Position numbers and translations under genes: made by a program. From assembly GCA_021373175.1 (NCBI GenBank), contig JAJFTE010000075.1:1-36048 (forward strand): DNA of 36,048 nt, written 5' to 3'. Shown piece by piece: positions 1 through 36,048 of the stretch. Source of the stretch: Actinomycetes bacterium. GTDB taxonomy: Bacteria; Actinomycetota; Coriobacteriia; Anaerosomatales; Anaerosomataceae. Each line of letters opens with the position of its first letter. The stretch's first letter is position 1. Below the pieces are notes generated by a model. The model did not search any database. It was given only the letters and a program-made list of their open reading frames with translations, and was not told the DNA's origin.

Positions 1-233
1 TACCCGGGCTTCTGGGCCCGGCAGTCGCGGATCTCCTGCATGACGCCAGCGGCATCGCGAAGGTCGAACATGGGCATCCCCCACATCTCCCAGTACGTGT
101 TGCGGGGATGCGGGTCGTCGGTGTACTCCACCGAGATGGCCCAGCCCTTCTCGAGGCAGTACTCGATCTGGAGGCCGATCTCCTCATCGGTGAGGTCCGG
201 CAGGAACGAGAATGCGCCCTGTGTGATTCGCAT
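1..233 (-). CDS. rbcS: RuBisCO small subunit, N-terminal part (runs off the left edge)
   Basis: Small subunit of ribulose-1,5-bisphosphate carboxylase/oxygenase; it caps the L8 core and has no catalytic residues. The 77 visible residues begin [19 protein letters not shown] and contain the [16 protein letters not shown] segment, both typical of red-type (form IC/ID) small subunits. The start ATG at 233 has GGAGAC a few bases upstream, and this SD overlaps the rbcL stop region, so the two genes are co-transcribed with about 10 bases between them. The C-terminal part, including the hairpin extension expected of red-type subunits, lies outside the window. Identity is secure; completeness cannot be judged. 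Confidence 0.93.
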
Positions 234-243
234 GGCAGTCTCC

Positions 244-2011
<1,768 letters not shown>

Positions 2012-2842
2012 GTGGAGCGAGCAGTCGATATCGATACGATCCGCACCATGGCGCGCCATATGCGTCTGGACATCGTGGACATGATCAGTAAGGCAGGATC
2101 GGGCCATCCTGGCGGCTCGCTCTCCTCGGCAGATATCGTCGCCGCGCTGTACTTCGGCGTGATGAACCACGATCCGCAGCGTCCGCAGTGGCCCGAGCGC
2201 GACCGGTTCGTGCTCTCGAAAGGGCACGCGGCACCCCTTCTGTACTCGGCACTCGCGAATGCAGGCTACTTCGACCGGGATCACCTGAATACGTTGCGGC
2301 AGCTGGGATCCATCCTCCAGGGCCATCCTGACAGCAAGAAGGTACCAGGAGTCGAGGTCTCGACCGGCTCGCTCGGCCAGGGCCTCTCGATCGCCAACGG
2401 CATCGCGCTCGGCTTGCGAGCTGCCGGCTCTGCGTCCACGGTCTATTGCCTGATGGGTGACGGCGAACTCCAGGAGGGTCAGGTGTGGGAGGCCGCGATG
2501 TCAGCCGCGCACTACAAGATCGACAACCTCGTCGCCATCGTCGACCACAACGGGCTGCAGATCGACGGGGCGTGCGCCGACGTCATGGATGTAGGTGACA
2601 TCGAGGCCAAGTTCGAGGCGTTTGGCTGGGTGGTGACCGGTGTTGACGGGCACGACATCCCGGCGCTCGTCGACGCGCTCGCACGGGCCAAGTCCGTTCG
2701 GAGCGCGCCCGCGATCGTGGTGTGCCGAACGGTCAAAGGAAAGGGCGTCTCGTTTATGGAGAACGACGCCGACTGGCACGGCAAGGCGCCTGATGAGGAA
2801 CAGACAGCTTGCGCCGTCACGGAGCTGAGCTGCGAGCTCTAG
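2012..2842 (+). CDS. Transketolase, N-terminal (ThDP-binding) subunit
   Basis: N-terminal half of a split transketolase, which moves two-carbon ketol units between sugar phosphates using thiamine diphosphate and Mg2+. The 276 residues contain GSGHPGG (30-35), KGHAAP (70-75) and the ThDP motif GDGELQEG (149-156) closing with N180. The GTG start at 2012 has AGGGAGA 4-10 bases upstream; no better in-frame start exists. The C-terminal subunit starts 13 bases downstream with its own SD. This two-gene form is common in archaea and many anaerobic bacteria, so it is not a broken gene. Its divergent placement from RuBisCO suggests service in the reductive pentose phosphate cycle, although ordinary pentose synthesis is equally possible. 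Confidence 0.93.
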   Translation: MERAVDIDTIRTMARHMRLDIVDMISKAGSGHPGGSLSSADIVAALYFGVMNHDPQRPQWPERDRFVLSKGHAAPLLYSALANAGYFDRDHLNTLRQLGSILQGHPDSKKVPGVEVSTGSLGQGLSIANGIALGLRAAGSASTVYCLMGDGELQEGQVWEAAMSAAHYKIDNLVAIVDHNGLQIDGACADVMDVGDIEAKFEAFGWVVTGVDGHDIPALVDALARAKSVRSAPAIVVCRTVKGKGVSFMENDADWHGKAPDEEQTACAVTELSCEL

Positions 2843-2855
2843 GAGGGGATGACCC

Positions 2856-3791
2856 GTGCCCAAGCGGGCGACCAGAGAAGCATTCGGCGCGACGCTCATC
2901 GAGTTGGCGGACGAAGGTCTCGACGTGGTAGCCGTTGAAGCGGACCTTTCCAAGTCGACGACCACCGCCACGTTCGCGGCCCGGTACCCGGATCACTTCT
3001 TCAACGTGGGTATCGCCGAGCAGAACATGGTCGGCACTGCCGCCGGGCTTGCCGTCGCGGGCAAGGTCGCCTTCACCGGCTCCTTCGCGGTCTTCGCGAC
3101 CGGACGTGCGTACGATCAGGTGCGTAACACGGTGTGCTACTCGGAGCTGAACGTGAAGCTTGCCCCGACTCACTCAGGCATCACGGTGGGGCCGGACGGC
3201 GGGAGCCACCAGATGATCGAGGATCTGGCGCTTATGCGCGTGCTCCCCGGCATGCGCGTGCTCGTGCCTGCGGACTACCGCGCCGCGCAGGCCGCGCTGA
3301 GAATCGCGGCTACCACGCCTGGTCCCTTCTACGTGCGGCTGGGGCGCGCTGCCCTACAGGACGTGTACGACGGCTCGGCGTCGTTCGAGCTTGGACGCGC
3401 GTACACCGTGCGTGAGGGAAGCGACGTCACGCTCTTCGCCTGCGGGGTCATGGTCGGCGAGGCGCTGTTGGCCGCGGACCTGCTTGCCGAGGAGGGCGTC
3501 TCGGCGGAGGTCGTCGACATCATGACGCTCAAGCCGCTGGATGTGGCGACGGTCGTCTCCTCGGCATGCAAGACCGGAGCCGTCGTGGCGTGCGAAGAGC
3601 ATTCGATCATCGGCGGGCTGGGATCGGCCATCGCTGAAGTCCTGGGCGAGCAACATCCGACCCCATTCGCGCGCGTCGGCGTGCGCGATGTCTTCGGCAC
3701 CTCGGGGGATCCTGCCGCCTTGATGGAGTACTTCGGTCTCACGGCGCGACATGTGGCCGCCGCGGCGCGCGGGGTCATCGCCCGGGCGTGA
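2856..3791 (+). CDS. Transketolase, C-terminal subunit
   Basis: Second half of the split transketolase: the pyrimidine-binding domain followed by the transketolase C-terminal domain, 311 residues. The catalytic glutamate is in VGIAEQNMVG (E55), and the downstream GSFAVFATGRAYDQVRN and HSGITVGPDGGSHQ segments are typical of the family. The start is GTG at 2856 with AGGAGGGG upstream. It is expected to form a heterotetramer with the preceding subunit. A distant homologue, the DXP synthase C-terminal half, is excluded by the paired N-terminal subunit and the short length. Confidence 0.93.
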   Translation: MPKRATREAFGATLIELADEGLDVVAVEADLSKSTTTATFAARYPDHFFNVGIAEQNMVGTAAGLAVAGKVAFTGSFAVFATGRAYDQVRNTVCYSELNVKLAPTHSGITVGPDGGSHQMIEDLALMRVLPGMRVLVPADYRAAQAALRIAATTPGPFYVRLGRAALQDVYDGSASFELGRAYTVREGSDVTLFACGVMVGEALLAADLLAEEGVSAEVVDIMTLKPLDVATVVSSACKTGAVVACEEHSIIGGLGSAIAEVLGEQHPTPFARVGVRDVFGTSGDPAALMEYFGLTARHVAAAARGVIARA

Positions 3792-3856
3792 CCGCTTCGC
3801 AGCTAGCCCATCGCCTGCAGCGTGAGCTGCGTCGCGATCGTGACGAAAGGTGTCAG

Positions 3857-3880
3857 GTCGAACGCTCGGTACCGTTCGAC
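3857..3880. terminator. Small hairpin between convergent genes
   Basis: A perfect 8-bp inverted repeat (GTCGAACG, 8-base loop, CGTTCGAC) lies between the convergent transketolase and Fic-like genes. There is no clear T-tract on either side, so it may be a weak bidirectional terminator or simply a structural element. Confidence 0.35.
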
Positions 3881-3921
3881 AGGATAGAACGTAACGGGCA
3901 CTCGACCTGTATTCGGGCACC

Positions 3922-5256
3922 CTACTCGAGAGACGATGGCACGATGCCCTCATCAGCCTCCACCAGCGCTCGCATGCCCGGGCGGGGCACAAAGACGTAC
4001 GCGCGCCCACGTTTCGTGATGTCCAGGTAGCCTCGGTCCACAAGGTCGAGAAGATCGGTCCGTGCCGTCGCATACACGACGCTATGCGTCGTCCGGTGAC
4101 TGGCGATGCGGAACTCCGCACCGGGGTCCCTCAGTGCTCTGCCGAGTACTGAGCGCTGCCGGTGGTTCAGGCGAGGGTCGTCTTGGAGCAGCGATCTGAG
4201 TTGTTCGTCCTGCTCCTTCAAGCTGCGAATTTGCCCGTCAAGATCCTGGAGCGCCGAGAGCGCCATCTGCACGACGAGCGTTGCGTAGCCCGTCAGGTCG
4301 GTCCCGGAATGCAGACGGGCCTCGCTGTACTCCTTGGGTCCCGCCGAGACGGTCGCGGAGTCTAGCACGCCGTCCTCCCACGAGAGCTTCGTTCGGGACA
4401 GCGAGAGCATACCGAGCACCGGCAGTCCCGCCTTGAGGGCGTAGAGTCTGAAGACCACCCTGCCAACCTGGCTGTTCATGCACGGCAGGGGTCGATACAG
4501 GCGAAACAGATCTGGTAGGAACAACGCGCGGAGCACCGGATGATCGTGGGGGTCCCCTGTGAGGTGGTTCGCGTAATCGCAAATGTACTTGAGCTGTCGC
4601 TCGGCCGCAGCCTGCACCTCTTCGTCGCTGTACTCGGAGGTCATGAGGCCCATGCGCCGCGGCGTGGTCTCCAATGAAGACACACTCAGGCCCTGCAACA
4701 GCAGATCACGCAGTCTGAACATGAGTTCCGGTGAAAAAGGCTGCTTCACCATATCCGTCACGAGGTCCATTGTCGTGAGGGTGTTGACCATGACACGTTC
4801 CGTGTTATTGTGCGGCGCCCGGTCGGACTGGAGCAGCGCGTATCCCTGCTCCTCTGAGATGTTGAGCCCATCGAGCAGCGCGGCGGCGACCGTTTCTGCG
4901 ATTCGTGAACGGACCAGGACGCGCCGGTTCCGGGTGGTGGTGAGCTGCCGGTGCAGGTCCGAGTCCTCGCGGCACAAGCACTGGATTCGGCAGACCGTGT
5001 CCGCGATCTCATGTGTGCGCAGATACCAGTACTGGTTGCCAGCAAGGTCGGGAACCGGCAGCTTGATGCCCGCTGTGCGGTTAACGGTCTTGAGCATCTC
5101 CCAGGTCTCAACGGGGCTCATTTCGGTGGGTAGGCGCATCGTGAGGAACTCGTCCCATGGGAGATACGCGCGGCTCGTGCGCCGCAGAAGGTCAGATAGG
5201 GGACCGCCCTGCACCATGATCCGTTCAATGCGCCTATACGTCGTGCTTTCAGCCAT
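3922..5256 (-). CDS. Fic-fold protein with degenerate catalytic motif and C-terminal winged helix
   Basis: A 444-residue protein. The C-terminal part (about 362-425: LNHRQRSVLGRALRDPG, then TARTDLLDLVDRGYLD) matches the winged-helix tail of many Fic-family proteins. The central region looks like a Fic domain, with the helix-loop-helix at 250-275. The canonical HPFxDGNGRxxR motif aligns to R255-R266 without gaps (RPLPCMNSQVGR), but the catalytic His is Arg, the metal-binding Asp is Cys and the first Arg is Gln. The inhibitory (S/T)xxxE(G/N) element is also altered (ALLDGLNIS, about 126-134). AMP transfer is therefore unlikely; a regulatory DNA-binding role is my inference. The ATG at 5256 has GGGAG 8-12 bases upstream. 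It has no obvious partner gene: it converges with transketolase and diverges from the AOR operon. The Fic assignment rests on motif alignment and the tail. Confidence 0.7.
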   Translation of the reverse strand: MAESTTYRRIERIMVQGGPLSDLLRRTSRAYLPWDEFLTMRLPTEMSPVETWEMLKTVNRTAGIKLPVPDLAGNQYWYLRTHEIADTVCRIQCLCREDSDLHRQLTTTRNRRVLVRSRIAETVAAALLDGLNISEEQGYALLQSDRAPHNNTERVMVNTLTTMDLVTDMVKQPFSPELMFRLRDLLLQGLSVSSLETTPRRMGLMTSEYSDEEVQAAAERQLKYICDYANHLTGDPHDHPVLRALFLPDLFRLYRPLPCMNSQVGRVVFRLYALKAGLPVLGMLSLSRTKLSWEDGVLDSATVSAGPKEYSEARLHSGTDLTGYATLVVQMALSALQDLDGQIRSLKEQDEQLRSLLQDDPRLNHRQRSVLGRALRDPGAEFRIASHRTTHSVVYATARTDLLDLVDRGYLDITKRGRAYVFVPRPGMRALVEADEGIVPSSLE

Positions 5257-5301
5257 GTAGCGCGCTCCCTACGGTTCAGCCGAAGTCTCACGATTGCACC
5301 G

Positions 5302-5307
5302 ACTATA
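5302..5307 (-). promoter_or_regulatory. Extended -10 element for the Fic-like gene
   Basis: On the minus strand TATAGT (5307-5302) is preceded by TG one base upstream, giving an extended -10 element about 46 bases before the ATG at 5256. No good -35 is seen, which is acceptable for extended -10 promoters. Confidence 0.4.
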
Positions 5308-5353
5308 CATCAGCGGACAGTTTCCGATCCGTGAACTAGCAAACATTGCGATA

Positions 5354-5383
5354 TTGACGTTTCACCTGCCCCGTCCTGAAAAT
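5354..5383 (+). promoter_or_regulatory. Putative promoter of the cytochrome b-ferredoxin-AOR operon
   Basis: TTGACG (5354-5359) and GAAAAT (5378-5383) are separated by 18 bases, upstream of the cytochrome b start at 5457. The -10 matches consensus at four of six positions. This is the best promoter-like pair in the intergenic region. Confidence 0.35.
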
Positions 5384-5456
5384 CAAAGTCGCGTACCGTC
5401 CACGCTTGGCGTGCGCTGTGCCCGGCAGCACAGACAACAGGAAAGGGGTGAGGAGT

Positions 5457-6332
5457 ATGGGTAGACGTGCCGTCGTCGGTACCGTCGCGGTGCTCGCGTT
5501 CGCGTTCGCCGTAGCGTACGGAGTGCGGCTGGCGTCGATCCAGGGTGCCGAGCTGCTGTTCAACTCGGCGACGTGGCTCGTGTGGCTCGCACCATTCGCA
5601 GGGGTGTTCGTGGCAGGTCTTACCAAACGCAAGGACCCGGTGGTCGAGGGCGACCGCGTCTTGCGTCACGACGATGCCGCTATCCTCGAGCACTGGACGC
5701 ACGGCGTTGGAACGGCGGTGCTGCTTGCGAGCGGCATCGCGCTGGGATTTTGGTTCATGCCGGCGCTCGTCGGGAGCGGCGAGCCGGTACGGGCCTGGAT
5801 GAACGTACACTTCGCAGCGACCGTGGTGTTCTTGTTCGGCACGTTTTATTACGGCACGAACACGCTCCTGGCGCCGAAGCGCTTCAAGGAGCATCTGCCA
5901 ACCAAGAATGCGCTTGACTACACCAAACGCCACTACGGACGGCTCCTCGGCTTCAAGGAGCTCACGTACCCACCCGAGCGCAAGTACTTCGAGTCCGAGC
6001 GCGTCGCGTATCTCCTGGCGCTCGGTGCGACGCCTCTCATCATCGTCACCGGCCTTGTGAAGGTCGCAGCCCACGCGGTGAACGTCCCAGCGTGGCTCAT
6101 GGCCGTGATAACGCCTGCGCACGACATCGCAGCGATCGCGCTGCTCGCTTTCTTCCTCGCCCACGTCCTGGCTGGCGCCGTCCTTCCCGCGAGTTGGCCC
6201 GTGCTGCGTTCGATGTTCACCGGATACGTGAGCCTCGAGAACGCCGAGAAAGAGCACCCTGGCTGGCTCGCCGAGATCGAAGGGCACGAGATCTCCGAAG
6301 AGCCAGACGCAAACGGCGAGAAGACCGCATGA
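5457..6332 (+). CDS. Membrane cytochrome b subunit (FdnI/YdhU type)
   Basis: Predicted haem b-containing membrane subunit that links a redox enzyme to the quinone pool. The 291 residues carry about six hydrophobic segments, with candidate haem ligands in LEHWTHG, NVHFAAT, TPAHDIAA and LAHVLAG. This pattern resembles formate dehydrogenase gamma subunits and YdhU. The ATG at 5457 was preferred because AAAGGGGTG lies 7-9 bases upstream; an earlier in-frame start at 5406 lacks an SD. A ferredoxin subunit and an AOR-family enzyme follow with short gaps (31 and 30 bases), so the three probably form one membrane-bound complex. The C-terminus (about residues 255-291) is acidic and cytoplasmic-looking. 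Direction of electron flow is unknown. Confidence 0.82.
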   Translation: MGRRAVVGTVAVLAFAFAVAYGVRLASIQGAELLFNSATWLVWLAPFAGVFVAGLTKRKDPVVEGDRVLRHDDAAILEHWTHGVGTAVLLASGIALGFWFMPALVGSGEPVRAWMNVHFAATVVFLFGTFYYGTNTLLAPKRFKEHLPTKNALDYTKRHYGRLLGFKELTYPPERKYFESERVAYLLALGATPLIIVTGLVKVAAHAVNVPAWLMAVITPAHDIAAIALLAFFLAHVLAGAVLPASWPVLRSMFTGYVSLENAEKEHPGWLAEIEGHEISEEPDANGEKTA

Positions 6333-6363
6333 TCGGGTCCAGCAGACCCTGAAAGGATCAATC

Positions 6364-7086
6364 ATGGCAGATATCAAGGCAGATACAGAGAACAGCACGG
6401 CACCCGAGCAGGCGACCAAAGGGGTCAGCCGCCGCGAGTTCATCACCGGCCTCGGCGGTCTCGGCATCGGTGCCGTGCTTGGAGGCGGACTCGTCAAGGG
6501 TTTCCTGCTGCCCGATCAGGTGTTCGCCATCCCGGCTTCGGAAGGCTACATCCTCGTCGACACCAAGAAGTGCGCGGGGTGCACAAGCTGCATGCTGGCG
6601 TGCTCGTTGGTTCACGAGGGCAAGGAGAGTCTCTCCCTGTCCCGGATCCAGGTCACGCAAGACCCGTTTGGCAAGTTCCCGGGCGACGTGGAGCAGGCCC
6701 AATGTCACCAGTGCCCCTACCCGGCGTGCGTTGATGCTTGCCCGACGGGCGCGAACCACGTGGATGCCGCCAACGGAAACGTGCGGACCGTGGACGCGAG
6801 CAAGTGCATCGGCTGCGAACGGTGCGTCAACGCGTGCCCATTCACGCCCTCTCGCGCCCTGTGGAACTTCGAGGACAAGCACGCGCAGAAGTGCGACCTG
6901 TGCGCGAACGCGCCGTACTGGAAAGAGAAGGGCGGACCTGGCGGCAAGCAGGCGTGCGTTACCGTTTGCCCAGTGCACGCGATTACGTTCACGGGCGAGA
7001 TTCCCGTGCAGTCGGACGCCGGATACGACGTGAATCTGCGGAAGAACTCCGGAGACTGGAAGCGGATCGGCCTGTCGGTGGACTAG
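6364..7086 (+). CDS. Four-cluster ferredoxin subunit with twin-arginine signal
   Basis: Iron-sulfur electron-transfer subunit of 240 residues. Sixteen cysteines form four [4Fe-4S] sites: C70/73/76/80, C114/117/122/126, C148/151/154/158, and C177/180 with C198/202. This is the DMSO-reductase beta-subunit (HybA/YdhX-like) layout. The N-terminus contains SRREF at 22-26 followed by a glycine-rich hydrophobic stretch (27-46), a likely Tat signal or anchor, which would place the protein outside the membrane. The ATG at 6364 follows AAAGGATCA. It sits between the cytochrome b and AOR genes and is the natural electron relay between them. The catalytic AOR lacks any signal, so the complex's side of the membrane is unresolved. 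Confidence 0.85.
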   Translation: MADIKADTENSTAPEQATKGVSRREFITGLGGLGIGAVLGGGLVKGFLLPDQVFAIPASEGYILVDTKKCAGCTSCMLACSLVHEGKESLSLSRIQVTQDPFGKFPGDVEQAQCHQCPYPACVDACPTGANHVDAANGNVRTVDASKCIGCERCVNACPFTPSRALWNFEDKHAQKCDLCANAPYWKEKGGPGGKQACVTVCPVHAITFTGEIPVQSDAGYDVNLRKNSGDWKRIGLSVD

Positions 7087-7116
7087 CCTGGAGAAGAGAC
7101 GTAGGGAGACAAATCG

Positions 7117-9156
7117 ATGAGTGGATACACAGGGAAGATCCTTAGGATCAATCTGACTACGAAGACGGTGTCGACCATCGACACCGCGAAGTACGAGCAA
7201 TGGGGCGGCGGCCACGGCATCGGTTCCGCGATCTTCTGGGACCTCGTGCCTGACAAGACGGTCAGCGCATTCGATCCGCGTAACGTCATCACCATCATGA
7301 CCTCACCTCTATCAGGCACCCTCGCCCCGTCCGCTGGCCGCACCGAGGTGCAAGGAATCGGCCCTGAGAGCTGGCCCACCGAGTGGTTTACCCGGAGCAA
7401 CTTCGGCGGGCGCTTCGCGGCGATGCTGAAGTCCGCCGGGTGGGACGGGGTCGTGCTCGAGGGAAAGGCTGACAAGCCCGTTTGGCTCAACATCGTGAAC
7501 GACAAGGTGGTAATCGAGGATGCCAACGGCCTTTGGGGTCTCGACACCTACGAGACCCAGGAGGAGATCTGGCGCAGAGTCACCGGCAACGGCGGGGTCG
7601 GCGATTGGACGGAGACCGCGTCCACGAGGGACGGCGGCCGTACGACCCAGCGTCCCGCGGTGGTGTGCATCGGCCCGGCCGGAGAGAACTTGAGCCGGAT
7701 CGGCAGTCTCACCCACGACGCCGGAAACGGGGCAGGACAGGGCGGGTTCGGCGGGGTCTTCGGCTCCAAGAACCTGAAAGCCGTGAGCGTCCTGGGCACA
7801 GGAAGCGTCTCGGTCGCGGATCCGAGCGCTTTGATGGAAAGCAGGCAGTGGTTCATCGCACAGAGTCAATACTACAATACCAAGGCCGATGTGCCGGCCG
7901 TTCCCGGTACCCCCATGAACCGCCCTCAAGCACCTGGGTACGGGGGCAACTTCTTCGGCACAGCACCCTCCCGGCCGCAGGGTTGCTCTTCCTGTTATGT
8001 CAACTGCCGCAGGCAGACGGAGTCCGGCACCGGGAACGGCTCGCAGTGCGTAGAAGCTGTGTTCTACGCCCCCATGCAGCCTATCGCCGGAGCCTCGGCG
8101 GACCTAGTGCAGCGGTACGGCATAAACGCGTATCATTTCATGGGTCTCGGGTGGCTGCGGGAACTATCGAAGATGGGGATCCTGGGCCCGGGAAAGCAGA
8201 TCGACAGCAATCTGCCGTTCGACCAGTTCGGAACGCTGGGGTTCTTGGAGGCTCTCACAAGGGCCATCTCATTCCGGGAGGACATCGGCGCCGATCTTGC
8301 TGAGGGGTGGGTCAGGGCGGCCGAGAAGTGGGGCCGGCTTGGGGATCTCGACACCGGGTTGCTGGCCTTCCCCTTCTGGGGCTATCCGGAGCATTACGAC
8401 CCTCGGTCGGAGGTCGAGTGGAGCTACGGCTCGATCTTGGGCGACCGCGACATCAACGAGCACTGCTTCAACTTCTACGTGCACTGGATGCCCCTGAACG
8501 CGGCCGCGCAGGGGGTGGAGCCACCAGTATCCGCAAAGGATGTCGCCGAGAAGATCGCAGCGAAGCTCGTCCCGTACAACGACCCGGTGGATCCCATGAT
8601 GCTGGACTACAGCCCCGAAGGGGTCTACTCGGACTCCCGGGTCAAGGAGATAGCCTGGCACCGGCATTACACGCGGTTCTTCAAGCAGTCCCTCGCCTTC
8701 TGCGACTGGGCATGGCCTGACTTCATGAACACGAGCACACCGGAATTGTTGGGGAGCACTCCCGAGGCCGAGCCAAAGTTCTACAACGCGGTCACAGGCC
8801 AGAACATCACGTTCGAAGATGGCATGGAGATCGGGCGGAAGATCTGGAACCTGGACAAGGCGATCTGGGTCCTCCAGGGCCGGCATCGGGACCAGGAAGT
8901 CCACGCAGGGTATGTCTATAAGGTTGGGAGCCCGCTGCCTGATCGCCTGCCGATGTACAAGAACGGTGAATGGACGTATGCCACAGCCCAGGGTAGGACG
9001 CTCGACCAGGCCAAGTTCGAGGACTGGAAGACCAGATTCTACGAGTTCGAAGGGTGGGACTCCACGACTGGATGGCCGACCCGTTCGACTCTTGAGAAAC
9101 TGGGCTTGGGGAACGTTGCGGACGAACTTGAGACCAAAGGTAAGTTAGGGAAGTGA
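7117..9156 (+). CDS. Aldehyde ferredoxin oxidoreductase family enzyme (tungsten/molybdenum, YdhV-like)
   Basis: A 679-residue AOR-family oxidoreductase carrying a bis-pyranopterin W or Mo cofactor and one [4Fe-4S] cluster. The start (GYTGKILRINLTTKTVS) and NFGGRFAAMLKSAGWDGVVLEG-like region are characteristic. Cluster ligands are visible as C290, C293, C297 (CSSCYVNC) and probably C529 (LAFCDWAWP), spaced as in Pyrococcus AOR. Pterin-binding segments include HDAGNGAGQGGFGGVFGSKN. The ATG at 7117 has AGGGAGA upstream. Co-occurrence with a Tat ferredoxin and cytochrome b matches the E. coli ydhYVWXUT group rather than free cytoplasmic AOR, suggesting quinone-linked oxidation or reduction of an unknown substrate. 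Substrate cannot be read from sequence. No cofactor-insertion genes are adjacent. Confidence 0.92.
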   Translation: MSGYTGKILRINLTTKTVSTIDTAKYEQWGGGHGIGSAIFWDLVPDKTVSAFDPRNVITIMTSPLSGTLAPSAGRTEVQGIGPESWPTEWFTRSNFGGRFAAMLKSAGWDGVVLEGKADKPVWLNIVNDKVVIEDANGLWGLDTYETQEEIWRRVTGNGGVGDWTETASTRDGGRTTQRPAVVCIGPAGENLSRIGSLTHDAGNGAGQGGFGGVFGSKNLKAVSVLGTGSVSVADPSALMESRQWFIAQSQYYNTKADVPAVPGTPMNRPQAPGYGGNFFGTAPSRPQGCSSCYVNCRRQTESGTGNGSQCVEAVFYAPMQPIAGASADLVQRYGINAYHFMGLGWLRELSKMGILGPGKQIDSNLPFDQFGTLGFLEALTRAISFREDIGADLAEGWVRAAEKWGRLGDLDTGLLAFPFWGYPEHYDPRSEVEWSYGSILGDRDINEHCFNFYVHWMPLNAAAQGVEPPVSAKDVAEKIAAKLVPYNDPVDPMMLDYSPEGVYSDSRVKEIAWHRHYTRFFKQSLAFCDWAWPDFMNTSTPELLGSTPEAEPKFYNAVTGQNITFEDGMEIGRKIWNLDKAIWVLQGRHRDQEVHAGYVYKVGSPLPDRLPMYKNGEWTYATAQGRTLDQAKFEDWKTRFYEFEGWDSTTGWPTRSTLEKLGLGNVADELETKGKLGK

Positions 9157-9164
9157 GAGACGGT

Positions 9165-9596
9165 ATGGCGACACTCCCTGAGCCGTCCAGGACCTTGGCG
9201 GCAAGGCTTCTCAGCGAGCTAGAATACGAAGAGCAGCTCGTGGGCTACGATATGTCCTCGACCAGTGGAAGCACCCGCCGAGTCTTGTACAGCCTGCACG
9301 AGGTCTGTGACTTCATGAGGATGGAAGGTGTGGACGACCCGATGCTCAGGGGCGGTGGTGGCATTATCGGCTACCTCGACTTCGCTGAGTTGTGCACGTG
9401 GATCGGTGATGTGCTGGGCGACCAAGACCTGGCGACGGCAGTCACCGAGCTCACGGCAAACGACGAGAGCTACCGGGACCAGCTCGTGGCGGTGCGGCGG
9501 TTGGTAAGGGAGCGTTTGGACCAGTGCGAGGTAATGCTTCGGTCGGTGGCCGAGGGCGTCGAGTCCGACGACGCAGCATATGCGGGCGCTGAGTAG
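9165..9596 (+). CDS. Unknown small protein, last gene of the AOR operon
   Basis: A 143-residue, acidic, mostly helical protein that I do not recognise. It has no signal peptide, membrane segment or metal-binding motif; the two cysteines (in ELCTWIG and DQCEVML) are isolated. It begins just after the AOR stop. An in-frame GTG at 9153 overlaps that stop, but the ATG at 9165 has GAGAG 5 bases upstream and is my choice. By position it could be a chaperone or maturation factor for the AOR subunit, comparable to dedicated chaperones of other molybdoenzymes, or a counterpart of YdhW; this is inference only. A strong hairpin follows 6 bases after the stop. Confidence 0.72.
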   Translation: MATLPEPSRTLAARLLSELEYEEQLVGYDMSSTSGSTRRVLYSLHEVCDFMRMEGVDDPMLRGGGGIIGYLDFAELCTWIGDVLGDQDLATAVTELTANDESYRDQLVAVRRLVRERLDQCEVMLRSVAEGVESDDAAYAGAE

Positions 9597-9602
9597 ATCC
9601 TC

Positions 9603-9640
9603 GTTTGGGGTGCCGCCGCGCGAGTGGCGGCACCCCAAAC
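9603..9640 (+). terminator. Terminator hairpin of the AOR operon
   Basis: A perfect 15-bp stem (GTTTGGGGTGCCGCC and its complement) encloses an 8-base loop immediately after the last AOR-operon gene. The following TCATTGTCT is only weakly T-rich, but stem strength and position support transcription termination. Confidence 0.8.
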
Positions 9641-9778
9641 TCATTGTCTGCCACGCCCCACGGAGGCCGCACCGAGCCTCTCGACGACTGCTCGAATCCG
9701 CTCACCTTGGCGGGTCGTTCTTGTTCGGACCGCGGGATTCGCAGCCTGAATTGAGGATTTCTGGAAGGTAGGTCCGCT

Positions 9779-11065
9779 GTGCGCGTGCTGCTCTTTCAAG
9801 CACCGGTCTCGCTCATGAGTCCCCACGCTCACCTCTCGCCGCCGCTCGGGCTGGCGTACGTGGCCACGCACCTGCTCGATGAAGGACATCGTGTCGAGAT
9901 CATCGACCTCAACCTGAGCGGGCTCAATCCGCAGCGCGTGGCATACGCGCTCAAGCGCTTCTCCCCGGATGTGGTGGGCATCTCGGCGCATACGGAGACG
10001 TACCCCAATGCCCTAAAGCTGGCTCGGATCGTGAAGGAGCATGACGCATCCATACCGGTCATGGTGGGCGGGCCGCACGCGAGCATCCTGCCGGAGGCGG
10101 TACTCCAGGAGCCTGACATCGACTTCGTCGTGATAGGCGAGGGCGAGCGGACGGCGGTTGAGCTCATGGCCGCCCTCGAAGCGGGTGGCGGGCCCGAAGC
10201 CATACGGGCGATCGCCGGCCTTGGCCACGTGGAGGAAGGGCGGCTGGTGCTGAACGCGCCACGCGCTCCGCTCGATCCCGCCGAGGTCCGCCGTCCGGCG
10301 AGGCATCTGCTTTCTCTGGAGTTCTACCAGGACGCACACAATGTGCTCACCGCGCGGGGCGGTTGTCCGTTCCGCTGTCCATTCTGCTCGGCGTCCTATC
10401 TGTGGGGAGGCAAGCGTCGACCTCGGCCACCTGCTGAGATCATGGCCGAGTTGCGCGACATCGTGCGCGAGTACGGCGCGCAGCATGTCTTCTTCGTCGA
10501 CGACATCTTTACGCTCAACCGCACATGGCTCGAAGAGTTGCTTGCGCTGCTTGCCGAGCGGCCCGTCGGCGTCACCTGGGGCTGCGCGACGCGTGTGGAC
10601 CTGGTGACCGAGGAGCTCGTGCAGCGCATGGCGGCTGCGGGGTGCAGCGGCATCCAGTTCGGCATCGAATCCGGCGCGCAGGAGGTCCTGGACTCGGTCA
10701 AGGGCATCAAGAAGGACGATGCGCTCGACGCCGTGCGCTGGACCGTGGCGGCGGACATGAGCGCCACGTGCTCGTTCATGATCCCGTTTCCCGAGGACAC
10801 CGAAGAGACCCTCGCCGAGACCCTCGCGTTCATGCGCGTGCTCAAGGACGCGGGTGGCACGCTGCTCATGTCGTACACCACGCCGTATCCCGGGACGATG
10901 TTCGCCGAGAAGGCCGACGAACTGGGCCTCACGATCCTCACCGATGACTGGGCGCAATTCGACGCTAAGCACGTCGTGATGGAGACGCGTCATCTTTCGG
11001 CCGCACGAATCGAGGACGCCGCCGCCGAGATGGCACGGGAGCTGGGGATGTCGAGGAGCGCCTGA
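9779..11065 (+). CDS. B12-binding-domain radical SAM protein
   Basis: A 428-residue class B radical SAM enzyme. Residues 1-130 form a cobalamin-binding Rossmann domain (LSPPLGLAYVATHL, VGGPHASILPE, VIGEGERT). The radical SAM core begins near 190 with GGCPFRCPFCS, the CxxxCxxC cluster motif, and continues with FVDDIFTLN and GIESGAQEVLDSV. Such enzymes perform methylations or ring contractions on lipids, cofactors or natural products. The GTG at 9779 has GGAAGGTAGG upstream. It stands alone: the AOR terminator lies upstream and an unrelated membrane protein follows. Substrate is unknown; hopanoid, bacteriochlorophyll and fosfomycin-type relatives share this architecture, so the name should stay generic. 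Confidence 0.9.
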   Translation: MRVLLFQAPVSLMSPHAHLSPPLGLAYVATHLLDEGHRVEIIDLNLSGLNPQRVAYALKRFSPDVVGISAHTETYPNALKLARIVKEHDASIPVMVGGPHASILPEAVLQEPDIDFVVIGEGERTAVELMAALEAGGGPEAIRAIAGLGHVEEGRLVLNAPRAPLDPAEVRRPARHLLSLEFYQDAHNVLTARGGCPFRCPFCSASYLWGGKRRPRPPAEIMAELRDIVREYGAQHVFFVDDIFTLNRTWLEELLALLAERPVGVTWGCATRVDLVTEELVQRMAAAGCSGIQFGIESGAQEVLDSVKGIKKDDALDAVRWTVAADMSATCSFMIPFPEDTEETLAETLAFMRVLKDAGGTLLMSYTTPYPGTMFAEKADELGLTILTDDWAQFDAKHVVMETRHLSAARIEDAAAEMARELGMSRSA

Positions 11066-11144
11066 GAGGCGCGAGATACTGATATCGTCGGAGACCGAGC
11101 GGGCGAGAATCCATCGGGTTCAGCCCTTGTGGAAGGGAGCACAC

Positions 11145-11444
11145 ATGCGTTGGTTGACCCTCATATCCCGTTTCGCCACTGGTGCGTTTCTTGCGAACGG
11201 GGTGCCCCACTTCGTGCAAGGGGTGACGGGGCAGCTCTTCCCGACGCCCTTCGCGTCCCCGCCCGGCGTGGGGATGTCCGCGCCGCTCGTGAACGTCTTG
11301 TGGGGTAGCGCGAACTTCATAGTCGCCTACGTGCTCCTCGCGAAGACCCGCCCGGTCCCCTCGAGGCTCTCCGTCGACGTTGGGGTGCTGGCTGCGGGAT
11401 TTGTGGCGACTGCAGCGTCTCTTGCGGTGGTCTTCAGCCGGTAG
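11145..11444 (+). CDS. Small three-helix membrane protein
   Basis: A 99-residue hydrophobic protein with likely membrane segments at about 5-25, 45-66 and 78-97. The segment NGVPHFVQGVTGQLFPTPFA resembles a small uncharacterised membrane family seen in actinobacteria; I know no function for it. The ATG at 11145 has GGAAGGGAG 6-8 bases upstream, better than the in-frame TTG at 11127. It may be a separate unit from the radical SAM gene, 79 bases upstream. Confidence 0.75.
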   Translation: MRWLTLISRFATGAFLANGVPHFVQGVTGQLFPTPFASPPGVGMSAPLVNVLWGSANFIVAYVLLAKTRPVPSRLSVDVGVLAAGFVATAASLAVVFSR

Positions 11445-11587
11445 CGGCAACATGGAGATGGCGGGGCGACTCGCACTCCAGCTGACACAGTCCGGCCCCT
11501 GAGCGATATCCTAGGCGCATGGGCGGGCTCCGCGTCGCGGAGGTTGTCCCCGATGCCCGCGTGCGGTCGCGAGGGAGACGTGCTTTC

Positions 11588-12376
11588 GTGCGTTACGCGT
11601 TCATGGTTCTGGTGGGGATAATCGCAGGCGGCATCACCAGTCTGGTCGGTGCCAGCGGCGTGATGGTGGTGGTCCCGGGACTCAATATGGGTTTCGGGCT
11701 CACGATGCAGCAGGCGATCGGCACCAGCCTCATGGTCGATGTCATCGCTTCCGCGGCTGTCTCTTTCACCTACTTCAGGCATGGGAACCTGGACGTCGGG
11801 CGGGGGCTTTGGATCGCGCTCGGCTCGGTTGCGGGAGCACAGCTGGGAGCGAGCTTTGCCGCCGGACTCCCCGAACACCGCCTCGGCGGAGCGTTCGGCG
11901 CGTTCCTCGTCGTCTTCGGCGTTGTGATGTTGTGGCGGGGTTTCAACACCGAAGCGCTGGCCTCTCGGGTAGCGAAGCGATCCACTCCTGTGCCGGAGTG
12001 GCAGAAAATCGTCATCGCCGTGGGCCTCGGGTTTCTCCTGGGCGTTGTGAGCGGCGTGCTCGGGGCCGGCGGCGGCGTTCTGGTGCTGCTCGTGCTCATC
12101 CTCGTGCTCGACTTCCCGCTCCACAAGGCCATCGGCACGTCGACGCTGATCATGGCTGTCACGGCGCTGTCAGGCGCCGTAGGCCATGCGCTCCGGGGCA
12201 ATGTCGACCTCGTCGCGGGCGTGGTCGTCGGCGTCGGGACTGTCATAGGCGGCGTTGCCGGAGCGCGATTCGCCAATCGCGTGAGCGAGCGAGTGCTTGG
12301 ACGAGCGATAGCCGTGGTGTTCATTGTGCTCGGGATCGTCATGACCGTACTGCCCAGACTGCAGGGGTCTGCGTAA
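11588..12376 (+). CDS. TauE/SafE family membrane exporter
   Basis: A 262-residue integral membrane protein of the TauE/SafE (DUF81) family, which exports sulfite, sulfoacetate or related organic anions. Two homologous halves are visible: GGITSLVGASGVMVVVPGL...QQAIGTSLMVDV and GVVSGVLGAGGGVLVLLVL...KAIGTSTLIMAV, each a four-helix repeat, giving about eight membrane spans. I chose the GTG at 11588 because GAGGGAG lies 10 bases upstream. The alternative ATG at 11519 would add 23 basic residues and sits at the predicted start of a transcript (TATCCT at 11507-11512), so a leaderless start is possible. Substrate is not inferable from context. Confidence 0.85.
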   Translation: MRYAFMVLVGIIAGGITSLVGASGVMVVVPGLNMGFGLTMQQAIGTSLMVDVIASAAVSFTYFRHGNLDVGRGLWIALGSVAGAQLGASFAAGLPEHRLGGAFGAFLVVFGVVMLWRGFNTEALASRVAKRSTPVPEWQKIVIAVGLGFLLGVVSGVLGAGGGVLVLLVLILVLDFPLHKAIGTSTLIMAVTALSGAVGHALRGNVDLVAGVVVGVGTVIGGVAGARFANRVSERVLGRAIAVVFIVLGIVMTVLPRLQGSA

Positions 12377-12467
12377 GACCCGCTGCCACGTGGGGGCATG
12401 CTCCGCGTGCCGCTTGCCCGTGTGGCGTCGGCGGATATCGTGACTTGAATCAGAGAAAGGCGACAGC

Positions 12468-12725
12468 ATGCGCATCTATGACGGTGACTCCGATCGCACG
12501 TTCGGCAGCATCGACCTGTTCCTCACGCATGACGACATCGAGGAACTCATCGATGTGCTTCGTGGCCTGCAAGCCGACGACATCGGTGCTCGGGCGCAGG
12601 CGGCGGAGCCCGCGCCCGTGGACGCCGAGTATGCTCGCGAGATCAACATCGCGCTCTACGAAGAGGGCGATGTACCCGCTGGGTGGTCGGAGCGCGCCGG
12701 AGAGGTGATTCTCGAGGACCGCTGA
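12468..12725 (+). CDS. Hypothetical 85-residue acidic protein
   Basis: Unrecognised small soluble protein (begins MRIYDGDSDRTFGSIDLFL) with an acidic helical segment LTHDDIEELIDVLRGLQADD and no cysteines or membrane spans. AAAGGCG lies 5-10 bases before the ATG. The frame has the strong third-position GC of neighbouring genes, which supports coding. No function can be assigned. Confidence 0.7.
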   Translation: MRIYDGDSDRTFGSIDLFLTHDDIEELIDVLRGLQADDIGARAQAAEPAPVDAEYAREINIALYEEGDVPAGWSERAGEVILEDR

Positions 12726-12831
12726 GGCAGGTAGCGACGTGACGCACCCCGTCCGTGTCTAGAGCCAGTGCACAGCTTCCTTCACAGCGCCTGTCCCTTT
12801 GGGTATCTACATAGGTTCGGAGGCTGCTGTT

Positions 12832-12854
12832 CTCGCGTGCTTGTAGCACGCGAG
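12832..12854 (+). other. Hairpin in the leader of the VIT-family gene
   Basis: A perfect 9-bp inverted repeat (CTCGCGTGC, 5-base loop TTGTA, GCACGCGAG) lies 46 bases before the VIT-family start. It lacks a T-tract, so it looks more like a structured leader or regulatory site than a terminator of the preceding gene. The surrounding 12726-12900 has no gene. Confidence 0.45.
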
Positions 12855-12900
12855 CGGGAATCGCCCTTACGGTGAGTGCCAGCGGCGAAGGAGCGTTCAA

Positions 12901-13608
12901 ATGGCGATTGAAGCATCGGCCGACCACGGTGAGTCACACCACGGCGGAAGAGCAGGCTGGCTGCGTGCCGCCACGCTCGGCGCAAACGATGGTCTCATCT
13001 CCACGAGCAGCCTGGTCATGGGCATGGCGTCGGCGCGGTCCAGCCGATCGGCCGTTTTGCTTGCTGCTGTAGCAGGTCTGGCCGCCGGCGCACTTTCCAT
13101 GGCGGCAGGCGAGTACGTCTCGGTGAGCTCGCAGGCGGACACCGAGAAGGCCGATCTGTCCCAGGAGGCCGGCGAAGAGGCTGCCTCGACGCAGTCCGAG
13201 CGTGCCGAATTGACGGGAATCTACGTTGCGCGAGGACTGAGTCGCGATCTGGCGGCCAAGGTTGCGGATGAGCTAACGGCGAGCGACGTCGTTGGAGCGC
13301 ATGCGCAGGACGAGCTCGGTATCCATGAGAGGACCCGGGCTCGGCCGGTCCAGGCGGCGCTGGCGTCTGCGGCCTCGTTTGCAGCGGGGGCCGCAGTACC
13401 CACATTACTGGTGGCGCTGTTGTCCACCAAGATCCTGACGTTCGGTGTGGTGGGTGTGACGTTGGTGGTCCTGCTCGGGCTCGGAGCTCTCGCCACTCGG
13501 CTCGGCGGCGCTTCACTCACGCGAGGGGCATCGCGCGTCGCGTTCTGGGGTGCGGTGGCCATGGGATTCACGGCGCTCGTTGGCTATCTGGTAGGCAAGC
13601 TCTTGTAG
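12901..13608 (+). CDS. VIT1/CCC1 family iron or manganese transporter
   Basis: A 235-residue membrane protein of the vacuolar iron transporter family, which moves Fe2+ or Mn2+ out of the cytoplasm in bacteria. Recognised by RAATLGANDGLISTSSLVMGM at the first helix, AGALSMAAGEYVSVSSQADTE at the second, and a central acidic cytoplasmic domain (QEAGEEAASTQSERAELTGIY ... HAQDELGI) that would carry metal ligands. Three further spans fill 152-235. The ATG at 12901 has GAAGGAG upstream. The stop is one base from the convergent degV gene. A structured leader upstream hints at post-transcriptional control, possibly by metal, which is inference. Confidence 0.9.
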   Translation: MAIEASADHGESHHGGRAGWLRAATLGANDGLISTSSLVMGMASARSSRSAVLLAAVAGLAAGALSMAAGEYVSVSSQADTEKADLSQEAGEEAASTQSERAELTGIYVARGLSRDLAAKVADELTASDVVGAHAQDELGIHERTRARPVQAALASAASFAAGAAVPTLLVALLSTKILTFGVVGVTLVVLLGLGALATRLGGASLTRGASRVAFWGAVAMGFTALVGYLVGKLL

Positions 13609-13609
13609 G

Positions 13610-14485
13610 CTAGTTGGCTCTCGGACTTCCCAGGAAGCTCACGACGATGCAGCTGGGACCTGTGTGCGTGCCGATGATAATGCCGATGCGCCCTGAGATC
13701 ACATCGCGCGCCGAGAATCGTTCCGCGAGCATGCCCCGCAGCATCTCCGCTTCCTCGGGACACTGTGCGTGATCCAGCACGATCGTCTGCGCCCCGGCGT
13801 CCTCGATCCGCTCGGCGACCATGTCCGCGAGCAACGTAAGGGCCTTCTTCCTCCCACGGAGCTTTTTGAGCAGGGCGAGGCGGCCTTCTGGGTCCACGTG
13901 CAGTATCGGTTTGATGTCGAGCAAGCCGCCGACCGCGCCGACAGCGGGCTGCACTCTGCCGCCGCGCACCAGGTAGTCGAAGGAGTCCACGGTGAACAGG
14001 TGGTTCACTCGCTGACGGTTCTCCTCGGCCCAGGTCACGACAGCATCGGCTGACAAGCCTTCTTTCAGCCGCTGAGCCATCTCGAGAACCAGCACGCCCT
14101 GTCCCGCTGAGACCGACAAGGAGTCCATTACATGGATCATGGCGTCGGGATGTGTCTCGAGAAACTGCTCTCGCGCGGCCAGCGCCGTTTCGTACGACCC
14201 GCTCAGCCCCGATGAGATTGTGACCAAGAGCGCGGTCTTGCCCCCTTGGTATGCTCGCTCGAACACGGCCAGGCAATCGGGCAGTCGCACCTGGGCAGTC
14301 GTGGAACGCACGCCACCACGCATTGTGTCATAGAAGCCATCGTATGACAGAGACACGCCGAAATCATCGAGCCGTTCCTCGCCGTCGAGCGCGTATGGGA
14401 AGTACAGGAGCTCCACTCCGGCGTCTTGAAGCGCTTGAAGCGGCAAGTCGCAGCCGGAGTCCGTGATCAGCATGGTGTCTTGCAT
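13610..14485 (-). CDS. DegV family fatty-acid-binding protein (FakB-like)
   Basis: A 291-residue DegV protein. Members bind a fatty acid and present it to a kinase (FakA) for phosphorylation and phospholipid synthesis. Diagnostic segments are MLITDSGCDLP, VRSTTAQVRLPD, VTISSGLSGSYETA and FDYLVRGGRVQ, followed by HTGPSCIVV near the end. The open frame extends further upstream, but the ATG at 14485 has AGGAGC 7 bases upstream. The gene overlaps the TetR regulator's 3' end by 19 bases, so the pair is co-transcribed and translationally coupled. This implies TetR control linked to fatty-acid supply. No fakA is adjacent. Confidence 0.88.
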   Translation of the reverse strand: MQDTMLITDSGCDLPLQALQDAGVELLYFPYALDGEERLDDFGVSLSYDGFYDTMRGGVRSTTAQVRLPDCLAVFERAYQGGKTALLVTISSGLSGSYETALAAREQFLETHPDAMIHVMDSLSVSAGQGVLVLEMAQRLKEGLSADAVVTWAEENRQRVNHLFTVDSFDYLVRGGRVQPAVGAVGGLLDIKPILHVDPEGRLALLKKLRGRKKALTLLADMVAERIEDAGAQTIVLDHAQCPEEAEMLRGMLAERFSARDVISGRIGIIIGTHTGPSCIVVSFLGSPRAN

Positions 14486-15105
14486 GAAGTCGCTCCTGTC
14501 TTGTTGGTGCTGTTGCCCGGATTCAGGGCACCTACGACGTAGTCCGCCACCCTTGCGGTGTCGGTCGCTCTGTTGAACAGCGAACACTCCAGAAGCAGGC
14601 CGTCCATCATGGACATGAACAGCGATGTCACGAACCGCCCGTCACCCGCCCGTTTGAAGGTCTCGTCCGAGAGGTTCTGCTCGATGATCGGCTGCACCTG
14701 GTCGGCCAGCTCCTCTCTGAAGTGCGTGACGCGCTGGCGAATCGCCGACCCGTCCGGCGGAAATTCCGCGACAATGGTATTAACCAGGTTGTTCTCCAGC
14801 ATCCCAAACTGCAGGTAGTTGCGAATGAAGCGGCGCAGTCGTCCCTCGGCCGTCTCCTGCGCGAGCGCATCCGCCACCTGAGCACGCAACCGCGAAAGCA
14901 CGTCGTCGAGCACCGCTTCGTGGATAGCGTCTTTGCCCTCGAAATAGTGGTAGATCGCGGCTTTCGTGATGCCAACGTACTTGGCGATGTCGTTCATGGA
15001 AACGCTCAGATAGCCGCCTTTGGAGAACAGTACGCGGGCTGCGTCGAGGATGCGCTGTCTCGTGCCTCCGCGGACGCCCGAGGGTTCAGTGGATGATGTC
15101 GTCAT
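14467..15105 (-). CDS. TetR family transcriptional regulator
   Basis: A 212-residue TetR repressor. The DNA-binding domain lies at about 13-62: RQRILDAARVLFSKGGY, then SMNDIAKYVGITKAAIYHYFEGKDAI. The C-terminal ligand domain (about 70-205) is helical and of unknown specificity. The start at 15105 follows AGGAGGTG 8 bases upstream. A 14-bp perfect palindrome lies 27 bases upstream, the expected operator. The overlap with degV suggests a fatty acid or acyl-CoA as effector (inference). A small cysteine-rich gene diverges from the other side of the palindrome and may be co-regulated. Confidence 0.88.
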   Translation of the reverse strand: MTTSSTEPSGVRGGTRQRILDAARVLFSKGGYLSVSMNDIAKYVGITKAAIYHYFEGKDAIHEAVLDDVLSRLRAQVADALAQETAEGRLRRFIRNYLQFGMLENNLVNTIVAEFPPDGSAIRQRVTHFREELADQVQPIIEQNLSDETFKRAGDGRFVTSLFMSMMDGLLLECSLFNRATDTARVADYVVGALNPGNSTNKTGATSCKTPC

Positions 15106-15131
15106 AGGCGATGCACCTCCTCGCACATGTA

Positions 15132-15145
15132 ACCGACCGGTCGGT
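15132..15145. promoter_or_regulatory. Palindromic TetR operator
   Basis: ACCGACCGGTCGGT is a perfect 14-bp palindrome located 27 bases upstream of the TetR start. Sites of this ACCGACCGGTCGGT type are well known for autoregulated TetR proteins. It lies between the divergent TetR and small cysteine-rich gene, so it may control both. Confidence 0.75.
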
Positions 15146-15293
15146 AAGGTAGTGTCGAGGTTATCAATCCGAGGTGGTCCCGTCAACATTCGCTCGCCGT
15201 CCGGCACGCTATTCTGTACACCTACGCCGAGACGTATTCCGGCCGACTCTCGCAACCGGGCGTCGAGCCGCCGATGGAATAAGGAGTATCCGC

Positions 15294-15479
15294 ATGAACG
15301 ACGTTCAAGCGCGAGTCTGGTGCAAGTACTGCGCGCACTATCCCGAGAGGAACCGCCAGCCGGGTACCGGCCGGTGCGTGTCGCCCGCCAGCACTCGCTC
15401 GCCAGACTCAAGACCCTGCGTGCCGAAGCTCACCCCCGCAGGACGGATCCGCAAGCTCTTCGGGCAGCCGATCGGATGA
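15294..15479 (+). CDS. Small cysteine-rich protein, possibly zinc-binding
   Basis: A 61-residue basic protein with four cysteines arranged CKYC (10-13), then GRCVS and RPCVPK, a plausible zinc-binding set. AAGGAG lies 8-13 bases before the ATG. It is transcribed divergently from the TetR gene across the palindromic operator. I do not recognise the family. Its small size and clear SD suggest a real gene, but coding potential is only moderately supported because longer frames overlap on the same strand. Confidence 0.6.
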   Translation: MNDVQARVWCKYCAHYPERNRQPGTGRCVSPASTRSPDSRPCVPKLTPAGRIRKLFGQPIG

Positions 15480-15601
15480 CGTCTGACAGCCGGGTCGCCA
15501 TCGACGTCGAGCTCCGGCATCACGACGCCGGTTCCGGCGCGGCGGCTCGAGCGCCGTCAGACGCTTGCCAGCGCTCGGTACGCTTGGACGCCCGAAATGA
15601 A

Positions 15602-15639
15602 GAAAGCCGCGGACCAGGATGACCTGGCTCGCGGCTTTC
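15602..15639 (-). terminator. Terminator hairpin downstream of the SHOCT gene
   Basis: A 10-bp outer stem (GAAAGCCGCG/CGCGGCTTTC) encloses a nested CCAGG-ATGA-CCTGG hairpin. Read on the minus strand it is followed by a T-rich stretch (TTCATTTC), consistent with termination of the SHOCT gene 14 bases upstream. It may also stop plus-strand transcripts of the cysteine-rich gene. Confidence 0.72.
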
Positions 15640-15652
15640 GTTCGCGGTGCTC

Positions 15653-15871
15653 TTAGCTCTGAAGCGTCTTGCGGATCTCTTCGTACTCTGCAGGGGTGAT
15701 CTCGCCACGCGCCAGACGCTGGCGGACGATCTCTACCGGGTCGTTGCCCCGGGCCGTCGGCGGCTGAACGCCGGTGCCGCGCCAACCGCAGCATCCGCCG
15801 CCCATGCCATACGGGCGGGCGACCAGGAAGATCACGAAGGGGATCAGGAACAGGAACCAGAAGAACATCAT
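15653..15871 (-). CDS. Small membrane-anchored SHOCT-domain protein
   Basis: A 72-residue protein with one membrane segment at about 2-20 (MMFFWFLFLIPFVIFLVARP), a glycine/cysteine-rich linker (GMGGGCCGW) and a C-terminal SHOCT motif (DPVEIVRQRLARGEITPAEYEEIRKTL). SHOCT is a short C-terminal oligomerisation-type motif found on many bacterial membrane proteins. The start at 15871 has AAGGAGTGAG upstream; longer upstream frames lack an SD. No partner is evident. Identity of the motif is confident; function is unknown. Confidence 0.82.
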   Translation of the reverse strand: MMFFWFLFLIPFVIFLVARPYGMGGGCCGWRGTGVQPPTARGNDPVEIVRQRLARGEITPAEYEEIRKTLQS

Positions 15872-16052
15872 CGTTCTCACTCCTTGATGTAGTGGTGTGT
15901 TGTATCGGCGCCCCATGCCGGGGCCGGAGAAGGTGCCGCGCTGTAGAACGTCGAGGCTACACGCATAATGCAATCGTTGTGCCAGTCCGCACCAGACGAC
16001 ATGCGGTTCTTGTGAAGCCCGAAAGGCACCGGCGTGAACGGGGCCGGCGATC

Positions 16053-16991
16053 CTACAGCTCCGCGAGCGCCCCCCTTGCGACCTCGCGGACGGCTGCGCG
16101 CACCTCGGCGGGCTCGATCGCGTCGATCATGCCGAGACCGGCGGCCACCCGTCTCGCTACCCAGGTGGCCGAGGAGTATGGCACCTCGGCGAAGATGGCG
16201 CCGTTCGGTTTGACGCTGAAGGTAGCGCCCGGCCAGTCGCGCTCTTCGGTGTGGGGCGCCGTGGGCGCCAGGCGCAGCACGGCGATCGGCAGGCCCGCGG
16301 CGGGCATCGACACGCTCGCGTCGATCGACACGGACGGTTGGAAGCGCTCGCCGGTCGCTTCCGCTTCGCGGATGCGGTCGAGCCTGAACGTACGCATCGC
16401 GCACGCGCTCTCGCAGTATGCGTTCACGTACCACGCGCCGCGGTCGTTCGCGAGCGCATGTGGGCAGATGACGCGTTCGGAATGCGTGCCGCTTCCCGCC
16501 GAGAAGTACCCGATGCGCACCTTCGTGCCGGTCTCGATCGCCTCGGCCAGCACGGCGTAGATGCCGACGACCGGCGCGCTCGCGTCGCCCGCACGAAGCG
16601 TCGCGGCAAGCTGGGCGGGGTCGAGTTCAGCCGAGGCGATCGTGAGCAGCTTCGTGACCAGCGGATCGTCGGCGGCGTGACCGGCGGCCTCGAGCGCCGC
16701 CACGAGCGCGCGCGCCTCTCGCGGCGCGAGCCGGACAGGGCGTTCGAGCGCGGGCGGCGCGCTAAGCACAGTGACGGTGTCGCCGTCGATAGCGAGGTCG
16801 ATCATCTCGTCGGGGGTGAAGGGCGGCACACCGCAGAACGAAAGCGCGGTCAGATCCCCCGCCACCTGGGACGTGGTCGCTCCGACCGCCGAGGCCAGCT
16901 CGGCCAGCTCAAGCGTCTCGCCCTGGCGGAGGTAGGGCAACAGCGCCAGCATCCGGCGCGCGTGCATGGCGGTGTTCTGCTTAGCGGTCAT
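16053..16991 (-). CDS. pafC: WYL-domain transcriptional regulator, PafC-like
   Basis: A 312-residue regulator, the second gene of a PafB-PafC pair. It has an N-terminal winged helix (about 5-60, MHARRMLALLPYLRQGETLELAELA), a central WYL domain with GAWYVNAYC near 190, and a C-terminal WCX-like extension. In mycobacteria PafBC forms a heterodimer that activates the LexA-independent DNA-damage response. The start ATG at 16991 overlaps the pafB stop by 11 bases, so the two are coupled. The WYL motif here reads WYV, as in many PafC proteins. No proteasome or Pup ligase gene is next to it, unlike the mycobacterial locus. The target promoters in this organism are unknown. Confidence 0.85.
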   Translation of the reverse strand: MTAKQNTAMHARRMLALLPYLRQGETLELAELASAVGATTSQVAGDLTALSFCGVPPFTPDEMIDLAIDGDTVTVLSAPPALERPVRLAPREARALVAALEAAGHAADDPLVTKLLTIASAELDPAQLAATLRAGDASAPVVGIYAVLAEAIETGTKVRIGYFSAGSGTHSERVICPHALANDRGAWYVNAYCESACAMRTFRLDRIREAEATGERFQPSVSIDASVSMPAAGLPIAVLRLAPTAPHTEERDWPGATFSVKPNGAIFAEVPYSSATWVARRVAAGLGMIDAIEPAEVRAAVREVARGALAEL

Positions 16992-17949
16992 GGCGTGCGA
17001 GCACCTCCTGAAGGCCCATGCGAAACGCATCCACGATCGCTGCCGGCTCAAGCGGCGTGACCCCAGGCCCGTGTTCGACGCACCACGCCGCAAGCGCCCT
17101 CGCGTCGCCGGCGCGCACGCGCCACAGGGCGCCGCCATCCGGCTGCTCCTCGATCACCCCGTTACCGCCCGAGAGGCGCGGTGCACGCCACGCGTCTTCC
17201 GCCGAGAATCGTACGACCGCGTCAAACGGCTCCGGGCCGTACTGGAACGGCAGGAGCGAGTACTCGGCAACAGAGAACCACTCGGGGCGCTCGAAGTCGG
17301 GCGTCCTGGGGGCGACCGGGTTCACGGTAAGGTGCGTCGCGCGCTTGAGGGCGTACACGCGAATCTCGCCGATGGAGGTGTCGAGCCCCACGAGATACCA
17401 GCGACCTTCCCGGAAGAAGATGCCGTACGGCGCCGCCTCATGCAGACGCGCTTCGCCCTTGGCGTTCGTGTAGTCGAACGTGAGCAGCTTGCGTGCGGCG
17501 ATGGCTTCGGCGGCAAGAGCTGCCGAGGCGCCTTGCGCGCGTGGATCTTCGTCCACGAGCGCTGTCGCGACAGCCACGGGCGGCGCAGCGCCCTGGCCGA
17601 GCTTGGCGAGCGCGATGGTGAGGTCCGCTGCGAAGGGAAAGGCTTCATCGACCGCCAGCGCGGCGACAGCGGTACGGATCGCGGCGGTCTCCTCGGCGCA
17701 AAGCGTGAGACTGCCCGCGAACGTTCGGGTGCGATTGACGCGGTAGCGCCCGTCCTCATCCACGTCGACAGCGATGCCAGCCGCGCGCAGCGCATCCTTG
17801 TCGCGCTCGAACATGCGCAGAAAGGCCGCTTCATCCTGGTCTTCGGGATAGCCGAGGCCCTCGCCGCGCAGCTCTTCGGCGGAGACGAAGCGCGGGGTCT
17901 TCGCGAGAAAGAGCGCCAGGTTCACGAGGCGCTCACCGGGATCAGGCAC
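16981..17949 (-). CDS. pafB: WYL-domain transcriptional regulator, PafB-like
   Basis: First gene of the PafBC pair, 322 residues. The N-terminal winged helix (PGERLVNLALFLAKTPRFVSAEELR and YPEDQDEAAFLRMFERDKDALRAAGI) is followed by the WYL domain (GRWYLVGLDTSIGEIRVY, about 195-212) and a WCX domain. The GTG at 17949 has GGGGAGGAAC directly upstream. It is expected to work with PafC as a DNA-damage-responsive activator, sensing nucleic acid signals through the WYL domain (known for the family). Upstream lie a -10-like TAGAAT and a terminator-like hairpin, both on the minus strand. Confidence 0.87.
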   Translation of the reverse strand: MPDPGERLVNLALFLAKTPRFVSAEELRGEGLGYPEDQDEAAFLRMFERDKDALRAAGIAVDVDEDGRYRVNRTRTFAGSLTLCAEETAAIRTAVAALAVDEAFPFAADLTIALAKLGQGAAPPVAVATALVDEDPRAQGASAALAAEAIAARKLLTFDYTNAKGEARLHEAAPYGIFFREGRWYLVGLDTSIGEIRVYALKRATHLTVNPVAPRTPDFERPEWFSVAEYSLLPFQYGPEPFDAVVRFSAEDAWRAPRLSGGNGVIEEQPDGGALWRVRAGDARALAAWCVEHGPGVTPLEPAAIVDAFRMGLQEVLARHDR

Positions 17950-17982
17950 GGTTCCTCCCCTTGGTCGGTAGCGGACTCCCCG

Positions 17983-17988
17983 ATTCTA
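17983..17988 (-). promoter_or_regulatory. Putative -10 element of pafBC
   Basis: On the minus strand TAGAAT (17988-17983) lies 34 bases before the pafB GTG. No strong -35 is present, which would fit an activated promoter. Weak evidence. Confidence 0.3.
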
Positions 17989-18029
17989 ACGCCCCGTGGC
18001 GGTGGTGCGAAAAGTCTCCGAAAAAGAGG

Positions 18030-18058
18030 ACGAGGTGCGCGGGGGGAGCGCACCTCGT
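18030..18058 (-). terminator. Terminator-like hairpin upstream of pafB
   Basis: A perfect 11-bp stem (ACGAGGTGCGC and its complement) with a 7-base G-rich loop. Read on the minus strand it is followed by CCTCTTTTT, an intrinsic-terminator signature. It lies upstream of pafB rather than downstream of any minus-strand gene, so it either blocks antisense readthrough or acts in a pafBC leader. The surrounding 17950-18243 contains no other feature I can support except the promoter above. Confidence 0.6.
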
Positions 18059-18243
18059 TCGATCAGGTCGGCGATTCCCCGCTCGTAAGGGGGGAGGAGA
18101 GAGCGGGTCGCACAACCTCGGGAGAATGAAAGCAACACCCATGCCAGGCTTGGCAATACCCGCCAAGGAGAGGTCAAATGACTCGCTGTACGAACACAGG
18201 GAGATACAACACAATGGGAGGCGCGCGAAAGGAGCAATCGTCA

Positions 18244-18450
18244 GTGCCACGCCGCGTCGTCAAGCGCATCACTCAAGACGAGCCCGACCGGAGCCGCACG
18301 CTGCCGAGTTGGCATGCCGCCGAGACGGACGTGGGCTTCACGGTTTCGGCGAACGCGGCGACGCCAGGGCCGACGTTCACGCTCGAACTGCCGGCGCACA
18401 CACCGCTTGACCCGGCTGAGGAGGAACGATGGAACTCGACGATGGTGTAA
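18244..18450 (+). CDS. Hypothetical small protein upstream of the membrane protein operon
   Basis: A 68-residue protein of unknown function, basic at the N-terminus and acidic at the C-terminus, without cysteines or membrane spans. The GTG at 18244 has AAAGGAG 9 bases upstream and marks the point where third-position GC becomes strong. In-frame ATGs at 18214 and 18178 also have SD-like sequences, so the N-terminus is uncertain by up to 22 residues. Its 3' end overlaps the next gene by 22 bases, consistent with coupling. Confidence 0.5.
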   Translation: MPRRVVKRITQDEPDRSRTLPSWHAAETDVGFTVSANAATPGPTFTLELPAHTPLDPAEEERWNSTMV

Positions 18451-19373
18451 CCCCGGAGGTGCCGTCGCGTACGCCGCGAAAGGCGCTGCGGACGGTGCTC
18501 GTCATCGTCGCGGTCGTCATCGTCTCGATCGGCGGCGTGCTCGTTGCCGGGCAGCTGTCGCGCAGCAGCGAAGCGCGCGATAAGCTCGACCGCGCTATTG
18601 AGAGGCTTTCGGCAGCCGAGCCGGCGGTGCTGCACGTGGATGCCGCGGTGCGAAGCGAGATCACCTCGTCGGTGGTCCCGGCCGCGGCAGACGCGCTCGC
18701 GGCCGCCGACGGCGCCCAGAGCGATCTTGATGCGGCGCTCGTGCTGCTCGATGAGGCCTCGCCGGTGCTCTCGAACGGCGACGCGGTGCTCGCCTCGGCC
18801 GTTCGCCAGGCCGTCGTTGCGCGCCGCCAGATGCTGTTCGAAGCCAAGACGGTGCTCGCCGCCGACGCTCGCGCCGGAGCTGTGCTCGATGCCTCCCACG
18901 AAGCGTGGGCGCTTGTGGCTGAGACGGGCACGCTCACGGTGAATGCCGCCGCAGCGTACAACAAGCACACGAAGGCGGGCGTGCAAGCCTCCACGAAGCT
19001 CTCCAACGACGCGACCGCGAAGCTCAAGACGGCTCGCTCGCTGCTTGAGACGGTGACGGCGGGGTTCAGCGAAGCGGACATGTCGTCCTACCGTGCCTAT
19101 ATCGATGCGCGCCTCAGGCTGCTGGACAGCTCGCGGAAGATCGACTCGACATGGCTTGCGGGCAAGATCGAAGATGCGAACAAACTCCTCGACGCATACA
19201 ACGCGGAGGAGAAGAAGGTGGTGGCGCAGGCCAAGGCGCTCACCACGACGCCCGCCGGTGAGCTTGCGAACGCGTACGAAGCGCTTACAAGGGACGCGAT
19301 CGCGCGGTACTTCGACGCACGCGACGCCGCGCGTGCGGCAGACGAGCAGGTCAAAGCCGCCGCGACCAAGTAG
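18429..19373 (+). CDS. Unknown membrane-anchored, helical extracytoplasmic protein
   Basis: A 314-residue protein with one membrane segment at about 21-42 (LRTVLVIVAVVIVSIGGVLVAG), a short basic cytoplasmic head and a long alanine-rich, helical extracytoplasmic part. GAGGAAC lies directly before the ATG. Alanine-rich heptad-like stretches suggest a coiled coil. I do not recognise the family. The next gene, a polytopic membrane protein, begins 34 bases later, so the two (with the small gene upstream) probably form an operon and possibly a complex. No catalytic motif is visible. Confidence 0.75.
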   Translation: MELDDGVTPEVPSRTPRKALRTVLVIVAVVIVSIGGVLVAGQLSRSSEARDKLDRAIERLSAAEPAVLHVDAAVRSEITSSVVPAAADALAAADGAQSDLDAALVLLDEASPVLSNGDAVLASAVRQAVVARRQMLFEAKTVLAADARAGAVLDASHEAWALVAETGTLTVNAAAAYNKHTKAGVQASTKLSNDATAKLKTARSLLETVTAGFSEADMSSYRAYIDARLRLLDSSRKIDSTWLAGKIEDANKLLDAYNAEEKKVVAQAKALTTTPAGELANAYEALTRDAIARYFDARDAARAADEQVKAAATK

Positions 19374-19407
19374 CGGAACGCAACGCCGAAGCGAGAGGGG
19401 ATGCACG

Positions 19408-20151
19408 ATGGACAGTGGATTCTGGTCCGCATGGTGGTGGCCGGCACTGACCGCCGCGCTCGGGTTCGTGTACGTGGGGCTGCTCGTCCGCCAATGGCTC
19501 CAACGTCGCAAGCCTCACCAGCTCGCGTGGGCGGTCGGCTTCCTGTTCTACGCCGTCGCGGCCGTGATGGAGGCGGTGTCGGAAGCGACCGGCACCTGGG
19601 ATCCGACGGTCTACCGCTTCTACATCGTGCTTGCCGCGTCGATGGTCGGGTTCCTCGGCCTGGGCACGCTGTATCTCACCACGAAGAAGCGCACGCTTGG
19701 CAACCTATACCTGGCGTTCAATCTTGCCGCTCTCGCCGTGTTCCTGTATGGCGTGTTCACCACCCCGCTCCTCACGGACAAGCTCGTGGCGGGCATCACG
19801 GTGGGCGGCTCGGCGCTTGGCGCGAGCATGTCGTTCCCGCGTGTCATGAGCTTCGCGTTCAACATCCCGGGCTCGCTCTTGCTGCTTGGCGGCTCGGCAC
19901 TCTCGGTCGTCAAGTTCTGGCCCAAGCCTGAGTACCGCTACCGCTCGTGGGCCAACGTGCTGATCTTCGCAGGGACGCTCGTGATAGCCGGTGCGGGGTC
20001 CATGGCGCGTGCGGGGCAGACGGTCGGCCTGTACCCGGCGGAGATGGTCGCCTCGGCACTGCTGCTCTGGGGCTTCCTGAAGGCCGGCACGCTACAGAAG
20101 GGCGCCGAGGCGGTCAAGGCGCGACGGGCGGCGGGTCAGCCCTCGTCGTAG
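19408..20151 (+). CDS. Unknown polytopic (about seven-span) membrane protein
   Basis: A 247-residue integral membrane protein. Hydrophobic segments at about 7-27, 40-60, 72-92, 97-117, 122-160, 177-197 and 207-225 give about seven spans. No transporter, kinase or peptidase motif is visible. The ATG at 19408 has GAGAGGGG 7-9 bases upstream; longer upstream frames overlap the preceding gene and lack an SD. Its 3' end overlaps the convergent Crp/Fnr gene by 16 bases. Function is unknown; it is likely to work with the preceding anchored protein. Confidence 0.75.
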   Translation: MDSGFWSAWWWPALTAALGFVYVGLLVRQWLQRRKPHQLAWAVGFLFYAVAAVMEAVSEATGTWDPTVYRFYIVLAASMVGFLGLGTLYLTTKKRTLGNLYLAFNLAALAVFLYGVFTTPLLTDKLVAGITVGGSALGASMSFPRVMSFAFNIPGSLLLLGGSALSVVKFWPKPEYRYRSWANVLIFAGTLVIAGAGSMARAGQTVGLYPAEMVASALLLWGFLKAGTLQKGAEAVKARRAAGQPSS

Positions 20152-20849
20152 CCGCTGCCAAGGCGCGCGAGCGCACCCACGTCGAACACGATGACGTCAG
20201 CGCCACGCACGGCGAGCACCTCTTCGTCGCGCAGGCGGGCGAACGCGCGCGAGAGCGTCTCCGGCACCGTGCCGAGCGATGCCGCCAGCTCGGTCTTGCT
20301 CATGCCGAGTGAGACCCTCAGCCCCTCGGAGGTCGCTTCGCCGACGGCGAGCGAGCGCTGGAAGAGGTAGCGTGCGAGGCGCCCCGGCACGTCGAGCGCG
20401 AGCGTCTGCACGACGCTCGTCAGGTTCATCACCCGCGACGCGAGGTCGGCGATAAGGCTGCGAGCGACATCGGGCTCCTCGGCCATGAGCGCGAAGAGCT
20501 CCTCGCGCTCGAGCCACGCGACGGTAGCGCCGGTGACGGCCTCGACGTTGGCCGGGATGCGTCCGCCGGCGAGCGCCGCGACGGCTGCGAACGGCTCGCC
20601 GGACGCGACCGTCTCGAGCGTGATGGTGCGACCGTCAGCCTGCAGGTGGTACACGCGCGCACGCCCCGAGACGACCACGCCGAGCTGCGCCGCGGGTTCT
20701 CCCTCGGCCGCGAGCTGCGTGCCGCGAGGCGCCTGCTGCACGCGTGCGACCCGCGCGAGCCGCGCGATTGCGTCGCTGCTCGCGCCGCGCCACAGCCGGC
20801 ACGCGGTGAATGCGGCCAGGACATCGGGTCTCGGTGTATCGCTCGGCAC
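20136..20849 (-). CDS. Crp/Fnr family regulator, probably NO/nitrosative-stress responsive (HcpR/DNR-like)
   Basis: A 237-residue regulator with a cyclic-nucleotide-binding-like effector domain (about 10-125; AAEGEPAAQLGVVVSGRARVYHL) and a C-terminal helix-turn-helix (LGMSKTELAASLGTVPETLSRAFARL). The recognition helix has E-x-x-S-R, the FNR/DNR set that reads TTGA half-sites. Only one cysteine is present, so an FNR-type [4Fe-4S] sensor is excluded; a haem-based NO sensor, as in DNR and HcpR, is plausible. The GTG at 20849 has GAGGAGG upstream; longer frames lack an SD. It diverges from the ygbA-ferredoxin-hcp genes across a perfect TTGAC-N4-GTCAA palindrome, the main support for its role. Effector is inferred, not shown. 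Confidence 0.87.
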   Translation of the reverse strand: MPSDTPRPDVLAAFTACRLWRGASSDAIARLARVARVQQAPRGTQLAAEGEPAAQLGVVVSGRARVYHLQADGRTITLETVASGEPFAAVAALAGGRIPANVEAVTGATVAWLEREELFALMAEEPDVARSLIADLASRVMNLTSVVQTLALDVPGRLARYLFQRSLAVGEATSEGLRVSLGMSKTELAASLGTVPETLSRAFARLRDEEVLAVRGADVIVFDVGALARLGSGYDEG

Positions 20850-20882
20850 GGTGGGCCTCCTCGGCAAAGTCACCTGTCGATT

Positions 20883-20896
20883 TTGACATGAGTCAA
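20883..20896. promoter_or_regulatory. Crp/Fnr-type palindromic operator
   Basis: TTGAC-ATGA-GTCAA is a perfect inverted repeat with a 4-base spacer, the form recognised by FNR/DNR-like regulators. It lies 34 bases before the regulator start and 67 bases before the ygbA-like start. Its centre is about 41.5 bases upstream of the predicted plus-strand start site near 20931, the class II activator position. Confidence 0.8.
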
Positions 20897-20918
20897 TGTT
20901 CCCTGCGAATCGCGGCAG

Positions 20919-20924
20919 TACGCT
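20919..20924 (+). promoter_or_regulatory. Putative -10 element of the ygbA-ferredoxin-hcp operon
   Basis: TACGCT matches the key TA and final T of a -10 element and is positioned so the start site would fall near 20931. There is no -35 element; the palindrome occupies that region, as expected for an activator-dependent promoter. Confidence 0.45.
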
Positions 20925-20963
20925 CCGTCCAGCCGAGGAAAGGACCCCCGTGGGGAGACGCCG

Positions 20964-21395
20964 ATGACGGAGAAGTTCACAGCGCGGATGGCGGACGAGC
21001 AGGTCCGCCGTGACACGCGCACCCTCGGCGACTTCGTCGGCATCTACTGCGCCGCCAATCACGCCGAACGCGAGCGCGCGCCGATCGAAAGCGACGCCGC
21101 GTCGCTCGGCGTGTATGGCCGCACGACGCCGGTTGTGTGCGCCGAGTGCGCCGAGCACCTGCGCTATGCCGAGAAGCGCCGCGCGTACTGTCCCAAAGAC
21201 CCGAAGCCGTTCTGCGCGCACTGCGACACCCACTGCTACAAGCCCGAGGAACGCGTGTGGCAGCGGCAGATGATGCGCTATAGCGGACCGCGATCCGTCT
21301 TCCACGGCCACGCGATCGACGGCATCAAACACGCGCTCGAGGGGCGCTCGTACCGCAAACGGGCGGGCGCGTCCGGCTCGAGAAAGGAATCCTGA
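20964..21395 (+). CDS. Nitrous oxide-stimulated promoter family protein (YgbA-like)
   Basis: A 143-residue cysteine-rich protein of the YgbA family, named for NO-inducible promoters; E. coli ygbA belongs to the NsrR regulon. Seen here: R-rich start, IYCAANHA, then CAECAEHLRYAEKRRAYCPKD-like spacing, PFCAHCDTHCYKP and RQMMRYSGPR, the typical family end. The many CxxC pairs suggest metal or cluster binding. The ATG at 20964 has GGGGAGA upstream. It overlaps the next gene by one base and is the first gene after the Crp/Fnr-type operator, so it is the probable lead gene of the nitrosative-stress operon. Biochemical role is unknown. Confidence 0.88.
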   Translation: MTEKFTARMADEQVRRDTRTLGDFVGIYCAANHAERERAPIESDAASLGVYGRTTPVVCAECAEHLRYAEKRRAYCPKDPKPFCAHCDTHCYKPEERVWQRQMMRYSGPRSVFHGHAIDGIKHALEGRSYRKRAGASGSRKES

Positions 21396-21781
21396 TGACC
21401 ACCACAACCACCCGACAGATCGTCCACATCGACGAAGCGGCCTGCACCGGCTGCGGCCTGTGCGTATCGCCCTGCGCGGAGGGCGCCATCGTGATCGAGA
21501 ACGGCAAGGCCACAGTCGTGCGCGACGAACTCTGCGACGGCGCCGGATTCTGCCTGGGCGTGTGCCCCACCGGCGCGCTCACCATCGAGACCCGCGAGAC
21601 GGTCCCGTTTGACCATGAGGCTGCCGAGGAGATCGTGGCTGAGAAGCGCACGACGTACATCCCGCAGACGTGCTTCGTATGCGGAACCAATGAAGACGCG
21701 GCGCCGCTGCTGCCGGTGCGCACGGTTGGCACGAGCACCTGGGTCTGCACGCGGTGCTTGCCGTCGCTGATCCACGGGTAG
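21395..21781 (+). CDS. Two-[4Fe-4S] ferredoxin with a C-terminal cysteine domain
   Basis: A 128-residue electron carrier. Two cluster motifs are visible: CTGCGLCVSPC (17-27) and CDGAGFCLGVC (47-57), the second with C-x5-C-x3-C spacing, so it uses an atypical Cys arrangement. Residues 88-122 add CFVCG and CTRC, a possible zinc ribbon absent from plain ferredoxins. It overlaps ygbA (ATGA) and precedes hcp by 133 bases. By context it may donate electrons to Hcp in place of the Hcr reductase found in enterobacteria; this is inference. No signal peptide is present, so it is cytoplasmic. Confidence 0.85.
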   Translation: MTTTTTRQIVHIDEAACTGCGLCVSPCAEGAIVIENGKATVVRDELCDGAGFCLGVCPTGALTIETRETVPFDHEAAEEIVAEKRTTYIPQTCFVCGTNEDAAPLLPVRTVGTSTWVCTRCLPSLIHG

Positions 21782-21914
21782 GGCAGGCGCGCGGGACGTG
21801 GAGGCCGTCTGCTCAGACAGTCCTCGCCGGGGCTTTGCACCGCGGACCGCGTCCCTCACGCGAATAGAGCAGACACACGCTTGCGCATACACGATTGAGA
21901 AGGAGTGATGGCTT

Positions 21915-23552
21915 ATGTTCTGCAACCAGTGTGAACAGACCAACAGGGGGGTTGCGTGCACCACGGTGGGAGTGTGCGGCAAGTCCGCCGAGGTGGCGGC
22001 GCTGCAGGACCTGGTGCTGCACCAGCTGAAGGGTATCGCGGCCGTTGCGGTCGCGGGCGCTAAGGTCGGCGTTGTCGACCATGCGGCCGACGTGTACACC
22101 ACGCAGGCGCTCTTCACGACCGTGACGAACGTGGACTTCGACGCGGAGCACGTTGGCGAGGTCGTCCGCGAGGGCGCGGCCATCAAGCGTGCGCTTCGGG
22201 CGAAGGTCGAAGCCGCGGGCGGCGTCGTGGACGCGAGCGATCCGGCGGTCGCGTTTGAGCCGGCCGACGCCCTTGCGGGACTTGTGGGGCAGGGCGAAGC
22301 GGTCGGTCACTTCTCGGACGGCAGACGCGACGAGAACGTGGTAGCGCTCCAGCAGACCGCGATCTACGGCCTCAAGGGCATCGCAGCGTACGCGGACCAC
22401 GCGCGCATCCTCGGCCAGGAAGATCCGGCGGTGTACGCGTTCATGCACGAGCTGCTCGCGGTGCTTTCGGACACGAGCCTGGACCTGGACGCATGGGTGG
22501 CGCTGGCCCTTGAGACCGGCGGGGTCAATCTGCGGGTCATGGAGCTGCTCGATGCGGCGAACACCGGTGCGTACGGGCATCCGGTACCCAACTCGGTTCC
22601 GCTCGGCCATCGCCCGGGCAAGGCGATCGTCGTCTCGGGGCACGACCTCAAGGACATTAAGGAGCTGCTGGAGCAGACCGAGGGCCTCGGCATCGATATC
22701 TACACGCACGGCGAGATGCTGCCGGCGCACGGCTACCCGGAGCTCAAGAAGTACCCGCACTTCTACGGGCACTACGGCACCGCGTGGCAGAACCAGCGCA
22801 AGGAGTTCGACGCGTTCCCCGGTGCGATCCTCATGACCACCAACTGCATCCAGAACCCGCGCGAGACGTACGCCGACAACATCTTCGCGACCGGCCGAGT
22901 AGCGCACCCCAACGCGACTCACGTGGACAACGGCGACTTCAAGGCCGTCATCGACCGCGCGCTCGAACTCCCCGGCTTCACCGACGAATTCGATGGCGGC
23001 TCCGTGATGGTCGGCTTCGGCCGCAACGCGGTGCTCTCGGTCGCTCCGACCATCATCGAGGCCGTGAAGTCCGGCGCCATCAGGCACTTCTTCCTGGTAG
23101 GCGGGTGCGACGGCGCCAAGCCGGGCCGCAGCTACTACACCGACTTCGTGGAGCAGGCGCCGGCCGACACGGTCGTTCTCACGCTCGCGTGCGGGAAGTT
23201 CCGCTTCTTCGACAAGCAACTCGGTGCTATCGGCGGCATCCCACGTCTGCTTGACGTCGGCCAGTGCAACGACGCCTACTCGGCCATCAAGATCGCGCTC
23301 GCGCTCGCGGACGCCTTCGGCGTGGGCGTGAACGAGCTGCCGCTGTCGATGATCCTGTCGTGGTACGAGCAGAAGGCCGTCGCGATCCTGCTGACGCTGC
23401 TGCACCTGGGCATCACCGACATCCGCCTCGGGCCTACCCTGCCGGCGTTCATCACGCCCGCGGTACTCCAGGTGCTCGTGGACGCCTTCGATATCAAGCC
23501 GATCGGCGCCACCGCCACCGAGGACCTTGCGGCGATCCTGGGTGCGGCGTGA
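21915..23552 (+). CDS. hcp: Hydroxylamine reductase / hybrid cluster protein, class I
   Basis: A 545-residue hybrid cluster protein (Prismane), which reduces hydroxylamine in vitro and NO in vivo. The N-terminal cluster motif C3-C6-C15-C21 has CX2CX8CX5C spacing, the class I form found in strict anaerobes. Hybrid-cluster ligands are recognisable: SGHDL (His), HGEMLPAH (Glu), TTNCIQNP, VGGCDGAKPGR, LACGKFRF and VGQCNDAYSA (Cys), and WYEQKA (Glu and Lys). The ATG at 21915 has GAAGGAGTG upstream. Residue set and length are complete, so it should be active. The last codons overlap the next gene (GTGA). No promoter of its own was convincing, so it is probably driven from the upstream operator. Confidence 0.95.
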   Translation: MFCNQCEQTNRGVACTTVGVCGKSAEVAALQDLVLHQLKGIAAVAVAGAKVGVVDHAADVYTTQALFTTVTNVDFDAEHVGEVVREGAAIKRALRAKVEAAGGVVDASDPAVAFEPADALAGLVGQGEAVGHFSDGRRDENVVALQQTAIYGLKGIAAYADHARILGQEDPAVYAFMHELLAVLSDTSLDLDAWVALALETGGVNLRVMELLDAANTGAYGHPVPNSVPLGHRPGKAIVVSGHDLKDIKELLEQTEGLGIDIYTHGEMLPAHGYPELKKYPHFYGHYGTAWQNQRKEFDAFPGAILMTTNCIQNPRETYADNIFATGRVAHPNATHVDNGDFKAVIDRALELPGFTDEFDGGSVMVGFGRNAVLSVAPTIIEAVKSGAIRHFFLVGGCDGAKPGRSYYTDFVEQAPADTVVLTLACGKFRFFDKQLGAIGGIPRLLDVGQCNDAYSAIKIALALADAFGVGVNELPLSMILSWYEQKAVAILLTLLHLGITDIRLGPTLPAFITPAVLQVLVDAFDIKPIGATATEDLAAILGAA

Positions 23553-23875
23553 GCGAGTGCGGGCCGCTCGAGGCTTCGGACCCGGCGACCCCCGCACGGG
23601 GCCGCCGGGTCCTCCGGCGCGTGCTGCTCAGCGTCGGCTGGACGCTTGCCGCGCTCGTGGCGTTCGGCGTCGCGCTCTACCTCTTCGGTGGCATGTGGGT
23701 GCGCACGCCCGAGATGCGCGCCGCCTACAGCGACCTGGTCGCAAGCGGACAGCAGCCGCGACTCGCACGCACGCTTGTCGTGCCGATTCCCGGTTGCGTG
23801 TGCCACAGCGATGATCCGGTAGTGCAAGCGCGGCACGCCAACCGACGAATCCGCGACTGCTTCACATGTCACTAA
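23549..23875 (+). CDS. Small membrane-anchored c-type haem protein (candidate), coupled to hcp
   Basis: A 108-residue protein: a basic cytoplasmic head, one membrane segment at about 27-48 (LSVGWTLAALVAFGVALYLFGG), and a short outer domain. That domain has CVCH at 83-86 and finishes with CFTCH at 104-108, a CxxCH haem c-binding motif at the extreme C-terminus. The GTG at 23549 overlaps the hcp stop (GTGA), giving tight translational coupling. I do not recognise the family; NapC/NrfH-like quinol-linked haem proteins are the nearest analogy. Haem attachment is inferred from motif and topology. The CxCH spacing is non-canonical. A role as membrane electron donor in nitrogen-oxide metabolism fits the context. 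Confidence 0.72.
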   Translation: MSECGPLEASDPATPARGRRVLRRVLLSVGWTLAALVAFGVALYLFGGMWVRTPEMRAAYSDLVASGQQPRLARTLVVPIPGCVCHSDDPVVQARHANRRIRDCFTCH

Positions 23876-23894
23876 GCTCCGGTTCCCGCGCCCT

Positions 23895-23949
23895 GCGGTA
23901 TCATTACCAGGTGAACGGTTCGCGGCGCCTTTGGGGCACCCGATACCGC
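23895..23949 (+). other. Structured leader before the M28 peptidase gene
   Basis: An 8-bp outer stem (GCGGTATC 23895-23902 and GATACCGC 23942-23949) encloses a second short pairing (GGTG/CACC). A TATCAT hexamer at 23899-23904 overlaps it. The structure ends 10-20 bases before the SD of the peptidase gene. Low-level evidence for a leader element or terminator of the upstream operon. Confidence 0.35.
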
Positions 23950-23968
23950 AGCTACGCCTGGAGGAGCG

Positions 23969-25642
23969 ATGTCGCAGCTCATCGAGCACGTGCAGCACTT
24001 GGCCGACGAGATCGGACCGCGTCCGGCCACCACGGATGCCGAGGCCCAGGCCGCCGCTTACATCGACGACGTCTTCCGCGCTCGCGGTCTTGAGGTCGAG
24101 CGCCAGGAGTTCGACTGCCCGAGGACGTACTCGTGGGCATACGTGGCCTATCACGTGCTCACACTCGGTGCCGCGGTGCTCTCGCGATGGTTCGGCTGGC
24201 CGGCATTCCTGGTCGCGGTCGCCTCGGCGGTGCTTATGTGGTTCGATCTGGACACGCGCTGGGGCCTCAGTCGCCTTATGCCCAAGGGCCCCAGCCAGAA
24301 CGTGATCGCGCGCCACGTGCCCAAAGCGCGACGCAACGAGCGTATCAAGCGCGTGGTCGTCGTGGCGCACTACGACTCGGCGAAGTCGTCGCTCGCGTTC
24401 AGTCCGGGCATGGTCAAAAACTTCGGACTCACCTTCTCGCTCATGAAGTGGCTGACGTTCATCACGCCGGCCGTCATCTTCATCTCAGTGTTGCCGTGGA
24501 CGAAGGGCTGGCAACCGTGGAGCTGGTACGCCACGCTCGCGATCGCGGTCTACCTGGTGGTCCCGCTGCTGATCGACGTGCATCGCGAGTTCTTCATGAA
24601 GGCCGTGGACGGTGCCAACGACAACGCCTCTGGCGTGGCCGCGCTGCTCGGCGTCATGGCGCTCACGGTACCGGAGCCTGAATCCGAGCCTTCTCGCTTT
24701 GTGCCGGATTCTCCGATTCGCCGCACGCCGGAGGCTGCCGCCGACGCCGATGTCGTCCTGGAAGACGCGCTGCTCTCGTACACGCCGATCGCCCCCGCCG
24801 AGGACGATCTGCGTCGCCCCTCGTTTGGAACCTTCGGCGATGTCGACTGGGATGCCGACGAGCCAGAGGGGCCGTCAAGCGCTCAGTCGAGCTTCGACAT
24901 GGGCGACACGGCGGGGTGGGACTCCCTTGCCGACGAGCCTCGGCCCGCAGCGCCTGCGGTCGAACCGGAACGCGCTCAGCGCCGCGGGCTGCGCGACTGG
25001 CTGGGACTCGGCAGCACCTTCGAAGTGCGTGAGCAGGGCAGGAAGATCGGGCACTGGGAGAACTTCGACGACGATGATGACGATGGCTTCGGCGTGAAAG
25101 GCGGAACAGCAGGCGACCCGGCGTTCGATGACCCGGCATTCGCCGCTGATGAGGCTGCCCGCATCAGGCGTCGCGTCACCACAGGTATCGATCGCGCACT
25201 TACCGAGAAGGAAGTGTGGTTCGTCGCGACTGGTGCCGAGGAAGTCGGCACCAGCGGCATGCTGGCGTTCCTCAAGGAGTACGAAGAAGACCTGCGCGAT
25301 GCGCTCATCATCAACATCGACAACGTCGGCACCGGGTCGCTGTTCTGGGTGACGAGCGAAGGGATGGCTCGCCGGTATCACTGCGACCGGCGCCTGGCCT
25401 CCTCGGCAAAGCGCGTCGCACGAGACGAGGAGCTGCCAGTGCGCGGCAAGGAGTACCGCAGCCTGTCCACCGATGCCACCCCCGCGCTCGCGCGCGGCTT
25501 CAAGGCGATGAGCGTGATGGCGTTTGACATCAACGGCCGTCTGCCCAACTGGCACTGGCGAACCGACACCGCCGAGAATGTAGAACCAGAGAATGTCGAG
25601 CTGGCGGCGACCTTTGTGACGAAGCTTATTCGAGAGCTCTGA
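23969..25642 (+). CDS. M28-type metallopeptidase with membrane segments and large internal insertion
   Basis: A 557-residue zinc peptidase. All M28 ligands are visible: H134 and D136 (AHYDSA), bridging D218 (GANDNASG), E424/E425 (GAEEVGTSG), D451 (NIDNVGTG) and H529 (NWHWRTDT). Membrane-like segments occur at about 56-92 and 158-202, before the bridging Asp. Between D218 and E424 lies about 170 residues more than the roughly 34 seen in simple M28 aminopeptidases; this stretch is acidic, proline-rich and probably disordered (FDDDDDDGFG near 366-375). The ATG at 23969 has TGGAGGAG upstream. No signal peptide is evident. A membrane-bound aminopeptidase or processing peptidase is likely; substrate is unknown. 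Confidence 0.85.
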   Translation: MSQLIEHVQHLADEIGPRPATTDAEAQAAAYIDDVFRARGLEVERQEFDCPRTYSWAYVAYHVLTLGAAVLSRWFGWPAFLVAVASAVLMWFDLDTRWGLSRLMPKGPSQNVIARHVPKARRNERIKRVVVVAHYDSAKSSLAFSPGMVKNFGLTFSLMKWLTFITPAVIFISVLPWTKGWQPWSWYATLAIAVYLVVPLLIDVHREFFMKAVDGANDNASGVAALLGVMALTVPEPESEPSRFVPDSPIRRTPEAAADADVVLEDALLSYTPIAPAEDDLRRPSFGTFGDVDWDADEPEGPSSAQSSFDMGDTAGWDSLADEPRPAAPAVEPERAQRRGLRDWLGLGSTFEVREQGRKIGHWENFDDDDDDGFGVKGGTAGDPAFDDPAFAADEAARIRRRVTTGIDRALTEKEVWFVATGAEEVGTSGMLAFLKEYEEDLRDALIINIDNVGTGSLFWVTSEGMARRYHCDRRLASSAKRVARDEELPVRGKEYRSLSTDATPALARGFKAMSVMAFDINGRLPNWHWRTDTAENVEPENVELAATFVTKLIREL

Positions 25643-25711
25643 GGCCGTTCGACCGCGTGCTAGACTCAAGCGTCGCGTCCCTCTTGGGGCGCTAGCTGTA
25701 CGGAGGCGTGG

Positions 25712-26962
25712 TTGAAGCAAAGCAGGTTCGCGAAGGCGCTCGCTCGCACGGCGGTCGTCTCATGGCGCGAGAACCCCACCCAGTACGACATCGAAGCGCT
25801 GCGCGCGAACATCGAACGCGTGGGCCTTGTCATCCGTGTGCGCTGGGCAATCGTTACAGCGCTTTCGATCTTCTCGGTGATCGCCGCCTACGTGTACGCG
25901 CGGGAAGTGCCATTCAGCCAGTTCACGCGGAACATGACGATCCCAGCGCTCGCGCTGTGCTTCGTCCTGGGCTACAACACGGTCTATCAGATGACCTATC
26001 GCAAAGTGGGCAATGTTGCGTTCCTCAATCAAGCACAGCTCATGTTCGATATCATCTTCACGACCGTTCTCGTTTACTACAGTGGCGGCGTGTACTCATG
26101 GTTCTCGTCGGTGTACTTACTGTTCATTCTTGAGGGTGCGTTCATTCTGCCGAGGAAGTGGCATGTCTGGATGCTCGTCGCGTTCTCGGCGTTGCTCTAC
26201 GGTCTCGTGCTCGGCGGCGAATACCTCGGTTGGATACCGCACGTCGACCTGCCGTTCGTGGCAAACGACCTCTATATGCACAGGACGTACGTGCTGGTTC
26301 GCTACCTGTGGAAGGTGACGATGTACGGCGGAGCGGGCACGATCGGCATTCTCATGATGCAGCGTATCCACGACCGCGAACGAGAGTTGGAGGAGAGTTC
26401 GTTCATCGATGAAACGACAGGGCTTTTTAACCGGCCGTATTTCCATCGCGTGCTCTCAACCGAGATCGAACGGGCCCGTCGAGGCGGCCGGCAGCTGGCG
26501 ATCATGACCGCGGATGTGGACGCGTTCGCCGAGTTCAACCGCGTGTTCGGGCTTGACGTCGGCGACGAGGTCCTTGCTGTGCTCGGCGAGACGCTCCGGC
26601 AGGTCTCGCGTGACGAAAGCCTTGACGAGGCGCGTGAGCTTCATGTGGCATGCCGCGTCGGCGGTGAGGAGATGGCGATCATCCTGCCGCAGTTCTCGGG
26701 CTATGAAGGTGAGGTCGCGCCGGCAGGCGATCGAGCGCTTGCGCTGGCCGAGGCATTCCGCTCACGTGCCGAGCGCGTGCGCGTGCGCGGTCTGAGCGTC
26801 ACGGTGAGCGTGGCCGTAGCGGTCTTTCCCGACGACGGTGACACCTTCGACACGCTTGTTGACGCCGCCGATCAGGCGCTGTGTCAGGCAGCCATAGCGG
26901 GCGGGAACCGGGTTGTGAGCGCGTCATCGCTGGAGCTGACGTCTGGCGGTGACGACCAATGA
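25712..26962 (+). CDS. Membrane diguanylate cyclase (GGDEF domain)
   Basis: A 416-residue protein with about six membrane spans (42-64, 76-94, 106-126, 131-146, 150-172, 195-215) and a C-terminal GGDEF domain. The domain begins with DETTGLFNR (233-241), has FNRVFGLDVGDEVL, and an active-site motif GGEEM (317-321) where the last Phe is Met. The first acidic residue and the catalytic Glu are conserved, so c-di-GMP synthesis is likely; no RxxD inhibitory site precedes it. The start is TTG at 25712 with GGAGG 5 bases upstream. It overlaps the next gene by ATGA, forming a two-gene operon with a DUF1461 membrane protein. Confidence 0.85.
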   Translation: MKQSRFAKALARTAVVSWRENPTQYDIEALRANIERVGLVIRVRWAIVTALSIFSVIAAYVYAREVPFSQFTRNMTIPALALCFVLGYNTVYQMTYRKVGNVAFLNQAQLMFDIIFTTVLVYYSGGVYSWFSSVYLLFILEGAFILPRKWHVWMLVAFSALLYGLVLGGEYLGWIPHVDLPFVANDLYMHRTYVLVRYLWKVTMYGGAGTIGILMMQRIHDRERELEESSFIDETTGLFNRPYFHRVLSTEIERARRGGRQLAIMTADVDAFAEFNRVFGLDVGDEVLAVLGETLRQVSRDESLDEARELHVACRVGGEEMAIILPQFSGYEGEVAPAGDRALALAEAFRSRAERVRVRGLSVTVSVAVAVFPDDGDTFDTLVDAADQALCQAAIAGGNRVVSASSLELTSGGDDQ

Positions 26963-27630
26963 ACGGTGCGCCAAACCGCCGTCATGCGATCGTGGCCGTA
27001 GCGGCCGTCGTCGTCGCACTCGGTCTATCGGTCTCGGTGTTGCTCATGCCGTGGTTCACGTTCGTGGCTGTTCCACCATCGGGGGCGCCACAACTGACGG
27101 GCCTGTCGGCGACGCGAGCGCGTGAGGTCGCCGAGGAAGTCCGCTATTTCGTTACACATAGGGATGCCCCGGCCCTTCCCGTCGCCATCGATGGGCAGCT
27201 GGGATTCGACGCCTCCTCAGTCTCACATCTCGTTGACGTGCGCAACGTCATCCTGGCGGCGCGATGGGTCACGCTTCTTGCCACCATCATTCTTGGTGTG
27301 GTGGCCGCCGAGGGGCTGTCACGCGGTGAGCTGCGCGGCGTTTCAGGTGGACTCCGGACGGCAGGATGGACGACCGGCGGACTGGTATTGTTGCTGGGCG
27401 CTGTTGGCGTTTCTGACTTCGACACATTCTTCTCGGCCTTCCACGGGGTCTTTTTCAAGGCGGGTACGTGGACATTCCCTGAGGATGCCATGATGATCCG
27501 CGTGTTTCCGATGCCATTTTGGACGACCGCGGCGATCGCATGGGCCAGCCTCACGCTGCTGATCTCGGCTGTGCTGATCGCCGCCGGCGTCGTGGGTAAG
27601 CGAGTCTCAAAGGACCTGCCTGTCGATTAA
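26959..27630 (+). CDS. DUF1461 (TIGR01906-like) integral membrane protein
   Basis: A 223-residue membrane protein with spans near 9-32, 98-115, 132-150 and 184-210. The segment DTFFSAFHGVFFKAGTWTFP, followed by MMIRVFPMPFWTTAA, is the hallmark of DUF1461 proteins. The soluble loop at 40-95 would lie outside. The start ATG overlaps the diguanylate cyclase stop, so translation is coupled. Family function is unknown; the coupling suggests a partner of the c-di-GMP enzyme, which is inference. Confidence 0.82.
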   Translation: MNGAPNRRHAIVAVAAVVVALGLSVSVLLMPWFTFVAVPPSGAPQLTGLSATRAREVAEEVRYFVTHRDAPALPVAIDGQLGFDASSVSHLVDVRNVILAARWVTLLATIILGVVAAEGLSRGELRGVSGGLRTAGWTTGGLVLLLGAVGVSDFDTFFSAFHGVFFKAGTWTFPEDAMMIRVFPMPFWTTAAIAWASLTLLISAVLIAAGVVGKRVSKDLPVD

Positions 27631-27632
27631 TG

Positions 27633-27660
27633 TTCACAAAGCGGCGAATACGTGTACACT
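27633..27660 (+). promoter_or_regulatory. Putative promoter of the DUF5679 gene
   Basis: TTCACA (27633-27638) and TACACT (27655-27660) are separated by 16 bases, ahead of a roughly 85-base leader that contains a small CCCCC-GTT-GGGGG hairpin. Consensus matching only. Confidence 0.4.
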
Positions 27661-27750
27661 TTCTTCGGGGTCGGCACTACGATTTTGGCTTTTGCCCCCG
27701 TTGGGGGTGGGGGATGTAGGATCCGTCGCGCGATGGAGGTGAGCGATCTA

Positions 27751-27897
27751 GTGGCTGCCAAAGAAGGTTACTGCGTGAAGTGCAAGGCAAAGCGTGAGAT
27801 CAAGGACCCGGAAGACATCACGATGAAGAACGGTCGTCCGGCGACGAAGGGCACCTGCCCGACGTGTGGAACCAAGATCTTCAAGATCGGCAAGTAA
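27751..27897 (+). CDS. Small zinc-ribbon protein (DUF5679-like)
   Basis: A 48-residue protein with two CxxC pairs (CVKC near 8-11 and CPTC near 36-39) that would bind one zinc ion; YCVKCKAKREIKDPE and NGRPATKGTCPTCGTKIFKIG are the hallmark segments. The GTG at 27751 has GGAGGTGAG 7-15 bases upstream; an in-frame ATG at 27733 lies before this SD and is rejected. Such proteins are widespread in actinobacteria and chloroflexi and their function is unknown. Confidence 0.85.
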   Translation: MAAKEGYCVKCKAKREIKDPEDITMKNGRPATKGTCPTCGTKIFKIGK

Positions 27898-27925
27898 CCA
27901 GCACTTCGCGATTGAATGAATTGCC

Positions 27926-27962
27926 GCATGGGTGCCATCCCTCGAAGGAATGGCACCCATGC
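27926..27962 (+). terminator. Hairpin after the DUF5679 gene
   Basis: A perfect 13-bp stem (GCATGGGTGCCAT and its complement) with an 11-base loop lies 28 bases after the stop codon. No T-tract follows, but stem strength and position suggest a terminator separating this gene from the Trk operon. Confidence 0.6.
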
Positions 27963-28019
27963 GCGTTCCGGTCGACAAGCGTCGCACCGATCGCCGTGTC
28001 GAGCGGGCGAATCCACGTA

Positions 28020-28048
28020 TTGACGCGCCTACAGGGCAGGAATAGTCT
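28020..28048 (+). promoter_or_regulatory. Promoter of the Trk operon
   Basis: TTGACG (28020-28025) and TAGTCT (28043-28048) are separated by the optimal 17 bases, the best promoter match in the window. The start site would be near 28055, which rules out any trkA start further upstream and fits the GTG at 28110. Confidence 0.65.
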
Positions 28049-28109
28049 GCGGGAATGCTTTCGTTCGGTTGGGGCCGCTATGCGGTTCCTGAACTGGGGG
28101 TCACAGGCA

Positions 28110-28751
28110 GTGAACATCGTCGTCGTGGGCTGTGGGCGAGTCGGATCGCAGCTCGCCACGCTTCTCTCGGTCGAGGGACACAACGTTGTCGTCATCGATC
28201 GCGACGAGGACGCCTTCCGGCGCCTCGGCAGTGCATTTAACGGCGTGACGATCAAGGGCCTCGGCTTTGACGAAGAGGTGCTCGAAAAGGCGAACCTGCG
28301 TGATGCCGACGCGTTCGCCGCGGTCACGAACCTCGACAACACCAATCTCATGGCTGCAGAGGTCGCCCGCAAGCTCTTCGGCGTGAAGCATGTCCTCGCC
28401 CGGCTTTACAATCCCATGCGCGAGCGTACATACCAGCAGCTCGGGTTGGACTACGTGTGTGGCACGACGCTTGTGGCCGAGACGCTCATGGAGAAGATCA
28501 AGTCGGGTCATGGCCACCACCTGAGCACGGTGGGCGACGTTGAAGTGATCGAGTTCATGTGTTCGGAACATGTCAATGGCAAGCGCGTCCGGGACATTGA
28601 GATCGAGCACGGGTTCCGCATCGCTACCGTTTTGCGCGGTGCGTCGACCTTCATCCCGAAGGGAGACACCGCACTCAAGACCGGCGACGTCGTCATCGCT
28701 GCGGTCAAGGACGAGTCCTTCGGCAAAGTCGCTCGATTCATGGAGGAATAG
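28110..28751 (+). CDS. trkA: Trk potassium uptake regulatory subunit TrkA (first)
   Basis: A 213-residue cytoplasmic NAD(H)/nucleotide-binding regulator of the Trk potassium channel-transporter. RCK-N domain: NIVVVGCGRVGSQLATLL at the start (Rossmann GxGxxG), acidic D at the end of the second strand (VVVIDRDEDA). The C-terminal TrkA_C domain occupies about 135-213. I chose GTG at 28110 because family members begin at this point (M-x-IVVVGCGRVG) and the promoter is at 28020-28048; GGGGG lies 9-13 bases upstream. An in-frame ATG at 28081 is possible. A second trkA follows after 2 bases. Confidence 0.9.
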   Translation: MNIVVVGCGRVGSQLATLLSVEGHNVVVIDRDEDAFRRLGSAFNGVTIKGLGFDEEVLEKANLRDADAFAAVTNLDNTNLMAAEVARKLFGVKHVLARLYNPMRERTYQQLGLDYVCGTTLVAETLMEKIKSGHGHHLSTVGDVEVIEFMCSEHVNGKRVRDIEIEHGFRIATVLRGASTFIPKGDTALKTGDVVIAAVKDESFGKVARFMEE

Positions 28752-28753
28752 CC

Positions 28754-29419
28754 GTGTACGTCGTGATCAACGGGGGCGGCAAGGTCGCCTCGTATCTCGC
28801 GCGCACGCTGCTCGAGCGGGGCCACGCCGTGGCGCTCATCGAGAAGCGCGAGCAGGTCGTGGAGAAGCTCGCTGCCGAGCTGCCCGGCAACCCGCTCATC
28901 ATCCAGGGTGACGGCTGCGATGTGACGTACCAGGAAGACGCCGGCGTCTCACGCGCGGACGTCTTCGTCGCGGCTACCGGTGACGACGACGACAACCTCG
29001 TTTCGTGTCAGCTCGCGAAGACTGCCTTCGGCGTCCCACGCGCGGTCTCTCGCGTGAACAACCCCAAGAACGAGCGTATCTTCAACGCTCTCGGCCTGGA
29101 GGCCATCTCCTCGACCACGATCATCTCCAGGATGATCGAAGAGGAAGCCACCATCGGCGACATCCGCACGTTGACGAGCCTGCGCCGCGGCAACATGGCA
29201 ATCGTCGAGATTGAGCTTCCCCGGGACCGCTGCGTGGTATGCGGCAAGAAGGTCGCCGCGCTCAACCTGCCGGTCGACTGCATACTCGTCGCGCTGATCC
29301 GGAACGATGAAGTCATCACTGTGCATGGCGACACCGAACTCGATGCTGGCGACGTGGTCATCGCGTTCACGAAGACCGAGCACGAAGCGACGCTCAAGCG
29401 GGCACTGACGGGGGAGTAG
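28754..29419 (+). CDS. trkA: Trk potassium uptake regulatory subunit TrkA (second)
   Basis: A second TrkA of 221 residues, starting with GTG at 28754, 2 bases after the first; GGAGGAAT overlaps the preceding stop. Rossmann motif NGGGKVASYLARTL, then RCK-C from about 140. It differs from the first copy in having CVVC at 160-163 just before the GKKVAAL motif of RCK-C, a possible metal or disulfide site. The two copies probably form a mixed gating ring beneath TrkH. Confidence in the family is high; the reason for two copies is unknown, though paired TrkA genes occur in many archaea and bacteria. Confidence 0.9.
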   Translation: MYVVINGGGKVASYLARTLLERGHAVALIEKREQVVEKLAAELPGNPLIIQGDGCDVTYQEDAGVSRADVFVAATGDDDDNLVSCQLAKTAFGVPRAVSRVNNPKNERIFNALGLEAISSTTIISRMIEEEATIGDIRTLTSLRRGNMAIVEIELPRDRCVVCGKKVAALNLPVDCILVALIRNDEVITVHGDTELDAGDVVIAFTKTEHEATLKRALTGE

Positions 29420-29426
29420 ACCGGGC

Positions 29427-29576
29427 ATGGCCGAGAAACGCAGGAGCACAGGCATCACGCACAGCACGCACTGGCCGAACTACGTCGGCGGCATCCTCAC
29501 TGAGACCGGATTCATTCTCTCTCTCACGGCGCTTGCGCTACTCATGGCCGTGATAGCAAAGGCGATCTGGCGATGA
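29427..29576 (+). CDS. 49-residue single-span membrane peptide in the Trk operon
   Basis: A short gene of 49 codons between the second trkA and trkH. It has a basic N-terminus (MAEKRRSTG), an aromatic WPNYVGG stretch and one membrane span at about 24-46 (ETGFILSLTALALLMAVIAKA). Its stop overlaps the trkH ATG by four bases (ATGA), strong evidence that it is translated. No close family is known to me. By analogy with the small KdpF of the Kdp complex it may be an accessory subunit of TrkH; inference. SD is weak (GGGGGAGTAGACC overlaps the trkA end). Confidence 0.65.
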   Translation: MAEKRRSTGITHSTHWPNYVGGILTETGFILSLTALALLMAVIAKAIWR

Positions 29577-31078
29577 TCCTTCGCCCGCGCAAGGAAGATC
29601 ACCTGGTCATCGGGCGGTATACCGGCAAGGTCATCATCGGTGTCGGCCTGCTGATGGTCATCCCGCTCATCACGTCGATCGTCTTCCAGGAATGGGACAC
29701 CGTCGTCGACTTCGTGATCAGCATATCCGCGTGCTTCATCTTTGGCTTCGGCACGCAACTCGTGTGCCGTACCGAGCGGGACCTGAACTGGAGTCACGGC
29801 CTTGTTGTCGCCTCGGGATCCTGGATCGTGGCCACGATCCTCGGCGCCCTGCCGCACTGGCTGTCCGGGCACGAGGGCACCTACCTGGATGCTATGTTCG
29901 ACCTGATGAGCGGGTACACCACGACAGGCCTCTACCTCCTGCAGGACCTCGATCACATCTCGTACGGCCTGAACATGTGGCGCCATCTGCTCACCTACGC
30001 CGGCGGTCAGGGTATCGTGGTCATCGCGCTCACGTTCCTGTTCAAAGGAACGGCTGGCGCGTACAAAGTGTATGTGGGCGAGGGCAAGGACGAGCGTCTG
30101 CTGCCCAACGTTGTCCAGACCGCACGCGCTATTTGGCTCGTCTCGCTCACATGGCTTGTCGTCGGGACCATCGCGCTGTTCGCGACCGGGCTTGCGCTCG
30201 GCCAGGAACCGGTGCGGGCATTTCTTCACGGTCTGTGGGTGTTCATGGGTGCCTGGTCGACGGGTGGCTTTGCCCCCCAGTCGTACAACACCTTCTGGTT
30301 CCACTCGCTCACGTACGAGACGATCTGTATCGTTATCATGATCGCGGGCTCCCTCAACTTCGCGCTGCATTGGGCGGTGTGGACGGGCAAGCGCAAAGAG
30401 ATCGTGAAGAACGTCGAGACGATCTCGTTCGCCATCACGCTTTCCCTCACAACGATGATCGCAACCTTCTGGTTGGCGAAATCGGGGGTCTACCCTGATG
30501 CGATGTCACTCTTCCGTAAGGTCTTCTATCAGCTAGCGTCCGGGCACACCACGACAGGCTTCTCGACGATCTATTCGCGCGCGTTCGTCACACAGTGGGG
30601 GCCGATCGGACTGATTGCGACGACGATCGCGATGGCCATCGGCGCGTCAGCTGCTTCGACCGCTGGCGGCATCAAGGGCATCCGGATGGGCGTTATGTTC
30701 AAGGCGCTCATGCAGGACGTCCGCACGGCGATCTCGCCGGAGTCGGCCGTCGTTCGTTCGAAGTATCATCACATCCGCGACGTCGCCCTGGACGATGGGA
30801 TCGTCAGGACCGCGATGACGATCACGATCGCATACATCGGGCTCTACGCCCTCAACGCCGTAGTCGGTACGCTATATGGTTACGATTTCGTTCAGGCCGC
30901 GTTCGAAGGTGTCTCGGCGGCATCGAACACGGGACTGTCATGCGGCGTCACATCGCCCACCATGCCGGCGCTCATGAAGCTTCTCTACATCGCGGCCATG
31001 TGGATGGGAAGGCTGGAGTTCATGTCGGTGTTCGCGCTCATCGGATACGCGGTTGCAATCGTCAGGGGGCGCAAATGA
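29573..31078 (+). CDS. trkH: Trk/Ktr potassium transporter membrane subunit TrkH
   Basis: A 501-residue K+-translocating subunit. The four pore-loop motifs are visible: SGYTTTG, GAWSTGGFAPQS, SGHTTTGFSTI and AASNTGLSCG. Each has the glycine that lines the selectivity filter. About ten hydrophobic spans fit the four M1-P-M2 repeats. It is the membrane partner of the two upstream TrkA gating subunits. The ATG at 29573 overlaps the small peptide gene; the last codons overlap the lipoprotein gene by ATGA. The complete set suggests K+ uptake linked to osmotic or pH adaptation. Confidence 0.94.
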   Translation: MILRPRKEDHLVIGRYTGKVIIGVGLLMVIPLITSIVFQEWDTVVDFVISISACFIFGFGTQLVCRTERDLNWSHGLVVASGSWIVATILGALPHWLSGHEGTYLDAMFDLMSGYTTTGLYLLQDLDHISYGLNMWRHLLTYAGGQGIVVIALTFLFKGTAGAYKVYVGEGKDERLLPNVVQTARAIWLVSLTWLVVGTIALFATGLALGQEPVRAFLHGLWVFMGAWSTGGFAPQSYNTFWFHSLTYETICIVIMIAGSLNFALHWAVWTGKRKEIVKNVETISFAITLSLTTMIATFWLAKSGVYPDAMSLFRKVFYQLASGHTTTGFSTIYSRAFVTQWGPIGLIATTIAMAIGASAASTAGGIKGIRMGVMFKALMQDVRTAISPESAVVRSKYHHIRDVALDDGIVRTAMTITIAYIGLYALNAVVGTLYGYDFVQAAFEGVSAASNTGLSCGVTSPTMPALMKLLYIAAMWMGRLEFMSVFALIGYAVAIVRGRK

Positions 31079-31662
31079 CACGGGCGCGCCGGATTGTCGT
31101 GTGGGCGGTGCTCCTGGGAATCGCCGTCGTGCTCTCCGGGTGCGAGCGCCAGGGCACGCCGCAGGCGAATCCGAACAAGGCGTCGAGCGCCGTGCTGGTC
31201 GAGTCGCCGAAGGAGTACGACGGGACCACCGTCACCTTCACAGGCGAAGCCATCGGTGAGGCGATGGTCCGCGACGACAAGGCCTGGATCCACCTGAACG
31301 ATGATGCCTACTACCTCAAGAACGTGGAAGAGGGAGCGCATCTCGGCGGCTACAACAGCGGGATGGCGGTCTGGATCGATGCGTCGCTCGCGAAGCGCAT
31401 CCAGTTCTTCGGCGACTACAAGCACGAAGGCGACGTCGTGAAGATCAGCGGCACGTTCAATGCGGCCTGTGCCGAGCACGGTGGCGACATGGACATCCAT
31501 GCGACATCGCTCGAGATCGTCAAGCCCGGCCGAGACGCGCAGGATCCGGTGCGATCATGGAAGCTGCTGTGGGCGCTCGCGCTTGCGCTGGTAGCGGCCG
31601 TACTGTACGTGCTGAACCGTAACTGGGGCAAGTGGGGCCCGGATGTACAGCAGGGCTCGTAA
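31075..31662 (+). CDS. Lipoprotein with C-terminal membrane span, Trk operon end
   Basis: A 195-residue protein with a lipobox LSGC (about 20-23) after a basic-hydrophobic signal and a further membrane span at about 164-180 (LLWALALALVAAVLYVL). The central domain (KEYDGTTVTFTGEAIGEAM ... WIHLNDDAYYL ... GDVVKISGTF) reads like an OB-fold of the kind found in nucleic-acid or cytochrome-c-type proteins. The ATG overlaps the trkH stop. Function is unknown; a role with TrkH is inferred only from coupling. Confidence 0.8.
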   Translation: MTRARRIVVWAVLLGIAVVLSGCERQGTPQANPNKASSAVLVESPKEYDGTTVTFTGEAIGEAMVRDDKAWIHLNDDAYYLKNVEEGAHLGGYNSGMAVWIDASLAKRIQFFGDYKHEGDVVKISGTFNAACAEHGGDMDIHATSLEIVKPGRDAQDPVRSWKLLWALALALVAAVLYVLNRNWGKWGPDVQQGS

Positions 31663-31668
31663 CAGCAT

Positions 31669-31698
31669 TTGCCGCCTGCTCGAAGCGTGTCCTACAAT
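31669..31698 (+). promoter_or_regulatory. Putative tRNA-Gly promoter
   Basis: TTGCCG (31669-31674) and TACAAT (31693-31698) are separated by 18 bases, placing the start a few bases before the tRNA 5' end at 31712. Confidence 0.5.
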
Positions 31699-31711
31699 AC
31701 GCGTCACGACC

Positions 31712-31787
31712 GCGGACGTAGCTCAGTTGGCAGAGCGAGAGCTTCCCAAGCTCTAGGTCGCGGGTTCGAGACCCGTCGTCCGCTCCA
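31712..31787 (+). tRNA. tRNA-Gly (anticodon CCC)
   Basis: Complete cloverleaf of 76 bases. Acceptor stem GCGGACG pairs with CGTCCGC; D arm GCTC...GAGC; anticodon stem AGAGC/GCTCT with loop TTCCCAA, anticodon CCC; T arm GCGGG-TTCGAGA-CCCGT; discriminator T and encoded CCA. CCC reads the GGG glycine codon. The gene is intact. Confidence 0.95.
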
Positions 31788-31798
31788 CAGAATCGACC

Positions 31799-31822
31799 GA
31801 AGGCCGCCTGAGTGCGGCCTTC
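31799..31822 (+). terminator. Terminator after tRNA-Gly
   Basis: A perfect 9-bp stem (GAAGGCCGC, 6-base loop, GCGGCCTTC) directly follows the tRNA and is followed by TCTCG. It is a typical tRNA-transcript terminator, though the T-run is short. Confidence 0.7.
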
Positions 31823-31890
31823 TCGCGTCCGTCCGTCAGGCGACCGCGCCGCCTGTCGCGTTCCCGCTGCAGCTAGGCTCGGCTATGCGG

Positions 31891-31911
31891 TATGATACGA
31901 ACACAAGTTCG
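31891..31911 (+). promoter_or_regulatory. LexA-like box overlapping a -10 region, upstream of the M23 peptidase gene
   Basis: A -10-like TATGAT (31891-31896) is followed by CGAAC-ACAA-GTTCG (31898-31911), a perfect inverted repeat with a 4-base spacer. It matches the core of the LexA/SOS box of Gram-positive bacteria (CGAAC-N4-GTTCG). It lies over the probable start site, about 48 bases before the ATG, a position suited to repression. Confidence 0.6.
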
Positions 31912-31958
31912 ATGCCGCTGCCCCTCACCTCCCGGCGGATGTCCGATCGGGGTGCATC

Positions 31959-32885
31959 ATGGGGTGGCGGCGTTTGGTCTCTCGGACAGGCTTGCTTGCA
32001 CTGACGATGGCGCTGGTGTCTGGCGTCGCCGTCGCCGTGGCGGCTGGCGGATTCACACGACCGCTCGGGGGAGATGTCGTGCTGCGTTTCGGCGTGGTGT
32101 ACCGCACGGCGGACCGGCAGAAGACGCACCGGGGCATCGACATCGAGGGCAATGCCGGCGAAAGCGTGCTCGCCGCGGCGGACGGGGTGGTGACGTTCGC
32201 GGGCGAGGTGCCCGCCGACGTCGGCGGCCGAACGAATGCGGTCACCATCCGTACCGCCGAAGGGCTGCTTGTCTGTGTCATGCCGCTTGAGCGTACCTGC
32301 GTGGGAACGGGCGACACCGTGAGCGCGAGCAGCAGGCTTGGAGAGCTTGCGGCGAGCGGAGACGCGTCATCGCCGGGCGGGCACGTGCACCTCAGCGTGC
32401 GAGAGAACGGAGCGTATATCGACCCGGAACCGTTGTTCGAGTGTGCCCCGGGCGCGAGTGTCAGCACCGATGTTGGCGGCAGCGGCACTCAGGCCTCTGA
32501 GGCGGGCGAGACAGCCGTGGGCGGCAGTACGAGCCTGTGCCCGGCGCGAACCCGTCGTGCCGCCGCCGCCTTCACGCGAAGCGCGCCGGTCGCTAGTCCT
32601 TGCGGTGCGGCACCGGCGCTGTCCGCCCGTCAGACCGAGGCGCTCCGCGATGCGTTTTCCGCCGAGGTCTCGCGGCTCCGATCGAGTCGAGGGCGCCTGA
32701 ACGCGATTGGCTTCGCCGAGCCGAGTCTTGCCGACCTGACGGTTGCCGCAGTTCGGCGTTCGGCGGCGGTGCCACCCGTCGAGAGTGCTGGGATCGGGCT
32801 GGTGGGGGCGAGCGTGCTCGCGCTGGCAGTCGTACTCGGGCGCCGACGGGCGCCGTCGTCCGTCGGTGCCCAAGAGCGTGCGTGA
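31959..32885 (+). CDS. M23 (LytM-type) peptidoglycan endopeptidase
   Basis: A 308-residue cell-wall hydrolase. It has an N-terminal signal segment (9-29), an M23 domain at about 35-160 with zinc ligands H57 and D61 (THRGIDIEG) and H142-V-H144 (GGHVHLS), a low-complexity serine/alanine linker, and a C-terminal membrane span at about 279-293 with a basic tail. The complete HxxxD/HxH set suggests an active enzyme or LytM-like activator. The ATG at 31959 has only a weak SD (GGGGTG). A LexA-like box overlaps the presumed promoter, so it may be an SOS-induced wall hydrolase (see findings). Confidence 0.85.
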   Translation: MGWRRLVSRTGLLALTMALVSGVAVAVAAGGFTRPLGGDVVLRFGVVYRTADRQKTHRGIDIEGNAGESVLAAADGVVTFAGEVPADVGGRTNAVTIRTAEGLLVCVMPLERTCVGTGDTVSASSRLGELAASGDASSPGGHVHLSVRENGAYIDPEPLFECAPGASVSTDVGGSGTQASEAGETAVGGSTSLCPARTRRAAAAFTRSAPVASPCGAAPALSARQTEALRDAFSAEVSRLRSSRGRLNAIGFAEPSLADLTVAAVRRSAAVPPVESAGIGLVGASVLALAVVLGRRRAPSSVGAQERA

Positions 32886-32923
32886 TTGGGGGAAGCGTGG
32901 GGTGTCAGAGCCGGGGGCTATCG

Positions 32924-32952
32924 TTGTGGACGCGGCGCGACTCTGGTACACT
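32924..32952 (+). promoter_or_regulatory. rpsF operon promoter
   Basis: TTGTGG (32924-32929) and TACACT (32947-32952) are separated by 17 bases, with a TGG extended -10 element. The start site near 32959 precedes the structured rpsF leader. Confidence 0.6.
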
Positions 32953-32970
32953 GCGAAAGCTTCATTTCCT

Positions 32971-33010
32971 GCTCCGGGCAAAAGCCTTCTTGTCCCGGGG
33001 CCGCAGTAGT
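32971..33010 (+). promoter_or_regulatory. Candidate S6:S18-type autoregulatory leader
   Basis: A stem pairs GCTCCGGG (32971-32978) with CCCGGGGC (32994-33001), with one G-T pair and a 15-base loop, followed by CCGCAGTAG. The S6:S18 complex is known to bind a hairpin with conserved CCG in its mRNA leader in many bacteria. Position just before rpsF supports this; exact match to the known consensus was not verified. Confidence 0.45.
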
Positions 33011-33027
33011 CCAAGGGAGGTGAACCA

Positions 33028-33321
33028 TTGAAGGCTTATGAACTTATGCTTGTTCTCAACCCCAGCCTTGATGAAGAGGCGCGGGGGTCCGTCCTGGAGA
33101 AGACCAGGGGCGTGATCACCGACGACGGGGGTGTCGTCGATTCCGAAGATGCCTGGGGTAAGCGCCGTCTCGCTTTCGAAATCGACAAGCAGACTGACGG
33201 TGACTACAACGTCGTCATGTTCCACGCGACAACCGCCGCCATCGCCGAGCTCGACCGCGTCCTGCACATCACTGACCCGGTCATCCGCTTTATGATCCTT
33301 CGTCGCGACGATCTTTCGTAG
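33028..33321 (+). CDS. rpsF: Ribosomal protein S6
   Basis: A 97-residue S6 protein of the 30S subunit. It begins KAYELMLVLNPSLDEE and has the WGKRRLAFEIDKQTDGDY segment typical of S6. The start is TTG at 33028 with GGGAGGTGA upstream; the frame has no closer ATG. It leads the conserved rpsF-ssb-rpsR-rplI cluster. S6 pairs with S18, encoded two genes downstream. Confidence 0.95.
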   Translation: MKAYELMLVLNPSLDEEARGSVLEKTRGVITDDGGVVDSEDAWGKRRLAFEIDKQTDGDYNVVMFHATTAAIAELDRVLHITDPVIRFMILRRDDLS

Positions 33322-33380
33322 GCGCAGTATCGAGAAGTGGACTTACTCGCGGCTTAAGGCCGCAAAGCGAGGTGGAGAAC

Positions 33381-33797
33381 ATGGGCATCAACAGAGTCAA
33401 CATCACGGGTAATCTGACGCGAGACCCGGAGCTCCGTTCATCGGGCTCGGGCATGAGCGTGCTCAAGCTTGGGGTAGCGGTCAACGATCGCCGCAAGAAC
33501 CAGAGCACCGGCGAATGGGAAGATGTCCCCAACTTTGTGGACGTCACCGTCTTCGGCGCGCGCGGTGAGGCGCTCAGCCGCTTTCTGAGCAAGGGCTCTA
33601 AAGTCGCGATCGAAGGCAAGCTTCGCTGGAGCCAGTGGGAGAATCCGCAGGGCGAGAAGCGCTCCAAGCTTGAAGTCGTTGCCGATGAGATTGAGTTCCT
33701 CAGTTCGCGCGACGGCGGCTCGGGTGGCGGCAGCTATCAGCCTCCCTCGGCGCCGGAAACCAGCTCGGATCTCGATGGCGAGGAGATCCCGTTCTAG
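33381..33797 (+). CDS. ssb: Single-stranded DNA-binding protein
   Basis: A 138-residue SSB with an OB-fold (INRVNITGNLTRDPELRSSGSGMSVLKLGVAVN ... VDVTVFGARGEALSRFLSKGSKVAIEGKLR), a flexible glycine/serine linker and the conserved acidic tip EEIPF. The ATG at 33381 was preferred to a GTG at 33372, because GAGGTGGAG lies directly before it. It is the normal position between rpsF and rpsR. Confidence 0.95.
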   Translation: MGINRVNITGNLTRDPELRSSGSGMSVLKLGVAVNDRRKNQSTGEWEDVPNFVDVTVFGARGEALSRFLSKGSKVAIEGKLRWSQWENPQGEKRSKLEVVADEIEFLSSRDGGSGGGSYQPPSAPETSSDLDGEEIPF

Positions 33798-33884
33798 CAC
33801 GAATGACTCTTGAGACCCGGCGGAACCCTCCCGCCGGTCGCTTATGACACCGGCCAGATGGCCGCGAAAGGAGGTTGAACGAAC

Positions 33885-34151
33885 GTGAGCGATTTTGCCC
33901 GTAAGCCGAAGCGCAAGTACTGCGCCTTCTGCAAGGACCACGTGGAGTACATCGACTACAAAGACGTGAACACGATGCGTAAGTACATGACCGACCGTGG
34001 CAAGATAAAGCCGCGCCGCGTGTCGGGCAACTGCGCGCAGCACCAGCACCAACTCGCGACTGCGATCAAGCGTGCTCGTGAGATGGCACTCGTGCCGTAC
34101 GCCGTCCCGGTTGTGAGCGGAAAGGTCGATGGCAAACGCAGCCGCGGATAA
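33885..34151 (+). CDS. rpsR: Ribosomal protein S18 (zinc-containing form)
   Basis: An 88-residue S18. It has the CxxC pair C13/C16 (KYCAFCKDH) plus C50 and H53 (GNCAQHQ), so this is the zinc-binding (C+) paralogue. The GTG at 33885 follows AAAGGAGGTT. The tail is longer than in E. coli and overlaps the next gene by 23 bases. Confidence 0.94.
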
Positions 34152-35145
34152 CGGCAAGCCAATTCGGCTTGTGGTCGCCTCGGCGACGAGCATTCTTGGC
34201 GCGTTCCTCGCGCTTGCAGTGCCGTTTCTTGGCGTGCCCGTAGCCGCAGGCGCACTGGCGGGGCTGTGGTATCGGGGACGGCGGATCACGACGCTGGCGC
34301 TCGCCGTCGTCGCCGGTGCGCTGACGTTTCTGATCGATCCTGCCGGTCCTTTCTACGTGACGCCCTGGCTGCTTATCGCCGGGCCGCTGGTGGCGCTGCT
34401 CATCGAGCGGCGCACGGTCGCGACTGCTGTGCTGGTGAGCACGGTGCTCATGACGCTGGTCTGGGCCGGGCTTCTCATCGGCGTATCCACGGCTGACGGA
34501 ACGTCTGTGAACGGCTATATGCGGTCGCTCGTTAAGACCGCAACGCAGCCCGCACTGGACTCGGTCACCGGTACGACGTCGGAAGCGCGCGCGACCCGTG
34601 AGCAGATCACGCTCGTGGAAGGCACGTTCGTGCGCCTTTGGCCGACGGTCATCTGGATCATGAGCTTCTTCACAACGCTCGGTGCTGTACTGGCGGTTTC
34701 GATCTCGGCTCGCAGAAGCGGTGTCGCCGTGAAGTCGCCGCCGGAACTGGACCGTCTCGATCTGAGTCCGCACGTCGTGTGGGGGCTCATCGTGGGCGGA
34801 GGACTGCTCGCTGCGGACACGTTCCTCGGCGGGTGGAATGGTGGGGTGCTCGGTGTAGCCGGAGAGAATCTTCTTCGCGTTACACAGTGGGTGCTCTTCT
34901 TGCAGGGTGTCGCGGTGTTCGCAAGCATGTACAAGCGGGCCGGGTTCTCTCGGCTGTCGAAGGCGCTCGGGTACGTGCTCCTCGGCATCACCGAGGCGTT
35001 CCTGCCGCTCGTCAGCCTCACCGGCTTGGTGGACATGTTCGTAAACGTGCGCAAGCTGCCGAGAGATGGTGTGGCCGAGACTACGGCGCCGCCTCCGGAT
35101 GCGCCTTCAGGGAGAACGGGCGAGGATCGCCCTACCGAGCAATGA
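34129..35145 (+). CDS. DUF2232 (YybS-like) membrane protein
   Basis: A 338-residue integral membrane protein with about eight hydrophobic segments, in the position normally held by DUF2232/YybS genes beside rplI. Distinct signals are [25 protein letters not shown] at the N-terminus and [29 protein letters not shown] near the C-terminus. It overlaps rpsR by 23 bases. Family function is unknown, with a proposed transport role. Confidence 0.7.
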
Positions 35146-35248
35146 TCGGATTCGACGGTGTGGCGCGGGTGCGCCCCACAGACTAGAGTGGTAGATACCG
35201 CGCCGTCCAGCCTCGGGTCGAGGCGAACGGCACGAACGAGGAGAGACA

Positions 35249-35815
35249 ATGAAAGTCATCCTGCTTTCCGACGTTAAGGGTCGGGGAAACGAAGGAGATG
35301 TGATCGACGTCGCGCATGGCTTCGCGGTCAACTTTCTCCTGCCCCGGAAGATGGCCGTGGAAGCCACGCCCGGTAACCTCAAGCAACTCGAAGCGCGCGT
35401 GCACAACATTCGCAGGCGCGAAGGCGAGCGACACGAGGAAGCCGAGCGGCTCTCCGCTTCCATCGACGGCAAGAAACTCATCATGGAGGCCAAGGCCGGT
35501 GATGGGGGCAAGCTCTACGGCTCGGTCACGTCCGGCGCGGTCGCCAGCACGCTCGCGGCTCAGCTTGGTGTGGACATCGACCGTCGCAAGCTCGATATCC
35601 CGGCGCACATCAAGACCGTTGGCGAGTATCCGATCCTCATCCATCTATACCAGGACGTGAAGGCCGAGATTGTCGTCAAGGTCGTTCCCGAGGGTGGCGC
35701 AGCGGCCGTGTCCGAGGCCGTCGCACCTGTCGAGGCTGCTGAAGGCGAAGTCGACGAACAGCCTACGATGGCCGACGCCGAGGCCGAGACCATCGAAGCG
35801 GCTGAAGCCGAGTAA
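35249..35815 (+). CDS. rplI: Ribosomal protein L9 with acidic C-terminal extension
   Basis: A 188-residue L9. The N-terminal RNA-binding domain (KVILLSDVKGRGNEGDVIDV, NFLLPRKMAVEATP) and central helix to about 75 are typical. The C-terminal globular domain ends near 148, after which about 40 Ala/Glu-rich residues form an extension not seen in E. coli L9 (about 149). The ATG at 35249 has GAGGAGAGA upstream. It is followed by dnaB. Confidence 0.93.
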   Translation: MKVILLSDVKGRGNEGDVIDVAHGFAVNFLLPRKMAVEATPGNLKQLEARVHNIRRREGERHEEAERLSASIDGKKLIMEAKAGDGGKLYGSVTSGAVASTLAAQLGVDIDRRKLDIPAHIKTVGEYPILIHLYQDVKAEIVVKVVPEGGAAAVSEAVAPVEAAEGEVDEQPTMADAEAETIEAAEAE

Positions 35816-35830
35816 CACCGCACAGGCACC

Positions 35831-35862
35831 GCGCGGGCGCCTCACCTGGAGGCGCCTCGCGC
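35831..35862 (+). terminator. Hairpin between rplI and dnaB
   Basis: An 8-bp stem (GGCGCCTC/GAGGCGCC, 5-base loop) is extended by a GCGCG/CGCGC pairing with a one-base bulge. No T-tract is present, so it is probably an attenuating structure rather than a full terminator. Confidence 0.5.
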
Positions 35863-35887
35863 ATCGCCGGTCTTGACGGGAGTGGGC

Positions 35888-36048
35888 ATGGCGTCGAGCG
35901 GCTCGGGCATGGTGGATCGCGTACCGCCGCATAACCTCGAGGCCGAGCAGTCCTTGCTTGGCTCTATGTTCCTGTCTTCGGAAGCCGTCGAGGCGTGTCT
36001 CGACGTGGTTGACGAGGTGGATTTTTCGCGCGCCGCGCACGCCAAGAT
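35888..36048 (+). CDS. dnaB: Replicative DNA helicase DnaB, N-terminal part (runs off the right edge)
   Basis: The first 53 residues of DnaB. After a short head the sequence RVPPHNLEAEQSLLGSMFLS is the diagnostic DnaB N-terminal domain start. The helicase core lies outside the window. The ATG at 35888 has GGGAG upstream and the gene is in the standard rplI-dnaB order. Confidence 0.92.
   Translation, partial: MASSGSGMVDRVPPHNLEAEQSLLGSMFLSSEAVEACLDVVDEVDFSRAAHAK

Follow-up and report, generated by a model that had tools for sequence, protein, structure and literature searches.

The M23 locus and its neighbours

The window, that is, the whole stretch of 36,048 nucleotides that was analysed, contains an open reading frame (31959-32885, + strand) for a 308-residue, putatively LexA-controlled and membrane-tethered protein with a LytM/M23 domain, here called the M23 protein. 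Its upstream neighbour is tRNA-Gly(CCC) (31712-31787, +; ARAGORN), which occupies the same place in nearly all loci of the order, and its downstream neighbour is rpsF (33028-33321, +), the first gene of rpsF-ssb-rpsR, which has a promoter of its own; the synteny tRNA-Gly, M23 gene, rpsF and ssb is kept across the order. Upstream of the M23 gene stand a TATGAT hexamer (31891-31896, +), presumed to be the -10 of its promoter, the LexA box CGAACACAAGTTCG (31898-31911, +) and a C-rich 5' leader (31912-31958, +). The preliminary description had placed a CGAAC-ACAA-GTTCG-type box just after a TATGAT -10, and this is how positions 31891-31911 read, with a single base, A, between the hexamer and the box. 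The end of the box lies 47 bp from the start of the reading frame (31959), and a GGGG run provides a plausible ribosome-binding site. The hexamer, read from the sequence, is absent from the promoter-scan list, and the scan gave no good -35 hexamer to partner it, so that the promoter call is carried by the -10 together with conservation.

The leader can pair with the ribosome-binding site, but not clearly above shuffled sequences. When this pairing was predicted for orthologs of the order, leaders were less accessible than simple shuffles in 46 of 53; the stems were barely above dinucleotide shuffles (combined p 0.049), they were not kept in register in MAFFT alignments of the leaders, and Rfam gave no match besides tRNA. 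A leader hairpin masking the ribosome-binding site was thus rejected as a candidate feature.

At the other end of the gene, the rpsF promoter (GTTGC..., TACACT) overlaps the M23 stop codon in many families (loci L038-L086), and in the window its -10 lies near 32947-32952. This promoter, lying over the end of the M23 gene, accounts for a conserved C-terminal peptide, VAA.V.R; the tail, present in 21 of 61 proteins, had been considered as a C-terminal degron and was discarded, since at this place the DNA forms the -35 part of rpsF's promoter. Outside the M23 unit there is also a TGTCAGA-N9-TANNNT element (32903-32924, +), a candidate PafBC-type promoter of rpsF-ssb. The genome contains 11 copies of this pattern and none of its reversed form, and such elements precede ruvC, an sbcD-like exonuclease gene, a YneA-like gene, a gene for a 131-residue protein, an mraZ-like gene and rpsF-ssb (all named by eye, save the YneA-like gene; sites besides that of the window include G000:C16:12917, C74:36080, C112:2411, C129:29078 and C64:30390). 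A PafBC role for the element is a guess from the kind of genes that it precedes and from the PafBC pair of the window. That pair, already noted from the sequence, is confirmed by Pfam domains: PafC HTH, WYL and a weak WCX at 16053-17138, and WYL and WCX at 16981-17949.

The putative LexA regulon of the genome

The genome encodes one LexA and one clear recA. Read by eye, the visible part of LexA retains an Ala-Gly site for cleavage as well as the Ser and Lys that self-cleaving LexA proteins have. Pattern searches of the genome, from which all regulon counts come, found exact CGAAC-N4-GTTCG upstream of lexA, recA, uvrA and a uvrD-like helicase gene. The preliminary description had made its reading of the box depend on the motif at recA and lexA, and the operator upstream of the M23 gene agrees with both. 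Further exact sites lie upstream of the gene for the 131-residue protein, which is of no known family, and in an intergenic position near a dnaE2-like polymerase region, while two more, within coding sequence, look incidental. The 36 kb window contains a single perfect 5-4-5 motif, against 0.07 copies expected from shuffles; genome-wide, exact sites number 9 against 12 for a reversed-pattern control, which is no excess. Raw counts of this kind do not settle the matter, and the case for the box is made by its position and its conservation.

As a separate observation, the 131-residue protein (G000:C112:2293-2405; L007, L008) has no Pfam or NCBIfam match, and its gene has one LexA box between the TGTCAGA element and the start and a second box within the gene.

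Conservation of the box within and outside the order

In the 69 genomes of the order that were searched for the M23 protein, a match was found in 61, and 60 of these belong to one and the same locus, either complete or truncated at the end of a contig, with tRNA-Gly(CCC), the M23 gene, rpsF and ssb. The match left out of the 60, L088 in genome G046, is another M23 gene. In 54 of the 60 orthologs, the roughly 125 bp before the M23 gene contain a box of at least 9/10 (44 exact, 10 at 9/10), and the orthologs with a box span 13 of the 14 families of the order; a clear box is missing in six, one of which (L045) is near a contig start. The upstream windows, 9.4 kb in all, contain 57 boxes of at least 9/10, and 266 kb of surrounding DNA contain 20, none of them exact, so that the density of boxes at the M23 gene is about 80 times the local background. 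The columns of the box arms mostly hold 1.5-2 bits and the flanks average 0.2-0.3 bits: the flanks have decayed and the box has not. Since the sequences of the order share kinship, the 54 boxes are not 54 independent events. A smaller alignment, used as a query among named genomes, gave eight named relatives, including 'Coriobacteriia bacterium' and 'Coriobacteriaceae bacterium EMTCatB1'; cultured Gram-positive members have been described for the order Anaerosomatales/OPB41, which presumably corresponds to the order studied here (PMC9686372). As the genome motif agrees and 54 of 60 genomes keep an operator in front of the ortholog, LexA control of the M23 gene (31959-32885), as first proposed, appears nearly certain from the sequences.

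Outside the order, a class sample of 396 genomes gave a clear M23 ortholog in 17, all from other families, and in these 17 the gene stands directly upstream of rpsF and ssb, as it does in the order. None of the 17 has a box of at least 9/10 in the 250 bp upstream of the M23 gene. A match to PF01726 was found in 16 of the 17 genomes; that of G083 is weak and not clearly lexA. Of the other genomes with such a match, most of those with a readable lexA upstream region carry the motif there, exact or with one change and often in several copies, and G072 has only a weak form of it. As the class orthologs lack the box though most keep the motif at lexA, SOS control of the M23 gene appears to be specific to the order; the box may have been gained in the order or lost elsewhere, two alternatives given here without ranking. 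The occurrence of the gene without a box outside the order also implies that its basic role is not bound to the SOS response.

Domains, topology and catalytic site of the M23 protein

Pfam Peptidase_M23 (PF01551) matches residues 56-156 (32124-32426, +) with 63 bits, against a cut-off of 28.7. An AlphaFold2 model made from nine sequences has a confident domain at about residues 31-160 and a helix at 276-296, with a linker that is modelled poorly. In structural comparison, where Z values within 1 of each other count as ties, the domain scored 19.2 with EnvC (rmsd 2.0, 125 aligned), 18.8 with DipM, 18.7 with Csd3, 18.6 with StM23 and 17.7 with LytM. Together, the Pfam score and these Z values identify an M23 (LytM/lysostaphin) fold, and because enzymes and regulators tie at the top, the fold cannot separate one from the other. 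A signal peptide is predicted for residues 1-28 (31959-32042, +), with an RR n-region, an AVA-type end and a helix at 3-26 in the model. The C-terminal membrane span announced in the preliminary description is real: residues 276-296 (32784-32846, +) form a hydrophobic helix in the model and are followed by RRR, and a hydrophobic C-terminal segment is present in most orthologs. The model and sequence thus suggest an order of signal peptide, LytM domain, long linker and C-terminal membrane span, and the product is very probably a membrane-tethered LytM protein.

The catalytic site was compared in 71 orthologs, 54 from the order and 17 from the rest of the class. The zinc ligands H57, D61 and H144, and also H142, are invariant (71/71), so that every ortholog has the HxxxD and HxH zinc site of active M23 endopeptidases. 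In an alignment with solved M23 sequences, however, the His of YAHL falls on Pro109 (codon CCG, 32283-32285, +). This is the place of the catalytic-base residue H260 of LytM, and it is Pro in 71/71 orthologs; the equivalent of LytM H291, H142, is kept. Both H260 and H291 are essential in LytM (PMC5519744), and only one of the two is therefore represented here. Three other M23 proteins of the genome and two paralogs from other genomes have His at the H260 place. D135 (68/71) and S137 (71/71), near the HxH motif, are conserved and particular to this ortholog family. Of the earlier name, M23 endopeptidase, the M23 part holds by its fold, and the enzyme part is made insecure by the invariant Pro at the catalytic-base position. 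Catalysis by the protein is thus uncertain from its sequence: the retention of all zinc ligands counts against a purely regulatory domain, and the loss of the catalytic His counts against a normal enzyme.

A YneA-like gene in the same genome

A YneA-like gene for a single-span LysM protein is divergent from lexA across LexA boxes (L010, about 1780-2300; G000:C74, near 36000). Its product scores 26 bits for LysM and 40.9 bits for NCBIfam YneA, below the cut-off of 60. Judged by sequence and placement, this gene is the ordinary Gram-positive arrangement of an SOS division inhibitor here. Since the genome has it, the M23 protein would join it as a second SOS protein that faces the wall, rather than replace it, and the earlier idea of a different solution to division delay gives way to that of an addition.

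Proposed function and alternative explanations

The whole is best explained, with reasonable probability, by a membrane-tethered LytM-domain wall protein of the SOS regulon with an altered catalytic site. The box, the regulon motif, their conservation, the domain and the residue change are sequence observations, and repression, topology, wall target and an effect on division are inferred as follows. LexA bound at 31898-31911 would cover the likely transcription start and block the M23 promoter; upon DNA damage, RecA would trigger the self-cleavage of LexA and the gene would be switched on. The product would then be exported by means of its signal peptide, held by the C-terminal transmembrane helix, and a long flexible linker would let its LytM/M23 domain face the cell wall. 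As the zinc site is kept and the catalytic-base His is Pro, it may be a wall hydrolase of a non-canonical kind, or else a LytM regulator that contains zinc and controls other wall enzymes. The likeliest outcome would be delayed division, or altered wall remodelling, during DNA repair, alongside the YneA-like LysM protein. Such a role is the leading functional proposal because the architecture is shared with the SOS division inhibitors of Gram-positive bacteria, which are membrane-anchored and wall-facing (PMC6851548), and it is plausible, if somewhat short of an even chance.

Two other explanations accept the SOS control and differ in what the domain does. The protein may be an active M23 endopeptidase that loosens the wall, so that damaged, non-dividing cells keep elongating, with a group such as D135 replacing the missing His. 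The invariant zinc ligands and H142 speak for it, as a dead domain would need none of them, and so does the conservation of D135 and S137; the Pro in every ortholog, at one of two positions that are both essential in LytM (PMC5519744), speaks against it and leaves it rather unlikely. A non-catalytic LytM regulator like EnvC or DipM, which under SOS control would switch septal amidases or other autolysins by binding, has a similarly low probability. Such domains are known to regulate division (PMC10336132), the catalytic His is lost, and EnvC and DipM are the best-ranked structures, though tied with active enzymes, but the zinc site is intact here whereas DipM keeps one of three ligands (PMC10336132).

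The remaining two concern the box itself. It could serve mainly rpsF-ssb, with SOS read-through raising the amount of single-strand DNA binding protein and the M23 gene as a passenger, which would suit the damage-related ssb and the presence of rpsF-ssb after the M23 gene wherever the contig is long enough. The box, however, stands immediately before the M23 start, and rpsF has a conserved promoter of its own overlapping the M23 stop as well as the candidate PafBC-type element, which makes this explanation improbable. A chance match, with the M23 gene free of LexA control, would agree with the genome count of 9 against 12, and is effectively refuted by a box that is a conserved island in 54 of 60 orthologs, about 80-fold over background.

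Under the preferred explanation, a SOS-regulon wall protein with an altered catalytic site, the cells of this order of little-studied Gram-positive bacteria probably respond to broken DNA by altering how they divide or how their wall grows. More tentatively, the family may be a new Coriobacteriia LytM/M23 subfamily, with a zinc site and a Pro for the catalytic-base His, that one order has recruited for a checkpoint under LexA control; there the protein, with its C-terminal anchor, would act beside a YneA-like inhibitor, by a chemistry or partner control that has no known counterpart among M23 proteins. Beyond a few LysM-type proteins, little is understood of the way in which Gram-positive bacteria halt division once their DNA is damaged, and clear homologs of the known SOS division inhibitors are reportedly missing from Streptomyces (PMC9380542). 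A LexA-controlled LytM protein conserved across an order is a concrete second candidate for such a stop, sister lineages with the same gene and no LexA control offer a natural comparison, and the exchange of His for an invariant Pro raises a well-defined biochemical question on M23 catalysis.

Comparison with known systems

The M23 protein resembles YneA, ChiZ (Rv2719c), DivS and SosA in its LexA control, single membrane anchor and wall-facing domain (PMC6851548). Those proteins are commonly encoded beside lexA and have either LysM or no recognised domain, whereas the M23 protein is encoded at rpsF-ssb and combines a LytM/M23 domain with a signal peptide at its N-terminus and an anchor at its C-terminus; Pfam found no LysM in it, and its gene does not adjoin lexA. 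SosA and DivS also lack LysM, so that LysM and a lexA neighbourhood are soft marks of the group. A partial coverage of the literature joining LexA or SOS with M23 peptidases or LytM gave no SOS-controlled M23 protein.

With the M23 peptidases of the LytM/lysostaphin family, the protein shares the fold and the HxxxD/HxH zinc site, and it differs from them in the invariant Pro at the H260 place and in extra residues in two loops. The regulators EnvC, NlpD, DipM and ActS are similar in having a LytM domain with a changed catalytic centre and are among the top-ranked structures; unlike them, the M23 protein keeps all three zinc ligands, and is membrane-tethered, SOS-controlled and Gram-positive. 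SpoIIQ, too, has a LytM domain without the same catalytic His (Ser in 3tuf), and it is membrane-tethered, as the M23 protein is predicted to be; its first zinc ligand is missing as well (Ser-Lys-Gly at HxG in 3tuf), and it acts in sporulation, not in the SOS response.
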